From NCBI RefSeq assembly GCF_003856835.1, contig NZ_CP034145.1:434001-498000 (forward strand): a DNA stretch of 64,000 nt, written 5' to 3'. The notes beneath the pieces were generated by a model. The model saw only the letters and a list, made by a program, of their open reading frames with translations. It had not been told where the DNA came from and ran no database searches. The DNA is from Haloplanus aerogenes (lineage in GTDB: Archaea; Halobacteriota; Halobacteria; Halobacteriales; Haloferacaceae). Positions 1 through 64,000 of the stretch are shown here, piece by piece. The position numbers and the translations under genes were made by a program. The first letter of the stretch is position 1. Every line of letters begins with the position of its first letter.

Positions 1-258
1 GAGGTAGACGAGGACGAGGCCGACGACACCCTCGACCAGCGCGGTGACGGACGGCGGGAGGCGAACGCCGAGCGCGAGGAAGCCGAGACCGAGCGCGGCG
101 ATAGGGAGCGAGTGGCCAACGCCCCACGACGCGCCGACGAGACCGGGTCGGGACGCGTCGTCAGTAACGAGCGTCGCCACCGCCGCGAGGTGGTCGGTTT
201 CGAGCGCGTGGCGGGCGCCGAGGGCACCGCCCGCGACGGCCGCAGCGACGAGTGACAT
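1..258 (-). CDS. NicO/UreH-type nickel-cobalt transporter family protein, truncated by window edge
   Basis: The reading frame opens with ATG at 258 and stays open to base 1, giving 86 residues; the C-terminus lies outside the window. The N-terminal region is hydrophobic and carries HALETDHLAAV, the H-x4-D-H signature of the NicO / HoxN-NixA / UreH-like metal permeases, where His and Asp of the first helix line the metal path. A second segment (GASWGVGHSLPIAALGLGF) matches the next conserved helix. The metal (Ni, Co or other) cannot be assigned from this fragment. A NikR-like regulator is encoded 41 kb away; no direct link is visible. Confidence 0.75.
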   Translation of the reverse strand, partial: MSLVAAAVAGGALGARHALETDHLAAVATLVTDDASRPGLVGASWGVGHSLPIAALGLGFLALGVRLPPSVTALVEGVVGLVLVYL

Positions 259-302
259 AGTCGCCGGTCGTCGACGCCGCACTTAGGGATTGTCGTCCCC
301 GT

Positions 303-641
303 TCAGTACAGCGAGAGGTCGCCAGTCACGCGGTCGACTTCCTCGTCTTCGCCGGGACCGACGGCCAGCGCCGTCACCGTCCCCGGCTCCAACTGCGTGT
401 GGCCGGCGTCGCGGATGATGGCGTTCGGGAGCCCCGCACGCTCGGCGGCGTCGGCCAGTTCGAACAGTTCGGACTCGCCGCTCGCCTTCAGGACGACTTT
501 CTTCTGTCCCTCGCCTTTCCACGCTCGGCGGGTACGCTCGTCGGCGTCCTCGTACGCCGAGAGGGAGGCGTGGGCGACCTGTGCGGCGAGTTTCCCCCGC
601 CCCATGCCGAGGTCGGTCCGCGCGACGATGGCCTGTTTCAT
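303..641 (-). CDS. pth2: Peptidyl-tRNA hydrolase, archaeal type (Pth2)
   Basis: The 112-residue protein has the usual length of Pth2, the archaeal/eukaryotic enzyme that releases amino acids or peptides from tRNA after premature drop-off. It starts [21 protein letters not shown], with the conserved GKxAAQ(V)AHA segment at about residues 16-25, and ends with the typical TALAVGP / VTGDLSLY motif. The protein is cytoplasmic. It lies between the truncated transporter and an actin-like gene on the same strand; the 38-nt gap to the latter makes co-transcription plausible, but no promoter was resolved. Confidence 0.93.
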
Positions 642-679
642 ACCGCATCGCTAACGCGGGCGGGTAAAAGCGTCGTCGA

Positions 680-1789
680 TCAGTACGCGTCGGCGTCGAC
701 GAGTCGCTGGGCGATGCGCTGGGCGCCGACGGCCGCCGAGATGGACGGTTCCTCGGGTGCCACCGCCTCCACCTCGCGCTGGAGTTCCTCGCTCAGGCGC
801 TCCTCGAACTCCTCGACGATGCCCGGGATGCAGGCCATCCCTCCCGTGAGGACGATGGGGCGGTCGAGCGCTAGCTGGTAGACCTTGATGTAGTCGTTGG
901 CGAGTTCGGGCAGGAAGGCGTTGGCGATCTCCTCGACCGCGTCGTCGACGTACTCGTCGACGGCGTCCATAACGCTGCGCTCGATGGTGAACTCGTGGGA
1001 GCCGCCGCCGGGCTGCTGGATCACGTCCGTGAACGGCTCGAAGTCGACGAAGTCGGCGTGTGCCTCCTTGTACTCCCGGGCGGTCGTGTTGTCGATGTTC
1101 ACCCGGCCCTGCGTCTCCTCCTCGACGTAGTTGGCGATCATGCGGTCCACCTCGTTGCCGGTGACGGCGCCGGTGGTGAAGGGAACGAGCTGTTCGCCGC
1201 GGCGGTAGGCGGAGGCTTCGAGGTTCGTCGATCCCAGATTCACCGTGACGAAGATGTCGTCGACGGCCTCCAGATCGTCGCCGGTCGCGGGCACCGCACC
1301 ACACAGCGACTCCGGATAGCTCCGGATCAGCGTCTCGCCGATGCTACTCCCCTCGATGACCGACTCGAGGTTCGCCAGCCCTCGCTCGTTGTCGATGGTC
1401 GGGATGGCGTAGACGACGGCGCTGTCCTCGGGCACGTCGTTCGCGTCGATCACTTCCTCGAAGAACGTCTCGGTCAGCTCCGCCCGCGACTCGTCTTCCG
1501 GCAGTCCCGACCGGAGCGTGTACTGCACCCGGTCGGGGTACTCCGTCGCTGCCTCCTCGCCGTAGAGAACCTTCTCCTCGCCCGTGATCACGTCCTCGTA
1601 GGTGGCGAGGCAGGTCAGCGTCTTGACCGTCCGGAGGCCGTCGCCCTCGGGAATGGCGATGACCGTCCGCGTACTCCCGAGTTTGACGCCGATGGGTGTC
1701 GGATCACCACCACCTCCCGTACTGGACGATTCTTCCGGTTCCGCGTCCGCTTCCGTCTCTTCCTCCTCGATCTCCTCGGCTTCGCTCAT
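680..1789 (-). CDS. Divergent actin/MreB-like protein (haloarchaeal salactin/volactin type)
   Basis: The 369-residue protein starts with an acidic, disordered tail (residues 1-30) followed by an actin-fold ATPase. The phosphate-1 loop is VKLGSTRTV (about 35-43), the phosphate-2 loop VNLGSTNLE (about 183-191), the adenosine motif VLTGGMACIPG, and YPESLCGAV fits the catalytic-Glu helix of MreB/FtsA. Both loop aspartates of canonical actins (DxG) are replaced, by Lys and by Asn. Filament-forming actin homologues are known in haloarchaea (salactin, volactin) and this is most likely one of them, acting in cell shape or division. Orthology was not tested. A degenerate FtsA/Hsp70-like protein is the alternative. 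Confidence 0.7.
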   Translation of the reverse strand: MSEAEEIEEEETEADAEPEESSSTGGGGDPTPIGVKLGSTRTVIAIPEGDGLRTVKTLTCLATYEDVITGEEKVLYGEEAATEYPDRVQYTLRSGLPEDESRAELTETFFEEVIDANDVPEDSAVVYAIPTIDNERGLANLESVIEGSSIGETLIRSYPESLCGAVPATGDDLEAVDDIFVTVNLGSTNLEASAYRRGEQLVPFTTGAVTGNEVDRMIANYVEEETQGRVNIDNTTAREYKEAHADFVDFEPFTDVIQQPGGGSHEFTIERSVMDAVDEYVDDAVEEIANAFLPELANDYIKVYQLALDRPIVLTGGMACIPGIVEEFEERLSEELQREVEAVAPEEPSISAAVGAQRIAQRLVDADAY

Positions 1790-1837
1790 ACGGCCGCGGC
1801 TACACGGGGGGATGGTAAATAATCACGCCCGTGATTC

Positions 1838-2350
1838 TCAGCCTTGCGAAAGAGAGGCTAGCCGCGCGATGTAGTGGAGGCTCACCCGGTGATCGTCGGG
1901 ATCGAGGTCGTTCCCTGCGTTGGCTCGCGGGTCGTCGATTCCCGACAGATACCGTTCGAGCGCCTCGGCGGCGTCGGCGCCGAGCCAGCCCACTCGCTCG
2001 TAAAATTCCAGTGCGTCGGCCACCGACTCGCGGCCCGCCTGCAGGAAGAGGAACTCCAGCCACTCGAAGATCAGCGCCTCGGCCACTAGCGACGCCGGGA
2101 GCGCGGACAGGTACGGCCTCGCCAGATCCTCGGCGCCCCGATCGAGCGCCGCGAGGTCGCGAGCGATCGACGTTTCGAACGCGACGGCGGCGGCCGGGCG
2201 GCCCGTCTCGGCCGTCCCGGTCTCGGCGTCGGCCACCTTCTCGTCCGCGTCCCACTCCCCCGGCCACTCGTCGCGCCCACCCAGCGACGGCTTGCCGACG
2301 CTGGCGGCCCGGAGTTCGTCGAGGTCGTAGTTTCGCGGGTCGATGGCCAT
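1838..2350 (-). CDS. FlaD/FlaE (ArlD/E) domain protein
   Basis: The protein has 170 residues from ATG at 2350. The C-terminal half contains FEWLEFLFLQAGRESVADAL, ALEFYERVGWL and ALERYLSGID, which match the archaeal flagellum accessory protein FlaD/E domain; the N-terminus (DPRNYDLDELR) is the short motif that precedes this domain in haloarchaeal proteins. In archaella, ArlD/E belong to the cytosolic ring linking motor and chemotaxis. No other archaellum gene is nearby, so this is probably a stand-alone paralogue. The frame is open far upstream, but that part is antisense to neighbouring genes, so the first methionine of the conserved motif was chosen. Confidence 0.7.
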   Translation of the reverse strand: MAIDPRNYDLDELRAASVGKPSLGGRDEWPGEWDADEKVADAETGTAETGRPAAAVAFETSIARDLAALDRGAEDLARPYLSALPASLVAEALIFEWLEFLFLQAGRESVADALEFYERVGWLGADAAEALERYLSGIDDPRANAGNDLDPDDHRVSLHYIARLASLSQG

Positions 2351-2502
2351 TCGAACGCCGAGGGCTACGGTCTCTGTCGGATTAAAATTTCCCGTCGAAT
2401 CGGCGCGTACACCCACGCAACGCTTATACTGTCGTCTCCGCGGCAGACGCCAGTCGGACGCGTACGGCCGTCCCGGCGTGCGGGTTCGTCCGCCGATCCG
2501 TC

Positions 2503-3672
2503 TCAGGCGTCGATCCCGGCCACCCGATTGACGACGAGCGAGGTAGCGAGGACGGCGAGCAGCGTCCCGACGAGGCCGTAGGCGGCGAGCCAGCCCACCT
2601 GTCCGGCGAGCGTCCCCGTCACGCCGCTGCCGAGCGAACTGACGAGCAACACCACCGTCCGCACGAGGCCGAACCCGGTCCCCCGCTCGTCGGCCGCGAG
2701 GTAGTCCATGAAGCGGGAGTTGAGGACGCCCGGCCACGAGAGACCGAGGCCGACGAGCCCCGTCCCCGCGATGACCGCGGCGAGGCCGCCGCCGCCGAAC
2801 AGGAACAGGACGTACCCGACGACACCGGAGACGAACGAGGCGCCGAGGGTGCGGTCCCGACCGACTCGATCCGACACCCACCCCAGCGACGGCGCCGCGA
2901 CGAGCGTGATGGCGAACACCACACCGAAGATCAGGCTCGCCCGCCCGGTGTCGAGACCGACGTACTCGACGAGGAAGGTGGGGAAGAAGGAGGCGAAGGA
3001 CTGCCACGTGAAAAAGGAGATCATGGCGAGCAGGGTGGTGAAGGCGATACCGGGGCGGACGAGGAGGGCGAACAGTTCGTGGGGGTCGACGCCCCAGCCC
3101 GCCTCTTCGTTCGTCGGCGGCGTCTCGGGGACCCGCCACGCGAACAGGACGAGCGCGATGGGGGCGACGACGGCGGGGACGAGCAGACCCGCCCGCCAGC
3201 CGAAGCGGGTGGCGACGGCGGCGCTGGCGACGGGCGCGACCAGCCCCGCGCCCGACGCGCCGATTTCGTGGATGCCGAGCGCTCGCCCCGTGTTCTCGAA
3301 CTGGTCGGCGAGAAAGGAGGTGCCGGCGGTGAAGTAGAGGCCGGCGCTCGAACCGAGAGTGACGGCGGCGACGGCGAAGACGAGGATGTTGGGTGAACTC
3401 GACAGCAGGAGGCTCGTGACGGTGATGCCGGTCATCGCGAGCAGGATGACGCGCCGCTGGCCGATCCGGTCGGCGATGACGCCACCGGGAAACTGGAAGA
3501 GGGCGTAGGCGGCCCACATCCCCGAGAGCGCGAGGCCGACCGTCCCGGTCGAGACGCCGAAGGTGTCGATGATGTCGGGAACGAGCGGACTCGGCACCAG
3601 TCGGGCGACCATCGTCACGAAGAAGGCGCCGGTCGTTACGCCGAGCAGGTCCCAGCCGCCACGTCGCTCCAT
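2503..3672 (-). CDS. MFS transporter
   Basis: The 389-residue membrane protein has about 12 predicted transmembrane segments. Features of the major facilitator superfamily are the loop 2-3 motif (GGVIADRIGQRRV, of G-x3-D-R-x-G-R-R type) at about residues 63-75 and its counterpart SLGWVSDRVGRDRTLG in the second half. A motif-C-like, Gly/Pro-rich stretch (GIHEIGASGAGLVAPV) suggests an antiporter-type exporter. The substrate cannot be read from the sequence. It is divergently transcribed from the PhoU/TrkA-C gene across about 100 nt. Confidence 0.88.
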   Translation of the reverse strand: MERRGGWDLLGVTTGAFFVTMVARLVPSPLVPDIIDTFGVSTGTVGLALSGMWAAYALFQFPGGVIADRIGQRRVILLAMTGITVTSLLLSSSPNILVFAVAAVTLGSSAGLYFTAGTSFLADQFENTGRALGIHEIGASGAGLVAPVASAAVATRFGWRAGLLVPAVVAPIALVLFAWRVPETPPTNEEAGWGVDPHELFALLVRPGIAFTTLLAMISFFTWQSFASFFPTFLVEYVGLDTGRASLIFGVVFAITLVAAPSLGWVSDRVGRDRTLGASFVSGVVGYVLFLFGGGGLAAVIAGTGLVGLGLSWPGVLNSRFMDYLAADERGTGFGLVRTVVLLVSSLGSGVTGTLAGQVGWLAAYGLVGTLLAVLATSLVVNRVAGIDA

Positions 3673-3744
3673 CGGTGGCCCGTCCGTGCCCAGGCGCTTC
3701 GTTCTTGCGTTTGCGGTTTTCGTCGCCCCTGCTGGCGCAGGGGG

Positions 3745-3754
3745 TTTTTATTTT
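3745..3754 (+). promoter_or_regulatory. TATA-like box of the PhoU/TrkA-C gene
   Basis: The AT-rich run tttttatttt stands out in GC-rich surroundings and is centred about 26 nt before the ATG at 3776. That is the spacing expected for a nearly leaderless haloarchaeal transcript. Confidence 0.5.
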
Positions 3755-3775
3755 CTCGGCGGCACGAGTAGAGGT

Positions 3776-4978
3776 ATGGACCCTGCGGACGTGGAGTACG
3801 AGCCGGTAAGCGTGAAGGCCGTCCTCGCGGAGATGAAGGATACGGCCGAACTCCTCATCGACCTCTCGTACTCGGCGGTGCTCCACGGGAGCGACGAGGT
3901 GGCGGCGGAGGTGCTCGAACTCGAAGAGCGGATGGACGTGTTGCAGATGCAGGCGCGGATGAGTCTCCTGATGGCGGCCCGGAGTCCCGAAGATGCGGAG
4001 GCGCTGGCTCCCGTCCTCGGCGTCGTCGGCGCCGCCGAGAAGATCAGCGACGCCGCGGGCGACATCGCCAAGGTCGTACTGGAGGATATCGGCGTCCCCG
4101 AGGCGATGCGGGCGGCGATTCCCGAGGCGGTCGAGACGGTCGTCCGCGCGCAGGTCGTCGTCGGGTCGGACTACGCTGGCGAGACGCTCGGCGACCTCAA
4201 CCTCGAAACCGAGACCGGGGTCCGCGTCATCGCCATCCGCCGGGCGGGCGAGTGGGTCGTCAACCCCGACCGCAATACGACGCTCGAAGCCGACGACGTG
4301 GTCCTCCTCCGGGGGACCGAGACGGCGCTGTCGACGGTGTACGAGACGGCCACCGGCGACACCTACGACCCGCCGGAACCCGTCGACTCCTCCATCGACG
4401 ACCTGGATCGTGCCGTCGACTCCATCGTCTTGATGAAGAACATGAGCGAACTCGCAGTGGATCTGGCCTACGGCTCCGTCCTCTTCGACAGCGAGGGCGT
4501 GGCCGAGGAGGTGGTCGAACTCGAAGCCGAGGTGGACGCCCTGAAATCCCGGTTCGAGGCGTGGGTGTTGCGGGCCGCCGCGCGGGTCGACGACCCCATC
4601 TCGCTCCGGGGGCTGGTCCACCTGGCGAGCGCGACGGAGGTGATCAGCGACGCGGCCTTGGAGATCAGCGAGGGCGTCCTCCGCGGGCTTGACACCCACC
4701 CCGTCGTCGCCGCCGCCGTCGAGGAGTCGGACGAGGTGATCGTCCGCGTCACCGTCACCGCCGACAGTCGCCTCGCGGACGCCTCGCTGGGCGATCTGAA
4801 GGTCAAGACCGAAACGGGGATGCGCGTCATCGCGGTGCGCCGCGGCGATGGCGACTGGGTCATCTCGCCCGGCCCCGAGACGACCGTCCACGGCGACGAC
4901 GTGCTCATCGCGAAGGGGACGCGCGCAGGGGCGAGTCGGCTCACCGAACTCGCGGGTGGCGAAGCGGGCGATTCATAG
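3776..4978 (+). CDS. Tandemly duplicated PhoU / TrkA-C (RCK_C) regulatory protein
   Basis: The 400-residue soluble protein is built of two similar halves. Each half has a PhoU-like helical part (KAVLAEMKDTAELLIDLSYS and the related VLMKNMSELAVDLAYGSVLF) followed by a TrkA-C/RCK_C domain (GDLNLETETGVRVIAIRRAG and GDLKVKTETGMRVIAVRRGD, then a DDVVLLRGT / DDVLIAKGT end). Such proteins regulate potassium or other ion channels and transporters by ligand binding; there is no membrane segment here, so it must act on a partner encoded elsewhere. The ATG at 3776 is chosen because it begins the conserved region and has a TATA-like box about 26 nt upstream. Confidence 0.85.
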   Translation: MDPADVEYEPVSVKAVLAEMKDTAELLIDLSYSAVLHGSDEVAAEVLELEERMDVLQMQARMSLLMAARSPEDAEALAPVLGVVGAAEKISDAAGDIAKVVLEDIGVPEAMRAAIPEAVETVVRAQVVVGSDYAGETLGDLNLETETGVRVIAIRRAGEWVVNPDRNTTLEADDVVLLRGTETALSTVYETATGDTYDPPEPVDSSIDDLDRAVDSIVLMKNMSELAVDLAYGSVLFDSEGVAEEVVELEAEVDALKSRFEAWVLRAAARVDDPISLRGLVHLASATEVISDAALEISEGVLRGLDTHPVVAAAVEESDEVIVRVTVTADSRLADASLGDLKVKTETGMRVIAVRRGDGDWVISPGPETTVHGDDVLIAKGTRAGASRLTELAGGEAGDS

Positions 4979-5263
4979 CTCCCGGGTGAGCCGATACGCT
5001 GTCGCCGCCGTCAACAGCGTCGTCACGAGGAGCGCCGTCGCCGACGCGAGGACGAATCCGAGGACGAGAAACCAGCCTTCGGGGCCGACGATCGGATACC
5101 GCTGGGTTCCGCCCACCGGCCCGATCAGTTCGAACACGCGCACGAGGTAGACGAGGACGGCGAGGGCGACGCCGGCGACGACGCCGATGGTCGCGTTGCG
5201 CCGCACCTGCAGGGCCTCGACGAGGCCGGCCGACGGCGGGCGTGCGGGGGTCTCGTCGCTCAC
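4973..5263 (-). CDS. Small two-helix membrane protein, unknown function
   Basis: The protein has 96 residues if the GTG codon reading VSDETPAR is used; an upstream ATG at 5290 would add nine residues. It has two clear hydrophobic segments (ATIGVVAGVALAVLVYLV and GWFLVLGFVLASATALLVTT) separated by a short loop, and a short charged tail. Its 3' end overlaps the end of the convergent PhoU/TrkA-C gene by six bases. It resembles the many small conserved haloarchaeal membrane proteins without known role. Confidence 0.7.
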   Translation of the reverse strand: MSDETPARPPSAGLVEALQVRRNATIGVVAGVALAVLVYLVRVFELIGPVGGTQRYPIVGPEGWFLVLGFVLASATALLVTTLLTAATAYRLTREL

Positions 5264-5378
5264 GGGCCACGGTTCGGCGCCCACGATCAAAGCCTCGTCG
5301 TTCGCGGATCACCCGCACGCGGCGGTGTCGCCGGCGATGATCGAATCGCTCAAAGGGGATGAGTCCGTGGGTCGAACA

Positions 5379-6335
5379 ATGACTTCGGTGGGAAGCGCGG
5401 ACGCGTCACCCGGGACGGTCGACACCGGCCGACTCGAGGTGGGCGAGACCCGCGACGGCAGTACGTTCGGACTCCCCGTCGCCGTCGTCGAGGGCGCCCG
5501 AGACGGCAAGACGCTCTACATTCAGGCAGCCAGCGACGGCGACGAACTCAACGGCGTCGGCGTGGTTCAGCGCGTCGTCCCGCAACTCGACCCGGAGGAA
5601 CTCGCGGGGACGGTGATCGTCGTCGGTATCGTCAACTACCACGCGTTCCAGGTGGCCGAACACCGCAATCCCATCGACGACACGAAGATGAACCGGACCT
5701 ACCCCGGTGACGAGAACGGCACGTCGAGCGAGCGCATCGCCGCCGCTACCTACGACGTGGCCCGCGGCGCCGACCTCATTCTCGACCTCCATCAGGGTTC
5801 GACCAGCCGGATGATCGACGAGGTGCGGGTCCGGTGTGGCCGCCGCCATCGCCTCCATTCGCAGTGTCTCGACCTCGCGAAGACGTTCGGCTGTGGCTAC
5901 ATCCTCGACCAGAAGGGACCGGACGGCCAACTCGCTCGCGTCGCCCCCTCGGACGGCATCCCCGCGGTCGACCCCGAACTCGGCGGCGCCGTCGGCTGGG
6001 ACGAGTCGAGCATCGCCAAAGGTGTCGAGGGCGTGTTCAACGTCCTCCGCGGCTACGACTTCCTCGCCGGCGATCCGGGGATCGAAGCGCAGACGCGCGC
6101 GAAGGCGTTCGATCAGTACGGCTCGCCGGTCGGTGGCCTCGTCCGGTTCGAACACGACCTCGGCGACCGCGTCGTCGCCGACGAAACGCTGTTCGAGGTG
6201 ACCGACCCCTTCGGCAGCCTGAAAGCCCGCATCACCGCCGACAACGACGGCATCTTCTGGCGGAGTCGCCGCCTCCCGCAGGTCGCCACCGGCGAGTACG
6301 TCTGTTCGGTGGGGAAGAACGTCGACTCCTACTAG
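5379..6335 (+). CDS. Succinylglutamate desuccinylase/aspartoacylase-family (M14-like) zinc hydrolase
   Basis: The 318-residue protein has the AstE/AspA catalytic domain of the carboxypeptidase A (M14) clan: ASDGDELNGV (about 51-60), NRTYPG (105-110) and LDLHQG (about 135-140), plus a C-terminal beta domain. Family members cleave N-acyl amino acids or related amides. E56 and H138 are expected zinc ligands, but the usual His of the HGDE motif is Asp (D53). The substrate is unknown. The ATG at 5379 was preferred; an in-frame ATG at 5337 would add 14 unconserved residues. The next gene starts three bases after its stop, so the two are probably co-transcribed. Confidence 0.82.
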   Translation: MTSVGSADASPGTVDTGRLEVGETRDGSTFGLPVAVVEGARDGKTLYIQAASDGDELNGVGVVQRVVPQLDPEELAGTVIVVGIVNYHAFQVAEHRNPIDDTKMNRTYPGDENGTSSERIAAATYDVARGADLILDLHQGSTSRMIDEVRVRCGRRHRLHSQCLDLAKTFGCGYILDQKGPDGQLARVAPSDGIPAVDPELGGAVGWDESSIAKGVEGVFNVLRGYDFLAGDPGIEAQTRAKAFDQYGSPVGGLVRFEHDLGDRVVADETLFEVTDPFGSLKARITADNDGIFWRSRRLPQVATGEYVCSVGKNVDSY

Positions 6336-6337
6336 CC

Positions 6338-7396
6338 GTGTCCCCCGGTCTCGTCTGCCCCGCCTGCGACCGAACCTACGCCGACCGCTGGCGCTGTACC
6401 TGCGGCGAACCCCTCGACTTCCAGTCGACGCCCCGTCCCGACGGCCCGGCCCCCTCCTTCTCCGCGTTCGACTCGCGGCGCGGTCTGTGGGCGTTCGACG
6501 ACTTCCTGCCCGTCACGGACCGAGTCACGCTGGGCGAGGGGTTCACCCCACTCGTCGACGCTCCCGACCGGAACGCGTCGTTCAAACTGGAGTACGTCTC
6601 CCCGACGGGGAGTTTCAAGGACCGCGGCGCGGCGACCGTGATTTCGCGGGCGGTCGACCTCGGCGTCGACCGGGTGATCGAGGATTCGTCGGGTAACGCG
6701 GGTGCGGCCATCGCCGCCTACGCCGCCCGCGCGGGACTCGACGCCGACATCTACGTCCCGGCGTCGGTTGCGGACGCGAAACGCCGGGCTATCGAGGCGG
6801 TCGGGGCGCGGGTGGTCGACATCGAGGGTGATCGGGAGGCAGTCGCCGCGGCGTGTTGGGAGGCCGTCGAGGACGGGGGCTGGTACGCCAGCCACGCCTG
6901 GAACCCCGCCTTCTTCGCCGGGACCGCCACGTTCGGCCTCGAACTCGCCGCGCAGCGCGACTGGTCGGTCCCCGACGCGGTGGTCGTCCCCCTCGGCCAC
7001 GGGACGATGCTCCTCGGCGCCTACCGGGGGTTCCGGGCGCTCGTCGAGGCGGGGTGGACCGACACGATGCCGCGTCTCCTCGCGGTGCAGGCGGCCGGCT
7101 ACGCCCCAATCGCGGGCGACACGGGACCGGCGACGAACGACCTCGCGGACGGGATTCAGGTGCGGGAGCCGGTGCGTCGGGGGTCGATCGTCGACGCCAT
7201 CGAGACGACCGACGGCGACGCCATCGCGGTGTCGGCAGACGCCGTTCGACGGGCACACGCGGCGCTCCGAGCGGGCGGCTTCGACGTGGAACCAACCGCC
7301 GCGGCGGCGGTCGCAGGGCTCCGACAGTACCGCGAGCGAGGCGTCCTCGACGCGGACGCCGATGTCGTCGTGCCGCTCACCGGGCGGGGCAAGTGA
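6338..7396 (+). CDS. Threonine synthase-like PLP-dependent enzyme
   Basis: The 352-residue fold-type II PLP enzyme has an N-terminal zinc-ribbon-like motif with Cys7, Cys10, Cys20 and Cys22, as in archaeal threonine synthases. The PLP lysine is K94 in GSFKDRGA, and DSSGNAGAA follows as the substrate-side Asn loop. Threonine synthase makes threonine from O-phosphohomoserine. The usual Gly-rich phosphate loop is replaced by PLGHGTMLLG, so a related lyase or dehydratase role is possible. The GTG start lies two bases after the stop of the preceding hydrolase gene. Confidence 0.75.
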   Translation: MSPGLVCPACDRTYADRWRCTCGEPLDFQSTPRPDGPAPSFSAFDSRRGLWAFDDFLPVTDRVTLGEGFTPLVDAPDRNASFKLEYVSPTGSFKDRGAATVISRAVDLGVDRVIEDSSGNAGAAIAAYAARAGLDADIYVPASVADAKRRAIEAVGARVVDIEGDREAVAAACWEAVEDGGWYASHAWNPAFFAGTATFGLELAAQRDWSVPDAVVVPLGHGTMLLGAYRGFRALVEAGWTDTMPRLLAVQAAGYAPIAGDTGPATNDLADGIQVREPVRRGSIVDAIETTDGDAIAVSADAVRRAHAALRAGGFDVEPTAAAAVAGLRQYRERGVLDADADVVVPLTGRGK

Positions 7397-7399
7397 GAA

Positions 7400-7615
7400 T
7401 TACTGGATCTCGTCGATAGCGACGAAGGAGTCGTCCTTGGCCGTGATCCACGCCGTGAGTTCGCTCTCCTCGTCGACGTTCGACGGGTATATCGTACACT
7501 GCTCCCCGTCGCTGCCGACGGCCTCGATGGTGTGGTCGAGCGGGTACGTCGGCCAGCGGTCGAGCGCGGGGCTGTCGAGCGCCGCCGGCGGCTCGCCTTC
7601 ATCGGCCGAACTCAT
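7400..7615 (-). CDS. Small conserved haloarchaeal-type protein, unknown function
   Basis: The protein has 71 residues and is acidic and soluble. It contains a compact beta-rich core (DHTIEAVGSDGEQCTIYP, then ELTAWITAKDDSFVAIDEIQ) after a disordered N-terminus. Such short cores are common among uncharacterised haloarchaeal families, and I recognise no enzymatic motif. It is convergent with the threonine-synthase-like gene, three bases apart. The upstream 140 nt to tiaS contain no further gene that I can see. Confidence 0.65.
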   Translation of the reverse strand: MSSADEGEPPAALDSPALDRWPTYPLDHTIEAVGSDGEQCTIYPSNVDEESELTAWITAKDDSFVAIDEIQ

Positions 7616-7755
7616 CGCGTCCCCCTCCTGGGCCGTGCGGGTCGATCACACATCACGTTCGACGTGAGAACCCCTTCCGGCTTGGCTATTCACCGATTAT
7701 GGTGGCTTAACGACCCATTGAACGGCGGAAATACCGGAATACCGGCGGTCTCGGT

Positions 7756-9015
7756 TCACCGTTCGGGATGAATCGGTGCGTCGAATCCGCCCCGCACCAG
7801 CGGTTTGGCGATATGCCGACGGGCACGGGGCGGCACCTCGTACCACCCCGGGTCGAGCGTCCGGTCGAGCGGTCGCTCGACGCGCCCGGGGGCGGTCGTC
7901 CCGCAGTCCCGACACCGGTAGCCCTGATTCCGGCCGGCACTCTCCATCGACCGCTCGCACTCGGGACAGGTGGGGACGACCCGTTCCGTCGTCACCCGCT
8001 CCCTGAGCGCGAACTTCTCCAGTTTGAGCGTCCCCTCGCTCACTTCGCCACAGACCGTCACGCGGTCGCCGGGCCGGAGGTGTCGCACCCGGTCACGGAA
8101 CCGTTTCGTCGGCTCGAACGCCACGCAGGCCAGGGTCGCGTCGCCGTCGCGGAGCGTCAGGTGGACGTGCCCGCCCGCCCGCGTCTCGGGCGCATCGTCG
8201 ACGACGCCGTCGACCCGGTAGGCTCGGTCCTCCCGGACCGTCCCGACCGTTCCGTCCCGCAGGTGGGCGTCCGTCCCCTGGTTGGTGCGGTAGGTGACCG
8301 CGCGGGCGACGGGTTCGCTCTCGATGTCTGCCGCCACCTCGCGGACCGTCTCGGGGTCGTCCCCCCGGATGCCGTAGAGAATCGGCCCCGGTGCGGCGGG
8401 GACGCAGACGAGTTCGCCCGCTTCGCGGTCCACGGTATCCCACACGTCGGGATACCCCGCGTCGGCCGCCGCGAAGACGCTCGCGCGGTCCACCTCGCGG
8501 GGCGTCCCACAGCGCGCCAGTTCCCGATACGCGATGTGTTCGTAGGTCCAGTCGTCGACGGCGCGGCCCGCGCCGACGGCCGCGAGGGCGCCGATCCGTC
8601 CCCGACCGCCGCCGTGGCGATAGCTTAGGCGATCCAGCAGGGCGACGGTTTCGTCTTCCGCGAGTCGTTCGCGGAGGGCGCGACGGGAGAAGTCGGCGAC
8701 GGCGTCGGGCACCGTCTCGGCCGTCGCGTCGGCGACGACGACGCCCGGGTCCGTCCGCGGATCGGCCACTTCGGCCAGGTCGTCGATAGCATCGACGGCG
8801 AGGTCGAACGCCCGCGCCGGATCGAGGTCGGTTTCGAGACAGAGCGCGGCGTTCCCGCGGGTCTTGAACTCGATCGCGGGGTTGAGTCGGATCAGCAGGC
8901 GGCGGTCAACCGATCCGCCGGCGGCCTCGATCGCCTCGGCTACGCGGGCCGCCACGTACGTCGTACACATCCCGCGCTCGCGGGAGTCGGTGTCGTCGAG
9001 GCCGACGAGCGTCAC
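7756..9015 (-). CDS. tiaS: tRNA(Ile2) 2-agmatinylcytidine synthetase
   Basis: TiaS attaches agmatine to C34 of the AUA-decoding tRNA(Ile2), an essential archaeal modification. The 419-residue length is normal. The N-terminus [20 protein letters not shown] carries the family signature, and the kinase-like catalytic domain follows. An OB-fold lies near residues 290-345 ([20 protein letters not shown]). The C-terminal zinc ribbon has CPECERS and YRCRDCG. A TATA-like sequence about 28 nt upstream falls inside the left arm of a palindromic repeat. Confidence 0.95.
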
Positions 9016-9042
9016 GGGCCGGGGTAGGCGGGCCGGCGGTGA

Positions 9043-9111
9043 TAAGGATAGCTGTAACTGTTTCCCGGCGGGTCGTCGCGACCGTCCGGTGACGACTTAC
9101 AGCTATCCTTA
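9043..9111. repeat. Palindromic intergenic element, copy A (divergent)
   Basis: Perfect 15-bp terminal inverted arms (9043-9057 and 9097-9111) enclose an imperfectly self-complementary core. The inner motifs tgtaactgtttccc and gacttaca match those of copies B (54117) and C (59885), but the outer arms differ and are still fully paired, which implies compensatory change. The left arm read on the minus strand gives TATCCTTA, placed correctly to serve as TATA box of tiaS. Confidence 0.75.
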
Positions 9112-9172
9112 CGAACGCGGTTTCGCGTCGACGTGGCCCAATCGCCGGACGTGGGCCGGATGCCCGACACAA

Positions 9173-9180
9173 CTTATATA
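9173..9180 (+). promoter_or_regulatory. TATA box of the HTH regulator gene
   Basis: The octamer cttatata is an excellent haloarchaeal TATA box. It ends 26 nt before the ATG at 9206, implying a leaderless mRNA. Confidence 0.7.
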
Positions 9181-9205
9181 TGTCGCGGAGCGCTTACCTC
9201 CCGCT

Positions 9206-10177
9206 ATGTCACGGTCAGCACTGGTCGGAAACATCACTGCGATGCTGCAGGACGCGGGATTCGTGGTGAGCGACCGGTGTTCGATCCGCCCGAAGAGCTT
9301 CGACCTGGCGGCGCGGCGCGGTGAGGACCTGTTGCTGGTGAAGATTCTCGCCAACGTGGACAGCCTCGACGCCGAGACGGGCGTCGAGATGCGTCGGCTC
9401 GGCTCCTACCTGTCCGCGACGCCGCTGGTCATCGGGCTACGGACCCGCGACGAGGACCTGAAACCCGAGGTGGTGTACTTCCGCCACGGCATCCCGGTCA
9501 TCAACCCCGACACCGCGTTCGACCTGTTCGTCGAGAGCGTCCCGCCGCTCATCTACGCGGCGCCCGGCGGCCTCTACGTCAACATCGACGGCGACCTGCT
9601 CGAGGACGAACGCGAGGAGCGCGGCTGGAGCCTCGGCCGGCTGGCGACCGAACTCGGCGTCTCCCGGCGCACCGTCTCGAAGTACGAGGACGGCATGAAC
9701 GCCAGCATCGACGTGGCGATCAAACTGGAGGAACTGTTCGACCAGCCGTTCAGCGACCCCGTGAACGTCCTCGGCGGCGCCGAGGAGGTGCGGGACGCCG
9801 ACCCGACCCCGCAGGACCCCGCCGTCGACCCCGACGCGGATCACGTCCTCGCCGTCCTCGCCCGCGTCGGCTTCACCGTCCACCCGACGAACCGCGCACC
9901 CTTCACCGCCGTCAGCGAGGACGGGGAGCACGAGATCGAGAACCTGCTCACCGGTCACTCGGCGTTCACCCGGAGCGCGGAGAAACGCGCCCGGATCATG
10001 TCCTCGCTCGGCGAGGTGACCCGGACCCGGTCGGTGTACGTCACCGAGGAACGCGAGAAGCGCGACTCCATCGAGGGAACCGCGCTGGTGAGTCAGGAGG
10101 AACTCGCAGCGCTTCGGGACGCCGACGACCTGCGCGACCTCATCCTCGAACGGGCGCGGTCGCCGGCCGAGAGCTAA
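9206..10177 (+). CDS. HTH-type transcriptional regulator with nuclease-like N-terminal domain
   Basis: The 323-residue protein matches the archaeal family annotated as putative HTH-type transcriptional regulatory proteins. Residues 1-120 form an alpha/beta domain of the restriction-endonuclease-like type ([20 protein letters not shown]). Residues about 125-185 are an XRE/Cro-like HTH ([20 protein letters not shown], then KYEDG). The C-terminal domain is of unknown function. It is probably a DNA-binding regulator whose targets are not visible. The next small membrane gene starts one base after its stop. Confidence 0.85.
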
Positions 10178-10178
10178 G

Positions 10179-10433
10179 ATGGACGCGGAACCGCTGTCAC
10201 GTCTCACCCCGGAGCGACCGCTCGTCCGCGGTCTCACCGCCCTCGCGCTCTTCGCGACCGGCGTGGTAGCGACGCTTCTCGTCCTCCGGCGCGGGACGAC
10301 GAGCGTGCTCGCGCCGGTTCTCGGGGCCGCCGTCGGCACGCCGGTCACACCACTGCTCCTCCTCGTCTCGCAACTGACCGCGGCGCTCGTCGTCGGGGGC
10401 GTGCTCGCCGTGGCGACCGTCCGGGTGCTCTGA
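10179..10433 (+). CDS. Small two-helix membrane protein
   Basis: The 84-residue protein has two hydrophobic segments (GLTALALFATGVVATLLVL and VTPLLLLVSQLTAALVVGGV) and no recognisable domain. Its ATG is one base after the stop of the HTH regulator, so translation is probably coupled and the two gene products may be functionally linked. The family is unknown to me. Confidence 0.65.
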   Translation: MDAEPLSRLTPERPLVRGLTALALFATGVVATLLVLRRGTTSVLAPVLGAAVGTPVTPLLLLVSQLTAALVVGGVLAVATVRVL

Positions 10434-10493
10434 CTGCCTCTCTCCTTCCTGCCGGTCGACTGAACTATCCTCCCTCATCACGTGCTGTCGACC

Positions 10494-10877
10494 ATGACCA
10501 ACGGGTTCAGCATCGTCGCCCCCGACGACGTGCCGACCGAACAGTTCCAGACGTGTGAGACGGCCGTCCGGAAACTGACGGAGCCGCTCGGCTGTACCGA
10601 ACTACGACTGAATCAGGTGCTCGTCGAGCCCGGCGAGGTGACGACACCCCACACTCACGAGGGACAGGAGGAGGTGTTCGTCTCGATGACTGGGGGACAA
10701 ATTTCGCTCGCGGGCGAGGTGCACGACGTGTCCGCCGGGGGAATCGTCCGCGTCGCCCCCGAGATGGTCCGGAACCTGTGTAACCACACCGACGAGACAC
10801 ACGTTTGGCTCGCGTTCGGGGCGCCGCCGGTCGGCACCGTCGACGACTTCGGATCGTACGTCGTCGAAGAGGATTAG
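10494..10877 (+). CDS. Cupin-domain protein
   Basis: The 127-residue single-domain beta-barrel protein has cupin motif 1 visible as PHTHEGQEEVFVSMTGG (two His and Glu metal ligands) and motif 2 around APEMVRNLCNHTDETHVWLA. A divalent metal is likely bound; the substrate or signalling role cannot be inferred. ATG at 10494 is preferred over a GTG four codons upstream. It is convergent with, and overlaps by three bases, the glutaredoxin gene. Confidence 0.85.
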   Translation: MTNGFSIVAPDDVPTEQFQTCETAVRKLTEPLGCTELRLNQVLVEPGEVTTPHTHEGQEEVFVSMTGGQISLAGEVHDVSAGGIVRVAPEMVRNLCNHTDETHVWLAFGAPPVGTVDDFGSYVVEED

Positions 10878-11134
10878 TTCTCGGCGCGCGCGCCGTAGGT
10901 CCGCTCCAGATACGCGACGATATCGTCGCTCTCGGGCATCCCCTCGATATCGTGGTCGGGGTCGACCAGAACCGGCACGCCAGTCTGCCCGCTCACTTCC
11001 TCGACTTCGGTCCGCTCGGAGTGGGAGCGGGGCACCTCGTGGGAGACGTAGTCGAGGCCGAGTTCGTCCAGCTTGTTCTTCACCTTCGCGCAGTAGGGAC
11101 AGCCGGGGAGTTCGTAGAGTTCCAGCGATGGCAT
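10874..11134 (-). CDS. Glutaredoxin-like thiol oxidoreductase
   Basis: The 86-residue protein has the thioredoxin fold and CPYC active site near residue 12 (LYELPGCPYCAKVKNKL). The cis-Pro loop is TGVPVLVDP, followed by the typical GMPESDDIVAYLE segment. It would reduce protein disulfides or mixed disulfides; in haloarchaea the partner thiol is probably gamma-glutamylcysteine rather than glutathione (inference). An upstream TTG would add three residues, and the ATG at 11134 begins the conserved part. Confidence 0.9.
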   Translation of the reverse strand: MPSLELYELPGCPYCAKVKNKLDELGLDYVSHEVPRSHSERTEVEEVSGQTGVPVLVDPDHDIEGMPESDDIVAYLERTYGARAEN

Positions 11135-11204
11135 CGGCAGCAATTGTGGCTCGGGTAACTTGAGCCCCGCGGGTGTGTGCGCCCCGGGCGCGACACTGCG
11201 GCGC

Positions 11205-12605
11205 CTACGCCGCCAGCGTGTTCGTCCGCACCACGTAGTAGACGACGAACGCGCCCGCGAGCACCCAGTGGCCGGGGCGGATGTCGCTCCACTCGCCGCG
11301 CGCGGCCTTCACGATGGGGTAGGTGACGATGCCGGCCGCGATACCCGTCGCGATGGAGTAGGTGAGGGGCATGACGAGAATGGTCATGCCCGCGGGAATG
11401 GCGTAGGAGAGGTCGTCCCACGCGATGTCGACGACGTTGCCGAGCATGACGACCCCGATGACGACGAGGGCGATGTGGGAGGCGTAAAGCGGGATGGCGG
11501 CTGCGAGGGGGACGACAGCAAGCGACGCGAGAAAGAGGAGGGCGACGACGAGTGCGGTCATCCCCGTCCGGCCGCCCTCCTCGACGCCCGACGCCGACTC
11601 GATGTAGGTGGTGACCGTCGAGGTGCCGAGCATCCCGCCGACGGTGGTGCCCACCGCGTCCGCCATCAGCGGCTTGTCGATGTCGGGCAGGTTGCCGTCC
11701 TCGTCGAGAAAGCCCGCAATCTGTGCGACGCCGGTGAGCGTGCCCGCCGTGTCGAAGAAGTCGACGAAGAAGAAGGTGAAGACCACGAGGGCGAAGGTGA
11801 ACGCCTCGATATCCGCGAGGCCGGTGGTGAAGGCGCCCGCGAGAGGCGTGATGTCGTAGGTGGCGCCGGGGGCGCCGGCGACGAGACTGTCCGCCGCCTC
11901 GCCACCGACCAGTCCCGCGTTGGCGACGATCCAGCCGAGCGCCGCCGTCGCCAGGATGCCGATGATGATCGACCCACGAATCCCGCGGGCGTAGAGTGCG
12001 AAGGTGAGAAAGAGGCCGACGACGGAGACGATGGCGACCGGATCGGTGGCGACGGGACCGAGCGTGACCAGCGTGTTGGCGTTCACCACGATGTTCATCG
12101 CCTGTAAGCCGATGAAGGCGAGGAACAGCCCGATACCCGTACCGACGGCGAACTTGACTGGCTCCGGAAACGCCCGGATGACGTACTCGCGCGCGCCGAT
12201 GGCGGTGAGCGCGATGAAGATGATGCCCTCGACGACGACGGCAGCGAGCGCCGTCTGCCAAGAGATGCCGAGCGCACCGACGACGGTGAACGCGAAGAAG
12301 GCGTTCAGGCCGAGTCCCGGCGCCTGTCCGAACGGGCGGTTCGCGTACAGCGCCATGATCAGCGTCGCCACCGCCGCCGCGATGATGGTGACGACGGCGA
12401 GCATCGACTGCACCTCACCGACGCTGTATCCCTGTACGACGATGCCGGGTTTCTCGCCCGGAATTCCGGCGAGAATGCTCGGATTCACCACGACGATGTA
12501 GGACATCGTGAGGAAGGTGGTGAGCCCCGCGAGCACTTCCGTCCGGAGGGTCGTTCCGTGTTCTTCGAAGCCGAAGTAATTCGCCAGCGAGTCACTCAAC
12601 GCCAT
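11205..12605 (-). CDS. NCS2-family purine permease (AzgA-like)
   Basis: The 466-residue integral membrane protein has about 13 hydrophobic segments. The N-terminus LANYFGFEEHGTTLRTEVLAG and LTTFLTMSYIVVVNPSIL are hallmarks of the AzgA branch of NCS2, which imports adenine, guanine or hypoxanthine with protons. Other conserved stretches are QAPGLGLNAFFAFTVV and ESASGVEEGGRTGMTALVV. It is divergent from the UxaA-family operon across 135 nt and has no purine-metabolism gene next to it. Confidence 0.9.
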   Translation of the reverse strand: MALSDSLANYFGFEEHGTTLRTEVLAGLTTFLTMSYIVVVNPSILAGIPGEKPGIVVQGYSVGEVQSMLAVVTIIAAAVATLIMALYANRPFGQAPGLGLNAFFAFTVVGALGISWQTALAAVVVEGIIFIALTAIGAREYVIRAFPEPVKFAVGTGIGLFLAFIGLQAMNIVVNANTLVTLGPVATDPVAIVSVVGLFLTFALYARGIRGSIIIGILATAALGWIVANAGLVGGEAADSLVAGAPGATYDITPLAGAFTTGLADIEAFTFALVVFTFFFVDFFDTAGTLTGVAQIAGFLDEDGNLPDIDKPLMADAVGTTVGGMLGTSTVTTYIESASGVEEGGRTGMTALVVALLFLASLAVVPLAAAIPLYASHIALVVIGVVMLGNVVDIAWDDLSYAIPAGMTILVMPLTYSIATGIAAGIVTYPIVKAARGEWSDIRPGHWVLAGAFVVYYVVRTNTLAA

Positions 12606-12740
12606 ATACGGTGCGTATCCGGGATGCAGAACTTAACGGTTGGCATGCTGGCCGGCGCTCGCGTGTCGATCCGTCAGAAAATCCGTTCGTGCCGACACGT
12701 GCGGGACAACTTCTTTCGTCTCGCCGCGCGTGGGCCGTCC

Positions 12741-13919
12741 ATGGACGAATTCGAGGGCTACCGCCGGCCGGACGGTACGGTCGGCGTCAGAAATCACGTC
12801 GCCGTCATCCCCGTCTCGGTGACGGCGAGCAGCCTCGCAGAGCGTATCGCCGCCGACGCGGGCGACGGCGTCGTGGCGACGCCACACAGCATGGGGGCGA
12901 ACCAACCGACGCCGGCCCGCGAGCAGACCCGTCGCGTCCTCCGCGGCGTCGGCCGCAACCCGAACGTCGGCGCGGCGCTGGTCGTCGCGCTGGGGACGGA
13001 GGCCATCGACGCCGACGACGTGGCTGACGCCGTCGCCGACGCGGGGCGGCCGGTCGAGACGCTTCGCATCCGCGAGGTCGGCGGCACGGCCGCCGCCATC
13101 GAACGCGGGGCCGATCTGGCCGACTCGCTTCGCGCCGACGCCGACGACGTGCGCCGCGAATCCGCCGACGCCGCCGAACTGATCTTCGGCGTCGAGTGCG
13201 GCGGGAGCGACGCCACCAGCGGCATCGCGGCCAACCCCGCCGTCGGCGCCGCCTGCGACCGCCTCGTCGAGGCGGGCGGCACCGTCTCGTTCAGCGAGAC
13301 GCCGGAGTTCATCGGCGCCGAACACATCCTCGCGGAGCGCTGTGTCGACGAGGAGACCCGCGAACGCCTCCTCGACCGGGTGGACGCGCGGGAAGATATG
13401 GCGCGACAGATGGGCGTCGACCTCCGCGGTGCCCAGCCGACGCCCGGCAATCAGGAGGGTGGCCTGACCACCATCGAGGAGAAGAGCCTCGGCGCCATCG
13501 CCAAGGGCGGCACGACGCCGGTCGAGGGGATGGTCGACTACGCCGAACCCCTTCCCCGGGGCGGCGGCCTCGTTCTCATGGACACCCCCGGCTACGACGT
13601 GGAGAGCGTCGTCGGCAAAGTGGCCGGCGGCGCACAGATCGTCGCCTTCACGACCGGTCGCGGGAGCACGACCGGTAACCCCGTCGCGCCCGTCATCAAG
13701 GTCACCGGCAACCCGAAGACGTGGGATCGGATGGCGAACAACATCGACGTGAACGCGAGCACGGTCATGGAGGGCGAGTCGCTGTCGGCCATCGGCGAGC
13801 GCATCTACGGGACGCTTCTCGCCGTAGCTGACGGGCAGCGGACCGAGGCCGAACGCCGCGGGCTGACGGAGTTCGCGATCAACGAGATTCAGCCCCGGAC
13901 GGGAGGTGAGCGGGCATGA
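12741..13919 (+). CDS. UxaA-family dehydratase large subunit, paralogue 1
   Basis: The 392-residue protein is of the altronate/galactarate dehydratase type; the family also includes the sulfolactate lyase large subunit. It keeps the middle and C-terminal motifs: [43 protein letters not shown] and TTGRGSTTG. The N-terminal H-x-x-G-C motif of the family is changed to HSMGANQ, with no Cys. The ATG at 12741 starts the conserved N-terminus. The stop overlaps the start of the small-subunit gene (ATGA), so the three genes are one operon. The substrate is unknown, probably a hydroxy or sugar acid. Confidence 0.85.
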
Positions 13920-14245
13920 AAGGAACCGTCGTCGGTGACGTGGCGCTGGTGATGGACGCCGACGATGCGGTGGCGACGGCGCTCGACGATCTGGCGGCCG
14001 GGACGACGTTGCCCCCGACGGAGAGGACACCGGTCGAGTCCCCCATCGAATGCCGTGAGGACGTTCCGTTCGGCCACAAGATCGCCCTCCGTCGGCTCGA
14101 CGCCGGCGACGAGATTCGGAAGTACGGCGAGGTGATCGGGCGGGCGACCGTCGCCATCGAGCCCGGGGAGTGGGTACACACGCACAACTGCGAGAGTACG
14201 CGCGGCCGCGGTGATCTGGCGGCCGCGGGAGGTGAGCACGCGTGA
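13916..14245 (+). CDS. UxaA-family small subunit (SAF domain)
   Basis: The 109-residue protein corresponds to the N-terminal SAF domain of altronate dehydratase or the separate small subunit of sulfolactate lyase. It shows the expected core: [32 protein letters not shown] and [11 protein letters not shown], including the His motif thought to bind metal. It overlaps both flanking paralogous large-subunit genes by four bases, so translation of all three is likely coupled. Confidence 0.87.
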
Positions 14246-15384
14246 CGCCGCCGACCACGGCGGAGACCGACGCGGATGCGGACGCGGACCCGGTCGACGC
14301 GGCCGACGCGTGGCCCGCCGCGGCCTACGCGCGCGCCGACGGCGTCGGTGCCCGGAATCGGTTGCTGGTGCTTCCCTCCGTCATCTGCTCGCGGCTGGTG
14401 GCCGACCGCATCGCGGACGCGGTGCCGGGTGCGGTGAGCGCCGGTCACGACCACGGCTGCGCCCAACTCGGTGCCGACGAGGAACAGACCGAGCGCACGC
14501 TACAGAGCGTCGCGGCGAACCCCAACGTCGCCGGCGCCGTCGTCGTCGGCCTCGGCTGTGAAGGCGTCCAGAGCGACCGCCTCGCGGAGACGCTCGCGGA
14601 CCGCGGCGTGCCCGTCCGTGAACTCTCGATTCAGGGCGTCGGTGGCTCCGACGAGGCCGTCGAGGGCGGCATCGAGGCCGCCACCGAACTGGCCGCGAAC
14701 GCGTCCCGGACGACGACGGCCGACCTCGGTGACCTGACCATCGGCGTCGTGAGCAGCGACCTGCAGGAGAGCACTGTCGACCGCGCCGACCCACTGATCG
14801 GCGGGTTCGTCGACCGCGTCGTCGACGCCGGCGGCCGCGTCGTCGTCGCCGGAACGGAGCGCCTGCACCCCCACGGCGACGCCGCACGCGAGACGATGGC
14901 CGACGAGGTTGCCGCCCGCTACGCCGAGGTGGTCGAGTCGTCGCCGCCGCGGACGGCCGGCCTCACCCGCCGGGCGGCCGACCGTTCGTTCGACGACCTC
15001 GCCCGCCTCTGGGGTGGCCGGCCCATCCGCGACGTGCTCCCCTACGGCGCCCCCGCGACCCACGACTCGGGCGTCGCACTCGTGAGCGCCCCGACGGACT
15101 TCGCGGAGGCGTCGACCGCTCTCGCCGCCGCCGGTGCCCACGTTATCATCCACGCCACCGCCGACGGCATCCCGACCGGCCACCCGATCGTCCCCGTCTG
15201 CAAGGTGACGGGGGACGCCGAGACGTACGCGGCGCTGGCGGGGGATATGGACGTGGACGCCCGGACCGCCGACGTGGACGACCTCTCGGCGCTGGTCGGG
15301 CGCGTCGTCGGTGGCGAGCGCACCCGTGCCGAGGCCCACGGTCTCACCGCCTTTGCCATCTCGCGTGCCGGGCCGTCGATGTGA
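14242..15384 (+). CDS. UxaA-family dehydratase large subunit, paralogue 2 (divergent)
   Basis: The 380-residue protein has a GTG start overlapping the preceding stop. It keeps the N-terminal family motifs missing from paralogue 1 ([16 protein letters not shown] and VVGLGCEG) and the C-terminal sheet ([20 protein letters not shown], then CKVTGD). It has lost the central ECGGSD and [11 protein letters not shown] motifs. This complementary loss suggests the two large subunits form one composite enzyme (inference). The first 25 residues are an acidic Ala/Asp-rich linker. Confidence 0.78.
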
Positions 15385-15492
15385 GCAGGGGCTGTCGAGA
15401 CGCCCCGACGACGGCGGGGTTTCGGTTTCGGTGAACGCGGAGGCGGGCGTTAGAGATCGTATAATAAAGTGACGGCGACGCCACGTCGCTCT

Positions 15493-16155
15493 ATGAGCGC
15501 GGAGACGAATCACACGAGACGGAACGCGCTTCGGACCCTCGGGAGTGCCGTGGCCGCCGGTCTGGCTGGCTGTAGTTCGTCCCAGGAACAGACGACTGCC
15601 GGACCACCCGAATCCGCCGACTTCGTCCAGAACCCGGCGGAAATCCATCCGACGCTGGTCGAGGAAACGTCGGTCGCGTCGGACGAGATTCTGATCGGAT
15701 TGCGCCTCGAAGACTCGTCGCTCCCGTTTACGACCGAGGTGTATCACGCGCCGCCGGACGCCTCCGTTCACGCCACGCGGACCTACGACACACAGGATCT
15801 CTCCCAGGTGGAACTGGTACCCGAGTCGAAACGGACCCTCGACACCGTCGACACCGACCGCGAAGATATCCACTACGGGACGACGATGGTCGGTGAACCG
15901 CTGACGGTGACGCTCGTCGCGCGCCACGACGGCGAGGCCTTCGACTGGAGCTCTTGGGACCGCACCGGGTATCCCTACGACGGTCACGACGAGGAGAATC
16001 CCGCGCTGAAAGTCGCGTGTTACTGCGGCGGGATGATCTACACGGCCCCGAGCGGTGGCACCTGGGCACGGGTCATTCAGGTGACGCCCACCGAGCGCGT
16101 CGATCCCGGCACGAACATCCTGCTCAACTGGACTTCGAGCCGACTCCGAAAATAG
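15493..16155 (+). CDS. Tat-type lipoprotein, unknown function
   Basis: The 220-residue protein starts with a twin-arginine signal (HTRRNALRTLGSAVAAGLAGC), whose final Cys fits a lipobox and marks the likely lipidated residue after export. The mature part is beta-rich (LIGLRLEDSSLPFTTEVYH, then VTPTERVDPGTNILLNW) and contains CYCGGMIY. No known domain was recognised. An AT-rich run (ataataaag) about 25-30 nt upstream may be its TATA box. It is convergent with pyrE, eight bases apart. Confidence 0.7.
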   Translation: MSAETNHTRRNALRTLGSAVAAGLAGCSSSQEQTTAGPPESADFVQNPAEIHPTLVEETSVASDEILIGLRLEDSSLPFTTEVYHAPPDASVHATRTYDTQDLSQVELVPESKRTLDTVDTDREDIHYGTTMVGEPLTVTLVARHDGEAFDWSSWDRTGYPYDGHDEENPALKVACYCGGMIYTAPSGGTWARVIQVTPTERVDPGTNILLNWTSSRLRK

Positions 16156-16163
16156 CCGACTCC

Positions 16164-16688
16164 CTACTCGTCCGCCAGCAGGTCGCTCGCGGTCAGGAGG
16201 GATTCGAGTTCGATGTCGTGGTCGGCCAGCAACTCGCTCGCACCCTCCTCGCGGTCGACGACGACGATGACGCGGTCGACGACGGCGCCCGCCTCGCGCA
16301 GGGCTTCGACGGCGTCGAGCGCGCTCTTGCCCGTCGTGGCGATGTCCTCCAACACGACCACGTGCTCGCCCTCCGACAGTCGCCCTTCGATCCGGTTGCC
16401 CGTGCCGTACTCCTTGGCCTGCTTGCGCGCGATGACGTAGGGACGGCCGGTCTCGGCGCTCGTCACGGCGACGAGCGGAACGGCACCGAGCGCGACGCCC
16501 GCGAGTGTCTCGTCGTCGCCGAGGCGTTCCGCGAAGGCCGTAGCGATCAGCGAGAGACACTCCGGATCGGTCTCGAAGAGGTACTTGTCCACGTAGTAGT
16601 CGCTCGTGCCGCCGTGAGAGAGTTCGAACTCGCCGAACTTCACCGCGTCCGCGGCGCGGAGCGCGTCGATGAGGTCCTGGTTCGTCAT
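16164..16688 (-). CDS. pyrE: Orotate phosphoribosyltransferase
   Basis: The 174-residue protein has the normal size for haloarchaeal PyrE, which makes OMP from orotate and PRPP in pyrimidine synthesis. The PRPP-binding loop is [19 protein letters not shown], and [18 protein letters not shown] and [16 protein letters not shown] match the orotate and flexible-loop regions. A second pyrimidine gene, a dihydroorotase, lies at the far end of the window. A TATA-like gtttatg about 26-32 nt upstream supports the chosen start. Confidence 0.9.
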
Positions 16689-16713
16689 TGGCGTGTTCGG
16701 GGCCGCGAACCGA

Positions 16714-16720
16714 CATAAAC
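16714..16720 (-). promoter_or_regulatory. TATA-like box of pyrE
   Basis: On the minus strand the sequence reads gtttatg, 26-32 nt before the pyrE ATG, in an otherwise GC-rich stretch. Confidence 0.45.
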
Positions 16721-16751
16721 GGGGCGGTTCGGGGCCGCCTCCCCCGCTACG

Positions 16752-17294
16752 CTACCACGGCTCCGCCTTCAACCCCAGCAGGTATGCGCCCGCATTCGTC
16801 GTCACGTGCAACAGGGGCGTCGCGATCAGGACGACGGCCAGCCGCGGGAGCGAGAACGTCGCCACGGTCCAGGCGGGCGCGAGGAGAACCGCGAGGCCGA
16901 GGGCGCCGACGACGAAATCGAGCTGATCGAGGCCGGGGACGGCCGCGCCGCGCTGGCGGCCGAGGCGGCGTTTCACCAGCGAGGCCCCGATGTCTCCGAG
17001 CATCGCGCCGAACGCGAGGGCGAACGCCGCGTGCAGGGGGAAGGTCGGCAGGTCGCTCCCCAGTGTGGCGGCGACGGCCGGATGGACGGCGTTGAGTCCG
17101 AGCGCCAGCGCGACGCCTGCGACCGTTCCCGCGGCCGTGCCCCGCCACGTCTTGCCGTCACCGAGCAGTCGGCGGCCGCCGAGGGTTCGCCCGCCGTCGA
17201 TGGGGCGACCACCGCCTGCCAGGACGGCTACGTTGTTCGGAACGTACGCCGGCAACATCGCCCAGAGCGCACCCGCGACGAGCGAGACGATCAT
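16752..17294 (-). CDS. carS: CDP-archaeol synthase
   Basis: The 180-residue membrane protein is CarS, which makes CDP-archaeol from CTP and digeranylgeranylglyceryl phosphate in archaeal ether-lipid synthesis. The N-terminus [20 protein letters not shown] and the next stretch [16 protein letters not shown] carry the family motifs, and [21 protein letters not shown], then [11 protein letters not shown], is the conserved catalytic segment. Four to five transmembrane helices are predicted, and the length matches the family. Confidence 0.93.
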
Positions 17295-17390
17295 GCGCCG
17301 AGTAGTTCCCGCCCCGTGTTAATAGGGGTGTTTGTCTTCCGGGCTGCCCGTTGGAACACGCTGAAGGCCCCCGGCATCTACCATCCGGTA

Positions 17391-18008
17391 ATGTCCTCGT
17401 GGAGACGCGACGTGGCCAGTGGTCTCGTGGTCCTCGTGCCGATTCTGGTCATCCTGTTCGTCCTCAACTGGCTGTACTCGCAGGTGGCGGACCTCCCCAT
17501 CGTCGACACGCTCCCGCCGTACTACGGCGTCCCCGTGGCGCTCGTGGTCTTCGCCATGCTGGTGCTGTCGGTCGGCTACCTGATGCGGACGACGGTCGGC
17601 CGACTGTTCGAAACCGGCCTCGACAGCGCGATGAATCGTGTGCCCCTCATCCGCATCCTCTACAACGCCTCGAAACTCGCCGTCGAGACGGCGCTGACGG
17701 GAACGGAGGACCTCCAGAAACCCGTCCGTCTGGAGACGTGGCCGGGCATCCGCATGACGGCGTTCAAGACGGGGCAGACCACGGCCGACGGACAGGAAGT
17801 GCTGTTCATGCCCACCGCGCCGAACATCACGACCGGGTTCGTCATCGAGGTCGACCCCGACCGGATCGAGGAGACCGGCGAGAGCGTCGAGGAGGCGCTG
17901 ACGCGCATCCTCAGCGCCGGGTTCGCGGAGGACGAGCGCGGCATCGAAATCGCCGTCGAGGAGATGGGCGACGGCGGGAGCGACGGAAACGAATCGGGGT
18001 CGGACTGA
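17391..18008 (+). CDS. DUF502 family membrane protein
   Basis: The 205-residue protein has two N-terminal transmembrane segments (GLVVLVPILVILFVLNWLY and VPVALVVFAMLVLSVGYLM) followed by a soluble domain with NRVPLIRILYNASKLAVET and VLFMPTAPNITTGFVIEV, both typical of DUF502. The C-terminal tail is acidic. The function is unknown; DUF502 proteins are widespread in bacteria and haloarchaea. It ends seven bases from the convergent ilvE stop. Confidence 0.87.
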   Translation: MSSWRRDVASGLVVLVPILVILFVLNWLYSQVADLPIVDTLPPYYGVPVALVVFAMLVLSVGYLMRTTVGRLFETGLDSAMNRVPLIRILYNASKLAVETALTGTEDLQKPVRLETWPGIRMTAFKTGQTTADGQEVLFMPTAPNITTGFVIEVDPDRIEETGESVEEALTRILSAGFAEDERGIEIAVEEMGDGGSDGNESGSD

Positions 18009-18014
18009 CTCGCC

Positions 18015-18962
18015 CTACACCTCGACGTACTCGAACCACTCCTCGTGGTCGTCGGTCCGACGTTCCACCAGATCGAAGAAGGCCTGCTGAACGTCGGTCG
18101 TCACCGGGCCGCGCGTCCCTTCACCGACGACGACGTTGTCGACCTTGCGGATCGGCGTCACCTCGGCCGCGGTGCCGGAGAAGAACAGTTCGTCCGAGGT
18201 GTTGAGTTCGCCGCGGCTGATCGTCGCGTCGTCGTGGACGGTGTAGCCCAGTTCGCGTGCGAGCGTGATCACGGTGTTGCGGGTGATGCCGTCGAGGATG
18301 CCCTCCGCGAGGCCGGGCGTGTAGATTTCGCCGTCGCGGACGAGAAACAGGTTCTCGCCCGGGCCTTCCGCGATGTTGCCCTCCTCGTTCAGAAGGAGCG
18401 CCTCGGTGTACCCCTCGCGTTTCGCTTCCAGACTCGCGAGCACGCTGTTGACGTACGGTCCCGTCGTCTTGGCGTTGGTCGGAATCTGCGAAGAGGCGTA
18501 CTTGCGCCACGAGGAGACGGTGACTTCGACGCCCTCCTCCAGCGCTTCCTCACCCAGATAGGCGCCCCACGGCCAGACGGCGATGGCGACCTGCTCCGGA
18601 CAGCTCTCGGGGTTCAGGCCGAGCATGTCGTAGCCGTAGTAGGCGACGGGGCGGATGTACCCCGACTCCAGCCCCTGCCGGCGGATGAGTTCCTTCGTCG
18701 CCTCGGTCAGTTCCTCGCGGTCGAAGGGAATGTCGAGGTTGTACGGCTTTCCGGAGGCGTAGAAGCGGTCGAGGTGCTCCTCCCACCGGAAGATTGCGGG
18801 GCCTTCCTCGGTGTCGTAACACCGGACGCCCTCGAAGATGCCCGTGCCGTAGTGGAGGCCGTGGGTGAGGACGTGAATCTGGGCGTCGTCCCAGTCGACG
18901 AACTCGCCGTCGAGCCAGATGGTGTCGACATCGCCTGCCTCCCGCATCTCGTCGAAGCCCAT
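18015..18962 (-). CDS. ilvE: Branched-chain amino acid aminotransferase
   Basis: The 315-residue class IV PLP aminotransferase carries out the last step of valine, leucine and isoleucine synthesis. Visible motifs are THGLHYGTGIFEGVRCY, SSWRKYASSQIPTNAKTTG (K in NAKTTG is the PLP lysine), EALLLNEEGNIAEGPGENLF and EEFFSG-type DELFFSGTAAEVTPI. The ATG at 18962 was chosen because a GGAGG Shine-Dalgarno sequence lies nine bases upstream; a GTG seven codons earlier is less likely. The gene borders the CRISPR leader region. Confidence 0.93.
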   Translation of the reverse strand: MGFDEMREAGDVDTIWLDGEFVDWDDAQIHVLTHGLHYGTGIFEGVRCYDTEEGPAIFRWEEHLDRFYASGKPYNLDIPFDREELTEATKELIRRQGLESGYIRPVAYYGYDMLGLNPESCPEQVAIAVWPWGAYLGEEALEEGVEVTVSSWRKYASSQIPTNAKTTGPYVNSVLASLEAKREGYTEALLLNEEGNIAEGPGENLFLVRDGEIYTPGLAEGILDGITRNTVITLARELGYTVHDDATISRGELNTSDELFFSGTAAEVTPIRKVDNVVVGEGTRGPVTTDVQQAFFDLVERRTDDHEEWFEYVEV

Positions 18963-19079
18963 CTCACGCACCCTCCGAAGCACGTCGGTCGCTTCTCGTC
19001 CGCGTCGCGTCGGTAGAAGTCATCGTATCGAGCGACATGAGTTGCTTCTGTTTTGGCCCAATCCGGTCTTAACAGTTTC

Positions 19080-19236
19080 CGTGCGGGGCAATGCTCGCGT
19101 CCGTGCCGTACCGCCACCCTCGGCAGCCGGTGTCGTTCCGTCGACCCCCCGGGGGTAGACAGGGGATTGCGGGTCCACGGAAAGGGTGAAGTGCGAACGG
19201 GTATCTAGTGGGTGTGAGGCCGGTGATTCGGCCATG
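19080..19236 (+). promoter_or_regulatory. Probable CRISPR leader region
   Basis: This gene-free stretch lies directly before the first intact repeat. The repeat reads in the orientation used by haloarchaeal type I-B arrays and the degenerate repeat is at the far end, so the leader should be on this side. No clear TATA box or adaptation motif could be confirmed. Confidence 0.4.
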
Positions 19237-19465
19237 GTTTCAGATGGACCCTTGTGGGGTTGAAGCGTGCCGTCGATATGGCAACGTACCGCGTGACACC
19301 ACTAGTTTCAGATGGACCCTTGTGGGGTTGAAGCCTCTGTCGAGTACGTGAACAACCAAGCGATCTCGGGTTTCAGATGGACCCTTGTGGGGTTGAAGCG
19401 GCCGCAGGGACATAGCCTCAAACCGATTCAGCGTTGTTTCAGACGGACCCTTGCGGGAGTGAAGT
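19237..19465 (+). CRISPR. Small CRISPR array, 4 repeats and 3 spacers, type I-B-like repeat
   Basis: Three identical 30-bp repeats begin GTTTCAGATGG and end GGGGTTGAAGC (19237-19266, 19305-19334, 19370-19399). A fourth copy at 19436-19465 has five substitutions, as expected for the leader-distal end. Spacers are 38, 35 and 36 bp (19267-19304, 19335-19369, 19400-19435). The repeat closely resembles the GTTTCAGA...GTTGAAGC repeats of haloarchaeal subtype I-B. No cas gene lies anywhere in the window, so processing would depend on Cas proteins encoded elsewhere. The spacer targets are unknown. Confidence 0.95.
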
Positions 19466-19539
19466 GGCATCGGTAGCGCGACCGAACCAGCGTCGACGAG
19501 TTACAGACGCGCTCTCATGAGGATACGCAGTAGCCTAAC

Positions 19540-20205
19540 TTACGCCAGCGCCCGAATCAACGCCGCGCCCTCGACAAAGGGCAGGTCGTGCTGGCGGGCG
19601 TACGCCCGCGCGTCGGCCGTCGAGAGCGCGCCGCCGGTGTCGTCGTCGAGCATCTCACATCCCGCGACGGCGGGGCCGACGCCCGCCTCGTGGGCCAGCG
19701 CCAATCCGAGTTCGGTGTGGCCGCGTCGGTCAGTAAGCAGACCGGGCGCGGCCCGCAGGAGGTGGACGTGACCGGGCGTCCGGAACTCCTCCGCGAAGGC
19801 GTCGACGCCGTACGAGTCGTCCGCGCTCACCTCGCCCAGCCGGCGGATGGTCAGCGCCCGGTCGTCGTCGGTGACGCCGGTGAAACCGTCGCGGTGGTTG
19901 ACCGTCAGCGAGAACGACGGGTGGGCGTCGTACCCCAGGTCGCTGTGGTCGTTCGCCGGGTGGTCGAGCGTCTCGTGGAGGAAAGGGAGGTCGAACCGGT
20001 CGGCGACGGCGTCGGTGAACGCGACGAAGATGAGGCCGCCGCCGTCGTTGCGCATCCGAGCGACGGCGTCGGGCGTCACCGCGCTCGCGGGGTAGAGCAG
20101 GTCGGTCTCGCCCTCCCGGTCGTCGGCGTCGTGGACGAGCACCGGGTCGCCGGCGCGGAAGGCCGTGAGCGCCGACTCCAGCGCGCCCGTCGACTCGCCC
20201 TGCAT
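19540..20205 (-). CDS. ribB: 3,4-dihydroxy-2-butanone 4-phosphate synthase
   Basis: RibB makes the four-carbon precursor of riboflavin from ribulose 5-phosphate. The 221-residue protein shows DDREGETDLLYPA (acidic metal/substrate loop), GGGLIFVAF, FRTPGHVHLLRA and RRGHTELGLALAHEAG, the standard catalytic motifs. The ATG at 20205 overlaps the stop of rbkR (TGATG), so the two riboflavin genes are translationally coupled. The gap to the CRISPR array (19466-19539) is empty. Confidence 0.94.
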   Translation of the reverse strand: MQGESTGALESALTAFRAGDPVLVHDADDREGETDLLYPASAVTPDAVARMRNDGGGLIFVAFTDAVADRFDLPFLHETLDHPANDHSDLGYDAHPSFSLTVNHRDGFTGVTDDDRALTIRRLGEVSADDSYGVDAFAEEFRTPGHVHLLRAAPGLLTDRRGHTELGLALAHEAGVGPAVAGCEMLDDDTGGALSTADARAYARQHDLPFVEGAALIRALA

Positions 20206-20915
20206 CACGCTTCCCCCACGGAGACGGTGAGCCGTTCGCCGTCGTCGAGGCCGAGCGCATCCCGCAGTTTCACGGGCGCGATGAGTTCGAGTTGCGTGGC
20301 GTCGTGATGAGTGCGCTCGGGGACGATGATGTGTGCGCCGTCGTAGGTGCCCGCCTCACTCTCGACGCGGGCGGCGTAACACGTCGCCGGGCCGAACGTG
20401 CGGTCGCCGTCCTCCCAGCCGTCGATGGGTGTCGACTCCCCCGCCAGCGCCTCCAGTTCGCCCCGCGCCCGCGCGCTCTCGGCCGTGAGTTCGACGTTGA
20501 GCGTGCCCGGGAACGGCTCGTAGCCGAGACGGTCGCGGAACTGCTCCATGTAGCCCGACAGGGAAATGTAATGTCGCCCCTCGCCCATGCCGCTGGTCAC
20601 CGTCCCGTCGAGCGACAGCGTCGCGTCGTCCTCGAACAGCCGCCGGTAGTCGGCGTACTCGCGCCGGAGGAGCGTCACCCCCGAATCGGTGACGGCGACG
20701 CGCTGGCCGTCGGCGAACACGTCCCGGTCCACCAGTCCGGCGTCGTCGAGTCGCTGCAGCCGCCGTGACGCCGTCTGCGCCGACGCGTCGAGTTGGTCGG
20801 CCAGCCCGGAACACGAGAGCTTCGCCCGGCCGTCGAGGCCGCCGTCCAGCGCGACTCGCTTCAGGGCGGCGAGTTCGTCGGGACCGACCGTCGACGCCGT
20901 TGCGGTCTCTGCCAT
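20205..20915 (-). CDS. rbkR: CTP-dependent riboflavin kinase fused to HTH regulator (RbkR)
   Basis: The protein has 236 residues. The N-terminal winged HTH (about 10-90: [20 protein letters not shown]) is fused to the archaeal CTP-dependent riboflavin kinase domain ([20 protein letters not shown], and later [20 protein letters not shown]), which makes FMN. In archaea such fusions (RbkR) also repress or activate riboflavin genes. Position at the head of a ribB operon fits autoregulation of flavin supply (inference). A TATA-like box and a palindrome lie 23-48 nt upstream. Confidence 0.93.
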
Positions 20916-20937
20916 AGCCGGAGTTGCGGCTGGTCGC

Positions 20938-20963
20938 CCATAAGCATACCGAATACGATACGC
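20938..20963 (-). promoter_or_regulatory. rbkR-ribB promoter with candidate RbkR operator
   Basis: On the minus strand GCTTATGG sits about 25 nt before the rbkR ATG and fits a TATA box. It overlaps an imperfect palindrome, gcatacc-gaatac-gatacgc (20944-20963), whose arms pair at five of seven positions. The overlap with the promoter makes it a candidate operator for the HTH domain of RbkR. Confidence 0.4.
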
Positions 20964-21082
20964 ATAACGGAATCGTGATAGTGGCCGGAGGTGGTCGGTG
21001 CGTGGTGACTCCTAGCGCGCCGAGCGCCCCGTACGCGTCGGTCGGTGCGTTCCGGGTCGGTGGCCGGTGTCGTAGTGCGTCG

Positions 21083-21211
21083 CTACGCCGGCAGGACGAC
21101 GCCGGCGATCAGCGAACCGCCGACCGCCGACACCGCGAACGCCCCGAGACCGAGTGCGAGCACCAGAAACACCAGTATCCACCAGAGCGGAACCGCGTTC
21201 GACTCTGCCAT
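21083..21211 (-). CDS. 42-residue single-pass membrane protein
   Basis: This short frame runs from ATG at 21211 to TAG at 21083. The product begins MAESNAVPLWW and continues with one strongly hydrophobic helix (ILVFLVLALGLGAFAVSAV) and a Gly-rich end. The composition and the start fit a real small membrane protein rather than chance. It lies 39 bases downstream of the MinD-like gene on the same strand and could be its partner (inference). Confidence 0.55.
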   Translation of the reverse strand: MAESNAVPLWWILVFLVLALGLGAFAVSAVGGSLIAGVVLPA

Positions 21212-21250
21212 ACCCGCCCGTCGTCGTGGGGGCCCCAAAGAACTTCCCGT

Positions 21251-22063
21251 TCACCGCAGGAGCCAGCGCAGGAATCCCGTGCGCTCGTCCTCGTCGCCCC
21301 CACCGGCATCACGCTCGCCCTCGACCTCCTCGTCGGTCTCCGTTTCACTCTCGCCATCCGGTGAGAGCGACTCGTCTCCGGTCAGATCGGCCGCGAGTTG
21401 TCGGTACGCGTCGGTCGCCGGCGCGTCCGGCGCGTCAACCACGAGCGGTTCGCCGGCCTCGGCCGCGGCCGACACCGCTGGATCGTCGGGGATCGTCCCC
21501 CGGACTGGGACGCCGAGACGGTCCGCGACCGTGTTCACGTCCGTCTCCGCCGTGACGCGCGTCACCACGACGCCGGCCACGGGCGTGCCGAACCGCCCGG
21601 CAACGTCGCGGGTCTTGGCGGTGTCGCCCAGTGCGCCCCGTTCGGGCGTCGACACCAGCACCACCTCGTCCGCGATTCGGAGTGGTTCGACGCTGTCGTG
21701 ACTCAGTCCGGCGGAGGTGTCGACGAGCACCGTGTCGGTGTCGAGGTCGTCGAGCAGGGCCGCCAGTTGTGACGGATCGGCGTCCCCGAAGTCGTCGAGG
21801 TCGTCGGAGGCCGGGAGCACCGAGAGGCCGACCGGCCCCTCGCGGATCGCGTCGGCGGTCGTCGCCCGCCCCGCGAGTACGTCGTGGACGGTCGGTCCGT
21901 CGTCGGGGTCGACGCCGAGGACGCCGGCGAGGTTCCCCATCCCGAGGTCGGCGTCGACGACGACCGTCTCGTGGCCGCCCGCGGCGAGCGCCGCACCGAG
22001 GTTCGCCACCGTCGTAGTCTTGCCGACGCCGCCTTTCCCGCTGGCGACCGCGTACACTCGCAT
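21251..22063 (-). CDS. MinD/ParA-like ATPase
   Basis: The 270-residue deviant-Walker ATPase starts MRVYAVASGKGGVGKTTTVAN, with the signature lysine in GKGGVGKT; switch I is VVVDADLGMGNL and switch II VLVDTSAGLSHDS. Archaeal MinD homologues position cell-surface machines such as archaella and chemosensory arrays. The C-terminus is an acidic linker followed by GFLRWLLR, a short amphipathic segment like the MinD membrane-targeting helix. A TATA box lies 28-35 nt before the start. Confidence 0.87.
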   Translation of the reverse strand: MRVYAVASGKGGVGKTTTVANLGAALAAGGHETVVVDADLGMGNLAGVLGVDPDDGPTVHDVLAGRATTADAIREGPVGLSVLPASDDLDDFGDADPSQLAALLDDLDTDTVLVDTSAGLSHDSVEPLRIADEVVLVSTPERGALGDTAKTRDVAGRFGTPVAGVVVTRVTAETDVNTVADRLGVPVRGTIPDDPAVSAAAEAGEPLVVDAPDAPATDAYRQLAADLTGDESLSPDGESETETDEEVEGERDAGGGDEDERTGFLRWLLR

Positions 22064-22090
22064 GGGTCGTCAGAAACCTCCGCCGACGAA

Positions 22091-22098
22091 TATATAAG
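22091..22098 (-). promoter_or_regulatory. TATA box of the MinD-like gene
   Basis: On the minus strand the sequence is cttatata-like (tatataag on the plus strand), 28-35 nt before the ATG at 22063, giving a very short leader. Confidence 0.65.
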
Positions 22099-22119
22099 TG
22101 TACTCCCCGCCCGGGGGCG

Positions 22120-22296
22120 TTATCGCCGCACCTGCATCGGCCGTTCGGCCCGGATGAACGGCTCCTCGCCGTCGCTCCCGGCGAACGCGAGCCCGCCGTT
22201 CGTCGGCCGGGTGACAGCCCATATCGGCAGTTCGGGAATGTCGTCGTCCGCTGGCTCACAGTAGCTGGTCGCTACGGTCCACGTTCGGGCCCGCAT
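22120..22296 (-). CDS. 58-residue conserved-looking small protein
   Basis: The frame runs from ATG at 22296 to TAA. The product begins MRARTWTVATSYCEPADDD, continues ELPIWAVTRPTNGGLAFAGS and ends with FIRAERPMQVRR. It reads as a compact beta domain with alternating charge typical of real haloarchaeal proteins. A TATA-like run (tctaaaaac on the plus strand) is about 18-26 nt upstream. The gene is divergent from prf1. I do not recognise the family. Confidence 0.6.
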   Translation of the reverse strand: MRARTWTVATSYCEPADDDIPELPIWAVTRPTNGGLAFAGSDGEEPFIRAERPMQVRR

Positions 22297-22386
22297 GGAG
22301 GCTTGCCCCGGAATCTAAAAACAGGCGTCGTGCCGCTCAACCACCAGTCAAAGGTTACTTGACCGCGGCCGGCGCTAGACACACCA

Positions 22387-23631
22387 ATGAGTACCGACAC
22401 GCAGGAAGCCGACGACGACCGTCGGAAATACGAGTTCCGGAAGGTCATCGAGGACCTGAAGGAGTACGAGGGCTCCGGCACCCAACTCGTCACTATCTAC
22501 ATCCCGCCGGACAAGCAGATATCGGACGTCGTCGCCCACGTCACGCAGGAACACTCGGAGGCGAGTAACATCAAGTCCAAGCAGACCCGGACGAACGTGC
22601 AGGACGCGCTGACGAGCATCAAGGACCGCCTCCGCTACTACGACACCTTCCCCCCCGACAACGGCCTGGTCATCTTCAGCGGCGCCGTCGATTCCGGCGG
22701 CGGACAGACGGATATGGTGACCAAGGTGCTGGAGAGCCCCCCGGACCCTATCCAGTCGTTCCGCTACCACTGCGACTCCGACTTCCTCACCGAGCCGCTG
22801 GAGGAGATGCTGACCGACAAGGGCCTGTTCGGCCTGATCGTCCTCGACCGCCGCGAGGCGAACGTCGGCTGGCTCAAAGGCAAGCGCGTCGAACCCGTCA
22901 AGTCCGCCTCCTCGCTCGTCCCCGGCAAGCAGCGGAAAGGTGGTCAGTCCGCCCAGCGGTTCGCCCGCCTCCGACTCGAAGCCATCGACAACTTCTATCA
23001 GGAGGTTGCGGAGATGGCCAACGACCTGTTCGTCGCCGAGCGCCACGACCTGGACGGCATCCTCGTCGGCGGCCCCTCGCCGACCAAAGACGAATTCCTC
23101 GACGGCGACTACCTCCACCACGAACTCCAGGACAAGGTCGTCGGTAAGTTCGACGTCTCCTACACCGACGAGTCCGGGCTCTACGACTTGGTCGACGCCG
23201 CACAGGACGTCCTCGCCGACCAGGAGATAATGAAGGACAAGGTGGAGATGGAGGAGTTCTTCGAGAACCTCCACACCGGTGACCTCGCCACCTACGGGTT
23301 CGAGCAGACGCGTCGGAACCTCGTCATGGGCTCCGTCGACCGTCTGCTCATCAGCGAGGACCTCCGCAAGGACGTGGTGGTCTACGACTGCGAGGGGGGA
23401 GAGGAGTTCGAGGTGGTCGACCGCCGCCACGCCACACCCGACCACCGGTGTTCCGACGGAAGTGAGGCCGAAGTGAAAGAGCGCGAGGACGTGATCGAAC
23501 ACCTCATGACCATCGCGGAACAGCGCGGCACCGAGACGAAGTTCATCAGCACCGACTTCGAGAAGGGCGAGCAACTGTACGACGCCTTCGGCGGCGTCGC
23601 CGGCATTCTGCGGTACTCGACCGGCATCTAA
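22387..23631 (+). CDS. prf1: Peptide chain release factor aRF1
   Basis: The 414-residue protein recognises all three stop codons in archaea and releases the nascent chain. The NIKS motif is visible in SNIKSKQTRTNV and the catalytic GGQ in KQRKGGQSAQRF; the C-terminal domain (about 280-410) binds the aIF5B/aEF1A-type GTPase partner. Length and domain order are normal. It is followed by a T-rich terminator and a membrane glycosyltransferase gene. Confidence 0.96.
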   Translation: MSTDTQEADDDRRKYEFRKVIEDLKEYEGSGTQLVTIYIPPDKQISDVVAHVTQEHSEASNIKSKQTRTNVQDALTSIKDRLRYYDTFPPDNGLVIFSGAVDSGGGQTDMVTKVLESPPDPIQSFRYHCDSDFLTEPLEEMLTDKGLFGLIVLDRREANVGWLKGKRVEPVKSASSLVPGKQRKGGQSAQRFARLRLEAIDNFYQEVAEMANDLFVAERHDLDGILVGGPSPTKDEFLDGDYLHHELQDKVVGKFDVSYTDESGLYDLVDAAQDVLADQEIMKDKVEMEEFFENLHTGDLATYGFEQTRRNLVMGSVDRLLISEDLRKDVVVYDCEGGEEFEVVDRRHATPDHRCSDGSEAEVKEREDVIEHLMTIAEQRGTETKFISTDFEKGEQLYDAFGGVAGILRYSTGI

Positions 23632-23639
23632 TTCAGCTA

Positions 23640-23650
23640 CTTTTTTCGTT
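23640..23650 (+). terminator. T-rich terminator after prf1
   Basis: A run of six T residues follows nine bases after the prf1 stop, typical of archaeal intrinsic termination. It lies before the next gene at 23671. Confidence 0.5.
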
Positions 23651-23670
23651 TCCGCCGCCGGACACGGGAT

Positions 23671-24894
23671 ATGTCCCTCCTGCGTCAGCTTCTCGCCCTC
23701 CGCGACGAGCGACCCTACTTCGTCGCCGTCTCCCTGATCGCACTGGTTGCCCTCGGGACGTACCCCGCCGTCGACTGGTATCTCCGCGCGCTCGATATCG
23801 CCCCCCGATTCGGCTTCTGGGATTTCGGCGCCTACTCCTCCGCCATGGAGCGCTGGACCGCCGGCGAGTCCCTGTACGTCCAGAACGACGACGGCGGCTA
23901 CCACGGCAGCTACCTCTACCCACCGGTCGCGTTGCTCGCCTTTGCCCCCTTCCTCCTCACGCTCCCGTTCCGCCCCGCCGTCCTCCTGTGGACCGCCGTC
24001 ACCGTCGGACTTCTCTGGCTCGCGATCCAGCGACTCGTCACCGCCCTCGGCGGCTCCTTTCATCCCACGGAACGCCTCGCGCTTCTCCTCCTCGTCGTCG
24101 GCTTCCACCCCCTCCTCCTCTCGGTGAAACTCGGCCAGACGGCGGGGGCGCTCGGTGCCCTCCTCACCTTCGCGGCGTCGGCGTCGCTCCGCGGCCGGGG
24201 CTACCTGAGCGGCGCCCTCACCGCCTGCTGTGGCGTGATCAAACTCCCGTACGCGCCCGCCGGCGCCCACCTCCTCGACAGTCGTGATCGCTTCCTCGGC
24301 GCCGTCACCGGTGGTTTCGGCCTCCTCCTGCTCTCCGTCCTCGTCTTCGGCGTCGACGCCCACCGCACCTTCGTCGAGGTGCTCACGTGGGGGATCAACG
24401 AGGGGAGCAACGCCCGGTCGCCGACCATCTGGCTCCCACCCTACTACCGGCCGCTGTACAACGTGCCGTACTCGCTGGCTATCCGAATCCTCGCCAGCCT
24501 CGCCATCGTCGTCGGCGTCCTGCGAGCCAAGGGGACCGTTCGCGAGGTGACCGCGCTCGGCTTCGCGGCCGTGCCCCTGCTCGCGCCGCTCACCTACGCC
24601 TACTACTTCGTCGCTGCCCTGCCGGCGGTCGTCCTCCTGATCGCGGCGGAACTCGACCGGCCCGGCGGCCGGCCGGTCGTTCCGGTCGTCGGCCTCCTCC
24701 TCCTGCAGTTCCACTCGTACGGGCTCCGGGGACTCGGCGCCACTGCACCCGAGTGGATTCCGGCCGTCCTCCTCCAGCCCGGCCTCTACGGCAACCTCCT
24801 CATCGTCGGCCTCGCGGGCGCCCGCGTCGCCGCCGCGGGCGGCCCGCTCACCGTCCGCTCGCTCACGTCGGCCGCCGGCCGCCGCGGCGACTAG
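23671..24894 (+). CDS. GT87 (DUF2029)-like membrane glycosyltransferase
   Basis: The 407-residue polytopic protein has about ten hydrophobic segments. Early in the protein DFGAYSSAMERWTAGESLYV and GSYLYPPVALLAFAPF match the D-x2-(Y/V)...YPP motif of GT87, the polyprenyl-phosphate-sugar-dependent mannosyltransferase family; the acidic residue after the first helix is the likely catalytic site. A role in surface glycan or lipid glycosylation is probable. Its end overlaps the convergent DUF6276-like gene by four bases. Confidence 0.8.
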   Translation: MSLLRQLLALRDERPYFVAVSLIALVALGTYPAVDWYLRALDIAPRFGFWDFGAYSSAMERWTAGESLYVQNDDGGYHGSYLYPPVALLAFAPFLLTLPFRPAVLLWTAVTVGLLWLAIQRLVTALGGSFHPTERLALLLLVVGFHPLLLSVKLGQTAGALGALLTFAASASLRGRGYLSGALTACCGVIKLPYAPAGAHLLDSRDRFLGAVTGGFGLLLLSVLVFGVDAHRTFVEVLTWGINEGSNARSPTIWLPPYYRPLYNVPYSLAIRILASLAIVVGVLRAKGTVREVTALGFAAVPLLAPLTYAYYFVAALPAVVLLIAAELDRPGGRPVVPVVGLLLLQFHSYGLRGLGATAPEWIPAVLLQPGLYGNLLIVGLAGARVAAAGGPLTVRSLTSAAGRRGD

Positions 24895-25280
24895 CGAAGC
24901 ATCTCCGCTAACTGATGTCGGCGTCGTTCGATATCGAAGTGTGAGTCGAGACTGTCCGCGCCAGCCAACCGATCCAGCGTCAGCAACACGTCCGCGCCCG
25001 CGCGTTCGGCGTACGAGCAGCAGTCGTCGATGGCGTCGCGGCGGAGCGCCAGCGAGTCGAGGAGACCGAGTGCAAGCGCGAACGCCGCGCCCGCCTCACC
25101 GCTCGGGAACGATTCGTGGACGGCCTCGAACGTCGGCTCGGCCGGGGCGTCGCTGACGGCGTGGGTGCGAAGACAGGTAGAACAGATTGCGGCGTGCGCG
25201 CTCGATTCGGGCGCGTACTCGCGTAGGTCGGCCGGGACGGCGAACGCGACCGTGTCTCCGCCGCAGGCCTCGCAGACCAT
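24891..25280 (-). CDS. DUF6276-like zinc-ribbon protein
   Basis: The 129-residue protein has two CxxC knuckles (CEACGGDT near the start, CSTCLRTH at about 33-40) that probably bind one zinc ion, followed by a helical domain (GAAFALALGLLDSLALRRDA, then DVLLTLDRLAGA). It starts immediately after the atpD stop (TAG-ATG), so it is probably co-transcribed with atpD. The family is found next to atpD in haloarchaea as far as I recall, but its role is unknown. Confidence 0.75.
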   Translation of the reverse strand: MVCEACGGDTVAFAVPADLREYAPESSAHAAICSTCLRTHAVSDAPAEPTFEAVHESFPSGEAGAAFALALGLLDSLALRRDAIDDCCSYAERAGADVLLTLDRLAGADSLDSHFDIERRRHQLAEMLR

Positions 25281-25967
25281 CTAGTCGTCGGCCGTGACGA
25301 CTTCGGGCGTGTCGGCTTCCGCTTCCGCTTCTGCCTTCTCCTCTTCTTCTTTTTTCGCTTTGATCTTCTTCAGGCGGAAGATCTCCTCGCGCTCCTGCTC
25401 CTCCAGTTTCTGCTCGATGTACTCCTTGTTCTCGTGGAGGTCGGGCAGGAGTTTGAACTCGAGGGCGTTGACGCGGCGCTTGGTCGTCTCGATCTCGGTC
25501 AGCATCTTCTTCATCGCCGTCTCCACCTCGGCGGCGAGGATGATAGACTCCAGAAGCTCTTCGTAGGCGTCGGCGGTCTCGTCGATGCGGCCGGAGGAGC
25601 CGAGCAGGCCGTAGCCACGCTGATCGAGGCTCTTCCTGACCCGCGAGGACTCGATCTGCGGGACGACCACGCCCATGATGTTCTTCGACTGAGTCGTGAT
25701 CTCGGGGTGCTCTTTGAGCGCGGCGGCCGCGCCGCGGACGGCCACGTCGCCTTCCATCGCCCGCGCCATGTTGATCTTGCGCTGGGCGATCTGGTAGTTC
25801 TCGTCGAGGTCGGCGCGGATGTCCTGGGCCTGATCCAGAATGTCCATGAACTCCATGATGAGGCCGTCTCGCTTCTGTTCGAGCGTGTCGTGGCCCCGCT
25901 CGGAGAGTTCGATCCGATCCTCTATCGCCATGAGGTTCTTGCGCGTGGGTTTGACGTCCTCGGCCAT
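25281..25967 (-). CDS. atpD: A-type ATP synthase subunit D (central stalk)
   Basis: The 228-residue long coiled-coil protein starts [20 protein letters not shown], and [19 protein letters not shown] is the family signature. Subunit D is the rotating shaft inside the A3B3 head. It is on the same strand as the other atp genes, but 4.6 kb downstream of atpB, separated by the phototrophy cassette. An AT-rich promoter candidate lies just upstream, so it may be expressed separately. Confidence 0.95.
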
Positions 25968-25991
25968 TGGCGGAGGGTTGTGGGCCGAGCC

Positions 25992-26005
25992 TGTTAACCT
26001 TTTAC
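25992..26005 (-). promoter_or_regulatory. Candidate promoter of atpD
   Basis: The 41-bp gap between brp and atpD contains the AT-rich sequence gttaaccttttact (plus strand), 25-38 nt before the atpD ATG. It could provide the TATA element needed after the operon split. Confidence 0.4.
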
Positions 26006-26008
26006 TGT

Positions 26009-27070
26009 TTACCCCAGTCCTGCGCCCTCCGCCCGGTCCATCCACGTCACCACCGCGACGTGTGGCAGGGTCAACACGGCGATGAAGACCAGATACAGCG
26101 CCGCCAGCACCCGCGGATCGGTGTCGACGCCGGCGGCGACGCCCACCCCGACCAGCAGGATGATCGAGACGGCGGTCAGGGGTGCGGCGTCCCGTCCCGT
26201 CCGCAGGAGGGCCGCGACCGTCCCTCGCCGCGCGAACGCCGTCCGGGCGCCGTCGTCGACCCCCATCAACCGTCCGACGTGCCGGAGCGAGTGCCACACG
26301 CAGAAGTAGACGCCCACCGCGATCAGCGGCGGGACGACGAGGAAGTACGCCCACAGCAACCACGTCTCGGCGGCATCTCGGCGCCAGCCCCGGTCGTCGG
26401 CCCGATACCCCGCCGCGAGCGTTCCGACGGACAGCGCCGCGAACGCCAGCCCAACAGCGAGACGCGTGTCGGGGGTGAACAGCCACGCCGCGTGCAGTTC
26501 CCGGCCGAACAGCGCCACCCACGCGTCCACCACGGCCCGGTACCGCTCCGGGTACCGCAGGAGGGGGACGAGCATCGGCAGACCGCCGCGCACCAGCACT
26601 GTCCCCGCGCGCACGCCCGTGCTATCGAGATGCGAACTCCCCAGCGCGTCCAGTGCGTAGAGGTCACCTTGGCCCCAGTGGAGCCACGTCAGCGCCACGA
26701 ACAGCGCCGCCGAGGCGATGGGGGCGACGACCCACAGCGCCGCGTACGCCCCGCCGAGCAGGAGATAGAGGGTGCCGACGACGCCGAGCCAGCGGACCGT
26801 GATCGGCTCTCCGGCGGCGCGCGCGGGGGCGAGGTGATCCACCGCACCGTGGGGCAGGCCGAAGAGAACGAGACTCGCTGCGAGCGGGAGATACCGGAGC
26901 CACAGCGGCAGGGCGAGGTCGAGACCGCTCGCCGTCATGGCGACCGACCCCAGCGCGACGAGGGTGAGGGTGAGCCACGCGGGCCGACAGCCCACCGCGT
27001 GCATCAGCGCCGCCAGTTCCGGGTCGCGTTTCCGCGGCACGCCGACCGAGACGCGGTCGCGTTCGTGCAT
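26009..27070 (-). CDS. blh: Brp/Blh-type beta-carotene 15,15'-dioxygenase
   Basis: The 353-residue polytopic protein cleaves beta-carotene to retinal. Family His motifs are all visible: [12 protein letters not shown] (about 68-79), [25 protein letters not shown] and [13 protein letters not shown] near the C-terminus; these His residues bind the catalytic iron. It starts directly after the crtY stop and provides the chromophore for the bacteriorhodopsin encoded two genes upstream. In Halobacterium the related gene is called brp or blh. Confidence 0.93.
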
Positions 27071-27880
27071 CTACGTCGAGTCCACGTCGGTCGCCCTCGT
27101 CGGTGTCGAGCGGTCCGTCCCGTGTCCCACGCCCCGCCAGTCGAGCACCCACCGGTAGAGCACCAGTCCCTGCACGACGAAGAGGTTCGTCACGAGGAAG
27201 AACGTCGCCTCCTCGACGGGCAGGCCGGCGACGGTGACCCCCGTCGTGTACCGCTCCGAGAGTATCCAGATGCCGTACTCGATGGCGATGCGATCGGCGA
27301 CACAGAGGTACGTGGTGGGCACGAGCGTCCCGAGAGCGACGAGGCGCCGACGCGCCCATAGCTGCGGCGCGCCGACCGCCCACTGGAGCGCCAGCACCGG
27401 CGCCGCCCACGCCAGAATCGCCCCGAGGTAGAACGTGGCGGCGGTCCCCAGCAGTCGCCACCCGACGACGCCGAGGGCGACGGCGAGGGCCGCCGCAACG
27501 ACCCGCGAGCCGAGCGGCCGCGAGGGCGTCGTCCACCCGCGCGGGAGCGAGAGATGGGTGAGCCAGAGTGCCGTCAGCCACGGCTGGACGAGGATGAAGG
27601 CGTACTCTTCGACGGGCGCGTATCCGAGGGTCGCGAGCGTGCTCCCCTCGCCGTACGACCAGACGCCCGTCGCGATGAGGTAGTTGTCCCACGGCGTCGT
27701 GTACACGAGGGCGACGACGGTGATGATGGCGACGCCCACCCAGTACGTTCGGCCGGCGCCGAGATGCCAGCGCCCGATCGCCCGGAGCCGCGCCCGGCTC
27801 ACGAACGCCGTCGCGATCATGAGCATCAGCGCGGGGAGGAGAAAGGCGAGGTGGAACTGCAGGTAGGTTGGGCCAGTCAT
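27071..27880 (-). CDS. crtY: Lycopene beta-cyclase, membrane CrtYc-CrtYd fusion type
   Basis: The 269-residue protein has about seven helices and an internal duplication. The first half carries TTPWDNYLIATGVWSYGEGS and LGYAPVEEYAFILVQPW, the second half ERYTTGVTVAGLPVEEATFF. PVEE(Y/A)xF is the catalytic signature of heterodimeric-type lycopene cyclases, fused in haloarchaea. It converts lycopene to beta-carotene, the substrate of the next gene. Translation is coupled (adjacent stop and start). Confidence 0.94.
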   Translation of the reverse strand: MTGPTYLQFHLAFLLPALMLMIATAFVSRARLRAIGRWHLGAGRTYWVGVAIITVVALVYTTPWDNYLIATGVWSYGEGSTLATLGYAPVEEYAFILVQPWLTALWLTHLSLPRGWTTPSRPLGSRVVAAALAVALGVVGWRLLGTAATFYLGAILAWAAPVLALQWAVGAPQLWARRRLVALGTLVPTTYLCVADRIAIEYGIWILSERYTTGVTVAGLPVEEATFFLVTNLFVVQGLVLYRWVLDWRGVGHGTDRSTPTRATDVDST

Positions 27881-27983
27881 GGATACACGTTCGCCACTGC
27901 TGTGGCGCGAGGTTTCACGGTCGCCGGTATAGCTTCTGGGGTTGCACTATCACGAGCGGGAACGCCAGCGGGGGCGCCCGCGG

Positions 27984-28724
27984 TCAGTCGGCTGGCTGGG
28001 CGGCCGGCGACTCCGCCGCGTCGAGCACGTCGCGACTCGACAGCAGGATGATGCCGAACCCGACCTTCGCGACCAGGTCGAGCACCATGAAGCCGGCCGT
28101 CTCGATGTACAGCGAGATCATCCCCAGCCCTTCGGTGCCGACGACCCACCACACGGGGTAGATCAGCCAGACGACGACGATCAGCGTCCGGAGCGTGCTG
28201 AACGTCGACGCGGCGTCACCCGAGAGCCGGCTGGCCTTTTCGTCGAGCGACCCGTACAGCATGTACAGGAGGACGAGCAGGAAGCCGGTGGAGACGCCCC
28301 ACCAGACCAGCCGCCGCGCTCCCTCGGTGAGGACGCCGGGGCCGGCCGAGAGCGTCGCCACGACGCCAGTACCGATCATCAGCATGTCCAGACCGACGAG
28401 CGACGACAGTTCGTTCCGACTCGCCCCGACGAGTAAACCGAGGTCGATCAACAGCAACGGCGTGGTGAAAAACCAGTCCGTGTACCGGGCCCAGTAGATC
28501 GGTAGCTCCTCGCCACCGACCGTCACCATCGTCAACCCGAACCCGAGCGCCATCGCGAGATAGTTCACGAACGCGATGGCGGTGATGAATATGGTAACGA
28601 TGTAGAACTCCTGGCGCCGTTCGTCCGTTTCGCCCCAGCCCCTGGCGATGAAGTACAGCATCCCCAAGAACATACCGAGCGTGCCGATCCACAGCCAGAT
28701 TCCTTCGCTACCGGGTTGTGGCAT
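27984..28724 (-). CDS. bop: Bacteriorhodopsin, light-driven proton pump
   Basis: The 246-residue seven-helix retinal protein keeps all residues of the pump: [17 protein letters not shown] gives the Asp85 and Asp96 equivalents (D83, D94), [14 protein letters not shown] the Glu194 and Glu204 equivalents (E198, E208), and [11 protein letters not shown] the Asp212 and Schiff-base Lys216 equivalents (D216, K220). It is therefore a proton pump rather than halorhodopsin or a sensory rhodopsin. The N-terminus is short, as in mature bacteriorhodopsin. A Bat-type activator site lies just upstream. Confidence 0.97.
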
Positions 28725-28765
28725 AATGCAGGTACGACTCGGGTGGCTATCGTTCTAAGCGGCGT

Positions 28766-28781
28766 CCACAACTAGTTGGGT
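28766..28781 (-). promoter_or_regulatory. Bat-type upstream activator sequence of bop
   Basis: On the minus strand this 16-mer reads ACCCAACTAGTTGTGG. The Halobacterium bop UAS consensus as I know it is ACC-nn-ACTAG-TT-n-GG; this site matches except for one extra or changed base near the end. It sits 42-57 nt before the bop ATG, the position expected for the bop UAS. Its distal base is shared with the bat stop codon. Confidence 0.65.
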
Positions 28782-30430
28782 CACGCGTCCAGCACCGCGC
28801 CGACGAGTTTCCGCTGGGCCGCCCGCAGATGTTCGTGGAACGTCGATCGGCAGACGCCCATCGCGTCGGCGAGTTCGTCGCCCGTCGTCTCGTGGGGCCA
28901 CTCGAAGAAGCCGCCGCTGTACGCCCGCACTAGCGCCGCGTGCTGGCGGTCAGTCAGTTCCTCGTGCAGCCGGGTGACGAACTCCTCGCGGGTCTCCTCG
29001 CGGCGCTCGCACTGACGGTAGCCGACCAGATCCGCCCCGTCGAACCGCTCGATCACCGCGTCGGTGAGCGACCGCGCGAGCGACTCCCGGGCCACCTCGA
29101 CGGTCACCCGCGCGACGCCGTCCGCGACCGTCACGTCGCGGAGTTGGGCGCCATGGTCGGCGAGGAGTGCCCGGAGTTGCTCGTCCTCCACGGACAGTTC
29201 GACGAGGCACGCCTGCCGCTCGTCGACGAGGATGCCGTGCACTTCGACGGCCGTCGACGCGGCCGCGTCCCGCACGGCCTCACCCGTCGCGTCCGAGAGT
29301 TCGAACAGGCTCGTCGGACGGTCTCGATCCGCGACACTTCCCGCGTACGCCAGTCGACAGCCGAGCGATTCGGCCAGCGTGACCAGCGGGTGGTTCATGA
29401 CCGTGAACTGCAGTTCGACCACCTCGGCCCCCCGGAGCGTCCGCTGGCTCTCCAGCGTGTTGATACCAGTCGCGACCGTCCGGCCCAGCGCCGTCAGCAC
29501 CGCGCGTTCGTGGTCGTCGAACTCGCTGTTGCTCCGGGCGTACACACAGACGGCGCCGTACGTCGCGTCGCCGTAGTGGAGCGGAATCGCGGCCACGGCC
29601 GTCGCCGGCACGGTCCCGTCGGCGAGCGCCCGGATCGTCACCCGGCCATCGGCGACCGCCCGCGAGACGGCCGCTCCGACCGTGTCGTCGTCACCGACCC
29701 CGATCCGCTCGCGGTCGTCCGGCGTCCATCCCGCGTCCGCTCGTCGGTGCATCGTCTCGTCGGCGGGTTCGTAACTCCCCAGCCACGCGCCGGTGTACGT
29801 CGCCGCCAGCCCCTCGACGACACCTTCTTCGAGGTCGTCCCGGGACCGGGCCTCCGCGACGGCCGCCGTCGCGTCCGCGACGACGCCGTCTAGCCGCTCC
29901 AGTAGGAGTTCCTGTGCCGCCCGTTCCCGCTCGATTCCGGCGGCGCGCCGGGCCGCCGCCCGCTCCGCACGCTTCCGGCGGGTCACGTCCTGCTGGAACC
30001 CCACGTAGTAGGCGACCCGCCCTTCGCCGTCCCGGAGCGGAGCGATGGTCACCTCGTTCCAGAACTGCTCGCCGTCCCGTCGGTAGTTCCGGAGTTCGAC
30101 CGTCGTCGCTTCCCCTTCCTCGATGGCGTCGCGCATCCGCGCGACCGGTTCGTCCCGCGTCTGCTCCCCCTGCAGGAACCGGCAGTTGCGCCCGACCGCG
30201 TACGCCGGCGGATACCCCGTGATCCGCTCGAACGCGGCGTTGGCGTACACGAGGGGCAGATCCGGTTCCGTCGCGTCCGCGATGGTGATCCCGACCGGTG
30301 CCTCGTCCATCGTCCGCGTCTTCAGCGACTCGTCGACGGCGTCGGTACTCACCGCCGTTACCCCATCCCTGTCGCCCGGTTGCGGCACCGCTTCCGCCCC
30401 ACTCCCGTCCTCCTCGGGCCTCCCTGACAT
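28781..30430 (-). CDS. bat: Bat-like bacterio-opsin activator with LOV, GAF and HTH_10 domains
   Basis: The 549-residue protein has three domains. A PAS domain of LOV type (about 40-145) contains GRNCRFLQGEQT with Cys83, NYRRDGEQFWNEV and YYVGFQQDVT, i.e. the photoactive Cys and flavin contacts. A GAF domain follows (about 190-330). The C-terminal bacterio-opsin-activator region ends in an HTH_10 (LTDRQHAALVRAYSGGFFEW, then DELADAMGVCRSTFHEHLR). Bat activates bop and carotenoid genes, and here it sits directly upstream of bop. The ATG at 30430 is preferred over a TTG 23 codons upstream. Confidence 0.93.
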   Translation of the reverse strand: MSGRPEEDGSGAEAVPQPGDRDGVTAVSTDAVDESLKTRTMDEAPVGITIADATEPDLPLVYANAAFERITGYPPAYAVGRNCRFLQGEQTRDEPVARMRDAIEEGEATTVELRNYRRDGEQFWNEVTIAPLRDGEGRVAYYVGFQQDVTRRKRAERAAARRAAGIERERAAQELLLERLDGVVADATAAVAEARSRDDLEEGVVEGLAATYTGAWLGSYEPADETMHRRADAGWTPDDRERIGVGDDDTVGAAVSRAVADGRVTIRALADGTVPATAVAAIPLHYGDATYGAVCVYARSNSEFDDHERAVLTALGRTVATGINTLESQRTLRGAEVVELQFTVMNHPLVTLAESLGCRLAYAGSVADRDRPTSLFELSDATGEAVRDAAASTAVEVHGILVDERQACLVELSVEDEQLRALLADHGAQLRDVTVADGVARVTVEVARESLARSLTDAVIERFDGADLVGYRQCERREETREEFVTRLHEELTDRQHAALVRAYSGGFFEWPHETTGDELADAMGVCRSTFHEHLRAAQRKLVGAVLDA

Positions 30431-30494
30431 GTTCTGCCACAGGAAGCGCCGCGAAAATGGGTTTGGACGGCCCCAGACGTGATGTTGGAACGTA

Positions 30495-30527
30495 AACAAA
30501 AAAGCGCGCGTTTCCGACGAATCGGAA
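30495..30527 (-). terminator. Intrinsic terminator after atpB
   Basis: Read on the minus strand, the stem TTCCGA-TTCG-TCGGAA (30512-30527) follows the atpB stop by nine bases and is succeeded by a GC run and TTTTTTG (30497-30503). This would separate the main atp operon from bat. Confidence 0.6.
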
Positions 30528-30536
30528 GCTAACCGG

Positions 30537-31946
30537 TCAGTCGGCGGTCGCTTCTTCCTCGACGGCCTCTTCGCGGTAGTACTTCGCGATGAGTTCCTCG
30601 TCGATGCGGTTGAGCTCCTCTTTCGGGAGGGCCGAGAGGAGGTCCCAGCCGATGTCGAGCGTCTCGCCGATGTCGCGGTTGGTGTCGAAGCCCTGGTCGA
30701 CGAACTCGCTTTCGAACTCGTCGGCGAAGTCGAGGTACTTGTTGTCCCGATCGCTCAGGGCTTCGCGGCCGACGATGTTCACCAGGTCACGCAGGTCCTC
30801 ACCCTCCGCGTACGCGGCGTACATCTGGTCGGACACGTCGGCGTGGTCCTCGCGGGTGAGGCCCTCGCCGATCCCGTCGTCCATGAGTCGGGAGAGGGAG
30901 GGCAACACGTTGACCGGGGGCTGGACGCCCTGACTGTTGAGGTCGCGGTCGACGTAGATCTGCCCTTCCGTGATGTAGCCCGTCAGGTCGGGGATCGGGT
31001 GCGTGTCGTCGTCGCCGGGCATCGTCAGGATCGGGATCTGGGTCACCGATCCGTCGCGACCCTGGATCCGACCGGCGCGTTCGTACAGCTGGGCCAGGTC
31101 GGTGTACATGTAGCCGGGGTAGCCACGGCGACCCGGCACTTCCTCGCGGGCGGCACCGATCTCACGGAGCGCCTCACAGTAGTTGGTCATGTCCGTCAGG
31201 ATCACCAGCACGTGGTAATCCTTCTCGAAGGCGAGGTATTCGGCAGTCGTCAGGGCCATCCGCGGCGTGACCGTCCGCTCGACGGCGGGGTCGTCCGCGA
31301 GGTTCATGAAGACGACCGAGCGCTCCAGCGCGCCGGTGCGCTCGAAGTCGTCCATGAACTCGTTGGCCTCTTCGGCCGTGATACCCATCGCGCCGAAGAT
31401 GACGGCGAACTCGGAGCCTTCGCCTTCCTCTTCCTCTTCGGGCACGCTCGCCTGTCGCGCGATCTGGAGCGCGAGTTCGTTGTGCGGCAGGCCCGATCCG
31501 GAGAAGATCGGGAGCTTCTGGCCGCGAACGAGCGTGTTCATGCCGTCGATGGCCGACACGCCCGTCTGGATGAACTCCTCGGGGTACTCGCGGGAGTAGG
31601 GGTTGATCGCGGCGCCGACGATGTCCTCGCGCTTCTCGGGTTCGATGGCCGGCCCGTCGTCGATGGGTTCGCCCGATCCCGAGAGGACGCGACCGAGGAG
31701 GTCCTCGGTCAGCTTCATCTTCAGCGTCTCGCCCTGGAAGCGGACGAACGCGTTCTTGTCGATGCCCGAGGTTCCCTCGAACACCTGGATGGCGACGAGG
31801 CCGTCTTCGGATTCGAGCACCTGTCCCCGGCGAATCTCGCCGTCGGCGGTCTCGATCTCGACCATCTCGTCGTAGCCGATGGGTTTGTCGACCTCGGCGA
31901 ACACCAGCGGACCACTGATCTCGGTGATCGTCTTGTACTCTTTCAT
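30537..31946 (-). CDS. atpB: A-type ATP synthase subunit B
   Basis: The 469-residue non-catalytic nucleotide-binding subunit alternates with subunit A in the A3B3 head. The start [20 protein letters not shown] is canonical, and the body contains [20 protein letters not shown] (in place of a P-loop, as expected for B) and [20 protein letters not shown]. The length is normal. It starts one base after the atpA stop, at the end of the H-I-K-E-C-F-A-B block. Confidence 0.97.
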
Positions 31947-31947
31947 C

Positions 31948-33717
31948 TCAGTACAGCTCCCGGACCTGTTCCGTGATGTCGTCTTTCAGTTCGTCCATGT
32001 ACGCCTCGTACTCCTCCTGCACGCCGATACGGTTGATGCGCGGCAACGCCTCGATGTCCGTGATCTCCTCGACGGGGACGCCCGCCTCGAGGGCGTCGAA
32101 CGCCTCGTCGTTGAACGTCTTGATCGTCGTGAGGATGAGGTACGTCTTGTCGGGTTCGCAGTAGGTGTCGACGTCGTGGAACGCGTTCTGCTGGAGCCAC
32201 GCCTCGCGGATGTACCGCGCGACTTCGAGCGTGAGCTGCTGGTCCTCCGGCAGGGCGTCCTTGCCGACGAGCTGAACGATTTCCTGGAGTTCGCCCTCCT
32301 CGTCGAGTACGTCGACCGCCCACTGGCGGACTTCCGGCCAGTCCTCCGCGACGTTCTCCACGAACCACGGATCGAGCTGTTCCCGGTAGAGGGAGTAGGA
32401 CTCGTTCCAGTTGATCGAGGGGAAGTGCCGGCGCTCGGCCAGGTCGGCGTCGAGCGCCCAGAAGCACTTCACGATGCGGAGCGTGTTCTGGGTGACCGGC
32501 TCGGAGAAGTCGCCACCAGGGGGGCTCACTGCCCCGACGACCGAAATCGAGCCCTCGGTGCCGTTGATGTTCTGGAAATAGCCCGCGCGCTCGTAGAACT
32601 GGGAGAGCCGCGCCGCGAGGTAGGCGGGGTAGCCCTCCTCGCCGGGCATCTCCTCCAGCCGCGAACTGATCTCGCGCATGGCCTCCGCCCACCGCGAGGT
32701 GGAGTCGGCCATCAGCGCCACGTCGTACCCCATGTCGCGGTAGTACTCCGCGATGGTGATCCCCGTGTACACGCAGGATTCGCGCGCCGCGACGGGCATG
32801 TTCGACGTGTTGGCAATGAGCGTCGTCCGGGCCATCAGCGGGTTCCCCGTCTGCGGGTCGGGCAGTTCGGGGAAGTCCTCGATGACCTCGGTCATCTCGT
32901 TCCCGCGCTCGCCACAGCCGATGTAGACGACGATGTCCGCGTCGGACCACTTGGCCAGCTGCTGCTGGGTGACGGTCTTCCCGGAGCCGAACGGCCCCGG
33001 AATCGCGGCCGTCCCGCCCTTGGCGATGGGGAACAGGCCGTCCTGCACCCGCTGCCCGGTCAGGAGCGGCTCCGTCGGCGTCTGCTTGTCGCCGGCGGGG
33101 CGCGCCTCGCGCACCGGCCACTCCTGGCGCATCCGGATCTCCTCGCCGTTGTCGAGTTCGGCCACCGTCTCGTTGACGTTGAACTCGCCGGACTCGACGG
33201 CGACGATTTCGGCCGTCTCGCCCTCGTCGAGGGCGCCCGGCGGGACGAGCACCTTGTGCTCGATGGTCACCGTCTCGGGGACGGTGCCGATGATGTCGCC
33301 GCGGCCGACCTCGTCGCCCTCTTCGACCTCGGGAGTGAACTCCCACTCCTTCTCCAGGTCGATGCCGGGGGCGTCGACCCCGCGGTCGAGGTACGGGCTG
33401 TTCATCTTCTCCTCGAGCACGTCGAGCGGGCGCTGGACGCCGTCGTAGATGGTGTCCAGCAGTCCCGGCCCGAGGTCGACGGTCAGCGGGTCGCCCGTGT
33501 TCTCGACGGGTTCGCCCGGACCGACGCCCGAGGTCTCTTCGTACACCTGAATGGTCGTGATATCGCCCTCGATCTCGATGACTTCGCCCATCAGCCCTTC
33601 GTCGCCCACGTAGACGACGTCGTTCATTCGGGCGTCGAGATCGACGGCGGTCACGACCGGACCACTCACGCTGTTGATGATGCCGTCCTCTCGGACGGTC
33701 GTGTCTGCCTGACTCAT
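31948..33717 (-). CDS. atpA: A-type ATP synthase catalytic subunit A
   Basis: The 589-residue catalytic subunit has the P-loop GPFGSGKT and the preceding [11 protein letters not shown], the bulge domain typical of A/V-type enzymes (about 110-200), and the Walker-B region [20 protein letters not shown]. No intein interrupts the P-loop region. It uses the proton gradient, which the neighbouring bacteriorhodopsin can supply, to make ATP. Confidence 0.97.
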
Positions 33718-33718
33718 G

Positions 33719-34042
33719 TTAGTCTTCCTCCATCAGGTCGATACCGATGGCTCGCTTGATCTGCTCGCGCAGGCCGCCGCTGCCGGCGCCGCCACCGAGG
33801 GTGACGAGCACCGGCTCGATGCTCCCCTCGACGGCTTCCCGAGCGTTCCGGGAGAGATGCGCCATGTCATCGTCGTGCATCACGACGATGCCGACGTCGT
33901 CGTCGTCGAGCGTCCGCATGACGGCGTCGTCGAGCTCCTCGTCTTTCTGTTCGTTCGGTACGTTCTCGAACTTCCGTACGCCCGCGAGTCGGAAGCCCGT
34001 CGTGAAGTCGGGGCTCCCGATGACGGCGATTTCCTGGCTCAT
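33719..34042 (-). CDS. atpF: A-type ATP synthase subunit F
   Basis: The 107-residue CheY-like central-stalk subunit starts [20 protein letters not shown], with [14 protein letters not shown] in the middle. It contacts subunit D in the rotor. It overlaps atpC by four bases at its start and ends one base before the atpA ATG. Confidence 0.95.
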
Positions 34043-35088
34043 AGGATCACCAGTTCCTCCTCGATTTCCTCGTCGGATAGGCCGGCTTCACGGCCCCGGG
34101 CGATGGCGCGGATGTTGTCCACCTCGCGCTCCTTGGCGAGGATGTAGGAGATGACCGGCGCCACCGACAGCGGGTGGACGAAGCCGAGCTGCTCCGAGTA
34201 TTCGAGCAGTGCCGCGTCGAGCGCCCGCTCGAACGAGATGAGGCTGTCCGCCTCCTCGAACTCGTCGAGCGCGTCGGAGAGCTTGTCACCGTACGTGCTC
34301 TCACGGATCGTCGCGACGAGTTCGTCGACGTTCGACGCCAGCGCGTTCAGCTCGCTCGCGGAGAAGAGCCGACCGCCCTCGATGAAGTACTCCGAGGGGT
34401 CGACGTCGGCGCCGCTCCGGGCCAGCCGAAGTGCGTTCCGCGCGTTCCGGAAGTCGATTTCGGCCTGCAGAAATTCGCGGTACGTCTCGGTCGCTTCCCC
34501 GACCTGCAGCTCCGACAGCAACTGCTCGTAGAAGGCGCGGTCGACCGCGTTCTCGAGCGGCACGAGCACGCCGCCTTCCTCGTAGTCGTCGAACGCGTCG
34601 CGGAGCGGGTCTCCGAACATCGTCCGGTCGAGCAGGTCGATGGCTTCCTCGATGGACCCCGCGTCGAGCAGGCGGTCGAGCAGGCGGTCGTCCAGTTCGC
34701 CTGCGCGGATGAGGTCCGTCTCCACGCCGTCGCGGTCCGCGCCGGAGTAGATTCCGCGCAGGACCGTCTTGACGTTCCACGCGTCGAACTTCCGGAGGTA
34801 TCGAGCGATCAGATCGTACAGGCGGCCGTCCGCCCACGCCAACAGGTCGTTGAAGTGTTTCGCCAGATTCCGGTTGAGCGCGTACTCGATGAGGTCGACC
34901 CCCGAGTGGCGCGCCCCGAGCGCGTTGATCTCGCGCTCGTACTCCGACTCCTCCATGAAGCGGGCGATCTCCGACGGCCCCATGCGGACGAGCTTCCGAT
35001 AATCGTCGTCGCTAAAGAGCGCCGCGCGGCGTGACCGCACGCGGGCGGTGACGTACTCCGGGTTCGAACTGCCGGGGCTCGCGCTCAT
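34039..35088 (-). CDS. atpC: A-type ATP synthase subunit C
   Basis: The 349-residue V_ATPase C/AC39 family protein couples the central stalk to the membrane ring. Family features are YVTARVRSRRAALFSDDDYR, RYLRKFDAWNVKTVLRGIYS and FVHPLSVAPVISYILAKERE, then VDNIRAIARGRE. It is fully helical and of normal length, with four-base overlaps to atpE and atpF. Confidence 0.95.
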   Translation of the reverse strand: MSASPGSSNPEYVTARVRSRRAALFSDDDYRKLVRMGPSEIARFMEESEYEREINALGARHSGVDLIEYALNRNLAKHFNDLLAWADGRLYDLIARYLRKFDAWNVKTVLRGIYSGADRDGVETDLIRAGELDDRLLDRLLDAGSIEEAIDLLDRTMFGDPLRDAFDDYEEGGVLVPLENAVDRAFYEQLLSELQVGEATETYREFLQAEIDFRNARNALRLARSGADVDPSEYFIEGGRLFSASELNALASNVDELVATIRESTYGDKLSDALDEFEEADSLISFERALDAALLEYSEQLGFVHPLSVAPVISYILAKEREVDNIRAIARGREAGLSDEEIEEELVIL

Positions 35089-35666
35089 CGCTCGAACAGT
35101 CGGTTACTCAGTTCCTTCAAGTTGTCCTCCCAGACCGTCTCGAGGATCGAGTCGAAGGTGTTGTTCACGCGAACGCGCGATTCCTCGCTCTCGACGACGA
35201 CGCCGCCGAGGCAGTCGTGTTCCCCGGCGACGCTGAAGCCCTCGTACTCCTCGAGCAGGTCTTCGAGCAGTTCCTGATCGTCCGCCCGGCCGTAGACGGA
35301 GACCGACTCGTTATCGTCGAACTCCTCGGCGGCTTCGTCGAGGAGCGCGGCGGTCAGCGATCGACGGCGTTCGCCGTCGATGTCCGCGATGGCCGCTTCG
35401 GCCGCTTCGCGGACCTCTTCTAGGGCGTCGCGACGGGCCTCCAGCCGAGCCTGCTTGGCTTCGAGCTTCGCGCTGGAGATGGTCTGTTCGCGCCGCTGTT
35501 CGATCTCGCGTTCGACCTCGGCCTCACGCTCTTCGTGGATCTCCTCCGCGTCGGCCTCGGCGTCGGCGATGATCTCCTCGGCGCGCTCCTCGCCCTCTTC
35601 GCGGATTTCCTCCGCACGCGCGCGGGCCTCGTCTCGAATGTCCTCGGCGACTGTTTCTAAACTCAT
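35085..35666 (-). CDS. atpE: A-type ATP synthase subunit E (peripheral stalk)
   Basis: The 193-residue protein has a long charged coiled coil (residues 1-95, rich in Glu/Ala/Arg) and a globular C-terminal domain with DCLGGVVVESEESRVRVNNT, typical of V/A-type subunit E. It pairs with subunit H to form the peripheral stalk. Confidence 0.95.
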   Translation of the reverse strand: MSLETVAEDIRDEARARAEEIREEGEERAEEIIADAEADAEEIHEEREAEVEREIEQRREQTISSAKLEAKQARLEARRDALEEVREAAEAAIADIDGERRRSLTAALLDEAAEEFDDNESVSVYGRADDQELLEDLLEEYEGFSVAGEHDCLGGVVVESEESRVRVNNTFDSILETVWEDNLKELSNRLFER

Positions 35667-35685
35667 GATGAGAGGGAGGGGGTGT

Positions 35686-35946
35686 TCAGACCAGGAACAC
35701 GACGACCAGCGCGAGGATCACGAGAGTCTCCGGCAGGACGGTGAAAATCAGTCCCTGCACGAAGAGATCCTGGTCCTCGGCGACGGCGCCGACGGCGGCC
35801 GCACCGATGCCACGCTCGGCGTATCCCGCGCCGAACGCCGCGAGCCCGACGGCCAGTGCCGCGGCGGCTGTGGGCGGAATGGCCGGTGCCGCTGCCCCTT
35901 CTGCCTGCAGTACGACGGATGCCAGCTGCGTTGCGAGTTCGTACAT
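35686..35946 (-). CDS. atpK: A-type ATP synthase proteolipid subunit K (c ring)
   Basis: The 86-residue single-hairpin proteolipid has two helices (AAALAVGLAAFGAGYAERGIG and LIFTVLPETLVILALVVVFLV); E in LPETL is the proton carrier. An N-terminal stretch rich in Ala/Pro precedes helix 1. The gene is preceded by an unusually long 191-nt gap and may have its own promoter, which would suit the high copy number of the c subunit. Confidence 0.94.
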   Translation of the reverse strand: MYELATQLASVVLQAEGAAAPAIPPTAAAALAVGLAAFGAGYAERGIGAAAVGAVAEDQDLFVQGLIFTVLPETLVILALVVVFLV

Positions 35947-36137
35947 TGTGTGTAGTGGTGTGGAGTCCGTTTAGTCGTCTCCGAACATCCCGTAGTTGCC
36001 TCTACGACTGCCATAAAGCTTCCCAAACCGATTCGCGAAAATTGCCGAATACGCGGCCGAAACCCGTCTCTACTCGGTCGTCGCGCGTCAGAGAGTAACA
36101 CGGTCGTGGGGACGGTGCGTGCCCCGAACCGACCGCG
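35947..36137 (-). promoter_or_regulatory. Long atpI-atpK gap with candidate internal promoter
   Basis: Most neighbours in this operon overlap or nearly touch, but here 191 nt contain no gene. On the minus strand CTTTATGG (36011-36018) resembles a TATA box and would give an mRNA with a leader of roughly 40 nt before atpK. Confidence 0.4.
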
Positions 36138-38378
36138 TCAGTCCTCGGTAGTGTACGTCCGCTCGTACCCGAACGGTTCGTACTCCCGACCGCCACCCTG
36201 GTAGAACTTCCCGAAGAACTCCACGTACTCGAGACGCACCGCCTGCAGGCCGGCGCTCGTCACGCCGAGTGCGAGGACGAGTGCGTGGCCGAGAACGAGG
36301 ACGAGGAGGCCGACGATCAGCATCGCCGGACCGGAGTGGACCAGTCCGCCGAACATGATCTCGGTCACTTCGTGGCCATGAGCCATGTCGCCCACGTGGG
36401 GCATGTGGCCGAGGCCGAAGTGGAACGCCGCCTCCGACCCTTCGCCGGTGACGTACACGCCGAAGAAGAGCAGGTTGACCGTGAAGGCCATCCCCGCCTT
36501 CGCCAGCAGCACGGCGGCGATCCGGGTGTACGACAGCGCGTTCACCAGCACGTTCAGGAACTCAATGATCTCGATTGGCTCGCCGACCGCGAGGAGGACG
36601 AGACCGATCACGAACGCGGCGAGGCCGGCCAACCCGACCAGTTCGGGGAAGCCGTTGAAGCCGAGGGCGTAGGTGGCGTGGATCGCCTCGGCGCCCTCGG
36701 GCGCCGCGCCCGAGCCATCGAAGATAGTGAACAGGAAACCGGGCTTGTAGCTCACGGCGCTCAGCGAGAAGATCCACACCCACAGCCCGTTGAGCATGAG
36801 GATCCACGACCCGCTCTCGTAGAGGGCGTGCTTGACGTCGTGGTGTTCGAGGTTCTCGACGAAGTCGAAGACGTAGCCCACGTTGAGGTGGGCAATACCC
36901 ATCAAGATGCTCACGACGAGCCACGTCAGGGCGTAGGACTTCCCTGCGGGGGAGAGCCCCTTCTCCATGGGCGGGTGGGCCATGCCGAGCGCACCCTCCC
37001 AGAAGTACGTCGAGATCAGGTGCAGGCCGAAAATCTCGCCGTAGAGGATGCCAAAGAGCATCGTGAAGAGGCCAGCGAAGATCGTCACGCCACCCATGCT
37101 CTTGAACGCATCACTGTCGAATTTGGAGTAGAGGAAGTAGCCGATCAGGGTGTAGAGCGCGCCGTAGCCGAGGTCCCCGATCATGAAGCCGAAGAAGGCC
37201 GGGAAGGTCAGGAAGAGAACGACCGTCGGGTCGAACTCGTCGTATTTCGGCCGGCTGACGGCTTCGGTGAGGACTTCGAACGGTTTGACGACGCCGGGGT
37301 TGTTCGCGATGACCGGTGGCGAGTCGTCGCGCATCACGACCGAACCGCCGCCGTCGGCGCGGATCTCCTCCCCGCCGTCGGCGGCCGCGGCGCCCTCGCC
37401 GCTCCCGGCGGTGACGTCCTCGTGGACCTCGGACCCGTCGGATTTGAACGCCGCGCGTTCGATCTCTTCGACCTCGACGTGATCACCGACGGCGTCCGTG
37501 ATGGCCGCCGCGAAGCCGGTGTACTCCTCGGTCGGAATCCACCCTTCCGCGACGAACGCGTTGTCGGTGGTCGCAAAGGAGAGCGGCGCCTCGCGTTTCT
37601 GTACGTCGATGGAGAGTTTCTCCTCGGCGGCGAGCAGGAAGCCCGCGGCGTCGAGTTTCACCTCGTCGAGTTCGTCCTCGACGGTGCGAAGCTTGGATTC
37701 GAGTTGCTGTTGCCGGTGTTCGAGATCCGCGACGTACTCCTCGGGCGAGCCCTCGGCGTCCGGGACCTCCAGCGCCGTGAAGTCAACGCCGACAAGCGCG
37801 TCCGTCAGCACGTCCTCGTCGGCGGCGTCGGCCGGACGTGCGAAGATGGCGACGACGCTCTCCTCGGCGAAGATCTCGACGGCGCCGAGTCCGTCGGCGT
37901 CGACGACGGCGCGCTCGACGGCCTCGCGTTTCCCTTCACCGACGACGACATCCAGCGTGTCGTATCCCGAGAGCAGGTCGAGGTCGATGCCGAGCGTCGC
38001 GAACGGCTCGGCGCTCGAAATCTTCTCCTCGATGCTCCCGAGTTCCGTCCGGATCTCGTCCCGGCGGTCCTCGAGTTCGTTGACGCGCTCGCGGATCCCC
38101 TCGAGTTCCTCCTCGAGGGCGTCGTCGGTGACGATGCGCGTCGGGCCGGCGTCCTCGCCGTCGACGTCGAGGATGCTCTCGATGGAGCGGACCGTCACCA
38201 GTTTCTCGGAGGCTTCCTCGGCGCCGTCGATCGGGTTGCCCGGTTCGAACCCTTCCCAGGACCCGTCGTACTCGGTGACGTGGAGCAGGTTGCAGTCGTG
38301 GACTGCCTCGACGACGTCGTCCATGACCCCCTTTGATCCCGTCACCGAGACCTTGCTCATTCGCTCAGGTCTGAGCAT
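36138..38378 (-). CDS. atpI: A-type ATP synthase subunit I (membrane stator)
   Basis: The 746-residue protein has a cytosolic N-terminal half with coiled coils (about 90-130 and 210-250) and a C-terminal half with seven to eight transmembrane helices. Conserved signatures are FMIGDLGYGALYTLIGYFLY, FGILYGEIFGLHLI and LNVLVNALSYTRIAAVLLAK (the Arg of the proton half-channels). The start MLRPERMSK is chosen because GGAGG precedes that ATG by about six bases; an internal ATG six codons later is possible. It overlaps the atpH stop. Confidence 0.94.
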   Translation of the reverse strand: MLRPERMSKVSVTGSKGVMDDVVEAVHDCNLLHVTEYDGSWEGFEPGNPIDGAEEASEKLVTVRSIESILDVDGEDAGPTRIVTDDALEEELEGIRERVNELEDRRDEIRTELGSIEEKISSAEPFATLGIDLDLLSGYDTLDVVVGEGKREAVERAVVDADGLGAVEIFAEESVVAIFARPADAADEDVLTDALVGVDFTALEVPDAEGSPEEYVADLEHRQQQLESKLRTVEDELDEVKLDAAGFLLAAEEKLSIDVQKREAPLSFATTDNAFVAEGWIPTEEYTGFAAAITDAVGDHVEVEEIERAAFKSDGSEVHEDVTAGSGEGAAAADGGEEIRADGGGSVVMRDDSPPVIANNPGVVKPFEVLTEAVSRPKYDEFDPTVVLFLTFPAFFGFMIGDLGYGALYTLIGYFLYSKFDSDAFKSMGGVTIFAGLFTMLFGILYGEIFGLHLISTYFWEGALGMAHPPMEKGLSPAGKSYALTWLVVSILMGIAHLNVGYVFDFVENLEHHDVKHALYESGSWILMLNGLWVWIFSLSAVSYKPGFLFTIFDGSGAAPEGAEAIHATYALGFNGFPELVGLAGLAAFVIGLVLLAVGEPIEIIEFLNVLVNALSYTRIAAVLLAKAGMAFTVNLLFFGVYVTGEGSEAAFHFGLGHMPHVGDMAHGHEVTEIMFGGLVHSGPAMLIVGLLVLVLGHALVLALGVTSAGLQAVRLEYVEFFGKFYQGGGREYEPFGYERTYTTED

Positions 38379-38697
38379 GCACCGCCTCCTCGAACTGTGT
38401 GATGGCGTACTCGACCGCCTCGTCCATGCGCTCTTCCGCCTGGGCGATGAGTTCTTCCCGGGCCGCCGTCCCCTCCTCCCGGATCTCCGTCGCTTCGGCT
38501 TCGATCTCCGATTCGGCCTCGTCGAGACGACGCTCGGCCATCTCGTCGGCCTCTTCCTCGGCCTCGGCGCGAATCTCGTCGGCACGCGCTCGCGCTTCCG
38601 AGATGCGCTCCTCTCGGTCGGTCTCGGCCTCCGCGACGATCTCTTCGGCCTCCTCCTCGGCCGCCTTGATCCGTTCGAGAACCTCTGGTCTCGGCAT
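38365..38697 (-). CDS. atpH: A-type ATP synthase subunit H (peripheral stalk)
   Basis: The 110-residue protein is almost entirely coiled coil, rich in Glu, Ala and Arg (MPRPEVLERIKAAEEEAEEI at the start; EEGTAAREELIAQAEERM near the end). This is the AhaH family, the partner of subunit E in the two peripheral stalks. It is the first gene of the atp operon; a TATA box lies 32-39 nt upstream. Confidence 0.92.
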   Translation of the reverse strand: MPRPEVLERIKAAEEEAEEIVAEAETDREERISEARARADEIRAEAEEEADEMAERRLDEAESEIEAEATEIREEGTAAREELIAQAEERMDEAVEYAITQFEEAVHAQT

Positions 38698-38728
38698 ACT
38701 ACTGATCAGTGGAAACTTGCGCAATCGG

Positions 38729-38736
38729 CATATAAG
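38729..38736 (-). promoter_or_regulatory. Promoter of the atp operon
   Basis: On the minus strand the sequence is CTTATATG, a strong TATA box 32-39 nt before atpH, implying a leader of only about ten bases for the operon. Confidence 0.65.
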
Positions 38737-38789
38737 GTGTTTGCGGAACGGCTCTGCGGGGCTCGTCGGCCAGCGGACCGCCGTCGTCC

Positions 38790-39020
38790 TCACTCCGTCA
38801 GCGGAAGCAGGACGCCGAACACGAGCGGCGACAGCAGGAACAGCGCCACGCCGAGTACCTCGGCGTCGAACAGGAGCGTCGCCTCCCACGCCGGCAGTTG
38901 CATCCCCAGTGCGTGACTCGCGAGTTCTCCGAGTGCGCCGAGTGCGAACAGCCCGAAGCCGAGCAACGTCCCACGTTTCGCCAGCGTCGGATAGTCGAGA
39001 TCGCCGTATCGTCCCGTCAT
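38790..39020 (-). CDS. Small two-helix membrane protein
   Basis: The 76-residue protein starts MTGRYGDLDYPTLAKRG, followed by two hydrophobic helices (LLGFGLFALGALGELASHAL and AEVLGVALFLLSPLVFGVLL). It sits upstream of the atp operon on the same strand, 53 nt before the operon's TATA box, so it is probably an independent unit. The sequence resembles uncharacterised haloarchaeal membrane families; no function can be assigned. Confidence 0.65.
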   Translation of the reverse strand: MTGRYGDLDYPTLAKRGTLLGFGLFALGALGELASHALGMQLPAWEATLLFDAEVLGVALFLLSPLVFGVLLPLTE

Positions 39021-39106
39021 CACCTCCCCCTCCGCCGGGCCAGCAAAAGAGCGTTCCGTTTCCGACGGATCGAAAGAGACACAATACCTGACCGCAACGT
39101 CCGAGC

Positions 39107-39358
39107 ATGAACTCCGCGCTGCTCGAACTCCTCCCCGAACTGCTCGAACTGCTCTTTTTCGGCCTCGGGAGCGTCGGCCTGTCGGTCGCCGGCCTCTACA
39201 TCGAACGTCTCGCGCTCGCGACCGTCGAGAGCGGCAACGCCAAACTCGGCGCGTGGATCGCGTTCATGGGCCTCATGGCCTTCTACTTCGCCTACCTGAT
39301 GAGTACCGACAAGTTCCAGCCGAAACTGGCGGCGGTGCGGCGGCGACTCGCGGAGTAA
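39107..39358 (+). CDS. Small membrane protein, unknown function
   Basis: The 83-residue protein has two hydrophobic segments (LLELLFFGLGSVGLSVAGLY and KLGAWIAFMGLMAFYFAYLM) and a basic C-terminal tail. It is divergent from the preceding small membrane gene across 86 nt, and convergent with the radical SAM gene. A 93-bp tandem repeat array lies between the two convergent stops. Confidence 0.65.
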   Translation: MNSALLELLPELLELLFFGLGSVGLSVAGLYIERLALATVESGNAKLGAWIAFMGLMAFYFAYLMSTDKFQPKLAAVRRRLAE

Positions 39359-39373
39359 AGCCCTCTCTTTTGC

Positions 39374-39592
39374 CTACGCCAGCGGCGTGCGCTCCACGAC
39401 CGTCCCAGTCCCACCTTTTACTCGGGGTTCGCTGACGCTCACCCCTCGCAAAAGCTGGACCAAAACCTACGCTAACGGCGTGCGCTCCACGACCGTCCCA
39501 GTCCCACCTTTTACTCGGGGTTCGCTGACGCTCACCCCTCGCAAAAGCTGGACCAAAACCTACGCTAACGGCGTGCGCTCCACGACCGTCCC
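39374..39592. repeat. 93-bp direct tandem repeat, about 2.3 copies
   Basis: The landmark ggcgtgcgctcc recurs at 39384, 39477 and 39570, exactly 93 bp apart, and the units are nearly identical. Each unit contains a copy of the last codons of the radical SAM gene plus an imperfect stem-loop (from cttttactcgggg to cccctcgcaaaag). The third unit is cut where the live gene continues. The array lies between two convergent genes and may act as repeated terminators. Confidence 0.9.
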
Positions 39593-40570
39593 ATCGACGG
39601 TCGGATACTGCTCCACGATCTCCCCCTCGCCCACGTCGCCCTCGTCGACCATCTCCTCTAGCAGCCACCACGCGAGTTCGACGTGGTCGGACTTGACGGT
39701 GTAGAACTCCTCGGGCACGCCGAGGTCCCGCAGGCGCTCCTCGGTCACCCACGTCTTGCCGTAGACGAGGGTGCCGTCGTCGGTCACCTCGTCGAACTCC
39801 CGGCGGATCTGGCGGGCCATCCGCTTCAGTCGACGGCGATGCTGGGCGGCGTCCTTGAACACCGAGGTGCAGAAGTACACCCGGTCGTGGTCGCCCATCA
39901 CGTCGAGAATCTCCTCTTTGGGGGACTCGACCGCGCTCATGTGGCCCTCGCGGAGGTCGTAGCCCTCCTCCTGCATCCGGCGGTAGTTGCCGTCGGACAT
40001 CTCGAACTCGTTGATGTTACAGAAGTCGGCGGCGCCCTCGTCCAGAAACTCCAGAAATTCGGGTTCGGCGCGGATGCCCGGAATCTCGAACGCTGGGGTC
40101 AGTCCCTCCTCGCGGGCGATGTAGAGGATGTCCTCCCACTCGGTGCCGTGGAGGTCGCCCCACAGGTCGAGCGGCGGGTGGAAGCGGATCTCGTCGAGAC
40201 CCGCCTCGGAGAGGCGGCGCATGTTCTCGCGCCCGCCGGTGATGCCGGTGTAGAGGTGGGTGTGGTGGTCCTCGCCGAACTCGTCTTTCAGGAGGGAGAG
40301 GTAGTGACAGGTCCGATCGAGGGATTCCTGGGGTTCGCCGCCGGTGATGGAGGTGCCGAGGGCGTTCATCCGGTGGGCTTCGGTCAACACGTCCTCGTCG
40401 CTCTCGACTTGCCGCTCGTTGGCGTAGACGGTGTCGACGTTCTTGCGGTTCTCCCCGAGCGGACAGTAGAAGCAGTCGCGCTGGTCGCAGTAGCCGTAGA
40501 CGAACAGCACCATCTTCCCGCCCTTGGCGCACTGTTCACAGCCCTTCGAGATCATTCGTTGTCGGTACAT
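39560..40570 (-). CDS. Radical SAM protein with CX4CX2C-type cluster motif
   Basis: The protein has 336 residues. The N-terminus has an extra Cys pair (KGCEQCAKGGKM), then VYGYCDQRDCFYCPLGE, in which the first two Cys of the cluster motif are four residues apart instead of three. ITGGEPQES is the SAM-binding GGE motif, and the barrel continues through DEIRFHPPL and PAFEIPGIRAE. It is probably a cytoplasmic radical SAM enzyme of unknown substrate. The start MYRQRM was chosen as the first Met of the conserved region. The 3' end is duplicated in the adjacent tandem repeat. Confidence 0.8.
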   Translation of the reverse strand: MYRQRMISKGCEQCAKGGKMVLFVYGYCDQRDCFYCPLGENRKNVDTVYANERQVESDEDVLTEAHRMNALGTSITGGEPQESLDRTCHYLSLLKDEFGEDHHTHLYTGITGGRENMRRLSEAGLDEIRFHPPLDLWGDLHGTEWEDILYIAREEGLTPAFEIPGIRAEPEFLEFLDEGAADFCNINEFEMSDGNYRRMQEEGYDLREGHMSAVESPKEEILDVMGDHDRVYFCTSVFKDAAQHRRRLKRMARQIRREFDEVTDDGTLVYGKTWVTEERLRDLGVPEEFYTVKSDHVELAWWLLEEMVDEGDVGEGEIVEQYPTVDGTVVERTPLA

Positions 40571-40645
40571 CGACGCCGAGGTGGGAAAACCCGTCGGTAC
40601 GGATCGAACCGACCGTTTAGGTTCGTCGCCCGCATACCGGGTGGC

Positions 40646-41227
40646 ATGCCGTACGATCCCGACTCCACGGCGGTCGTCGTCGTCGATATGCAGAACGGCT
40701 TCTGTCACCCCGACGGCAGTCTCTACACCCCTGCGAGCGAGGCCGCCATCGACGACGTGGCGGCGCTGGTCGACCGGGCCCACGAAACCGGCGCCCGCGT
40801 CGTCTACACGCGCGACGTTCATCCACCCGAACAGTTCGACGGGGCCAACTACTACGACGAGTTCGAACGCTGGGGCGAACACGTCCTCGAAGGCTCGTGG
40901 GAGGCGCAACTCGTCGACGAACTCGACGTGCGCCCCGGCGACCACGTCGTCGAGAAACACACCTACGACGCCTTCCACGAGACGGAACTCGACGGCTGGC
41001 TCTCCGCCCGCGGCATCGACGACCTGCTCATCTGCGGGACGCTCGCCAACGTCTGTGTCCTCCACACCGCCGGCAGTGCGGGCCTCCGGGACTACCGCCC
41101 CGTCCTCGTCACCGACACCCTCGGCTACATCGAGGAGGCCGACCGCGAGTACGCCGTCGACCACGCCGACTGGCTGTTCGGCGAGACGACGACCCGCGAC
41201 GCCGTCGACTTCCTGCCGACCTGCTAA
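40646..41227 (+). CDS. Isochorismatase-family hydrolase (nicotinamidase-like)
   Basis: The 193-residue protein has the catalytic triad of the family: D in VVVVDMQNGF, K in VVEKHTYDAF and C in LANVCVLHTA, preceded by the non-proline cis-peptide region GTLAN. Nicotinamidases have D-x-H-x3-H metal ligands; here RDVHPPEQF keeps the first two but lacks the third His. It may hydrolyse nicotinamide in NAD salvage or another amide. It is divergent from the radical SAM gene. Confidence 0.85.
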   Translation: MPYDPDSTAVVVVDMQNGFCHPDGSLYTPASEAAIDDVAALVDRAHETGARVVYTRDVHPPEQFDGANYYDEFERWGEHVLEGSWEAQLVDELDVRPGDHVVEKHTYDAFHETELDGWLSARGIDDLLICGTLANVCVLHTAGSAGLRDYRPVLVTDTLGYIEEADREYAVDHADWLFGETTTRDAVDFLPTC

Positions 41228-41239
41228 CCGAGTTGTTCG

Positions 41240-41275
41240 GCAATCCTTAATATCTGAACGGCGTTGAGTTAATAC
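41240..41275 (+). promoter_or_regulatory. nikR promoter region
   Basis: ccttaatat (41245-41253) ends about 22 nt before the nikR ATG and fits a TATA box for a leaderless mRNA. The AT-rich flanks (ttaatatctgaac and gagttaata) may hold an autoregulatory operator, but no clean dyad was found. Confidence 0.45.
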
Positions 41276-41704
41276 ATGACGGTCGTCAGCGTCTCGATGC
41301 CCGAAGAGTTAGTGGAGCGGATCGACGCGTTCGCGAAGGAACACGGTTACACCGGCCGGAGCGAAGTCGTCCGCGAGGCGTCACGGAACCTGCTCGGCGA
41401 GTTCGAGGACAAGCGACTGGAGGACCGCGACCTCATGGCGGTCGTGACAGTCATCTTCGATTACGAGACGACGAGCGTCGAGGAGCGGATGATGGGCCTC
41501 CGTCACGACTACGAGGGCCTCGTCGTCGCCAACTTCCACAGCCACGTCGGCTCCCACTACTGCATGGAACTGTTCGTCCTCGAAGGGCAGTTGGAGACAA
41601 TCTCGACGTTCGTCGGCAAGATTCGCGCGACGCAGGACACCCTCAGCGTCGACTACTCGGTGATGCCCGTCGACGAGTTCGGGCCGTTCGCGTCGCCCGA
41701 ATAG
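41276..41704 (+). CDS. nikR: NikR-like nickel-responsive regulator
   Basis: The 142-residue protein has a ribbon-helix-helix domain ([33 protein letters not shown]) and an ACT-like metal-binding domain. The NikR nickel ligands are all present: H in LRHDYEG, and H-x-H with downstream Cys in [16 protein letters not shown]. It should be a tetrameric DNA-binding protein repressing nickel uptake when nickel is high. A NicO-type transporter is at the window start, 41 kb away. Confidence 0.9.
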
Positions 41705-41722
41705 CGGTCGACCGCCGACCGC

Positions 41723-42559
41723 CTATTCGACGACGATGGCGCCTTTCGCACCGAGCGTGTGGTGGGGGGCGCAGGCGTACCGGTAGACGCCGGGCTCCTC
41801 GAACGTGTGTTCGAACTGCACCCCGGGTTTCGTCTCCACCGCGCTCCCGATGTCGGCGTCTTCGAACGCGATCTGGTGCGGGCCGCCAGTCCACACCCAG
41901 CGGACGGTCGTTCCCGTGGAGACGCGGGCCGCCGGCGGCGAGAACGTGAACTCGCTCTCGCCTTCCGCGGAGCCGACGGTGACGATGGGCGAGGGGTAGT
42001 CCCGCCAGTCGACCACCGTCCCGTCGTAAATCTCAACGTCCGCCAGCCACGCGTCGACGGCCGGATAGTCGCTCGACGGCGGGTCGGCGACGACGACGAC
42101 GCCGCGCATCCCTTCGTCCCGTGACGGCTCCGAGACGTAGCGGTACGTGCCACGGTCCTCGAACCTGTGGGTGAACGTGTGGCCGTGGATGGCGACGGGG
42201 TCGCCACTGTCGAACGAGTCGCCAAGGGCGACGACGTTCGCGGGGTCGCCGTGGCCGCTCCACTCCCACGTGACGGTCGTGCCCGGCGGGACGCGGACGC
42301 CGGCGGGGCCGAACGCGGCGTCGCCGTGATCCGTGCCGAGGCTGTCGCCGACGGTCACCGTCGGCTCGTCGCCGTCGCCGTAGCGTTCGATCACCCCCTC
42401 GTAGCCGTTCGCGTCGGCCAGCCAGTCGTCGAGGCAGCCGGTCGACGCTTCTGTTTCGGTGGCTTCCTGCCCCCGTGCCAGACAGCCGGCGACCGAGCCG
42501 GTGCCGAGAAGGGCAGTTGCCACGAACGTTCGCCGGGACCAATCGGACGGTTCGTGCAT
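41723..42559 (-). CDS. Two-domain halocyanin-like lipoprotein with degenerate copper sites
   Basis: The 278-residue protein has a Tat-type lipoprotein signal (SRRTFVATALLGTGSVAGC). Two tandem cupredoxin domains follow. Domain 1 (about 45-165) has lost His (DPANVV), Cys and the second His (YVSEPSRDEGM). Domain 2 (about 170-278) keeps His (GGPHQIAFED), Cys and His (CAPHHTLGAKG), but the axial Met position is Ala. A GGAGGTG Shine-Dalgarno seven bases before this ATG decides the start. It probably sits outside the membrane and may transfer electrons or copper. Confidence 0.85.
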   Translation of the reverse strand: MHEPSDWSRRTFVATALLGTGSVAGCLARGQEATETEASTGCLDDWLADANGYEGVIERYGDGDEPTVTVGDSLGTDHGDAAFGPAGVRVPPGTTVTWEWSGHGDPANVVALGDSFDSGDPVAIHGHTFTHRFEDRGTYRYVSEPSRDEGMRGVVVVADPPSSDYPAVDAWLADVEIYDGTVVDWRDYPSPIVTVGSAEGESEFTFSPPAARVSTGTTVRWVWTGGPHQIAFEDADIGSAVETKPGVQFEHTFEEPGVYRYACAPHHTLGAKGAIVVE

Positions 42560-42652
42560 CGCTTTCACACCTCCCATTTGACTGCCGGCGGCGCACTGAT
42601 GGACGCTCCCGCGCGTTCCCAACGCTCTGGAATCGTCGAAAGTTACCCCGGA

Positions 42653-42661
42653 CGGTTTTTA
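42653..42661 (+). promoter_or_regulatory. TATA-like box of alaX
   Basis: ggtttttac lies 25-33 nt before the alaX ATG in GC-rich surroundings. Confidence 0.45.
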
Positions 42662-42685
42662 CCGCCGCGACCCGATCCCTCCCGC

Positions 42686-43402
42686 ATGACCGACCTCCGC
42701 TATCTCCCCGACGCCGACGACGTGACCGAGTTCGAGGCGACCGTCACCGAGACGGGCGACGACTACGTGGTCCTCGACGGCACTTACTTCTACCCCGGTG
42801 GCGGCGGGCAACCCGCGGATCGGGGGACGCTCTCGTGGTCCGGTGGCGAGGCGGTCGTCGTCGACGCCCGGAAGAACCACGGCGACGTGCGTCACTACGT
42901 CGACGCGGCCGATGGCGACCTGCCGGCCGAGGGGACGACCGTCACCGGCCGGATCGACGCCGAGCGCCGCGACCGTCTCACCCGGCTCCACACCGCCCAG
43001 CACGTCCTCTCGCGGGTCGTTCTCGACGAGTTCGGGGCGGCGACGGTCGGCAACGGCCTGACCGTCGACGGCGGATGGGTCGAGTTCGAGGGCGCCGACC
43101 TCGGCGACGACCAGGTGGCGACCGTCGAACGCCTGACGAACGCGGCCATCGAGCGCGACCTCCCCGTTCAGAAGGTCGAACGCCCCCGCTCGGCGGTCGA
43201 AGAGGTGGTGCCCGACGGGCGTGCCCAGATCGACGCGATTCCCGACTTCGTCGACCCGATGCGCGTCGTCGAAATCGACGACTTCGACGTCTGTCCCTGC
43301 GGCGGGACGCACGTCGACCGTCTCGGCGAGGTGGGGACCGTCCGAATCACGGATCGGTCGCGGTCCGACGGCGTCGAACGACTCGCGTTCGACGTGGCGT
43401 GA
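42686..43402 (+). CDS. alaX: Alanyl-tRNA editing protein AlaX
   Basis: The 238-residue stand-alone editing domain related to the C-terminal part of AlaRS hydrolyses mischarged Ser- or Gly-tRNA(Ala). Zinc ligands are visible as HTAQH (about 107-111) and CPCGGTH near residue 205, and FYPGGGGQPADRG is the Gly-rich editing-site motif that groups it with AlaX-M. It is a free-standing cytoplasmic protein; no synthetase is nearby. Confidence 0.92.
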   Translation: MTDLRYLPDADDVTEFEATVTETGDDYVVLDGTYFYPGGGGQPADRGTLSWSGGEAVVVDARKNHGDVRHYVDAADGDLPAEGTTVTGRIDAERRDRLTRLHTAQHVLSRVVLDEFGAATVGNGLTVDGGWVEFEGADLGDDQVATVERLTNAAIERDLPVQKVERPRSAVEEVVPDGRAQIDAIPDFVDPMRVVEIDDFDVCPCGGTHVDRLGEVGTVRITDRSRSDGVERLAFDVA

Positions 43403-43513
43403 CGGTACGGCGCGGGTCGCGTCCACCCCCCGTGACCGCTTGTCTCCTCGGCACGTAGCCTCCCCAATGCCGGTGCCCGACGCTCGGTCCCGTCGGGTGG
43501 CCGGTGCCACACC

Positions 43514-44515
43514 ATGGCGTTCGAGAACGACGCGGGATACGAGGCGGTGTACAGTGCGGCGATGCCGTCGGTGGTATCGATCTACGTCTCCCACTGGGAC
43601 GACGAGCGACGGCACCGCGGCGACGGTGCCGGATCGGGGTTCGTCTACGACGACCGGGGACACGTCGTCACCAACCAGCACGTCGTGGCCGACGCCGACG
43701 AGGTGGACCTCCGTTTCAGCGAGGGTGACTGGCGGGTCGGTCGCGTCGTCGGAACCGACGCCTACACCGATCTCGCGGTCGTGCGCGTCGACGACCTGCC
43801 CGACTACGCGACGCCCCTGCCCGTTGCCGACGCGGCGCCGCGCCCGGGGCAGCGAGTCGCCGCCCTCGGCAACCCGCTGGGTCTCGACGGGACGATATCG
43901 GCTGGCATCGTCAGCGGCACGAACCGCTCCATGCCGACGGGACAGGGGTTCTCGATCCCCGACACCGTCCAGACCGACGCGCCGATCAACCCCGGAAACT
44001 CCGGGGGACCGCTCGTCACGCTCGACGGCGTCGTCGTCGGCGTGAATCGAGCGACGGCAGGCGAGAACATCGGCTTCGCGGTGTCGCCGCTCCTCCTCGA
44101 CAGCGTCGTTCCGCGACTGATCGCCGACGGCCGCGTCCGCCACCCGTACATGCGCATCCGGACCATCGACGTGTCGCCGACGGTCGCGGCGGCGAACGGC
44201 CTCGACGACCCCCGTGGCGTCCTCGTCGTCGACGCGTGGTACGGCCCGACCGGCACACCCCTCGCACCCAGCGACCGGACCGAGTCGATCCGGGGCCAGC
44301 GGGTCCCCGTCGGTGGCGACGTCATCGTCGGCATCGAGGGCACGCCCATCAACTCCCACGAGAGCCTCGTCCGCTATCTCATCACGGAGACCGAACCGGG
44401 CGAGACGGTCGGCCTGCGGATCGTCCGGGGTGGACGCGAGACGACCGAGCGCGTCACGCTGGAGGAACGACCGACGCCGGGCGAGTTACCGTCCCGTCGG
44501 CGGCTCCGCGGATAG
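43514..44515 (+). CDS. HtrA/DegP-like serine protease with PDZ domain
   Basis: The 333-residue protein has a trypsin-fold domain with triad residues in VTNQHVV (His), YTDLAVV (Asp) and NPGNSGGPL (Ser), followed by one PDZ domain (about 235-320: GVLVVDAWYGPTGTPLAPSD, then GDVIVGIEGTPINS). Unlike bacterial HtrA, it lacks a signal peptide or membrane anchor, so it is probably cytosolic. A role in protein quality control is the usual assumption. The stop and the next ATG are separated by 43 nt. Confidence 0.9.
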   Translation: MAFENDAGYEAVYSAAMPSVVSIYVSHWDDERRHRGDGAGSGFVYDDRGHVVTNQHVVADADEVDLRFSEGDWRVGRVVGTDAYTDLAVVRVDDLPDYATPLPVADAAPRPGQRVAALGNPLGLDGTISAGIVSGTNRSMPTGQGFSIPDTVQTDAPINPGNSGGPLVTLDGVVVGVNRATAGENIGFAVSPLLLDSVVPRLIADGRVRHPYMRIRTIDVSPTVAAANGLDDPRGVLVVDAWYGPTGTPLAPSDRTESIRGQRVPVGGDVIVGIEGTPINSHESLVRYLITETEPGETVGLRIVRGGRETTERVTLEERPTPGELPSRRRLRG

Positions 44516-44558
44516 GAAAACGACGGACACAAACGGCGCGGACGGCTACCGTGGCCCA

Positions 44559-45851
44559 ATGGAACTCCGCTTTCTCGGCGGCGCGCGCGAGGTAGGCCGG
44601 AGTGCCATCCTCGTGAACGACCGCCTCCTCCTCGATTACGGGATGCTGACCGGGAACCCACCCCAGTTCCCGGTCGCAACACCCGATCCGGAGGCCGTCG
44701 TCGTCAGCCACGGCCACCTCGACCACGTCGGCGCCATCCCCTCGCTCCTCTCCGGCGACCGCCGGCCGCCGATTCACTGGACGCCGCCGACCCGGGAACT
44801 CGCACTCACGCTCGCTCGGGACACGCTGAAACTGCACGGCGTCGCCGGGAGCGGAGTGACCGGCGGCTCGCGGCGCCAGCGGCGACGCGGCGGCACCTAC
44901 GACTGCCCCTTCACCGAGGAGGAAGTCCGGCGCGTCACACAGGTTTCGGAGACACACGGCTACCGCGAGACGTTCGAGGCCGCCGGGCACGAAGTGACCT
45001 TCTACAATGCGGGCCACATCCCCGGCAGCGCGCACGTCCTCGTCGACGACGGCGACACCCGCCTGTTCTACACCGCCGACTTCCACACGGAGGATCAGCG
45101 ACTCGTCTCGGCTTCGACCGCCCGTCCGGACGCCGACGTCGTCATCTGTGAGAGTACGTACTCCGACGTGGACCACGAGCCTCGCGAGCGGATCGAAGAG
45201 CGCTTCGTCGACAGCGTCCGCACGACCGTCTGGGAGGGCGGGACCGTCGTCGTCCCCGCGTTCGCCATCGGTCGGACACAGGAGATGCTGCTGGTCTGTG
45301 CCGCCAACGACGTCGACTGCTACGTCGACGGCATGGGCAAACGGGTGACGAAGATGCTTCGCCGCCACCCCCAGTTCGTTCGGGACGACGAGGCACTCCG
45401 GCGGGCGAAGTCGAACGCCCGGTTCGTCACCGGCCGCGACGGTCAGCGAAAACGCATCGCGGAGCAGAATACGGTGATCGTGACGACCAGCGGGATGCTC
45501 TCAGGCGGTCCGGCGATGACGTACATCCCGGCGATCCGATCACATCCGACGAACAAGATCACGCTGACGGGCTATCAGGTCGAGGGCACCCCCGGCCGCG
45601 ACCTGCTGGAGACGGGCAGTGCCGAACTCGACGGCCGCGTGATGCCCGTCTCGGCGCAGGTCGAGTGGTACGACTTCTCCGCGCACGCCGACCGCGCGGG
45701 ACTCCGGTCGCTCCTCGACTCCTACCGCGACGCGACGATCCTCGTCAACCACGGGGATCGTTGCGGGGCATTCGCGGACGAACTCGTCACCGACGGCTAC
45801 GACGCGTCTGCGCCGGCGGTCGGCGAGACGGTGACGGTCGACGCCGAGTGA
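44559..45851 (+). CDS. Beta-CASP metallo-beta-lactamase nuclease
   Basis: The 430-residue protein has zinc-binding motifs SHGHLDHVG, GHIPGSAH and YTADFH, then beta-CASP elements PAFAIGRTQEML and TGYQVEGTPGRDLLETG, and the C-terminal FSAHADR His motif. This is the CPSF73/RNase J-type architecture without KH domains, so a stand-alone archaeal RNase. It probably acts in RNA processing or decay. It overlaps nothing and is convergent with the next minus-strand gene at zero distance. Confidence 0.88.
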   Translation: MELRFLGGAREVGRSAILVNDRLLLDYGMLTGNPPQFPVATPDPEAVVVSHGHLDHVGAIPSLLSGDRRPPIHWTPPTRELALTLARDTLKLHGVAGSGVTGGSRRQRRRGGTYDCPFTEEEVRRVTQVSETHGYRETFEAAGHEVTFYNAGHIPGSAHVLVDDGDTRLFYTADFHTEDQRLVSASTARPDADVVICESTYSDVDHEPRERIEERFVDSVRTTVWEGGTVVVPAFAIGRTQEMLLVCAANDVDCYVDGMGKRVTKMLRRHPQFVRDDEALRRAKSNARFVTGRDGQRKRIAEQNTVIVTTSGMLSGGPAMTYIPAIRSHPTNKITLTGYQVEGTPGRDLLETGSAELDGRVMPVSAQVEWYDFSAHADRAGLRSLLDSYRDATILVNHGDRCGAFADELVTDGYDASAPAVGETVTVDAE

Positions 45852-46487
45852 TCAGCCCTCGACCGTGACGAGGCGCTCGTCGTCGAGGATGGCCTGCACT
45901 CGCCCGTGCCACGCCTCGGCGAACGCCGCACGCTCGCGCTCGCTCGCCGTCCCCTCGACGATCCGTCGGAGGTGTCCCATCGCGGGACCACCGTCGGGCA
46001 CGTCGTCGACGTGGTAGACAACCTCGACCCGGTCGTCGGTGTCGCGTCGGCGCAGTCGGAACGTCGGCTCGGCGGTGTCGGCGTCGAAGCCGTCGAACGT
46101 GAGGAGGTTCTGGCGGCCGCCGTAGCCGCCAGCGAGGCCGCCGAACCCCTCCACGCCGCCGGCACCGGTGATGTAGGAGAGCAGGGTCGCGGTCACGCCG
46201 TACGTGGGGTCGTCGCGGGTCCCCGCCGCGACCACGGCCACGTCGCTCCGGACGGGGAGGGAGTCGGGATACAGGGCGTCGAGTCCTCGCTGTGCGATGC
46301 GGAACGCGCCCGCGGCGGTCGGACAGGAGTGTCCGGCGGCCTGCACCACGTCTTCGTAGGTGATCACGAACGGGTCGCCGGGGTCGAGGACGGCGAGTGC
46401 CTCGGCGACCGGGTCGCGGATGCGGATCGGTTCGGCGTCGTAGCTGACGGCCCAGTTCGTCTCCGTATCGTCGGTGGTCGTGTGCAT
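45852..46487 (-). CDS. FmdE-like protein of unknown function
   Basis: The 211-residue protein carries VQAAGHSCPTAAGAFRIAQR, which resembles the GHxCPG segment of the FmdE/FwdE family, where His and Cys bind a metal. A Gly-rich stretch (GAGGVEGFGGLAGGYGGRQN) follows, and VVYHVDDVPDGGPAMGHLR ends the conserved part. It lies 35 bases downstream of a metal-transport ATPase gene on the same strand, so a metal-related role is possible (inference). Family assignment rests on a short motif only. Confidence 0.5.
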   Translation of the reverse strand: MHTTTDDTETNWAVSYDAEPIRIRDPVAEALAVLDPGDPFVITYEDVVQAAGHSCPTAAGAFRIAQRGLDALYPDSLPVRSDVAVVAAGTRDDPTYGVTATLLSYITGAGGVEGFGGLAGGYGGRQNLLTFDGFDADTAEPTFRLRRRDTDDRVEVVYHVDDVPDGGPAMGHLRRIVEGTASERERAAFAEAWHGRVQAILDDERLVTVEG

Positions 46488-46522
46488 AGTATGATCAGTT
46501 GGGTATCGTGTCGCTAGCAGTC

Positions 46523-48454
46523 TCAGTACCGCAGGAGGCGCATTCCGTTGAGGATCACCGCGAGGACGCTCGCCTCGTGGACGAGCATCCCGACCGCGAG
46601 GTGGACGTAACTCGTCAGCACGCCCGCGAGCAAGATGCCGACGGTCAGAGTCGCGAGGCCGACGTTCTCGGCGACGTTCCACCGGGCCGCCTTGCTGAGT
46701 CCGATGGCGTAGGGGATACGCTCTAGGCCGTCGGCCATCAGCGCCATATCCGCCGTCTCGATGGCGGTGTCGGTGCCCGCGGCACCCATGGCGATGCCCA
46801 CGTCGGCCGTCGCCAGCGACGGTGCGTCGTTGATGCCGTCCCCGACCATGGCGACGACGTGGCCGTCCGCCCGGAACGCCTCGATCACGGTCTGTTTCTC
46901 TTCGGGAAGGAGTTCGGCGTGGACGGTGTCGATTCCGACTTCGCCAGCAACTGCGCGGGCGGTGCGCTCGTTGTCGCCGGTGAGCATCACCGTCTCGACG
47001 CCGGCGTCCCGAAGCGCGCGGACGACGCCGGGTGCGGCCTCACGGAGTTCGTCGCGGAGGGCGACGGCGCCGATCACGTCGCCGTCGAGGGCGACGTGGA
47101 CGGCCGTCTCCCCGCGTTCCTCTCGCTCGCGGACGTACACGAACGCCGCGTCGGGGACGGGAATCCCGCGGTCGTCGAGGAGTGCGCGGTTCCCGACGAC
47201 GAGTTCGCGGCCGTCGTGGTGGGCGATCACGCCTTTGCCCGGCACGACGTCGAAGTCGTCGGGGTCGGGGAGCGACGTGCCGGTGACGACGGTGCCGCCG
47301 TCGGTTCGGGTTGCACTTCGGCGTTCGGCGGCCTCGCGGATCGCGCTCCCGAGGTGGTGTTCGCTCCGTCGCTCCGCGATGGCGGCGATCCGCAGGACGT
47401 GGTCGGCGTCGTGCCCGAACCCCGTCACGTCGGCCACCGCCGTTTCGCCGCGGGTGAGCGTCCCCGTCTTGTCGAAGGCGACGAGGTCGATTTTTCCCGC
47501 CCGTTCGAGATGCTCCCCGCCTTTCATGAGGACGCCGTTGCGCGCGGCGTTGCCGATGGCGGAGACGACGCTGACGGGCGGGCCGATGACGAGCGCGCCG
47601 GGACAGCCGATGACGAGCAGGGTCAGCGACAGCAACGCGTCCCGGGTGACGACGAACGCACCGACCGACAGCAGGACGATGCCCGGCGTGTAGTACGTCG
47701 CGAAGCGGTCGAGGAGGCGCTCGGTCGGCGACTGGGCCTCCTGGGCCGCCTCGACGCGACGGATGATACGCTGGAGCGTCGTGTCCGATCCGGCGCCGGT
47801 CGTCCGCACGTCCAGCGCCCCCGCTTGGTTGATCGTCCCGGCGTACACCTCGTCGCCCGCCCGCTTGTGGACGGGCGCGCTCTCGCCGGTCACGGGTGCC
47901 TGATCGACGGCGCTCACGGGTTCCCCGTTCGCTCGAGGGGTCTCCGACCCCTCGCTGCTCTCGCCGTCCACCACCTCGCCGTCGACCGGAATCTTCTCGC
48001 CGGGAGCGACGAGGACGACTTCGCCCGGGTCCACGTCGCGGGCGGGCACTTCGACGGTGTCGCCGTCGCGGCGAACGAGCGCCGTGTCGGGCGTCAGCTC
48101 CAGCAGTTCCTCGAGGGCGGCGCGCGTCTTGCGCATCGTCCGCCCTTCGAGGTAACTCCCCAGCGAGAACAGGAAGACGACGGCCGCGGCCTCCCAGTAG
48201 GCGCCGATGGCGACGGCGCCGACGGCCGCCAGCGTCACCAGCGTCTTGATGCCGAGCGTCCGGTTCCTGACCTCGCTGACGGCCACCCTCGCGATATCGT
48301 AGCCGCCCACGACCGCCGCGAGGACCAGTATCGCGGCGCTCGCGGCGTCGAACGACGTGACGTAGCCGAGGCTCCACCCGCCGGCGTACAGGAGGCCGCT
48401 CGCGCCGGTCACGACGGCCGTGCGGTGCTTCCGGTAGTATCGGCGCCAGTGCAT
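46523..48454 (-). CDS. P1B-type metal ATPase with CPG membrane motif
   Basis: The 643-residue heavy-metal-type P-type ATPase has the actuator motif VTGES, phosphorylation motif DKTGTLT, and hinge MVGDGINDAPSLATADVG. The helix-4 motif is GCPGALVIGPPVS (CPG instead of CPC), and the last helix has HEASVLAVILNGMRLL, close to the HEGxT motif of P1B-4 cobalt/iron-type pumps. There is no N-terminal metal-binding domain; an HMA protein is encoded separately four bases upstream. The actuator has a Ser/Glu-rich insertion before TGES. The metal is not assignable. Confidence 0.88.
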   Translation of the reverse strand: MHWRRYYRKHRTAVVTGASGLLYAGGWSLGYVTSFDAASAAILVLAAVVGGYDIARVAVSEVRNRTLGIKTLVTLAAVGAVAIGAYWEAAAVVFLFSLGSYLEGRTMRKTRAALEELLELTPDTALVRRDGDTVEVPARDVDPGEVVLVAPGEKIPVDGEVVDGESSEGSETPRANGEPVSAVDQAPVTGESAPVHKRAGDEVYAGTINQAGALDVRTTGAGSDTTLQRIIRRVEAAQEAQSPTERLLDRFATYYTPGIVLLSVGAFVVTRDALLSLTLLVIGCPGALVIGPPVSVVSAIGNAARNGVLMKGGEHLERAGKIDLVAFDKTGTLTRGETAVADVTGFGHDADHVLRIAAIAERRSEHHLGSAIREAAERRSATRTDGGTVVTGTSLPDPDDFDVVPGKGVIAHHDGRELVVGNRALLDDRGIPVPDAAFVYVREREERGETAVHVALDGDVIGAVALRDELREAAPGVVRALRDAGVETVMLTGDNERTARAVAGEVGIDTVHAELLPEEKQTVIEAFRADGHVVAMVGDGINDAPSLATADVGIAMGAAGTDTAIETADMALMADGLERIPYAIGLSKAARWNVAENVGLATLTVGILLAGVLTSYVHLAVGMLVHEASVLAVILNGMRLLRY

Positions 48455-48458
48455 CGCC

Positions 48459-48674
48459 CTACGCGAGTCGGGGCGTGTAACCCTGACTCTCGATGGCAGA
48501 CGCGAACGCGTCCGGGTCGGTCACGCCGGGATCGTACGCGATTTCGACCCGACCGGTCGTGTAGTACACCTCGACATCTTCGACACCCTCGGCCCGCGCC
48601 AGCGTCCGTTCGACGTTGCTGGCACAGGTCGGACAGTCGAAGTCCACGACGCGGAACTGCGTGGTTTCGCTCAT
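48459..48674 (-). CDS. Stand-alone HMA metal-binding protein (metallochaperone-like)
   Basis: The 71-residue ferredoxin-fold protein has the metal site DCPTCASNVERTL and the C-terminal strand VEIAYDPGVTDPDAFASAIE. It is the domain missing from the ATPase gene directly downstream and probably delivers metal to it. The start at MSETTQF is preferred; a TATA box lies about 30-37 nt upstream. Confidence 0.9.
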   Translation of the reverse strand: MSETTQFRVVDFDCPTCASNVERTLARAEGVEDVEVYYTTGRVEIAYDPGVTDPDAFASAIESQGYTPRLA

Positions 48675-48702
48675 TGTGGCTTCGACTACGCCCCCGCATC
48701 CC

Positions 48703-48711
48703 ATATATATT
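48703..48711 (-). promoter_or_regulatory. TATA box of the HMA-ATPase operon
   Basis: On the minus strand the sequence reads taatatatatgg around 48703-48711, 29-37 nt before the HMA ATG. The HTH regulator gene is divergent from here, and the 160-bp region between them is a likely place for its operator. Confidence 0.6.
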
Positions 48712-48834
48712 ACTTAAATGATATGTTTGGATGGTCGCACGGGTCGTCGAACCGGACCGACGGGTGGTCTAGACGGCCGTCAACGTTGGCGTTCGGCTCA
48801 AACGCTAAACGTGTCGTCGTCGTACAGCAGTGGC

Positions 48835-49377
48835 ATGAGCGAGTTCACTGCGGATGTCGAACTGTCGGATATCGCCGTCCGCGACACGAACGTCTCCGCC
48901 GCGCTGGACGAGCCGCTCCGGGCCATGATCCTGGATCTGCTCGCCGACGAGGCGCTGACGGTCGCGGCGATTCACGACGACCTGGCGACTCGCGGATTCG
49001 ACCGCACGGAGAACACCGTCCGCCACCACGTCAACGAACTCCGTGACGCCGGGCTCGTGGAGGTGGCACGCCTCGAAGAGCGCCAGGGCGCGACGACGAA
49101 ATACTACCGCGCGAACACGGTCGTCCTCTCCTATTCGCTGCCCGAGTCGAGCGAGAGGGTCGTCGACGAGATGGCCGGGCGAATCGAACCGCAGGTGGCC
49201 GACCTCGTCGCGACGCTTCGGGACGAGTACGCCGACGAGCTAGACGCTATCGCGGCCGAGATGGCACCCTGTCAGCACTGCCGCAATCAGAAATACGAGA
49301 CTTACCTCCTGTTGACCGTCCTCCGGCGCGCGTTTGCGCGCGCCGAGACTTACTCCACGATGTCGACGACCTCGTAG
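48835..49377 (+). CDS. ArsR-like winged-HTH regulator with CxxC motif
   Basis: The 180-residue protein has an N-terminal winged HTH (ALDEPLRAMILDLLADEALT; ENTVRHHVNELRDAGLVEV), a long helical region, and a C-terminal PCQHCRNQKYETY motif whose Cys pair may bind metal. It is divergent from the HMA-ATPase operon, which makes it the likely regulator of that metal pump (inference). It overlaps the next convergent gene by 28 bases. Confidence 0.8.
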   Translation: MSEFTADVELSDIAVRDTNVSAALDEPLRAMILDLLADEALTVAAIHDDLATRGFDRTENTVRHHVNELRDAGLVEVARLEERQGATTKYYRANTVVLSYSLPESSERVVDEMAGRIEPQVADLVATLRDEYADELDAIAAEMAPCQHCRNQKYETYLLLTVLRRAFARAETYSTMSTTS

Positions 49378-50150
49378 TTGACGTTGTGCTCGCGGAGGCG
49401 GTCGAGATGCGTCGAGAGTTCGTCCGCCACGACCAGCAAGAGGACGTCCAGTCCCCGCACGGCGGCCTCGCTCACCGCTTGCGGCGTGCCGAAGCGTACG
49501 TCGGGTACGAGGTCGGCGTCCCGTGCGGCCACCAGCGCCTCCGTTCCCGCCGTCGCCACCAGATCACAGTCGGCCGCGTGATCGCGAATCGTCGCGCTCG
49601 CCACGGCCCGACTCCCCCCGTCCTGCACCCGCGGGATCGAGACGGCGGTCACCCGGCCCAGCTCGTAGTCGAGGACGCCCTCGAAATCCGTGACGCCCAC
49701 GTCGCCCCCGGCCTCGGTGCCCGTGACCGCAACTGCGGTTGTACTTCCGGCGGTGCCCGGCGTCGCCCGGAGGACGCCGTCGCGCATCGACAGCGAGACG
49801 GCGTCGCCCTCGTCGATCTCGGCGGTGGCGATGGCGGTCTCGATTTCGACCTGCCCGATCACGTCCTCGGAGACGTGCGTGACGAACTCCCGGAGTTCGT
49901 CGGTTCGGCCGATGAGCCAGTCGACGCCCTCCTTGGTCACCTCGTACCGCCCGCGGCCGGGACTTCGAACGTAGCCCTCCTCGATGAGCCCCTGCAGGTA
50001 GTCGCTCACCGCCTGTGCCGTGATGCCGATGTCGTCGGCGATCTCCCGCTGGCTGACCGCCGGCTGCCGCTCCGCGATCCCCACCAGAATCTGATACCGG
50101 GTCGCCGCGCGCTTGCTCCGTAGGACGCCCTCGTCGGCGTTCTCTGCCAT
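49350..50150 (-). CDS. Winged-HTH transcriptional regulator
   Basis: The 266-residue protein has an N-terminal HTH (about 20-80: AVSQREIADDIGITAQAVSD, and GYVRSPGRGRYEVTKEG) and a larger C-terminal domain probably binding a ligand (VGVTDFEGVLDYELGRVTAV, and VATAGTEALVAARDADLVPD). Regulators of this build occur widely in haloarchaea; no target is evident. The Met of MAENADEG was taken as start because conservation begins just after it. Confidence 0.75.
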   Translation of the reverse strand: MAENADEGVLRSKRAATRYQILVGIAERQPAVSQREIADDIGITAQAVSDYLQGLIEEGYVRSPGRGRYEVTKEGVDWLIGRTDELREFVTHVSEDVIGQVEIETAIATAEIDEGDAVSLSMRDGVLRATPGTAGSTTAVAVTGTEAGGDVGVTDFEGVLDYELGRVTAVSIPRVQDGGSRAVASATIRDHAADCDLVATAGTEALVAARDADLVPDVRFGTPQAVSEAAVRGLDVLLLVVADELSTHLDRLREHNVNYEVVDIVE

Positions 50151-50324
50151 TACCCCACCTCCGGCCGCACTCCCCAAGTATTTTTACACTAGTTCGGGTG
50201 AAATTGCGATGTGTCCGAATATAGCACAAGTTAGATTGCTCTAGGCCCATCGAATTTGTCTACCCGTTCAGAGCGGTTGTCGTTCTGCATCGTCCCCGCC
50301 TCACAGAATTTCTCGACGCATCGT

Positions 50325-50366
50325 GGAGGAAGCCGACGCCCACGACTCCAGTCGTGGGTCGATGAC
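50325..50366 (+). other. Possible IS200/IS605-type right-end remnant (hairpin)
   Basis: A perfect hairpin, cccacgactccagtcgtggg (50339-50358), preceded by gaggaagccgacg, resembles the right-end hairpins following tnpB genes of IS1341-type elements in haloarchaea. No tnpB is present, so at most this is a relic, or a terminator for neighbouring genes. The rest of the 250-nt gap (50151-50400) shows no gene. Confidence 0.35.
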
Positions 50367-50400
50367 AACCCCTAACTGACGGACGGCCCTCTCCCGGTGC

Positions 50401-50928
50401 ATGTCACTCGTCGACACGACGCTTCAGGACCGCTTGAACCGTCGCATCGAGGGCCTCCGGACTGCCCGCGAGATCAAACCCGGCCATCCCAGCGTCGCCA
50501 CCGAGACGATCCGCAACTACCACGCGCGGGCCGCGGCCGACGGCTTCGTCTTCGACGCCGACGAACCCGTCTCGAAAGTCGGCGGCACCGGGACGGCGCC
50601 CCGTCCGTTGCGCTACTTCCTCGCCGGTTTCGCCTTCTGTCTGCAGGCGCAGTACGTCCGCAACGCCATCCGGATGGGGATCGACCTCGACGAACTCTCG
50701 GTCGACGTGGACAGCGAAATCGACCGCCGTGGCGGCCTCGGATTCCGCGAGGAACCGGCGGACTTCGAGTCCATCGCGTACACGACGACGCTCAGAACCG
50801 ACGCTCCCGAGTCCGAGGTGCGCGACCTGGTCGAGACGGCCGAATCCTGCTGTTACGTCCACGGCACGCTCTCGAAGGCGGTGGAGCTGGACGGGACGAC
50901 GGTGCTCAACGGGTCGCCGCTAGAGTGA
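50401..50928 (+). CDS. OsmC family protein
   Basis: The 175-residue protein has GGTGTAPRPLRYFLAGFAFC (the family motif with the first peroxidatic-type Cys) and AESCCYVHGTLSKA (second Cys). OsmC/Ohr proteins reduce organic hydroperoxides; in this branch the role is often uncertain. The middle region GIDLDELSVDVDSEID is also typical. It overlaps the convergent gene by nine bases. Confidence 0.85.
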   Translation: MSLVDTTLQDRLNRRIEGLRTAREIKPGHPSVATETIRNYHARAAADGFVFDADEPVSKVGGTGTAPRPLRYFLAGFAFCLQAQYVRNAIRMGIDLDELSVDVDSEIDRRGGLGFREEPADFESIAYTTTLRTDAPESEVRDLVETAESCCYVHGTLSKAVELDGTTVLNGSPLE

Positions 50929-51246
50929 GGCAGCGCGCTCCCACAGGCGCGGCAGGTCCTCGATTTGCGCCCATCCCGCGCTTTCGTCGACGTTCTCCTC
51001 GACGACCGTGAGCGACTCGAAGTAGTCGTCGAGCACTTCCCGCTCCATCGCCAGCGGGGGACTGCAGTAATCCTCCTCGACCCAGACCGCCTCCCCGGTG
51101 TCGGGATCGAATCGCGCTCGCTCCAGCGACCGCGTCATCGCTCGCCCGAACGGATCCATCGCCTCGATGTCGCCGCTGTCGAGGCGCTCGCGGAGGTCGG
51201 GGAGTCGATCCCGCTTCGGCCGTGCACGGACGAATCGGTACGCCAT
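50920..51246 (-). CDS. Small conserved-looking haloarchaeal protein, unknown
   Basis: The 108-residue soluble protein starts MAYRFVRARPKRDRLPDLRE, with a middle segment GEAVWVEEDYCSPPLAMERE and helical end. No domain is recognised. It shares an 82-bp gap with the divergent cbiA gene. A regular haloarchaeal codon usage and acidic composition support a real gene. Confidence 0.65.
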   Translation of the reverse strand: MAYRFVRARPKRDRLPDLRERLDSGDIEAMDPFGRAMTRSLERARFDPDTGEAVWVEEDYCSPPLAMEREVLDDYFESLTVVEENVDESAGWAQIEDLPRLWERAASL

Positions 51247-51328
51247 ACCTGTCCTACGCGCCGCGGACCCATAAGCCGACGCCACGGTCACCGAAAGCGG
51301 TAGGTGCGTCCCTCGCGGAGGCCGGTGC

Positions 51329-52627
51329 ATGAAGGGCGTCGTCATCGCGGGCACGCGGTCCGGCGTCGGCAAGACGGTGGCGACCCTCGCGACCATCCAC
51401 GCGTTCGAGCAGGACGGTCTGACCGTTCAGCCGGCGAAGGCTGGCCCCGACTTCATCGACCCCAGTCACCACGCCGTCGTCGCCGGCCGACCCTCCAGAA
51501 CGCTCGACGTGTGGCTCGAAGGCGTCGACGGCGTCCGGCGGAACTACTACCGCGCTGACGCCGACCGCTGCGTCGTCGAGGGGGTGATGGGTCTCTACGA
51601 CGGCGACGCCTCCAGTACCGCCGCCGTCGCCGAGGCGCTCGACCTGCCGGTCGTCCTCGTCGTCGACGCCGCCGCCGGGATGGAGAGCGTCGCCGCCACG
51701 GCGCTCGGTTTCGAGCGCTACGCCGCCGCCGCGGGCCGCGACATCGACGTGGTCGGCGTCCTCGCCCAGCGCGCCCACGGCGGCCGCCACGCCGCCGGGA
51801 TTCGGGACGCCCTCCCCGACGGCCTCGCCTATTTCGGACGTATTCCACCCGACGACGACCTCTCCATCCCCGACCGCCATCTCGGCCTCCACATGGGTAC
51901 CGAGGCGCCGGTCGACGACGACGCCCTCGACGCCGCGGCCGCGGAGATCAGGATCGACCGCCTGCGCGACGTGGCGCGGGCGCCGCCGCAACCCGACCCG
52001 AATCCGTCGCTCCCGCCGACCGGCGCCCACGTCGCCGTCGCCCGCGACGACGCCTTCGCCTTCTGGTATCCGGCGACGCTCGACCGTCTGCGCGAGCGCG
52101 CGACAGTGACGACGTTCGCTCCCACCGCCGGTGACGACCTGCCCGACTGCGACGGCGTCTACCTCCCCGGCGGCTACCCGGAACGGCACGCCGACACGCT
52201 GGCCGAGAGCCCCGCCCTCGCCACCCTCGCGGACAGGGCGAACGAAGGGCTGCCCGTCTTGGGGGAGTGTGGCGGACTGATGGTGCTCTCGCGCTCACTC
52301 ACGACGGCCGACGGCGAGACGCACGCGATGGCCGACGTCCTCCCCGCGGACGTGCGGATGCACGACCGGTATCGCGCGCTGGACCACGTCGAACTCCGTG
52401 CTCGCCGCGACACGCTCACCGCGTCGATGGGCGACCGGCGTCGCGGCCACGAGTTCCACTACTCCAGCGCCGCCGTCGACGACGACGCTCGCTTCGCGTT
52501 CGACGTGGTCCGGGGCGAGGGCATCGACGGCGACCACGACGGCCTCACCGCTCACCGGACGCTCGGCACCTACTGTCACGTCCACCCCGAGAGCGGGGCG
52601 TTCGACGCCTTCCTCGACGCCCTCTAG
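51329..52627 (+). CDS. cbiA: Cobyrinate a,c-diamide synthase
   Basis: The 432-residue enzyme uses glutamine and ATP to amidate cobyrinate in cobalamin synthesis or salvage. The N-terminal dethiobiotin-synthetase-like domain has GTRSGVGKTVATL and KAGPDFIDPSHH; the C-terminal class-I glutamine amidotransferase domain has VYLPGGYPERHA and LGECGGLMVLS, with the nucleophilic Cys in ECGG. No other cobalamin gene is in the window. It is convergent with the next gene, with stops overlapping. Confidence 0.93.
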   Translation: MKGVVIAGTRSGVGKTVATLATIHAFEQDGLTVQPAKAGPDFIDPSHHAVVAGRPSRTLDVWLEGVDGVRRNYYRADADRCVVEGVMGLYDGDASSTAAVAEALDLPVVLVVDAAAGMESVAATALGFERYAAAAGRDIDVVGVLAQRAHGGRHAAGIRDALPDGLAYFGRIPPDDDLSIPDRHLGLHMGTEAPVDDDALDAAAAEIRIDRLRDVARAPPQPDPNPSLPPTGAHVAVARDDAFAFWYPATLDRLRERATVTTFAPTAGDDLPDCDGVYLPGGYPERHADTLAESPALATLADRANEGLPVLGECGGLMVLSRSLTTADGETHAMADVLPADVRMHDRYRALDHVELRARRDTLTASMGDRRRGHEFHYSSAAVDDDARFAFDVVRGEGIDGDHDGLTAHRTLGTYCHVHPESGAFDAFLDAL

Positions 52628-52905
52628 TCCTCGCGATACCGCCGCACGCCGAACTGGGCGTATTCGTCGCCGTAGGCGACTGCCAGCGCGCCGATCCACC
52701 AGTTCCAGCGCTCCGAGACCGAGGAATCGTCGGGCGCGTCGGCCAACTCCGTCACGACCGTCTCGACGGTGATCTCCGTCCCTCTATCGGTGGCGAGGCG
52801 GCCGCTGTCGGCCAGATCACCGGCGGCCCGGACGACCGCGCGGCGCTCCCCGTCGCTCCCGTCGAACGCGCGTTCGAGCGCGTGATCGAGGCGTTCGCGA
52901 TCCAT
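52624..52905 (-). CDS. Small helical protein, unknown function
   Basis: The 93-residue protein starts MDRERLDHALERAFDGSDGE and ends with a WNWWIGALAVAYGDEYAQFG segment. It appears all-helical and acidic. Its stop overlaps the cbiA stop. No family recognised; similar short genes accompany cobalamin clusters in haloarchaea as far as I recall, but that link is weak. Confidence 0.6.
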   Translation of the reverse strand: MDRERLDHALERAFDGSDGERRAVVRAAGDLADSGRLATDRGTEITVETVVTELADAPDDSSVSERWNWWIGALAVAYGDEYAQFGVRRYRED

Positions 52906-52985
52906 TTTACCGTCGCCCTCCCGAGTCGTGCCGCGGGCGACCGCACGACTGGGTGCGGTCGCGGCGGCGTGTCGTGACGGCCACG

Positions 52986-54077
52986 CTACTTCCACCACTC
53001 GCTCCGCCGTTCGCGCCCGCTCGCGTCGCGGAACGGCGGCGGCTTCTCGCCGTCCGCCTCGGCGCCGAACGCGTGCGCCAGCCAGTAGCCCACGTGCCAG
53101 CCCACCGCGTCGGTGTCGAGGTCGACGAGCGTGATCTCTACTCGTGTGTACGTCTCGATGGCGCCATCGCCGTCCGGATCGACCCCGTAGGTGCTGATAC
53201 ACGATCCGCTCGACGCCTGACAGTCCGGCGTCGGACCGAAGCGGATGCGGATCTCGGCGTCGGTCTCGGCCCCAACCCGCTCGAACGTCAGGTTCGTCGG
53301 CATCCCCGGCGGGTCGTCCTCGTAGTACGTCAGCGCGTGATCCACCTGCGACTGCGCGCCCGCGGGATCCCGGGCGTCTTCGGCGTCGACCCGGACGGTG
53401 AAGTCGCCGTCGGGCCACGGGAACGCTCGCTCGGTCGCGTTCGGTTGCGGTTCGGTGTATAGCACCGACCGCGCTCGCATCACCTCGCGTGGCGGGTCGG
53501 CGTGTGTCAGGCCGAGCGTGTGTCCGAGTTCGTGTTCCGTCACGAGGGCCGTCGAGTCGTCGGAGAGGCCGGTCTTCACCCACACCGTCTCCGGGCGATC
53601 GATCTGGCGGGCGTCGGTGAGAAGGGGCGCACACCCCACCGCGTCGGTCACGTTGCCGCAGTCGGGGATTTCGGGGGTGAACGTGACGACGAGATCCGGG
53701 TTCGCCGCGTCGGGGCGCACCTCGTAGCGGACCGGGAAGCCGAGATACTGGCCGTCGTTCTTCTCCCAGAATCGCGTCGCCTCGCGCACGAGGGCGGCGA
53801 AGTCGCGGTCGCGGCCCCCCTCGTTCTCGATGGCGACGACGATTGGCTCCGTTCCCCACGGATTCTCCCCGGGTGTCGCTGTGGCTGGCGTCGCCGTCGA
53901 CGTGGCCGTGGTCGTCGGGGAACGCGACTGCGTCGGCGTCGGCGTCGCCGTTCCGCCGGGCGCGTCGGCCGGGACCGGCGTCGCCGTCGGCGTCGAGGCC
54001 GCCGTCGACGGATCGAGTGGCGTCGTACAGCCCGCGAGGACTAGCAGGCAGGCGAGCACGAGCGTGCGGACCGCCAT
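52986..54077 (-). CDS. Secreted metzincin-like zinc protease lipoprotein
   Basis: The 363-residue protein has a Sec-type lipoprotein signal (LVLACLLVLAGC) and a Thr/Pro/Ala-rich linker (about 18-72). The first domain has TEHELGHTLGLTH, a full HExxHxxGxxH zinc site, followed by a Met in REVM as the possible Met-turn. A second domain (about 210-345) ends in GWHVGYWLAHAFGAEAD, which resembles a degenerate copy of the same site. It is probably anchored at the cell surface and processes proteins or peptides. Confidence 0.8.
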   Translation of the reverse strand: MAVRTLVLACLLVLAGCTTPLDPSTAASTPTATPVPADAPGGTATPTPTQSRSPTTTATSTATPATATPGENPWGTEPIVVAIENEGGRDRDFAALVREATRFWEKNDGQYLGFPVRYEVRPDAANPDLVVTFTPEIPDCGNVTDAVGCAPLLTDARQIDRPETVWVKTGLSDDSTALVTEHELGHTLGLTHADPPREVMRARSVLYTEPQPNATERAFPWPDGDFTVRVDAEDARDPAGAQSQVDHALTYYEDDPPGMPTNLTFERVGAETDAEIRIRFGPTPDCQASSGSCISTYGVDPDGDGAIETYTRVEITLVDLDTDAVGWHVGYWLAHAFGAEADGEKPPPFRDASGRERRSEWWK

Positions 54078-54116
54078 ACCCTCTCTCCGGCGCCGGCGCT
54101 GAAAAACCGTTCCCTT

Positions 54117-54198
54117 ATACGGTTTATTGTAAGTCAGTACCGGTGGTTCGCCAAGACGGTCCGGCGACCCACCGGTCCACAGTTACAATAATCCGTAT
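54117..54198 (-). repeat. Palindromic intergenic element, copy B
   Basis: This 82-bp element is bounded by 16-bp inverted arms (54117-54132 and 54183-54198, 15 of 16 paired) and inner arms accggtggttcgcc / ggcgacccaccggt. Its reverse complement differs from copy C at about six positions. The last base falls in the stop codon of the zinc/cadmium ATPase gene. It may act as a terminator and/or be a MITE-like mobile repeat. Confidence 0.85.
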
Positions 54199-56780
54199 TA
54201 CTCCTCCGGCCGAACGTTCGCCAGCCGCATCGCGTTGCCCGTCACTGCGAGGCTCATCCCCATGTCGCCGATGACGACGGCGTGGACGACGCTCACGAGG
54301 CCGAACGGCGCGGCGGCGGCCAGCACCGCCTTCACGCCCAGCGACGACCACACGTTCGTCTCGATGACGTGGTTGGCGCGGCGGGCGAGCGCGACGAGGT
54401 AGGGGAGCCGTGTCAGGTCGTCGCCCATCAGCGCCACGTCCGCCGTCTCGATGGCGGTGTCGGTGCCCGCGGCGCCCATCGCGACGCCCACCGTCGCTGC
54501 CGCCAGCGCCGGCGCGTCGTTGACGCCGTCGCCCACCATCGCCACGCCGCCCTCGGTCCGGTTCCACGGGAGGCGGGCGTCGTCGGCGTCCGCCGACTCG
54601 TCGACCATCTCGCGCACCACCTCGACTTTCTCTTCCGGCAGGAGGTCGGCGTACACCTCGTCGATGCCCACCTGCGCCGCGATGGCCTGTGCCGTCCGCT
54701 CGTTGTCGCCGGTGAGCATGACGATCCGGCCGATTCCGAGGTCGCGCAGGCGGGCGATGGATCGCTCGGCTTCGGGACGCACCGTGTCCGCGACGGCGAT
54801 CACGCCCTCCAGTTCGTCTTCGGTCCCGACGAGGACGGCCGTCTTCCCCTCGCTCTGTAACCGTGGCACTAGGTCGTTGACGAGGTCGAGGTAGGTGCCG
54901 TGATCGCAGGTCGCGGGCTCGATGTCGTTGCCGACGGTCAGGCCCCCGTCCGTCTCGACGTGCGTGTGTTCGAGGTCGAACCCGAGGTCCTCGAACAGCG
55001 CCGGCTTGCCCGCGTAGTGGGTGACGCCGTCGAGGTCGGCGCGGACGCCCTCGCCGGTGATGGACTCGAAGGCCGACACCTCGCGATCCTCGACGCCCAT
55101 CTCGCTCGCGTAGTCACAGATCGCCGCGGAGATAGGGTGTTCGCTCCGGCGCTCCAGCGACGACGCACACCGGAGCACGTCGGCCTCGCTCGAGCCGTTC
55201 AGCGCCACCACGTCCGTCACGCCGAGGTCGCCGGTCGTGATCGTCCCCGTCTTGTCGAGGGCGATGGCGTCCACCTCACCCATCGCCTCCAGCCGGTCGC
55301 CGCCCTTGATCAGGACGCCGTTACGCGCCGCGCTCGTGATCCCCGAGACGACGCTCACGGGCGTGCTGATGACGAACGCACAGGGACAGGAGATCACCAG
55401 CAGGGTCAGCCCGCGCGTGAACCACGTTTCGAGGGGGGCGCCGAGGAGGAGCGGCGGACCGACGGCGGTCGCGACCGCCAGTCCCACCACTACGGGCGTG
55501 TAGTAGTCCGCGAAGCGGTCGATGAACCGCTCACGCTCGGATTTGTCGCGCTCGGCGTCCTCGACGAGGTCGATGACTTTCGCCAGCGTCGACTCGCCGG
55601 CCGGCGCCGTCGTCTCCACCTCCAGATACCCTTCCTCGACGATGCTACCGGCGTACACCTCGTCGCCCTCGGTCGCGTCGACGGGGACGCTCTCGCCCGT
55701 GATCGGTGACTCGTCGACGGCGCTCGTTCCCTCCACGACCACGCCGTCGACGGGGATGCGTTCGCCCGGGCGCACGACCACCCGGTCGCCCACCGCCACG
55801 TCCTCGATGGCGACGGTCTCCTCCGCGCCGTCGCGGCGGACCGTCGCGGTATCTGGCGAGAGGTCCATCAGCTCCGACATCGAGGTGCGGGCGCGATCCA
55901 TCGAGTACCGCTCCAGCAACTCGGACACCGAGAACAGCACCGCGAGCGTCGCCGCCTCGAAGGGCAGGTCGACCGCGATGGCGCCGATCACGCCAGCGCT
56001 CATCAGGAAGTCGATGTCGAGGCTCCGCGCCTTCGCGGAGTACCACCCGTTCCGCAGGATGGCCTGCCCCGCCACTGCCGCGGCGAGGACGTACAGCGCC
56101 CAGTCGAGGGTGATCGTCCGGCCCAACGGGGCCGCGAGCGTGGGGTTCGGCACGCCCAGATACTCGACGACGATGCCGGCAAGCAGGAGGGCGGCGCCGA
56201 CGCCGGTCTTCAGCGCCCGGCGACTCCGCCAGACCGACTCCGTCTCCTCCTCGCCTTCGACCACCTCGTAGCCGGCATTCTCGACCCCCGCCACCACGTC
56301 GCCGCGGGTCGCCCGCCCGGGGTCGTAGGTTACGACGACCCGACCGGAGGCCGGCCGGGCGTCGTAGTCGAGGACGCCCTCGATCCGCGACAGCGCCGAT
56401 TCGACCGTCCCCGCACACGACGAGCAGTCCATCGACGGCACGGAGAACGTCTCCGTCTCGGTGTCGGCCACGTCGTAGCCCGCGCCCTCCACCTGCGCCC
56501 GGATCGCCTCGCCCGTCGTCGCGCCGGGGTCGTACTCGACGACGAGCGTCCCGGTCGCGGGCCGCGGATCGACCGCGCCGACCCCCGACAGCGTCCGGAC
56601 GCTCCGCTCGACCTTGCTCGCACACGACGCGCAGTCCATCGCCGGCACCGCGGCGCGGTACGTCGCGCCGTCACCGACCGGTTCGCCGGTGTCGTCGTCG
56701 CCCGGTTCGTCGGCGTCGCCGCTCGTCGCCGCGGGCGTGTGATCGTGCCCGTCCGCTCCCTCGTCGTGCCCGCCGTTCAT
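54198..56780 (-). CDS. zntA: P1B-2-type zinc/cadmium/lead ATPase
   Basis: The 860-residue protein has two N-terminal HMA domains (MDCASCASKVERS, MDCSSCAGTVESA), the TGES actuator, CPC in SCPCAFVISTPVSVV, DKTGTIT and VGDGVNDAPALAAATVG. The STPVSVVSGI context and the last-helix residues (K in GVKAVL, D in GDMGMSLAVTGNAMRL) match ZntA/CadA-type pumps rather than copper CopA. It should export Zn(II), Cd(II) or Pb(II). An acidic His/Asp/Gly-rich tail (residues 1-35) precedes the first HMA domain. A TATA box lies about 24-33 nt upstream. Confidence 0.9.
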   Translation of the reverse strand: MNGGHDEGADGHDHTPAATSGDADEPGDDDTGEPVGDGATYRAAVPAMDCASCASKVERSVRTLSGVGAVDPRPATGTLVVEYDPGATTGEAIRAQVEGAGYDVADTETETFSVPSMDCSSCAGTVESALSRIEGVLDYDARPASGRVVVTYDPGRATRGDVVAGVENAGYEVVEGEEETESVWRSRRALKTGVGAALLLAGIVVEYLGVPNPTLAAPLGRTITLDWALYVLAAAVAGQAILRNGWYSAKARSLDIDFLMSAGVIGAIAVDLPFEAATLAVLFSVSELLERYSMDRARTSMSELMDLSPDTATVRRDGAEETVAIEDVAVGDRVVVRPGERIPVDGVVVEGTSAVDESPITGESVPVDATEGDEVYAGSIVEEGYLEVETTAPAGESTLAKVIDLVEDAERDKSERERFIDRFADYYTPVVVGLAVATAVGPPLLLGAPLETWFTRGLTLLVISCPCAFVISTPVSVVSGITSAARNGVLIKGGDRLEAMGEVDAIALDKTGTITTGDLGVTDVVALNGSSEADVLRCASSLERRSEHPISAAICDYASEMGVEDREVSAFESITGEGVRADLDGVTHYAGKPALFEDLGFDLEHTHVETDGGLTVGNDIEPATCDHGTYLDLVNDLVPRLQSEGKTAVLVGTEDELEGVIAVADTVRPEAERSIARLRDLGIGRIVMLTGDNERTAQAIAAQVGIDEVYADLLPEEKVEVVREMVDESADADDARLPWNRTEGGVAMVGDGVNDAPALAAATVGVAMGAAGTDTAIETADVALMGDDLTRLPYLVALARRANHVIETNVWSSLGVKAVLAAAAPFGLVSVVHAVVIGDMGMSLAVTGNAMRLANVRPEE

Positions 56781-56803
56781 TAGCCGTCCGTAACGGCTCC
56801 CCG

Positions 56804-56813
56804 GATATTAATC
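56804..56813 (-). promoter_or_regulatory. TATA-like box of the zinc/cadmium ATPase gene
   Basis: The plus-strand sequence ggatattaat (56803-56812) reads on the minus strand as attaatatcc, 24-33 nt before the ATG. The remaining gap up to 56934 is AT-rich without a gene and may contain a metal-responsive operator. Confidence 0.55.
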
Positions 56814-56934
56814 CTCCTGCCAGAAATAGGGTATCTCTTATGTTGTAGTTAGTAATAGAATCGGATTTTGTTAATAATTCGCCGGTCGCGCCGCCGAGCA
56901 CCGGCGCACTGCGACGACGCTCGGTTTCGACGTG

Positions 56935-56941
56935 CTTTTTA
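56935..56941 (+). promoter_or_regulatory. TATA-like box of rps6e
   Basis: cttttta lies 24-30 nt before the rps6e ATG, in accordance with a leaderless transcript. Confidence 0.5.
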
Positions 56942-56964
56942 TCGGCGGCCGTCTGAATCCGGGC

Positions 56965-57348
56965 ATGGCAGACTTCAAGGTCGTCGTTTCGGACCCCGAG
57001 ACGGGTCGGACCGTACAGGTCGAGGTCGACGGACAGGACGCGAACCGGTTCCTCGGACGCGAACTCGGTGACGAGGTCGACGGCGGCGCCGTCGGCCTCG
57101 ACGGCACCACGCTCGAACTGACTGGTGGGTCGGACAACGCCGGGCGCCCCCTGCGCTCGGACGTGGCCGGTCCCGCGCTGAAGGAACTCCTGCTGGAGGG
57201 CGGCGTCGGCTTCGCCCCCTCGCGTGACGGCGAGCGCAAGCGCGTCACCGTCCGCGGCCGCGAGATCAGCGACGAAGTCGCCCAGATCAACGTGACGGTC
57301 GTCGACGGCGACGCTGACTTCGACGCCCTGACTGGCGACGACGAGTAA
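56965..57348 (+). CDS. rps6e: Small ribosomal subunit protein S6e
   Basis: The 127-residue protein has the usual archaeal S6e length. [20 protein letters not shown] starts the conserved domain; [14 protein letters not shown] and [15 protein letters not shown] (the GG-SD-x-GFP-like loop), and [20 protein letters not shown] complete it. It acts in the 30S subunit. The following gene starts three bases after its stop. Confidence 0.96.
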
Positions 57349-57350
57349 CC

Positions 57351-57782
57351 GTGCCCGACCGCGTCGCCAGCGACGGTGAGGCGGTGACAACCTATCGCGC
57401 TCGACTCGCCCGGAGCGGCGGCACTCGTCGCCCCTGTCTTCGCCTCCCCGACGACGTGGCTATCGAGGGTGACGATATCGTCCGTCTCGTCCTCGACGGC
57501 GACGAGTACCACGCTCGGGTCGAGAGCGACGCGGAGGGCTACCTGATTCGCGGCGCCTACGACAACCGTCGCCTCGCCCGTGCCGACGGCGAGGGCGAGA
57601 ACCGCCTCGTCGAGTGGGTCCGCGGCACCGACCGCGAAACGGGACAGAGCGTCGACTTCGACGAGGTGACGCCCGGCTACCTCTACGGCGTTCGCGTCCC
57701 CGGCAAACGGGCGGTCTACTCGGTCACTCGCCAGCCCGATTCGTCGCTCTCCTCCATCGCCGAGGGGCTGGACGAGCGCTAG
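57351..57782 (+). CDS. DUF7112-like conserved haloarchaeal protein
   Basis: The 143-residue protein starts with GTG two bases after the rps6e stop. It has a beta-rich core (DIVRLVLDGDEYHARVESDA, YLIRGAYDNRRLAR) and a tail ending in YGVRVPGKRAVYSVTRQP. It is probably co-transcribed with rps6e, which suggests a housekeeping role, but none is known. Convergent with the next gene, stops overlapping. Confidence 0.75.
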   Translation: MPDRVASDGEAVTTYRARLARSGGTRRPCLRLPDDVAIEGDDIVRLVLDGDEYHARVESDAEGYLIRGAYDNRRLARADGEGENRLVEWVRGTDRETGQSVDFDEVTPGYLYGVRVPGKRAVYSVTRQPDSSLSSIAEGLDER

Positions 57783-58069
57783 AGCTGCAGGGCCGTTCCG
57801 GCGAGCAACAGCGCACTCCCGAGCCACAGCAGTGCCAGTACCCACGTCGGCTGAGCGCCGATGTCGACGCTCACGCCGAACGGGGTCGCGCCCGGCCACA
57901 CGAGGTTGGTAACTGCCGCGACGACGACGAGGACGCTCAGAACGACCGCCACGACGGTGAGGAGCCCGGCCGAGGATCGCAGGGAGAGGGCGTTGCTCGC
58001 CAGTAACGCGAGGCCGAACAGGGCGTACGTCAGCCGGGTGAAGCGCGTTCGATCCACGGCTGTCGACAC
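57779..58069 (-). CDS. Small membrane protein, three helices
   Basis: The 96-residue protein has a likely GTG start (VSTAVDRTRF). Three hydrophobic segments are visible: LTYALFGLALLASNALSL, AGLLTVVAVVLSVLVVVAAV and TWVLALLWLGSALLLAGTAL. Upstream residues of the open frame are antisense to the next gene and were not included. The function is unknown. Confidence 0.65.
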   Translation of the reverse strand: MSTAVDRTRFTRLTYALFGLALLASNALSLRSSAGLLTVVAVVLSVLVVVAAVTNLVWPGATPFGVSVDIGAQPTWVLALLWLGSALLLAGTALQL

Positions 58070-58147
58070 GGCGACCGGGGGGAAAACCCCGTCGCTCCCC
58101 CGCCGCCGAAACGACCCTTCTTTACCGCTCGACCGCCTGCGGTCGGT

Positions 58148-58570
58148 ATGACCGACTCCGACCTCGACGCCTTCCTCGCGGGCGACCGACTCGACCACGT
58201 CGTCCTCTTTCTCACCGACGACTACCTCGACGACGAGGGTACCATCGCCGACTACGGCCGCGTCGTCGACGGCGGCGTCGTCCTCGTCGTCCCCGGCGAG
58301 AAGGGGCGCCGACTCTTCTCGGCCGGCACCGGTATGGACGCGATGGAGTTCGCGAAGCAGGCGATGGGGACCGAGGGCGACATCGACCGCGACCTGCAGG
58401 GCGGCACCTGCCCCGACTGCGGCGACGGCGCCGCCTTCATCTTCGCGTTCGCGGAGGCCCAGAACGAGGAGGTGGGCGGCATCTACGCCGAGGGCGACGT
58501 GATCCACGCCTACGCCGCCTGCCCCGACGGCACCGCGTTCTCGGATCGCTGGGTCGTGGGCGAGGCGTAG
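58148..58570 (+). CDS. DUF5807-like conserved haloarchaeal protein
   Basis: The 140-residue soluble protein has LDHVVLFLTDDYLDDEGTIA at the start, GGVVLVVPGEKGRRLFSAGT in the middle and a CPDCGDGAAF zinc-knuckle-like motif at about 95-104 with a further Cys in AACPDGTAF. I recall this combination as a haloarchaeal domain of unknown function. It is divergent from the preceding small membrane gene. Confidence 0.75.
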   Translation: MTDSDLDAFLAGDRLDHVVLFLTDDYLDDEGTIADYGRVVDGGVVLVVPGEKGRRLFSAGTGMDAMEFAKQAMGTEGDIDRDLQGGTCPDCGDGAAFIFAFAEAQNEEVGGIYAEGDVIHAYAACPDGTAFSDRWVVGEA

Positions 58571-58655
58571 TTACTCGTCGACCGAGCCGTCGCCCTCGCC
58601 TTCTTCCCCGGCTCCACGGCTCGCTCCGCTCGCCGTTCCGCTTCGAGGCCTCGCT
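58571..58655 (-). other. Region downstream of the DHH gene: GAGCGAG-type low-complexity and relic acidic tail
   Basis: On the minus strand, after the DHH stop, a repetitive stretch built of agcgag and gcggaacgg blocks is followed by codons for an acidic end (GEEGEGDGSVDE) and a TAA at 58571, in another frame. The pattern looks as if a GAGCGAG-type sequence was inserted near the end of the gene, replacing its original C-terminus. Confidence 0.45.
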
Positions 58656-59828
58656 TCACTCGGCCTCGCTCGCCACTCGTTCGAACGCCGCCAGAATCAC
58701 CTGCTTCGTCGTGGCTCCCTCCGTCGTCCAGTGGTGAGCGTAGTCCAGCATGTCGTCGTAGATGTCGGGCTTACAGCCCGCGGCGCGGGGGTGGCCGCCG
58801 CCGTTCACCAGCCCAGCCACCTCGTGTGCGCGTTCGAACCCCTCGCTCCCGCGGATGCTGGCGCTCCCGGCGGGTTTGACGATCACCGCGGCGTCGGCTC
58901 CCCGTTCGCGGAGTGCCTCCGCCACCTCGTTCTGTGAACACCGGCCGTAGGTGACGCCGACGGTCCACGGGCCGACCGACTTCAGGTCGGCGCGGTCGAT
59001 TGCCGCCTCGATCAGGTTCTCCTTCTCGACGCGCCGGTGATCGAGGTAGTCGACGACCGGGTCCGGGAGTGCGGGGCCGTACTGCCCCACCACCGTCACG
59101 TACTCCTCGGCGCTCGCCCAGTGGCTGTAGTCGGCCAGGTCGTCGCTCCGGGGGTCCTCCTTGATCCAGAGGTCGTGATCCCGGGTGACCGCCGCGAGGT
59201 CGACGAGGTGGTCGGGGAAGTCGTAGTCGAGCGATCGGAGCGCCACGTCGGCCGTACACTCCTCGTCGCTCTCGCCGACGACGAGGTCGACGCCCGCCTC
59301 GCGGACCGCGGTGGCAATTTCGTCGTCCCACTGGTGGTGGTCGAACCAGCGGACCGTCTCGGCCCGGGCGACCACCTGCTCGACCACTTCGATGACGGCC
59401 GCGTCGTCCGGGCAGAGGTCACAGACGTACACGTCGACGCCGGGGTCGACGTACGCCGCGACGCGTTCGAGGGCGGCGTCGAGGGAGTGGGGGCTCGCGG
59501 TGACGAGGCCGACCGGGGACTCCTCGCGGTCCTCCTCGTCCTCGTCCTCGTCGTCCGTCAGCGTCGGGTCGGTCCGCGCCGCCAGTGACTCCTCGAACGG
59601 CGCCACGTCGAGGGCGGCGTCGTACACTTCACGGAGGAGGGCGACACAGCCGAGGCCGTCGGCGTCGCCGTCGGCCACGACCACCGTCTCGGCGCCCTCG
59701 ATGGCCTCCCGGGCGCGGCGGTCGGCGTACTCCTCGTCGAGCGAGTCGGGGTAGAAGAACCCGGCACCGGGGAGTCGCGACTTCCGCGAGAGCGAGAGGT
59801 CGTCGTCGTCGATGAGCGAATCGTCCAT
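58656..59828 (-). CDS. DHH-family phosphoesterase (RecJ-like)
   Basis: The 390-residue protein has DHH domain motifs VVVADGDADGLGCVALL, VYVCDLCPDD and WFDHHQWDD, and a DHHA1 domain with VNGGGHPRAAGC, all metal or substrate ligands. Archaeal RecJ-like (GAN-type) enzymes are single-strand nucleases linked to replication or RNA processing. A Glu/Asp-rich insertion (about 88-102) is a typical halophile addition. The C-terminal tail may be altered (see the downstream region). Confidence 0.88.
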   Translation of the reverse strand: MDDSLIDDDDLSLSRKSRLPGAGFFYPDSLDEEYADRRAREAIEGAETVVVADGDADGLGCVALLREVYDAALDVAPFEESLAARTDPTLTDDEDEDEEDREESPVGLVTASPHSLDAALERVAAYVDPGVDVYVCDLCPDDAAVIEVVEQVVARAETVRWFDHHQWDDEIATAVREAGVDLVVGESDEECTADVALRSLDYDFPDHLVDLAAVTRDHDLWIKEDPRSDDLADYSHWASAEEYVTVVGQYGPALPDPVVDYLDHRRVEKENLIEAAIDRADLKSVGPWTVGVTYGRCSQNEVAEALRERGADAAVIVKPAGSASIRGSEGFERAHEVAGLVNGGGHPRAAGCKPDIYDDMLDYAHHWTTEGATTKQVILAAFERVASEAE

Positions 59829-59884
59829 ATCGGCCCGATGCGGGCCGATGGGAAGTATCCCGCGATCCGCAGGGGTGGCGTCTC

Positions 59885-59966
59885 ATACGGATTATTGTAA
59901 CTGTTTACCGGTGGTTCGTCGGACTGTCTCGGCGAACCACCGGTACTGACTTACAATAAACCGTAT
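59885..59966 (+). repeat. Palindromic intergenic element, copy C
   Basis: This 82-bp element has 16-bp outer arms (59885-59900 and 59951-59966, 15 of 16 paired) and perfect 12-bp inner arms accggtggttcg / cgaaccaccggt. It is inverted relative to copy B and about 93% identical. Its last base belongs to the stop codon of the adjacent Usp gene. The stable hairpin would terminate transcripts from both sides. Confidence 0.87.
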
Positions 59967-60430
59967 CAGGCCTCGGCTGGCGGCTCGTCTCCGCGTTCGC
60001 GCTCGCCGAGTTGTCGCACCGTCAGAACGGGCACGGGGCAGGTGCGGACGACGCGCTCCGCGACGCTTCCGATCAGGAACCGGTTCTCGCCGTGGCGGCC
60101 GCGAGTCCCCATCGCCACCACGTCGGCGTCGTGATCGACCGCGTACTCCCGAATCACCGTCGCCGGTCGTCCCTCGCGGACGGCGGTCGTGACGGGGCGG
60201 TCCGCGGTGTCGACCACCTCGTCGAGCGCCGCCTGCCCGGAGTCGTCGAGGGCAGCGCGCATCTCCTCGCGCACCTGTTCGGGCGAGGCTGCCACCTCCC
60301 CCTCGTCGACGACGTAGAGGGCGTGCACGTCGGCGTCGAACCGCTCGGCGAAATCGAGGGCGACGCGGACGGCCCGGCGGACGCTCTCCGACCCGTCGGT
60401 CGCGATGACGATGGTGTCGAACTCCGGCAT
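59966..60430 (-). CDS. Universal stress protein (UspA family), ATP-binding type
   Basis: The 154-residue protein has FDTIVIATDGSESVRRAVRVA at the start and MGTRGRHGENRFLIGSVAER at the end, a full G-x2-G-x9-G-S nucleotide-binding motif. It is cytoplasmic and probably dimeric. It is divergent from a second Usp gene; a TATA-like box (gtataaac) lies 24-31 nt upstream. The stop codon is the border of repeat copy C. Confidence 0.92.
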   Translation of the reverse strand: MPEFDTIVIATDGSESVRRAVRVALDFAERFDADVHALYVVDEGEVAASPEQVREEMRAALDDSGQAALDEVVDTADRPVTTAVREGRPATVIREYAVDHDADVVAMGTRGRHGENRFLIGSVAERVVRTCPVPVLTVRQLGERERGDEPPAEA

Positions 60431-60453
60431 ACGTTCGCTTTCGTCGGGTCGGC

Positions 60454-60461
60454 GTATAAAC
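60454..60461 (-). promoter_or_regulatory. TATA-like box of the first Usp gene
   Basis: gtataaac on the plus strand gives GTTTATAC on the coding strand, 24-31 nt before the ATG at 60430. Confidence 0.55.
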
Positions 60462-60515
60462 CCGGTGTCCGCCGATGGGGGAGCGTTTTTGCCCGTGGCC
60501 CGCGCACGCCTCGGC

Positions 60516-60968
60516 ATGACCGTTCCGCTCTCGCCCTCGCTCGTGCTCGTCCCCGTCGACGGGAGCGAGGAGTCGCTCACCGCCGTCGAGTACGCCGTCG
60601 CCATCGCCGACGAGTACGACGCCGCGGTTCATGCGCTCTACGTCGTCAGCGAGGACATGGCCCGCGCCATCGACGCCGGCGCCGTCGACGACGCCTCCCT
60701 CGCCGCCGACAGCGAGGCGTTCATGCAGGCCGTCATGAACCTCGTCGAAGACGCGGGCGTGTCGCTCTCGACGTCGATGGCCTACGGCTTCTCGACCCGT
60801 CAACTGTCGCGGCACCCGGGGAGCGTCGTCCTCGACACCGCGGAAGAACTCGGCGCCGACTTCGTCGTCGTCCCGCGCGAACCCGTCTCCGGCGACCCCG
60901 ACGAAGTGCTCGCGAAGGCCGCCGAGTACGTCCTCCTCTACGCGAGCCAGCCCATCCTCTCAGTGTAG
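60516..60968 (+). CDS. Universal stress protein family, lacking the Gly-rich ATP motif
   Basis: The 150-residue protein has the UspA start (SLVLVPVDGSEESLTAVEYA) and the VHALYVVSED strand, but the C-terminal segment reads VVVPREPVSGDPDEVLAKAA instead of G-x2-G-x9-G. It is therefore probably a non-ATP-binding UspA-type member. It is divergently transcribed from the preceding Usp gene across 85 nt. Confidence 0.83.
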   Translation: MTVPLSPSLVLVPVDGSEESLTAVEYAVAIADEYDAAVHALYVVSEDMARAIDAGAVDDASLAADSEAFMQAVMNLVEDAGVSLSTSMAYGFSTRQLSRHPGSVVLDTAEELGADFVVVPREPVSGDPDEVLAKAAEYVLLYASQPILSV

Positions 60969-61004
60969 TCGGGTGTCTCGGAAGTCACCTACGAGCAGTT
61001 ACGA

Positions 61005-61541
61005 TCACCCCTGTAGCCGGATCGTCATCTCGTGTTCGAAGCTCTCGGTGTCGCTGGCGACGAACCCCACCTTCTCGTAGAGCGAGATGGCCGGATCGTT
61101 CCAGCGCTCGACCGTGAGCCACACCCGTTCGATCCCCGCCTCCTTCCCCGCACCGAGTAGCGTTTCGAGGAGGCCCGTCCCGATGCCCGCGCCTTGGTAG
61201 TCTTGGAGGACGAAGATGGCGAGTTCTGCGGTCTTCTCCCCGTCAGGGACGAGCGTCGCGTGCCCGACGACGGCGTCGTCGTGGTTCGCGACGACGTTCA
61301 CCGTCTCCTCGCCCGTGATCGTGTCCAGCCAGTCGGCGATGCGTTTCTCGCCCGTCGGCGGGATGCCCTGTGCCCGGTCGGCGGGGTCGAACGCGTCGTA
61401 CATGGCTTCGAGCGCGTCGCGATCCAGTGTCTCGTCGTACCGCCGCACCGTGATCGGGCGCCCTTCCCGGTCTTCGATCGTCGTCGGCGGTTCGGGGAAC
61501 GGACTCGCCGGTTCGTCGGGGTAAGCCTTGTCGTCGGTCAT
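61005..61541 (-). CDS. GNAT-family N-acetyltransferase
   Basis: The 178-residue protein has the acetyl-CoA-binding motif A in LAIFVLQDYQGAGIGTGLLE (Q/R-x2-G-x-G/A type) and the C-terminal motif B in ERWNDPAISLYEKVGFVASD. The substrate is unknown (small molecule or protein). Its ATG overlaps the stop of the Usp gene upstream by four bases, so the two are one transcription unit. Confidence 0.9.
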   Translation of the reverse strand: MTDDKAYPDEPASPFPEPPTTIEDREGRPITVRRYDETLDRDALEAMYDAFDPADRAQGIPPTGEKRIADWLDTITGEETVNVVANHDDAVVGHATLVPDGEKTAELAIFVLQDYQGAGIGTGLLETLLGAGKEAGIERVWLTVERWNDPAISLYEKVGFVASDTESFEHEMTIRLQG

Positions 61542-61906
61542 CGGACGAGCGTCACCGAGACGTGGGAGTTCAACAGGACGAACTCCGAGATGCTGCCGAG
61601 TTTGATCTTGCCCATCGGACTGGTCTCGCCGCCGCCGAGGATGATCCGGTCGAACCCTTCCCGCTCGGCCAGTTCGACGAGTTCGCTCCCCGGGTCGCCC
61701 TCCAGATGTCGAATCGCCGCCTCCACGCCAGCGTCGTCGAGGATCGCCTGCGCCCGGCGTTCGATATCCGCCGGCTCCGTGTCCGTCGCCGGGTTCCGGA
61801 GGATCGCGACCGTCAGGTCGTCACCGGTCTCGGCGGCGCGGTCGACCGCACGCTCCAGTGCGCGCATCGAGTCGTCGCTCCCGCCGATGCCCAGCAGTAG
61901 TTTCAT
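61538..61906 (-). CDS. Universal stress protein (UspA family), short
   Basis: The 122-residue protein starts MKLLLGIGGSDDSMRALERA and ends with IILGGGETSPMGKIKLGSIS, a modified Gly-rich nucleotide motif, followed by VLLNSHVSVTLVR. It is shorter than typical Usp (about 140-150), lacking part of the central loop. It is the first gene of a two-gene unit with the acetyltransferase. Confidence 0.87.
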   Translation of the reverse strand: MKLLLGIGGSDDSMRALERAVDRAAETGDDLTVAILRNPATDTEPADIERRAQAILDDAGVEAAIRHLEGDPGSELVELAEREGFDRIILGGGETSPMGKIKLGSISEFVLLNSHVSVTLVR

Positions 61907-62095
61907 GCCCGTTCCGTCGGCGGCGCGAGTGAAAAAGGTACGCGCCATTCCCGTTCGATGCGGATCGTTGGAAGTCGTTTCCGGCCGTCCCGGCCCCCGC
62001 GGTCGGCGACGACCGGGACACCGTTCCAACGATCCGTCTGACGCCCGGCGGACACCGACGGAACCCTTTTCCACCGCCGCACGGAATCCCGGCGT

Positions 62096-62770
62096 ATGAG
62101 CGACGACTCGACGGCTGACGGGCCTGCGGACGACGATGGCGCGGCCGCCGCCGCGGACGATGGCGCGGCCGCCGCCGCGGACGATGGCGCGGACGACGGC
62201 GCGGCCGCCGCACCGTCCGCCCCATCGTCGGCGTCCGGGTCCGACGCCGATCCTGCGGGTACCGCCGCAACGATGACCGACGTGCCTCCCGACGTGCGCA
62301 AGTACGAACGCTTCAAGAAGATGGACGGCGCCCAGTACGAACGGGTCAACGACTTCCTCCGCGACCGGACGTACATCACCGCCCGCGAGTGGGCCATCGC
62401 CCGCCTCTGTGTCGACTTCCGCACCGAAACCGGCGTCGAGATGACCAAGATCGGGGAGAATCTGCCCGAACTCGTCCCCTTCATGACCGACACCTACTCG
62501 CCGCAGGCGGTCAATCAGGCCCGCTCCGCCTTCGAGGACAAGGTCCAGAAAGCCGGCGCCACCTTCCTCTACGGCGCCATGTCGGGCTTCTTCACCGCCG
62601 AAGAGCTAGACGAAATGATGTACGAGGTGACCGAAATCGCCAAGTTCCTGCTGGAAGTCGAGGGGGTCGACCTCGCCGTCGCGGAGGAACTCGACGCCGA
62701 GGACCGCATCTCCGAGGTGATGCGCGAGGTGCGCGAGTCCAGCGAGAACCTCCGCGACGACCTCGAATAG
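62096..62770 (+). CDS. DUF5806-like protein with Ala/Asp-repeat N-terminus
   Basis: The 224-residue protein has a low-complexity N-terminus (residues 1-58, DDGAAAAA-type repeats encoded by a 24-bp tandem repeat) and then a helical conserved domain (DVRKYERFKKMDGAQYERVN, YITAREWAIARLCVDFRTET). I recall this domain as a haloarchaeal DUF (5806). The variable N-terminus is probably disordered. An internal ATG at MTDVPPDVRKY (62273) could be an alternative start that omits the repeats. Confidence 0.75.
   Translation: MSDDSTADGPADDDGAAAAADDGAAAAADDGADDGAAAAPSAPSSASGSDADPAGTAATMTDVPPDVRKYERFKKMDGAQYERVNDFLRDRTYITAREWAIARLCVDFRTETGVEMTKIGENLPELVPFMTDTYSPQAVNQARSAFEDKVQKAGATFLYGAMSGFFTAEELDEMMYEVTEIAKFLLEVEGVDLAVAEELDAEDRISEVMREVRESSENLRDDLE
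62132..62215 (+). repeat. 24-bp in-frame tandem repeat
   Basis: The unit gacgatggcgcggccgccgc plus gcg recurs at 62132, 62156 and 62180, with degenerate continuation to about 62215. It encodes DDGAAAAA units in the DUF5806-like protein. Copy number is likely to vary between strains. Confidence 0.85.
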
Positions 62771-62771
62771 C

Positions 62772-64000
62772 TTATCCGCGCACGTTCTCGCCGTCGTCCA
62801 CGTCGAAGGTATCCATCGCCCCGTCGTAGACGCGTTCTCCCCGAACGAGCGTCCACGCCGGGAAGACGCCCGGTCGTCCCTCGAACGGCGTCCACCCACA
62901 CTTCGAGTGGAGCCGCCGCCCCTCGATGTCACGCGGCCGATCCAGATCGTACAGTGCCAGATCGGCGTCCATCCCCGCCTCGATCCGTCCCTTTCGCTCC
63001 AGGTCGAACGTCGCCGCCGGGGTCGCCGCCGTCAGGTCGCGGACGCGTTCGACCGTCAGCGGGCCGTCCAGCGTCTCGGCCAGCAAGAGGGGGACCATCG
63101 TCTCGACGCCGGGAACGCCGCTCGGGGCCTCCAGCAGCGTCGCTTCCTTCTCTGCCCGCGTATGCGGCGCGTGATCCGTGGCGATCACGTCCACCCGGCC
63201 GCCGACGACGCGTTCGTAGAGAGCTTCCCGACGCGCCTCGCTCCGGAGTGGCGGGTTCATCCGGCCGAAGGTTCCGAGGTCGTCGAGGTCGTCCCGCGAG
63301 AGCAGGCAGTGGTGGGGTGTCACTTCGCAGGTCACCGTCTCGGGCGCGTCGGCGACGATGTCGACCGCCTCGGGCGTGCTGGTGTGGGCGATGTGGAGAC
63401 GCGCGCCGGCGTCGGCGCCGAGTTCGACGGCGCGCTCGACGGCCGCAATCTCGGCGTCGGCGTCGCGGTAAGCGCTCCACGCGTCGGCGTTCGCCTCTTT
63501 CCCTGTTCCCTGCCCCGCGGCGTCACGCGCGCCCTCGTCGAATAGCGTCGCGTCCTCGGCGTGGACGGTCACCGGTACCCCCGCCTCGGCGGCGCGGTGG
63601 ACCGCGTCCTCGAACAGGTCGCCGTCGATACCCATCTCGCCCGTCGAATCCGCGAGAAACACCTCGCCCAGCGCGAAGATGGGGCGGTCGAACAGCGTCT
63701 CGGGATCCCAGTCGGGCGTGACGCCGCCGTTGATGCCGTAGTCGACCAGCGAGTGTCGGGCACAGAGTTCTTTCTGGTCGTAGGCGGCACCGGTCGTCGT
63801 CGGCGGGTCGGTGTTGGGCTGGTCGACGACGGTCGTGACGCCGCCCGCGGCGGCGCTTCGCGACCCGGTTCGCCACGTCTCCTTGTGCGGGGCGCCCGGT
63901 TCCCGGAAGTGGACGTGGACGTCGATGGCGCCGGGCAACAGGAGTCGTTCCCGAGCGTCGATCACCTCTCCCACCGCGTCGAGACCGGAGCCGACGGCGT
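62772..64000 (-). CDS. pyrC: Dihydroorotase, truncated by window edge at 5' end
   Basis: At least 409 residues are visible; the N-terminus lies beyond base 64000. The metal motif PGAIDVHVHFREPG, substrate region HKETWRTGSRSAAAGGVTTV, CEVTPHHCLLSRDD, and IATDHAPHTRAEKE with the catalytic Asp place it in the dihydroorotase branch of the amidohydrolases. It closes the dihydroorotate ring in pyrimidine synthesis. A GTG at 63974 is in frame but lies after the usual N-terminal strand, so the true start is probably outside. It is convergent with the DUF5806-like gene. Confidence 0.9.
   Translation of the reverse strand, partial: AVGSGLDAVGEVIDARERLLLPGAIDVHVHFREPGAPHKETWRTGSRSAAAGGVTTVVDQPNTDPPTTTGAAYDQKELCARHSLVDYGINGGVTPDWDPETLFDRPIFALGEVFLADSTGEMGIDGDLFEDAVHRAAEAGVPVTVHAEDATLFDEGARDAAGQGTGKEANADAWSAYRDADAEIAAVERAVELGADAGARLHIAHTSTPEAVDIVADAPETVTCEVTPHHCLLSRDDLDDLGTFGRMNPPLRSEARREALYERVVGGRVDVIATDHAPHTRAEKEATLLEAPSGVPGVETMVPLLLAETLDGPLTVERVRDLTAATPAATFDLERKGRIEAGMDADLALYDLDRPRDIEGRRLHSKCGWTPFEGRPGVFPAWTLVRGERVYDGAMDTFDVDDGENVRG

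Follow-up and report, generated by a model that had tools for sequence, protein, structure and literature searches.

Halocyanins have been described as haloarchaeal one-electron carriers (PMC8305020, excerpt). The window, a 64,000-nucleotide stretch of Haloplanus aerogenes DNA (NZ_CP034145.1, positions 434,001 to 498,000), encodes a protein, P0001, with two halocyanin domains, one of which lacks the residues that hold copper in a type-1 site while the other lacks the usual axial Met. What can such a protein do, and does the pattern reflect a gene in decay or a trait that is maintained?

P0001 is a predicted lipoprotein with two halocyanin domains

The gene had been placed at 41723-42559 in an initial annotation; the coordinates are exact, and the open reading frame (ORF) lies on the minus strand. 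The gene and its parts are listed below.

41723..42559, minus strand: tandem halocyanin lipoprotein P0001, 278 amino acids (ORF translation; TIGR03102, 191.1 bits, and Pfam Copper-bind, 77.9 bits, two stretches each)
42482..42559, minus strand: twin-arginine signal (SRRTF), then lipobox-like AGC with Cys26, residues 1-26 (sequence; Cys26 codon 42482-42484)
42089..42430, minus strand: domain 1, halocyanin domain without His, Cys, His (TIGR03102, 96.1 bits)
41726..42058, minus strand: domain 2, halocyanin domain with His, Cys, His and with Ala replacing the axial Met (TIGR03102, 105.2 bits; model fold similar to plastocyanins)

When we searched all six frames of the whole genome, each domain separately exceeded the curated TIGR03102 cut-off of 93.8 bits. 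We take the N terminus to be a Tat lipoprotein signal, a prediction made from the familiar haloarchaeal motif. Cysteines occur only at positions 26, 42, and 263, and methionines only at position 1 (the start) and position 151. A recent duplication as the origin of the two domains was rejected, as they are 39% identical to one another.

The model of domain 2 (pLDDT 77.5, pTM 0.75) predicts a cupredoxin, plastocyanin-like beta sandwich fold. It matched a cupredoxin domain from a multicopper oxidase of Nitrosopumilus (9cck, Z 12.0); the plastocyanin 1bxu (Z 11.5, rmsd 2.1, 88 residues aligned); and the Nitrosopumilus purple cupredoxin 5fc9 (Z 10.3, rmsd 2.6, 86 residues aligned, 29% identity), which was also among the sequence matches. 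Matches to two engineered amicyanins, M98A (2idq, Z 9.5) and M98Q (2idt, Z 9.8), were also obtained, and the titles of both entries name Cu(II) forms. The 2idq title indicates that a cupredoxin with Ala at the axial place can hold Cu(II). A full-length model (mean pLDDT 54.3), built from two sequences, contained strands in domain 1 and was too poor for domain placement.

Domain 1 has lost three copper ligands and domain 2 the axial ligand

Alignment with other halocyanins assigned the following residues to the ligand positions.

42239..42241, minus strand: Ala107, at the place of the first His ligand of domain 1
42131..42133, minus strand: Ser143 (codon TCG), at the place of the Cys ligand of domain 1
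42122..42124, minus strand: Ser146, at the place of the second His ligand of domain 1
42107..42109, minus strand: Met151, at the axial place of domain 1; the sole Met besides the start
41876..41878, minus strand: His228, first His of domain 2
41771..41773, minus strand: Cys263 of domain 2
41762..41764, minus strand: His266, second His of domain 2
41747..41749, minus strand: Ala271 (codon GCG), at the axial Met place of domain 2

The trigonal plane of His, Cys, and His that defines a type-1 site is thus absent from domain 1 and present in domain 2. For domain 1, this bears out the initial annotation, which had described all three positions as lost, reading Ala or Asn for the first His. The residue at that place is Ala107; Asn108 is the Asn that usually follows the first His, found in 73 of the 74 proteins of the clade described below. 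The annotation did not mention Met151, which falls in the axial column, so that domain 1 retains one ligand position.

For domain 2, the annotation was likewise correct that His, Cys, and His persist and that Ala has replaced Met, removing the usual axial side chain. The spacing of these residues, C-x2-H-x4-X, is that of Natronomonas pharaonis halocyanin (P39442), whose ligands are H110, C148, H151, and M156 (Table 2 of PMC517927, excerpt). The PROSITE pattern PS00196, as printed in the same source, ends in [MQ], and comparison by eye with the printed pattern showed that Ala271 fails this end. In fungal laccase, however, the type-1 site has no axial ligand (PMC11881046, excerpt), and Ala271 therefore leaves type-1 copper possible. 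Among the other halocyanin-like domains of the same genome, 13 of 16 have the full set of His, Cys, His, and Met (HCHM), and the rest read HCHF, YCHM, and, in a partial domain, -CHM; the 16 include a weak match, L017, that dropped out of a second scan.

We considered, by alignment, whether another residue could take the axial role, the possibility that the initial annotation had named as contrary to its reading. A different Met within domain 2 was rejected, as the domain is without any Met; with Met only at positions 1 and 151, no other Met can substitute. Comparing the His, Cys, and Met residues of domain 2 between clade members with axial Ala and those with Met, we found only one, His267, that is common in the former and rare in the latter. 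It is present in six of the seven Ala proteins (Arg in L019), and a fixed replacement by His, Cys, or Met was therefore rejected. Some residues of the Asp, Glu, Tyr, Asn, Ser, and Thr types also differ between Ala and Met proteins in the alignment, at positions 164, 176, 178, 190, 197, 199, 201, 202, 205, 207, and 243.

The ligand pattern is conserved in Haloplanus

Ser in place of Cys in domain 1 and Ala in place of Met in domain 2 were found in all seven intact Haloplanus orthologs. As seven genomes share these residues, a sequencing or frame error was rejected. At the other two domain 1 positions the orthologs vary, with Ala (six) or Glu (one) for the first His and Ser (five) or Thr (two) for the second.

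Using a custom script for the Nei-Gojobori method, we compared the 21 pairs formed by the seven orthologs. Mean dN/dS was 0.317 for domain 1, 0.217 for domain 2, and 0.850 for the signal and linker. In Haloplanus, purifying selection acts on both domains; the pattern is conserved and is not one of decay.

The gene is nonetheless dispensable in the genus. Five of the 12 Haloplanus genomes, of which one (G077) is 79% complete, had no intact copy among the matches listed. In G076, a relic of domain 2 (L059, L133) lies between the nikR-like and alaX-like genes that flank the intact orthologs, with Arg at the positions of both the Cys and the second His; there was no separate match to domain 1. In G070 and G077, the gap between these genes is about 230 and about 100 bases, respectively, with no match to the halocyanin gene inside, and in G068 and G078 no match to the halocyanin gene adjoins nikR. 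Three Haloplanus genomes carry a second, distinct member of the clade, with Gln at the axial place (L060-L062).

Loss of the domain 1 Cys characterizes a haloarchaeal clade

We collected relatives from 170 genomes of the family and from 391 genomes drawn from the class. Matches of at least 290 bits were found in 64 of the 391 class genomes, and their 67 rows (counted by eye) were all taken into the analysis. Three broken copies (L059, L121, and L127) were excluded before counting, as were proteins in which the number of domain matches was not two and rows whose last 150-160 residues duplicate another row. A tree built from 94 two-domain halocyanins placed 74 of them in one clade (support 100/99). 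The clade has at least 74 members, a count from which 13 further full-length matches of 40-46% identity were left out.

In domain 1, the Cys is replaced by Ser in 71 of the 74, the exceptions being L112, L113, and L099. Under the rooting used, L112 and L113 are the first to diverge; the next branch is weak (support 89/72). A two-state count of the Cys position gave two changes on the tree, and since L099 is nested inside the clade, it has either regained its Cys or retained it through several losses elsewhere. The Cys-column codons comprise 53 TCN, 18 AGY, and three Cys codons, and change class at least four times. Judged by their codons, the serines fit multiple losses, or passage through Cys or Thr. 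Met151 is kept in 72 of the 74. His is found at position 107 in 40 and at position 146 in 33, and the core residues Trp98, Trp100, Phe116, Ser118, Gly119, and Gly137 are present in all 74. Single-base changes of a Cys codon also yield Arg, Gly, Phe, Tyr, or Trp. Ser in every one of the 71 domains without Cys, together with the retention of Met151, is unlike free decay.

L099 (6001-7050, minus strand) has the Cys codon TGT and a full HCHM set in domain 1 while nested among Ser members, and may represent a regained copper site.

In domain 2, His228 and Cys263 are each present in 69 of the 74 proteins and His266 in all. Position 271 varies, with Met in 39, Gln in 13, His in 12, Ala in seven, and Gly in three, and it has changed at least 11 times within the clade. 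Ala is confined to the seven Haloplanus orthologs, whose sister group (L027-L029, another genus, support 99/99) has Gln. The initial annotation had proposed a comparison with two-domain halocyanins of relatives. The pattern it described is real, but replacement of Cys by Ser in domain 1 characterizes this haloarchaeal clade and is not peculiar to the gene, and the axial change in domain 2, also real, is one of several replacements at position 271.

Five proteins (L073 and L075-L078) have also lost the Cys and first His of domain 2, in one event on the tree and with their reading frames open; their axial Met is counted within the 39. As these frames are open despite the losses, copper is inessential to the family's function in those five. 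These proteins, from genera g21 and g12, have Ser for Cys in both domains and, to judge from these residues, are perhaps wholly copper-free.

Further observations concern Cys42 and the wider set. Cys42 (42434-42436), the second Cys of mature P0001, lies before domain 1 and is present in all seven Haloplanus orthologs. A counterpart aligned in two of the 13 Gln proteins, and none appeared among the listed residues of the 34 Met proteins with an intact domain 2; L027-L029 have QCL or RCL at this spot. Outside the clade, 55 of 61 domains in the loci examined are HCHM, in a set of loci that were selected for likeness or adjacency to P0001 and so are not a fair sample. A separate group of two-domain halocyanins outside the clade (L122-L124 and L129) has Gly at the axial place of domain 2, with Asp for the second His in three of the four.

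The gene lies between a NikR-like regulator and an AlaX-like gene

Two genes flank P0001.

41276..41704, plus strand: NikR-like regulator, convergent neighbor (Pfam NikR_C, 74.4 bits, and RHH_1, 30.6 bits, both above cut-offs; below the NCBIfam NikR cut-offs)
42686..43402, plus strand: alanyl-tRNA editing (AlaX-like) protein, divergent neighbor (family profiles; same place at orthologous Haloplanus loci)

The NikR-like gene occupies the same place at the orthologous Haloplanus loci except L054 (in G069). Neither immediate neighbor is respiratory; the nearest energy genes, for subunits of an A-type ATP synthase (34039-38360), are more than 3 kb away. No NO or denitrification enzyme was found among the Haloplanus neighbors scanned against Pfam. 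As a functional partner, the NikR-like regulator is unlikely, since it is convergent and remains in Haloplanus genomes where no halocyanin copy adjoins it. The NikR-like protein is 92-98% identical in 10 of 11 other Haloplanus genomes and 79% identical in G069, and its gene is more conserved than the neighboring halocyanin and AlaX genes.

Elsewhere in the clade, the setting differs. Among the 58 clade loci with flanks, 30 (L064, L068, L071, and L091-L117) have an HTH_20 regulator divergent from the tandem halocyanin; the other 28, Haloplanus included, are without this pairing. At the 30 loci we also found photolyase-related genes (22), single-domain HCHM halocyanins (21), DUF7521 membrane proteins (19), UbiB/ABC1 genes (17), and, at the locus edge, heavy-metal P-type ATPases (14). 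These labels rest on similarity to a few reference genes and a custom simple gene finder, with Pfam names checked on single representatives. Genome groups f1, f3, and f7 all contain the pairing, which probably represents the older arrangement. It suggests handling of redox or of copper, favors neither, and is a candidate regulon for one or the other.

Elsewhere in the window, a heavy-metal P-type ATPase gene (46523-48412, minus strand) has no HMA match of its own and adjoins a small HMA-domain gene (48459-48704, minus strand), and an HTH_20 regulator (48811-49377, plus strand) lies near this ATPase. Separately, a tandem array at 39373-39593 (93-base unit, 2.4 copies, 98% matches) reaches the end of a radical SAM gene at 39560.

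Discussion

We favor, with middling confidence, the reading that P0001 is a lipid-anchored, halocyanin-type one-electron carrier in which domain 1 is copper-free and domain 2 provides the sole copper site. Domain 1, beside the membrane anchor, would be a cupredoxin module retained for its fold, as a spacer or docking surface. Of the two roles proposed for this domain in the initial annotation, scaffold or regulatory, the first fits the loss of its three copper-holding residues and the purifying selection on it. Domain 2, at the C terminus, would hold the only copper in the trigonal plane of His228, Cys263, and His266. We infer that it is loaded with copper and carries electrons. Since the axial place faces Ala271, it may be empty or be occupied by a backbone carbonyl, water, or chloride. 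By exchanging Met, Gln, His, Ala, and Gly at this place, the clade would adjust the potential of its one site to suit each lineage's partner. Against this reading weigh the five proteins that have lost Cys and the first His of domain 2, the non-respiratory neighbors in Haloplanus, and the five Haloplanus genomes with no intact copy among the matches listed.

How far would Ala271 shift the potential? The effect of the axial ligand on the color and potential of type-1 copper is known largely from engineered mutants. When Met121 of azurin is replaced by a hydrophobic or small residue, the changes range from +7 mV (Gly) to +138 mV (Ile) (PMC5698706, excerpt). The initial annotation was right about the missing axial side chain; its expectation of an unusual potential calls for caution, given this range. 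By analogy with the azurin mutants, we expect a modest rise, with a potential somewhat higher than in a Met-ligated halocyanin and no new chemistry.

Other readings of the same protein have to be weighed. Domain 2 could be an open-site copper center whose axial place binds an outside ligand such as water, molar chloride, NO, or another small molecule, comparable to the archaeal purple cupredoxin Nmar1307. Ala271 leaves room for such a ligand, His267 being the sole new candidate among His, Cys, and Met; 5fc9 is among both the fold and the sequence matches of domain 2; and three further clade members have Gly at this place. On the other hand, the Pfam-scanned Haloplanus neighbors include no enzyme of NO metabolism or denitrification, and Met, Gln, or His fills the axial place elsewhere in the clade, so openness is not the function of the family. 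We regard this reading as unlikely. An extension of it, which we consider equally doubtful, is that the open axial place of the Ala and Gly members takes up chloride or another outside ligand at the cell surface, that the site senses or uses the medium, and that the clade forms a natural counterpart of the azurin series. Alternatively, the family may consist of surface proteins that handle copper or redox state as a store, sensor, or scaffold, for which electron transfer would be unneeded and ligands could be lost piecemeal. The loss of Cys from domain 1 of 71 proteins and from domain 2 of five is consistent with this, as are the HTH_20 loci with their DUF7521 proteins and heavy-metal ATPases, and the NikR-like regulator that adjoins the Haloplanus gene. 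Yet the HCHM halocyanins, UbiB/ABC1, and photolyase-related genes at the HTH_20 loci also fit redox, the NikR-like neighbor is an unlikely partner for the reasons given above, and 69 of the 74 proteins retain the domain 2 Cys. This reading, too, seems improbable to us.

Least likely of all, and in our judgment very improbable, is that the gene is a dispensable paralog on its way out, with decaying metal sites. The relic in G076, the nikR-alaX intervals without the gene in G070 and G077, the lack of a match beside nikR in G068 and G078, and two broken copies in other parts of the clade (L121 and L127) would fit such a course. Against it stand seven intact orthologs with low dN/dS in both domains, Ser143 in 71 of the 71 proteins without the Cys, and Met151 in nearly all.

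The preferred reading, a single-copper carrier with a copper-free domain, sets P0001 beside several known systems. It shares with halocyanin P39442 the domain family, the ligand spacing, the haloarchaeal origin, and a predicted lipid anchor, the last given for P39442 in the title of a 1994 paper cited in PMC8305020 (excerpt). P0001 differs from P39442 in having two domains, of which domain 1 is without His, Cys, and His and domain 2 has Ala for the axial Met. Like P0001, the Nitrosopumilus maritimus purple cupredoxin Nmar1307 (5FC9) is an archaeal protein with a single-copper cupredoxin fold. The title of the 5FC9 paper names an open binding site, and Nmar1307 oxidizes NO (PMC6790972, excerpt); it has a single domain and shows 29% identity in the fold alignment. 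Engineered amicyanin M98A (2IDQ) and the azurin Met121 mutants share with P0001 Ala or another non-Met axial residue in a His2Cys cupredoxin. Those proteins were made in the laboratory, whereas the change in P0001 is natural and found in all seven intact Haloplanus orthologs. Natural replacement or absence of the axial Met, as in this clade, is also found in stellacyanin and auracyanin, both with axial Gln, as in 13 of the 74 clade members, and in fungal laccase (laccase and stellacyanin, PMC11881046, excerpt). These belong to other families; P0001 has Ala, and other clade members have His or Gly. Domain 1 resembles the early nodulin-like phytocyanins (ENODLs), whose cupredoxin domains are without copper ligands (PMC10048054, excerpt). 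ENODLs are plant proteins, and in P0001 the empty domain is joined to a partner with His, Cys, and His intact.

Empty cupredoxin domains and axial replacement are thus each already known. What appears to be new is that a single tandem protein combines them, and that one clade has natural axial His, Ala, and Gly: in the titles and abstract openings of the literature on halocyanins and lost-ligand tandem cupredoxins, a scope that leaves subscription papers mostly outside, we saw no comparable clade. In the halocyanin literature, we found no study of the copper content, spectrum, or potential of any member.

In this clade, naturally occurring orthologs and paralogs carry Met, Gln, His, Ala, or Gly at the axial position against a related background, a natural experiment in tuning a copper site. 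A copper-free control domain is built in, and the surface proteins of these organisms function at molar chloride concentrations. Domains without type-1 copper residues also carry the label "halocyanin domain-containing protein," and domain-based counts of haloarchaeal electron carriers may therefore be too high.
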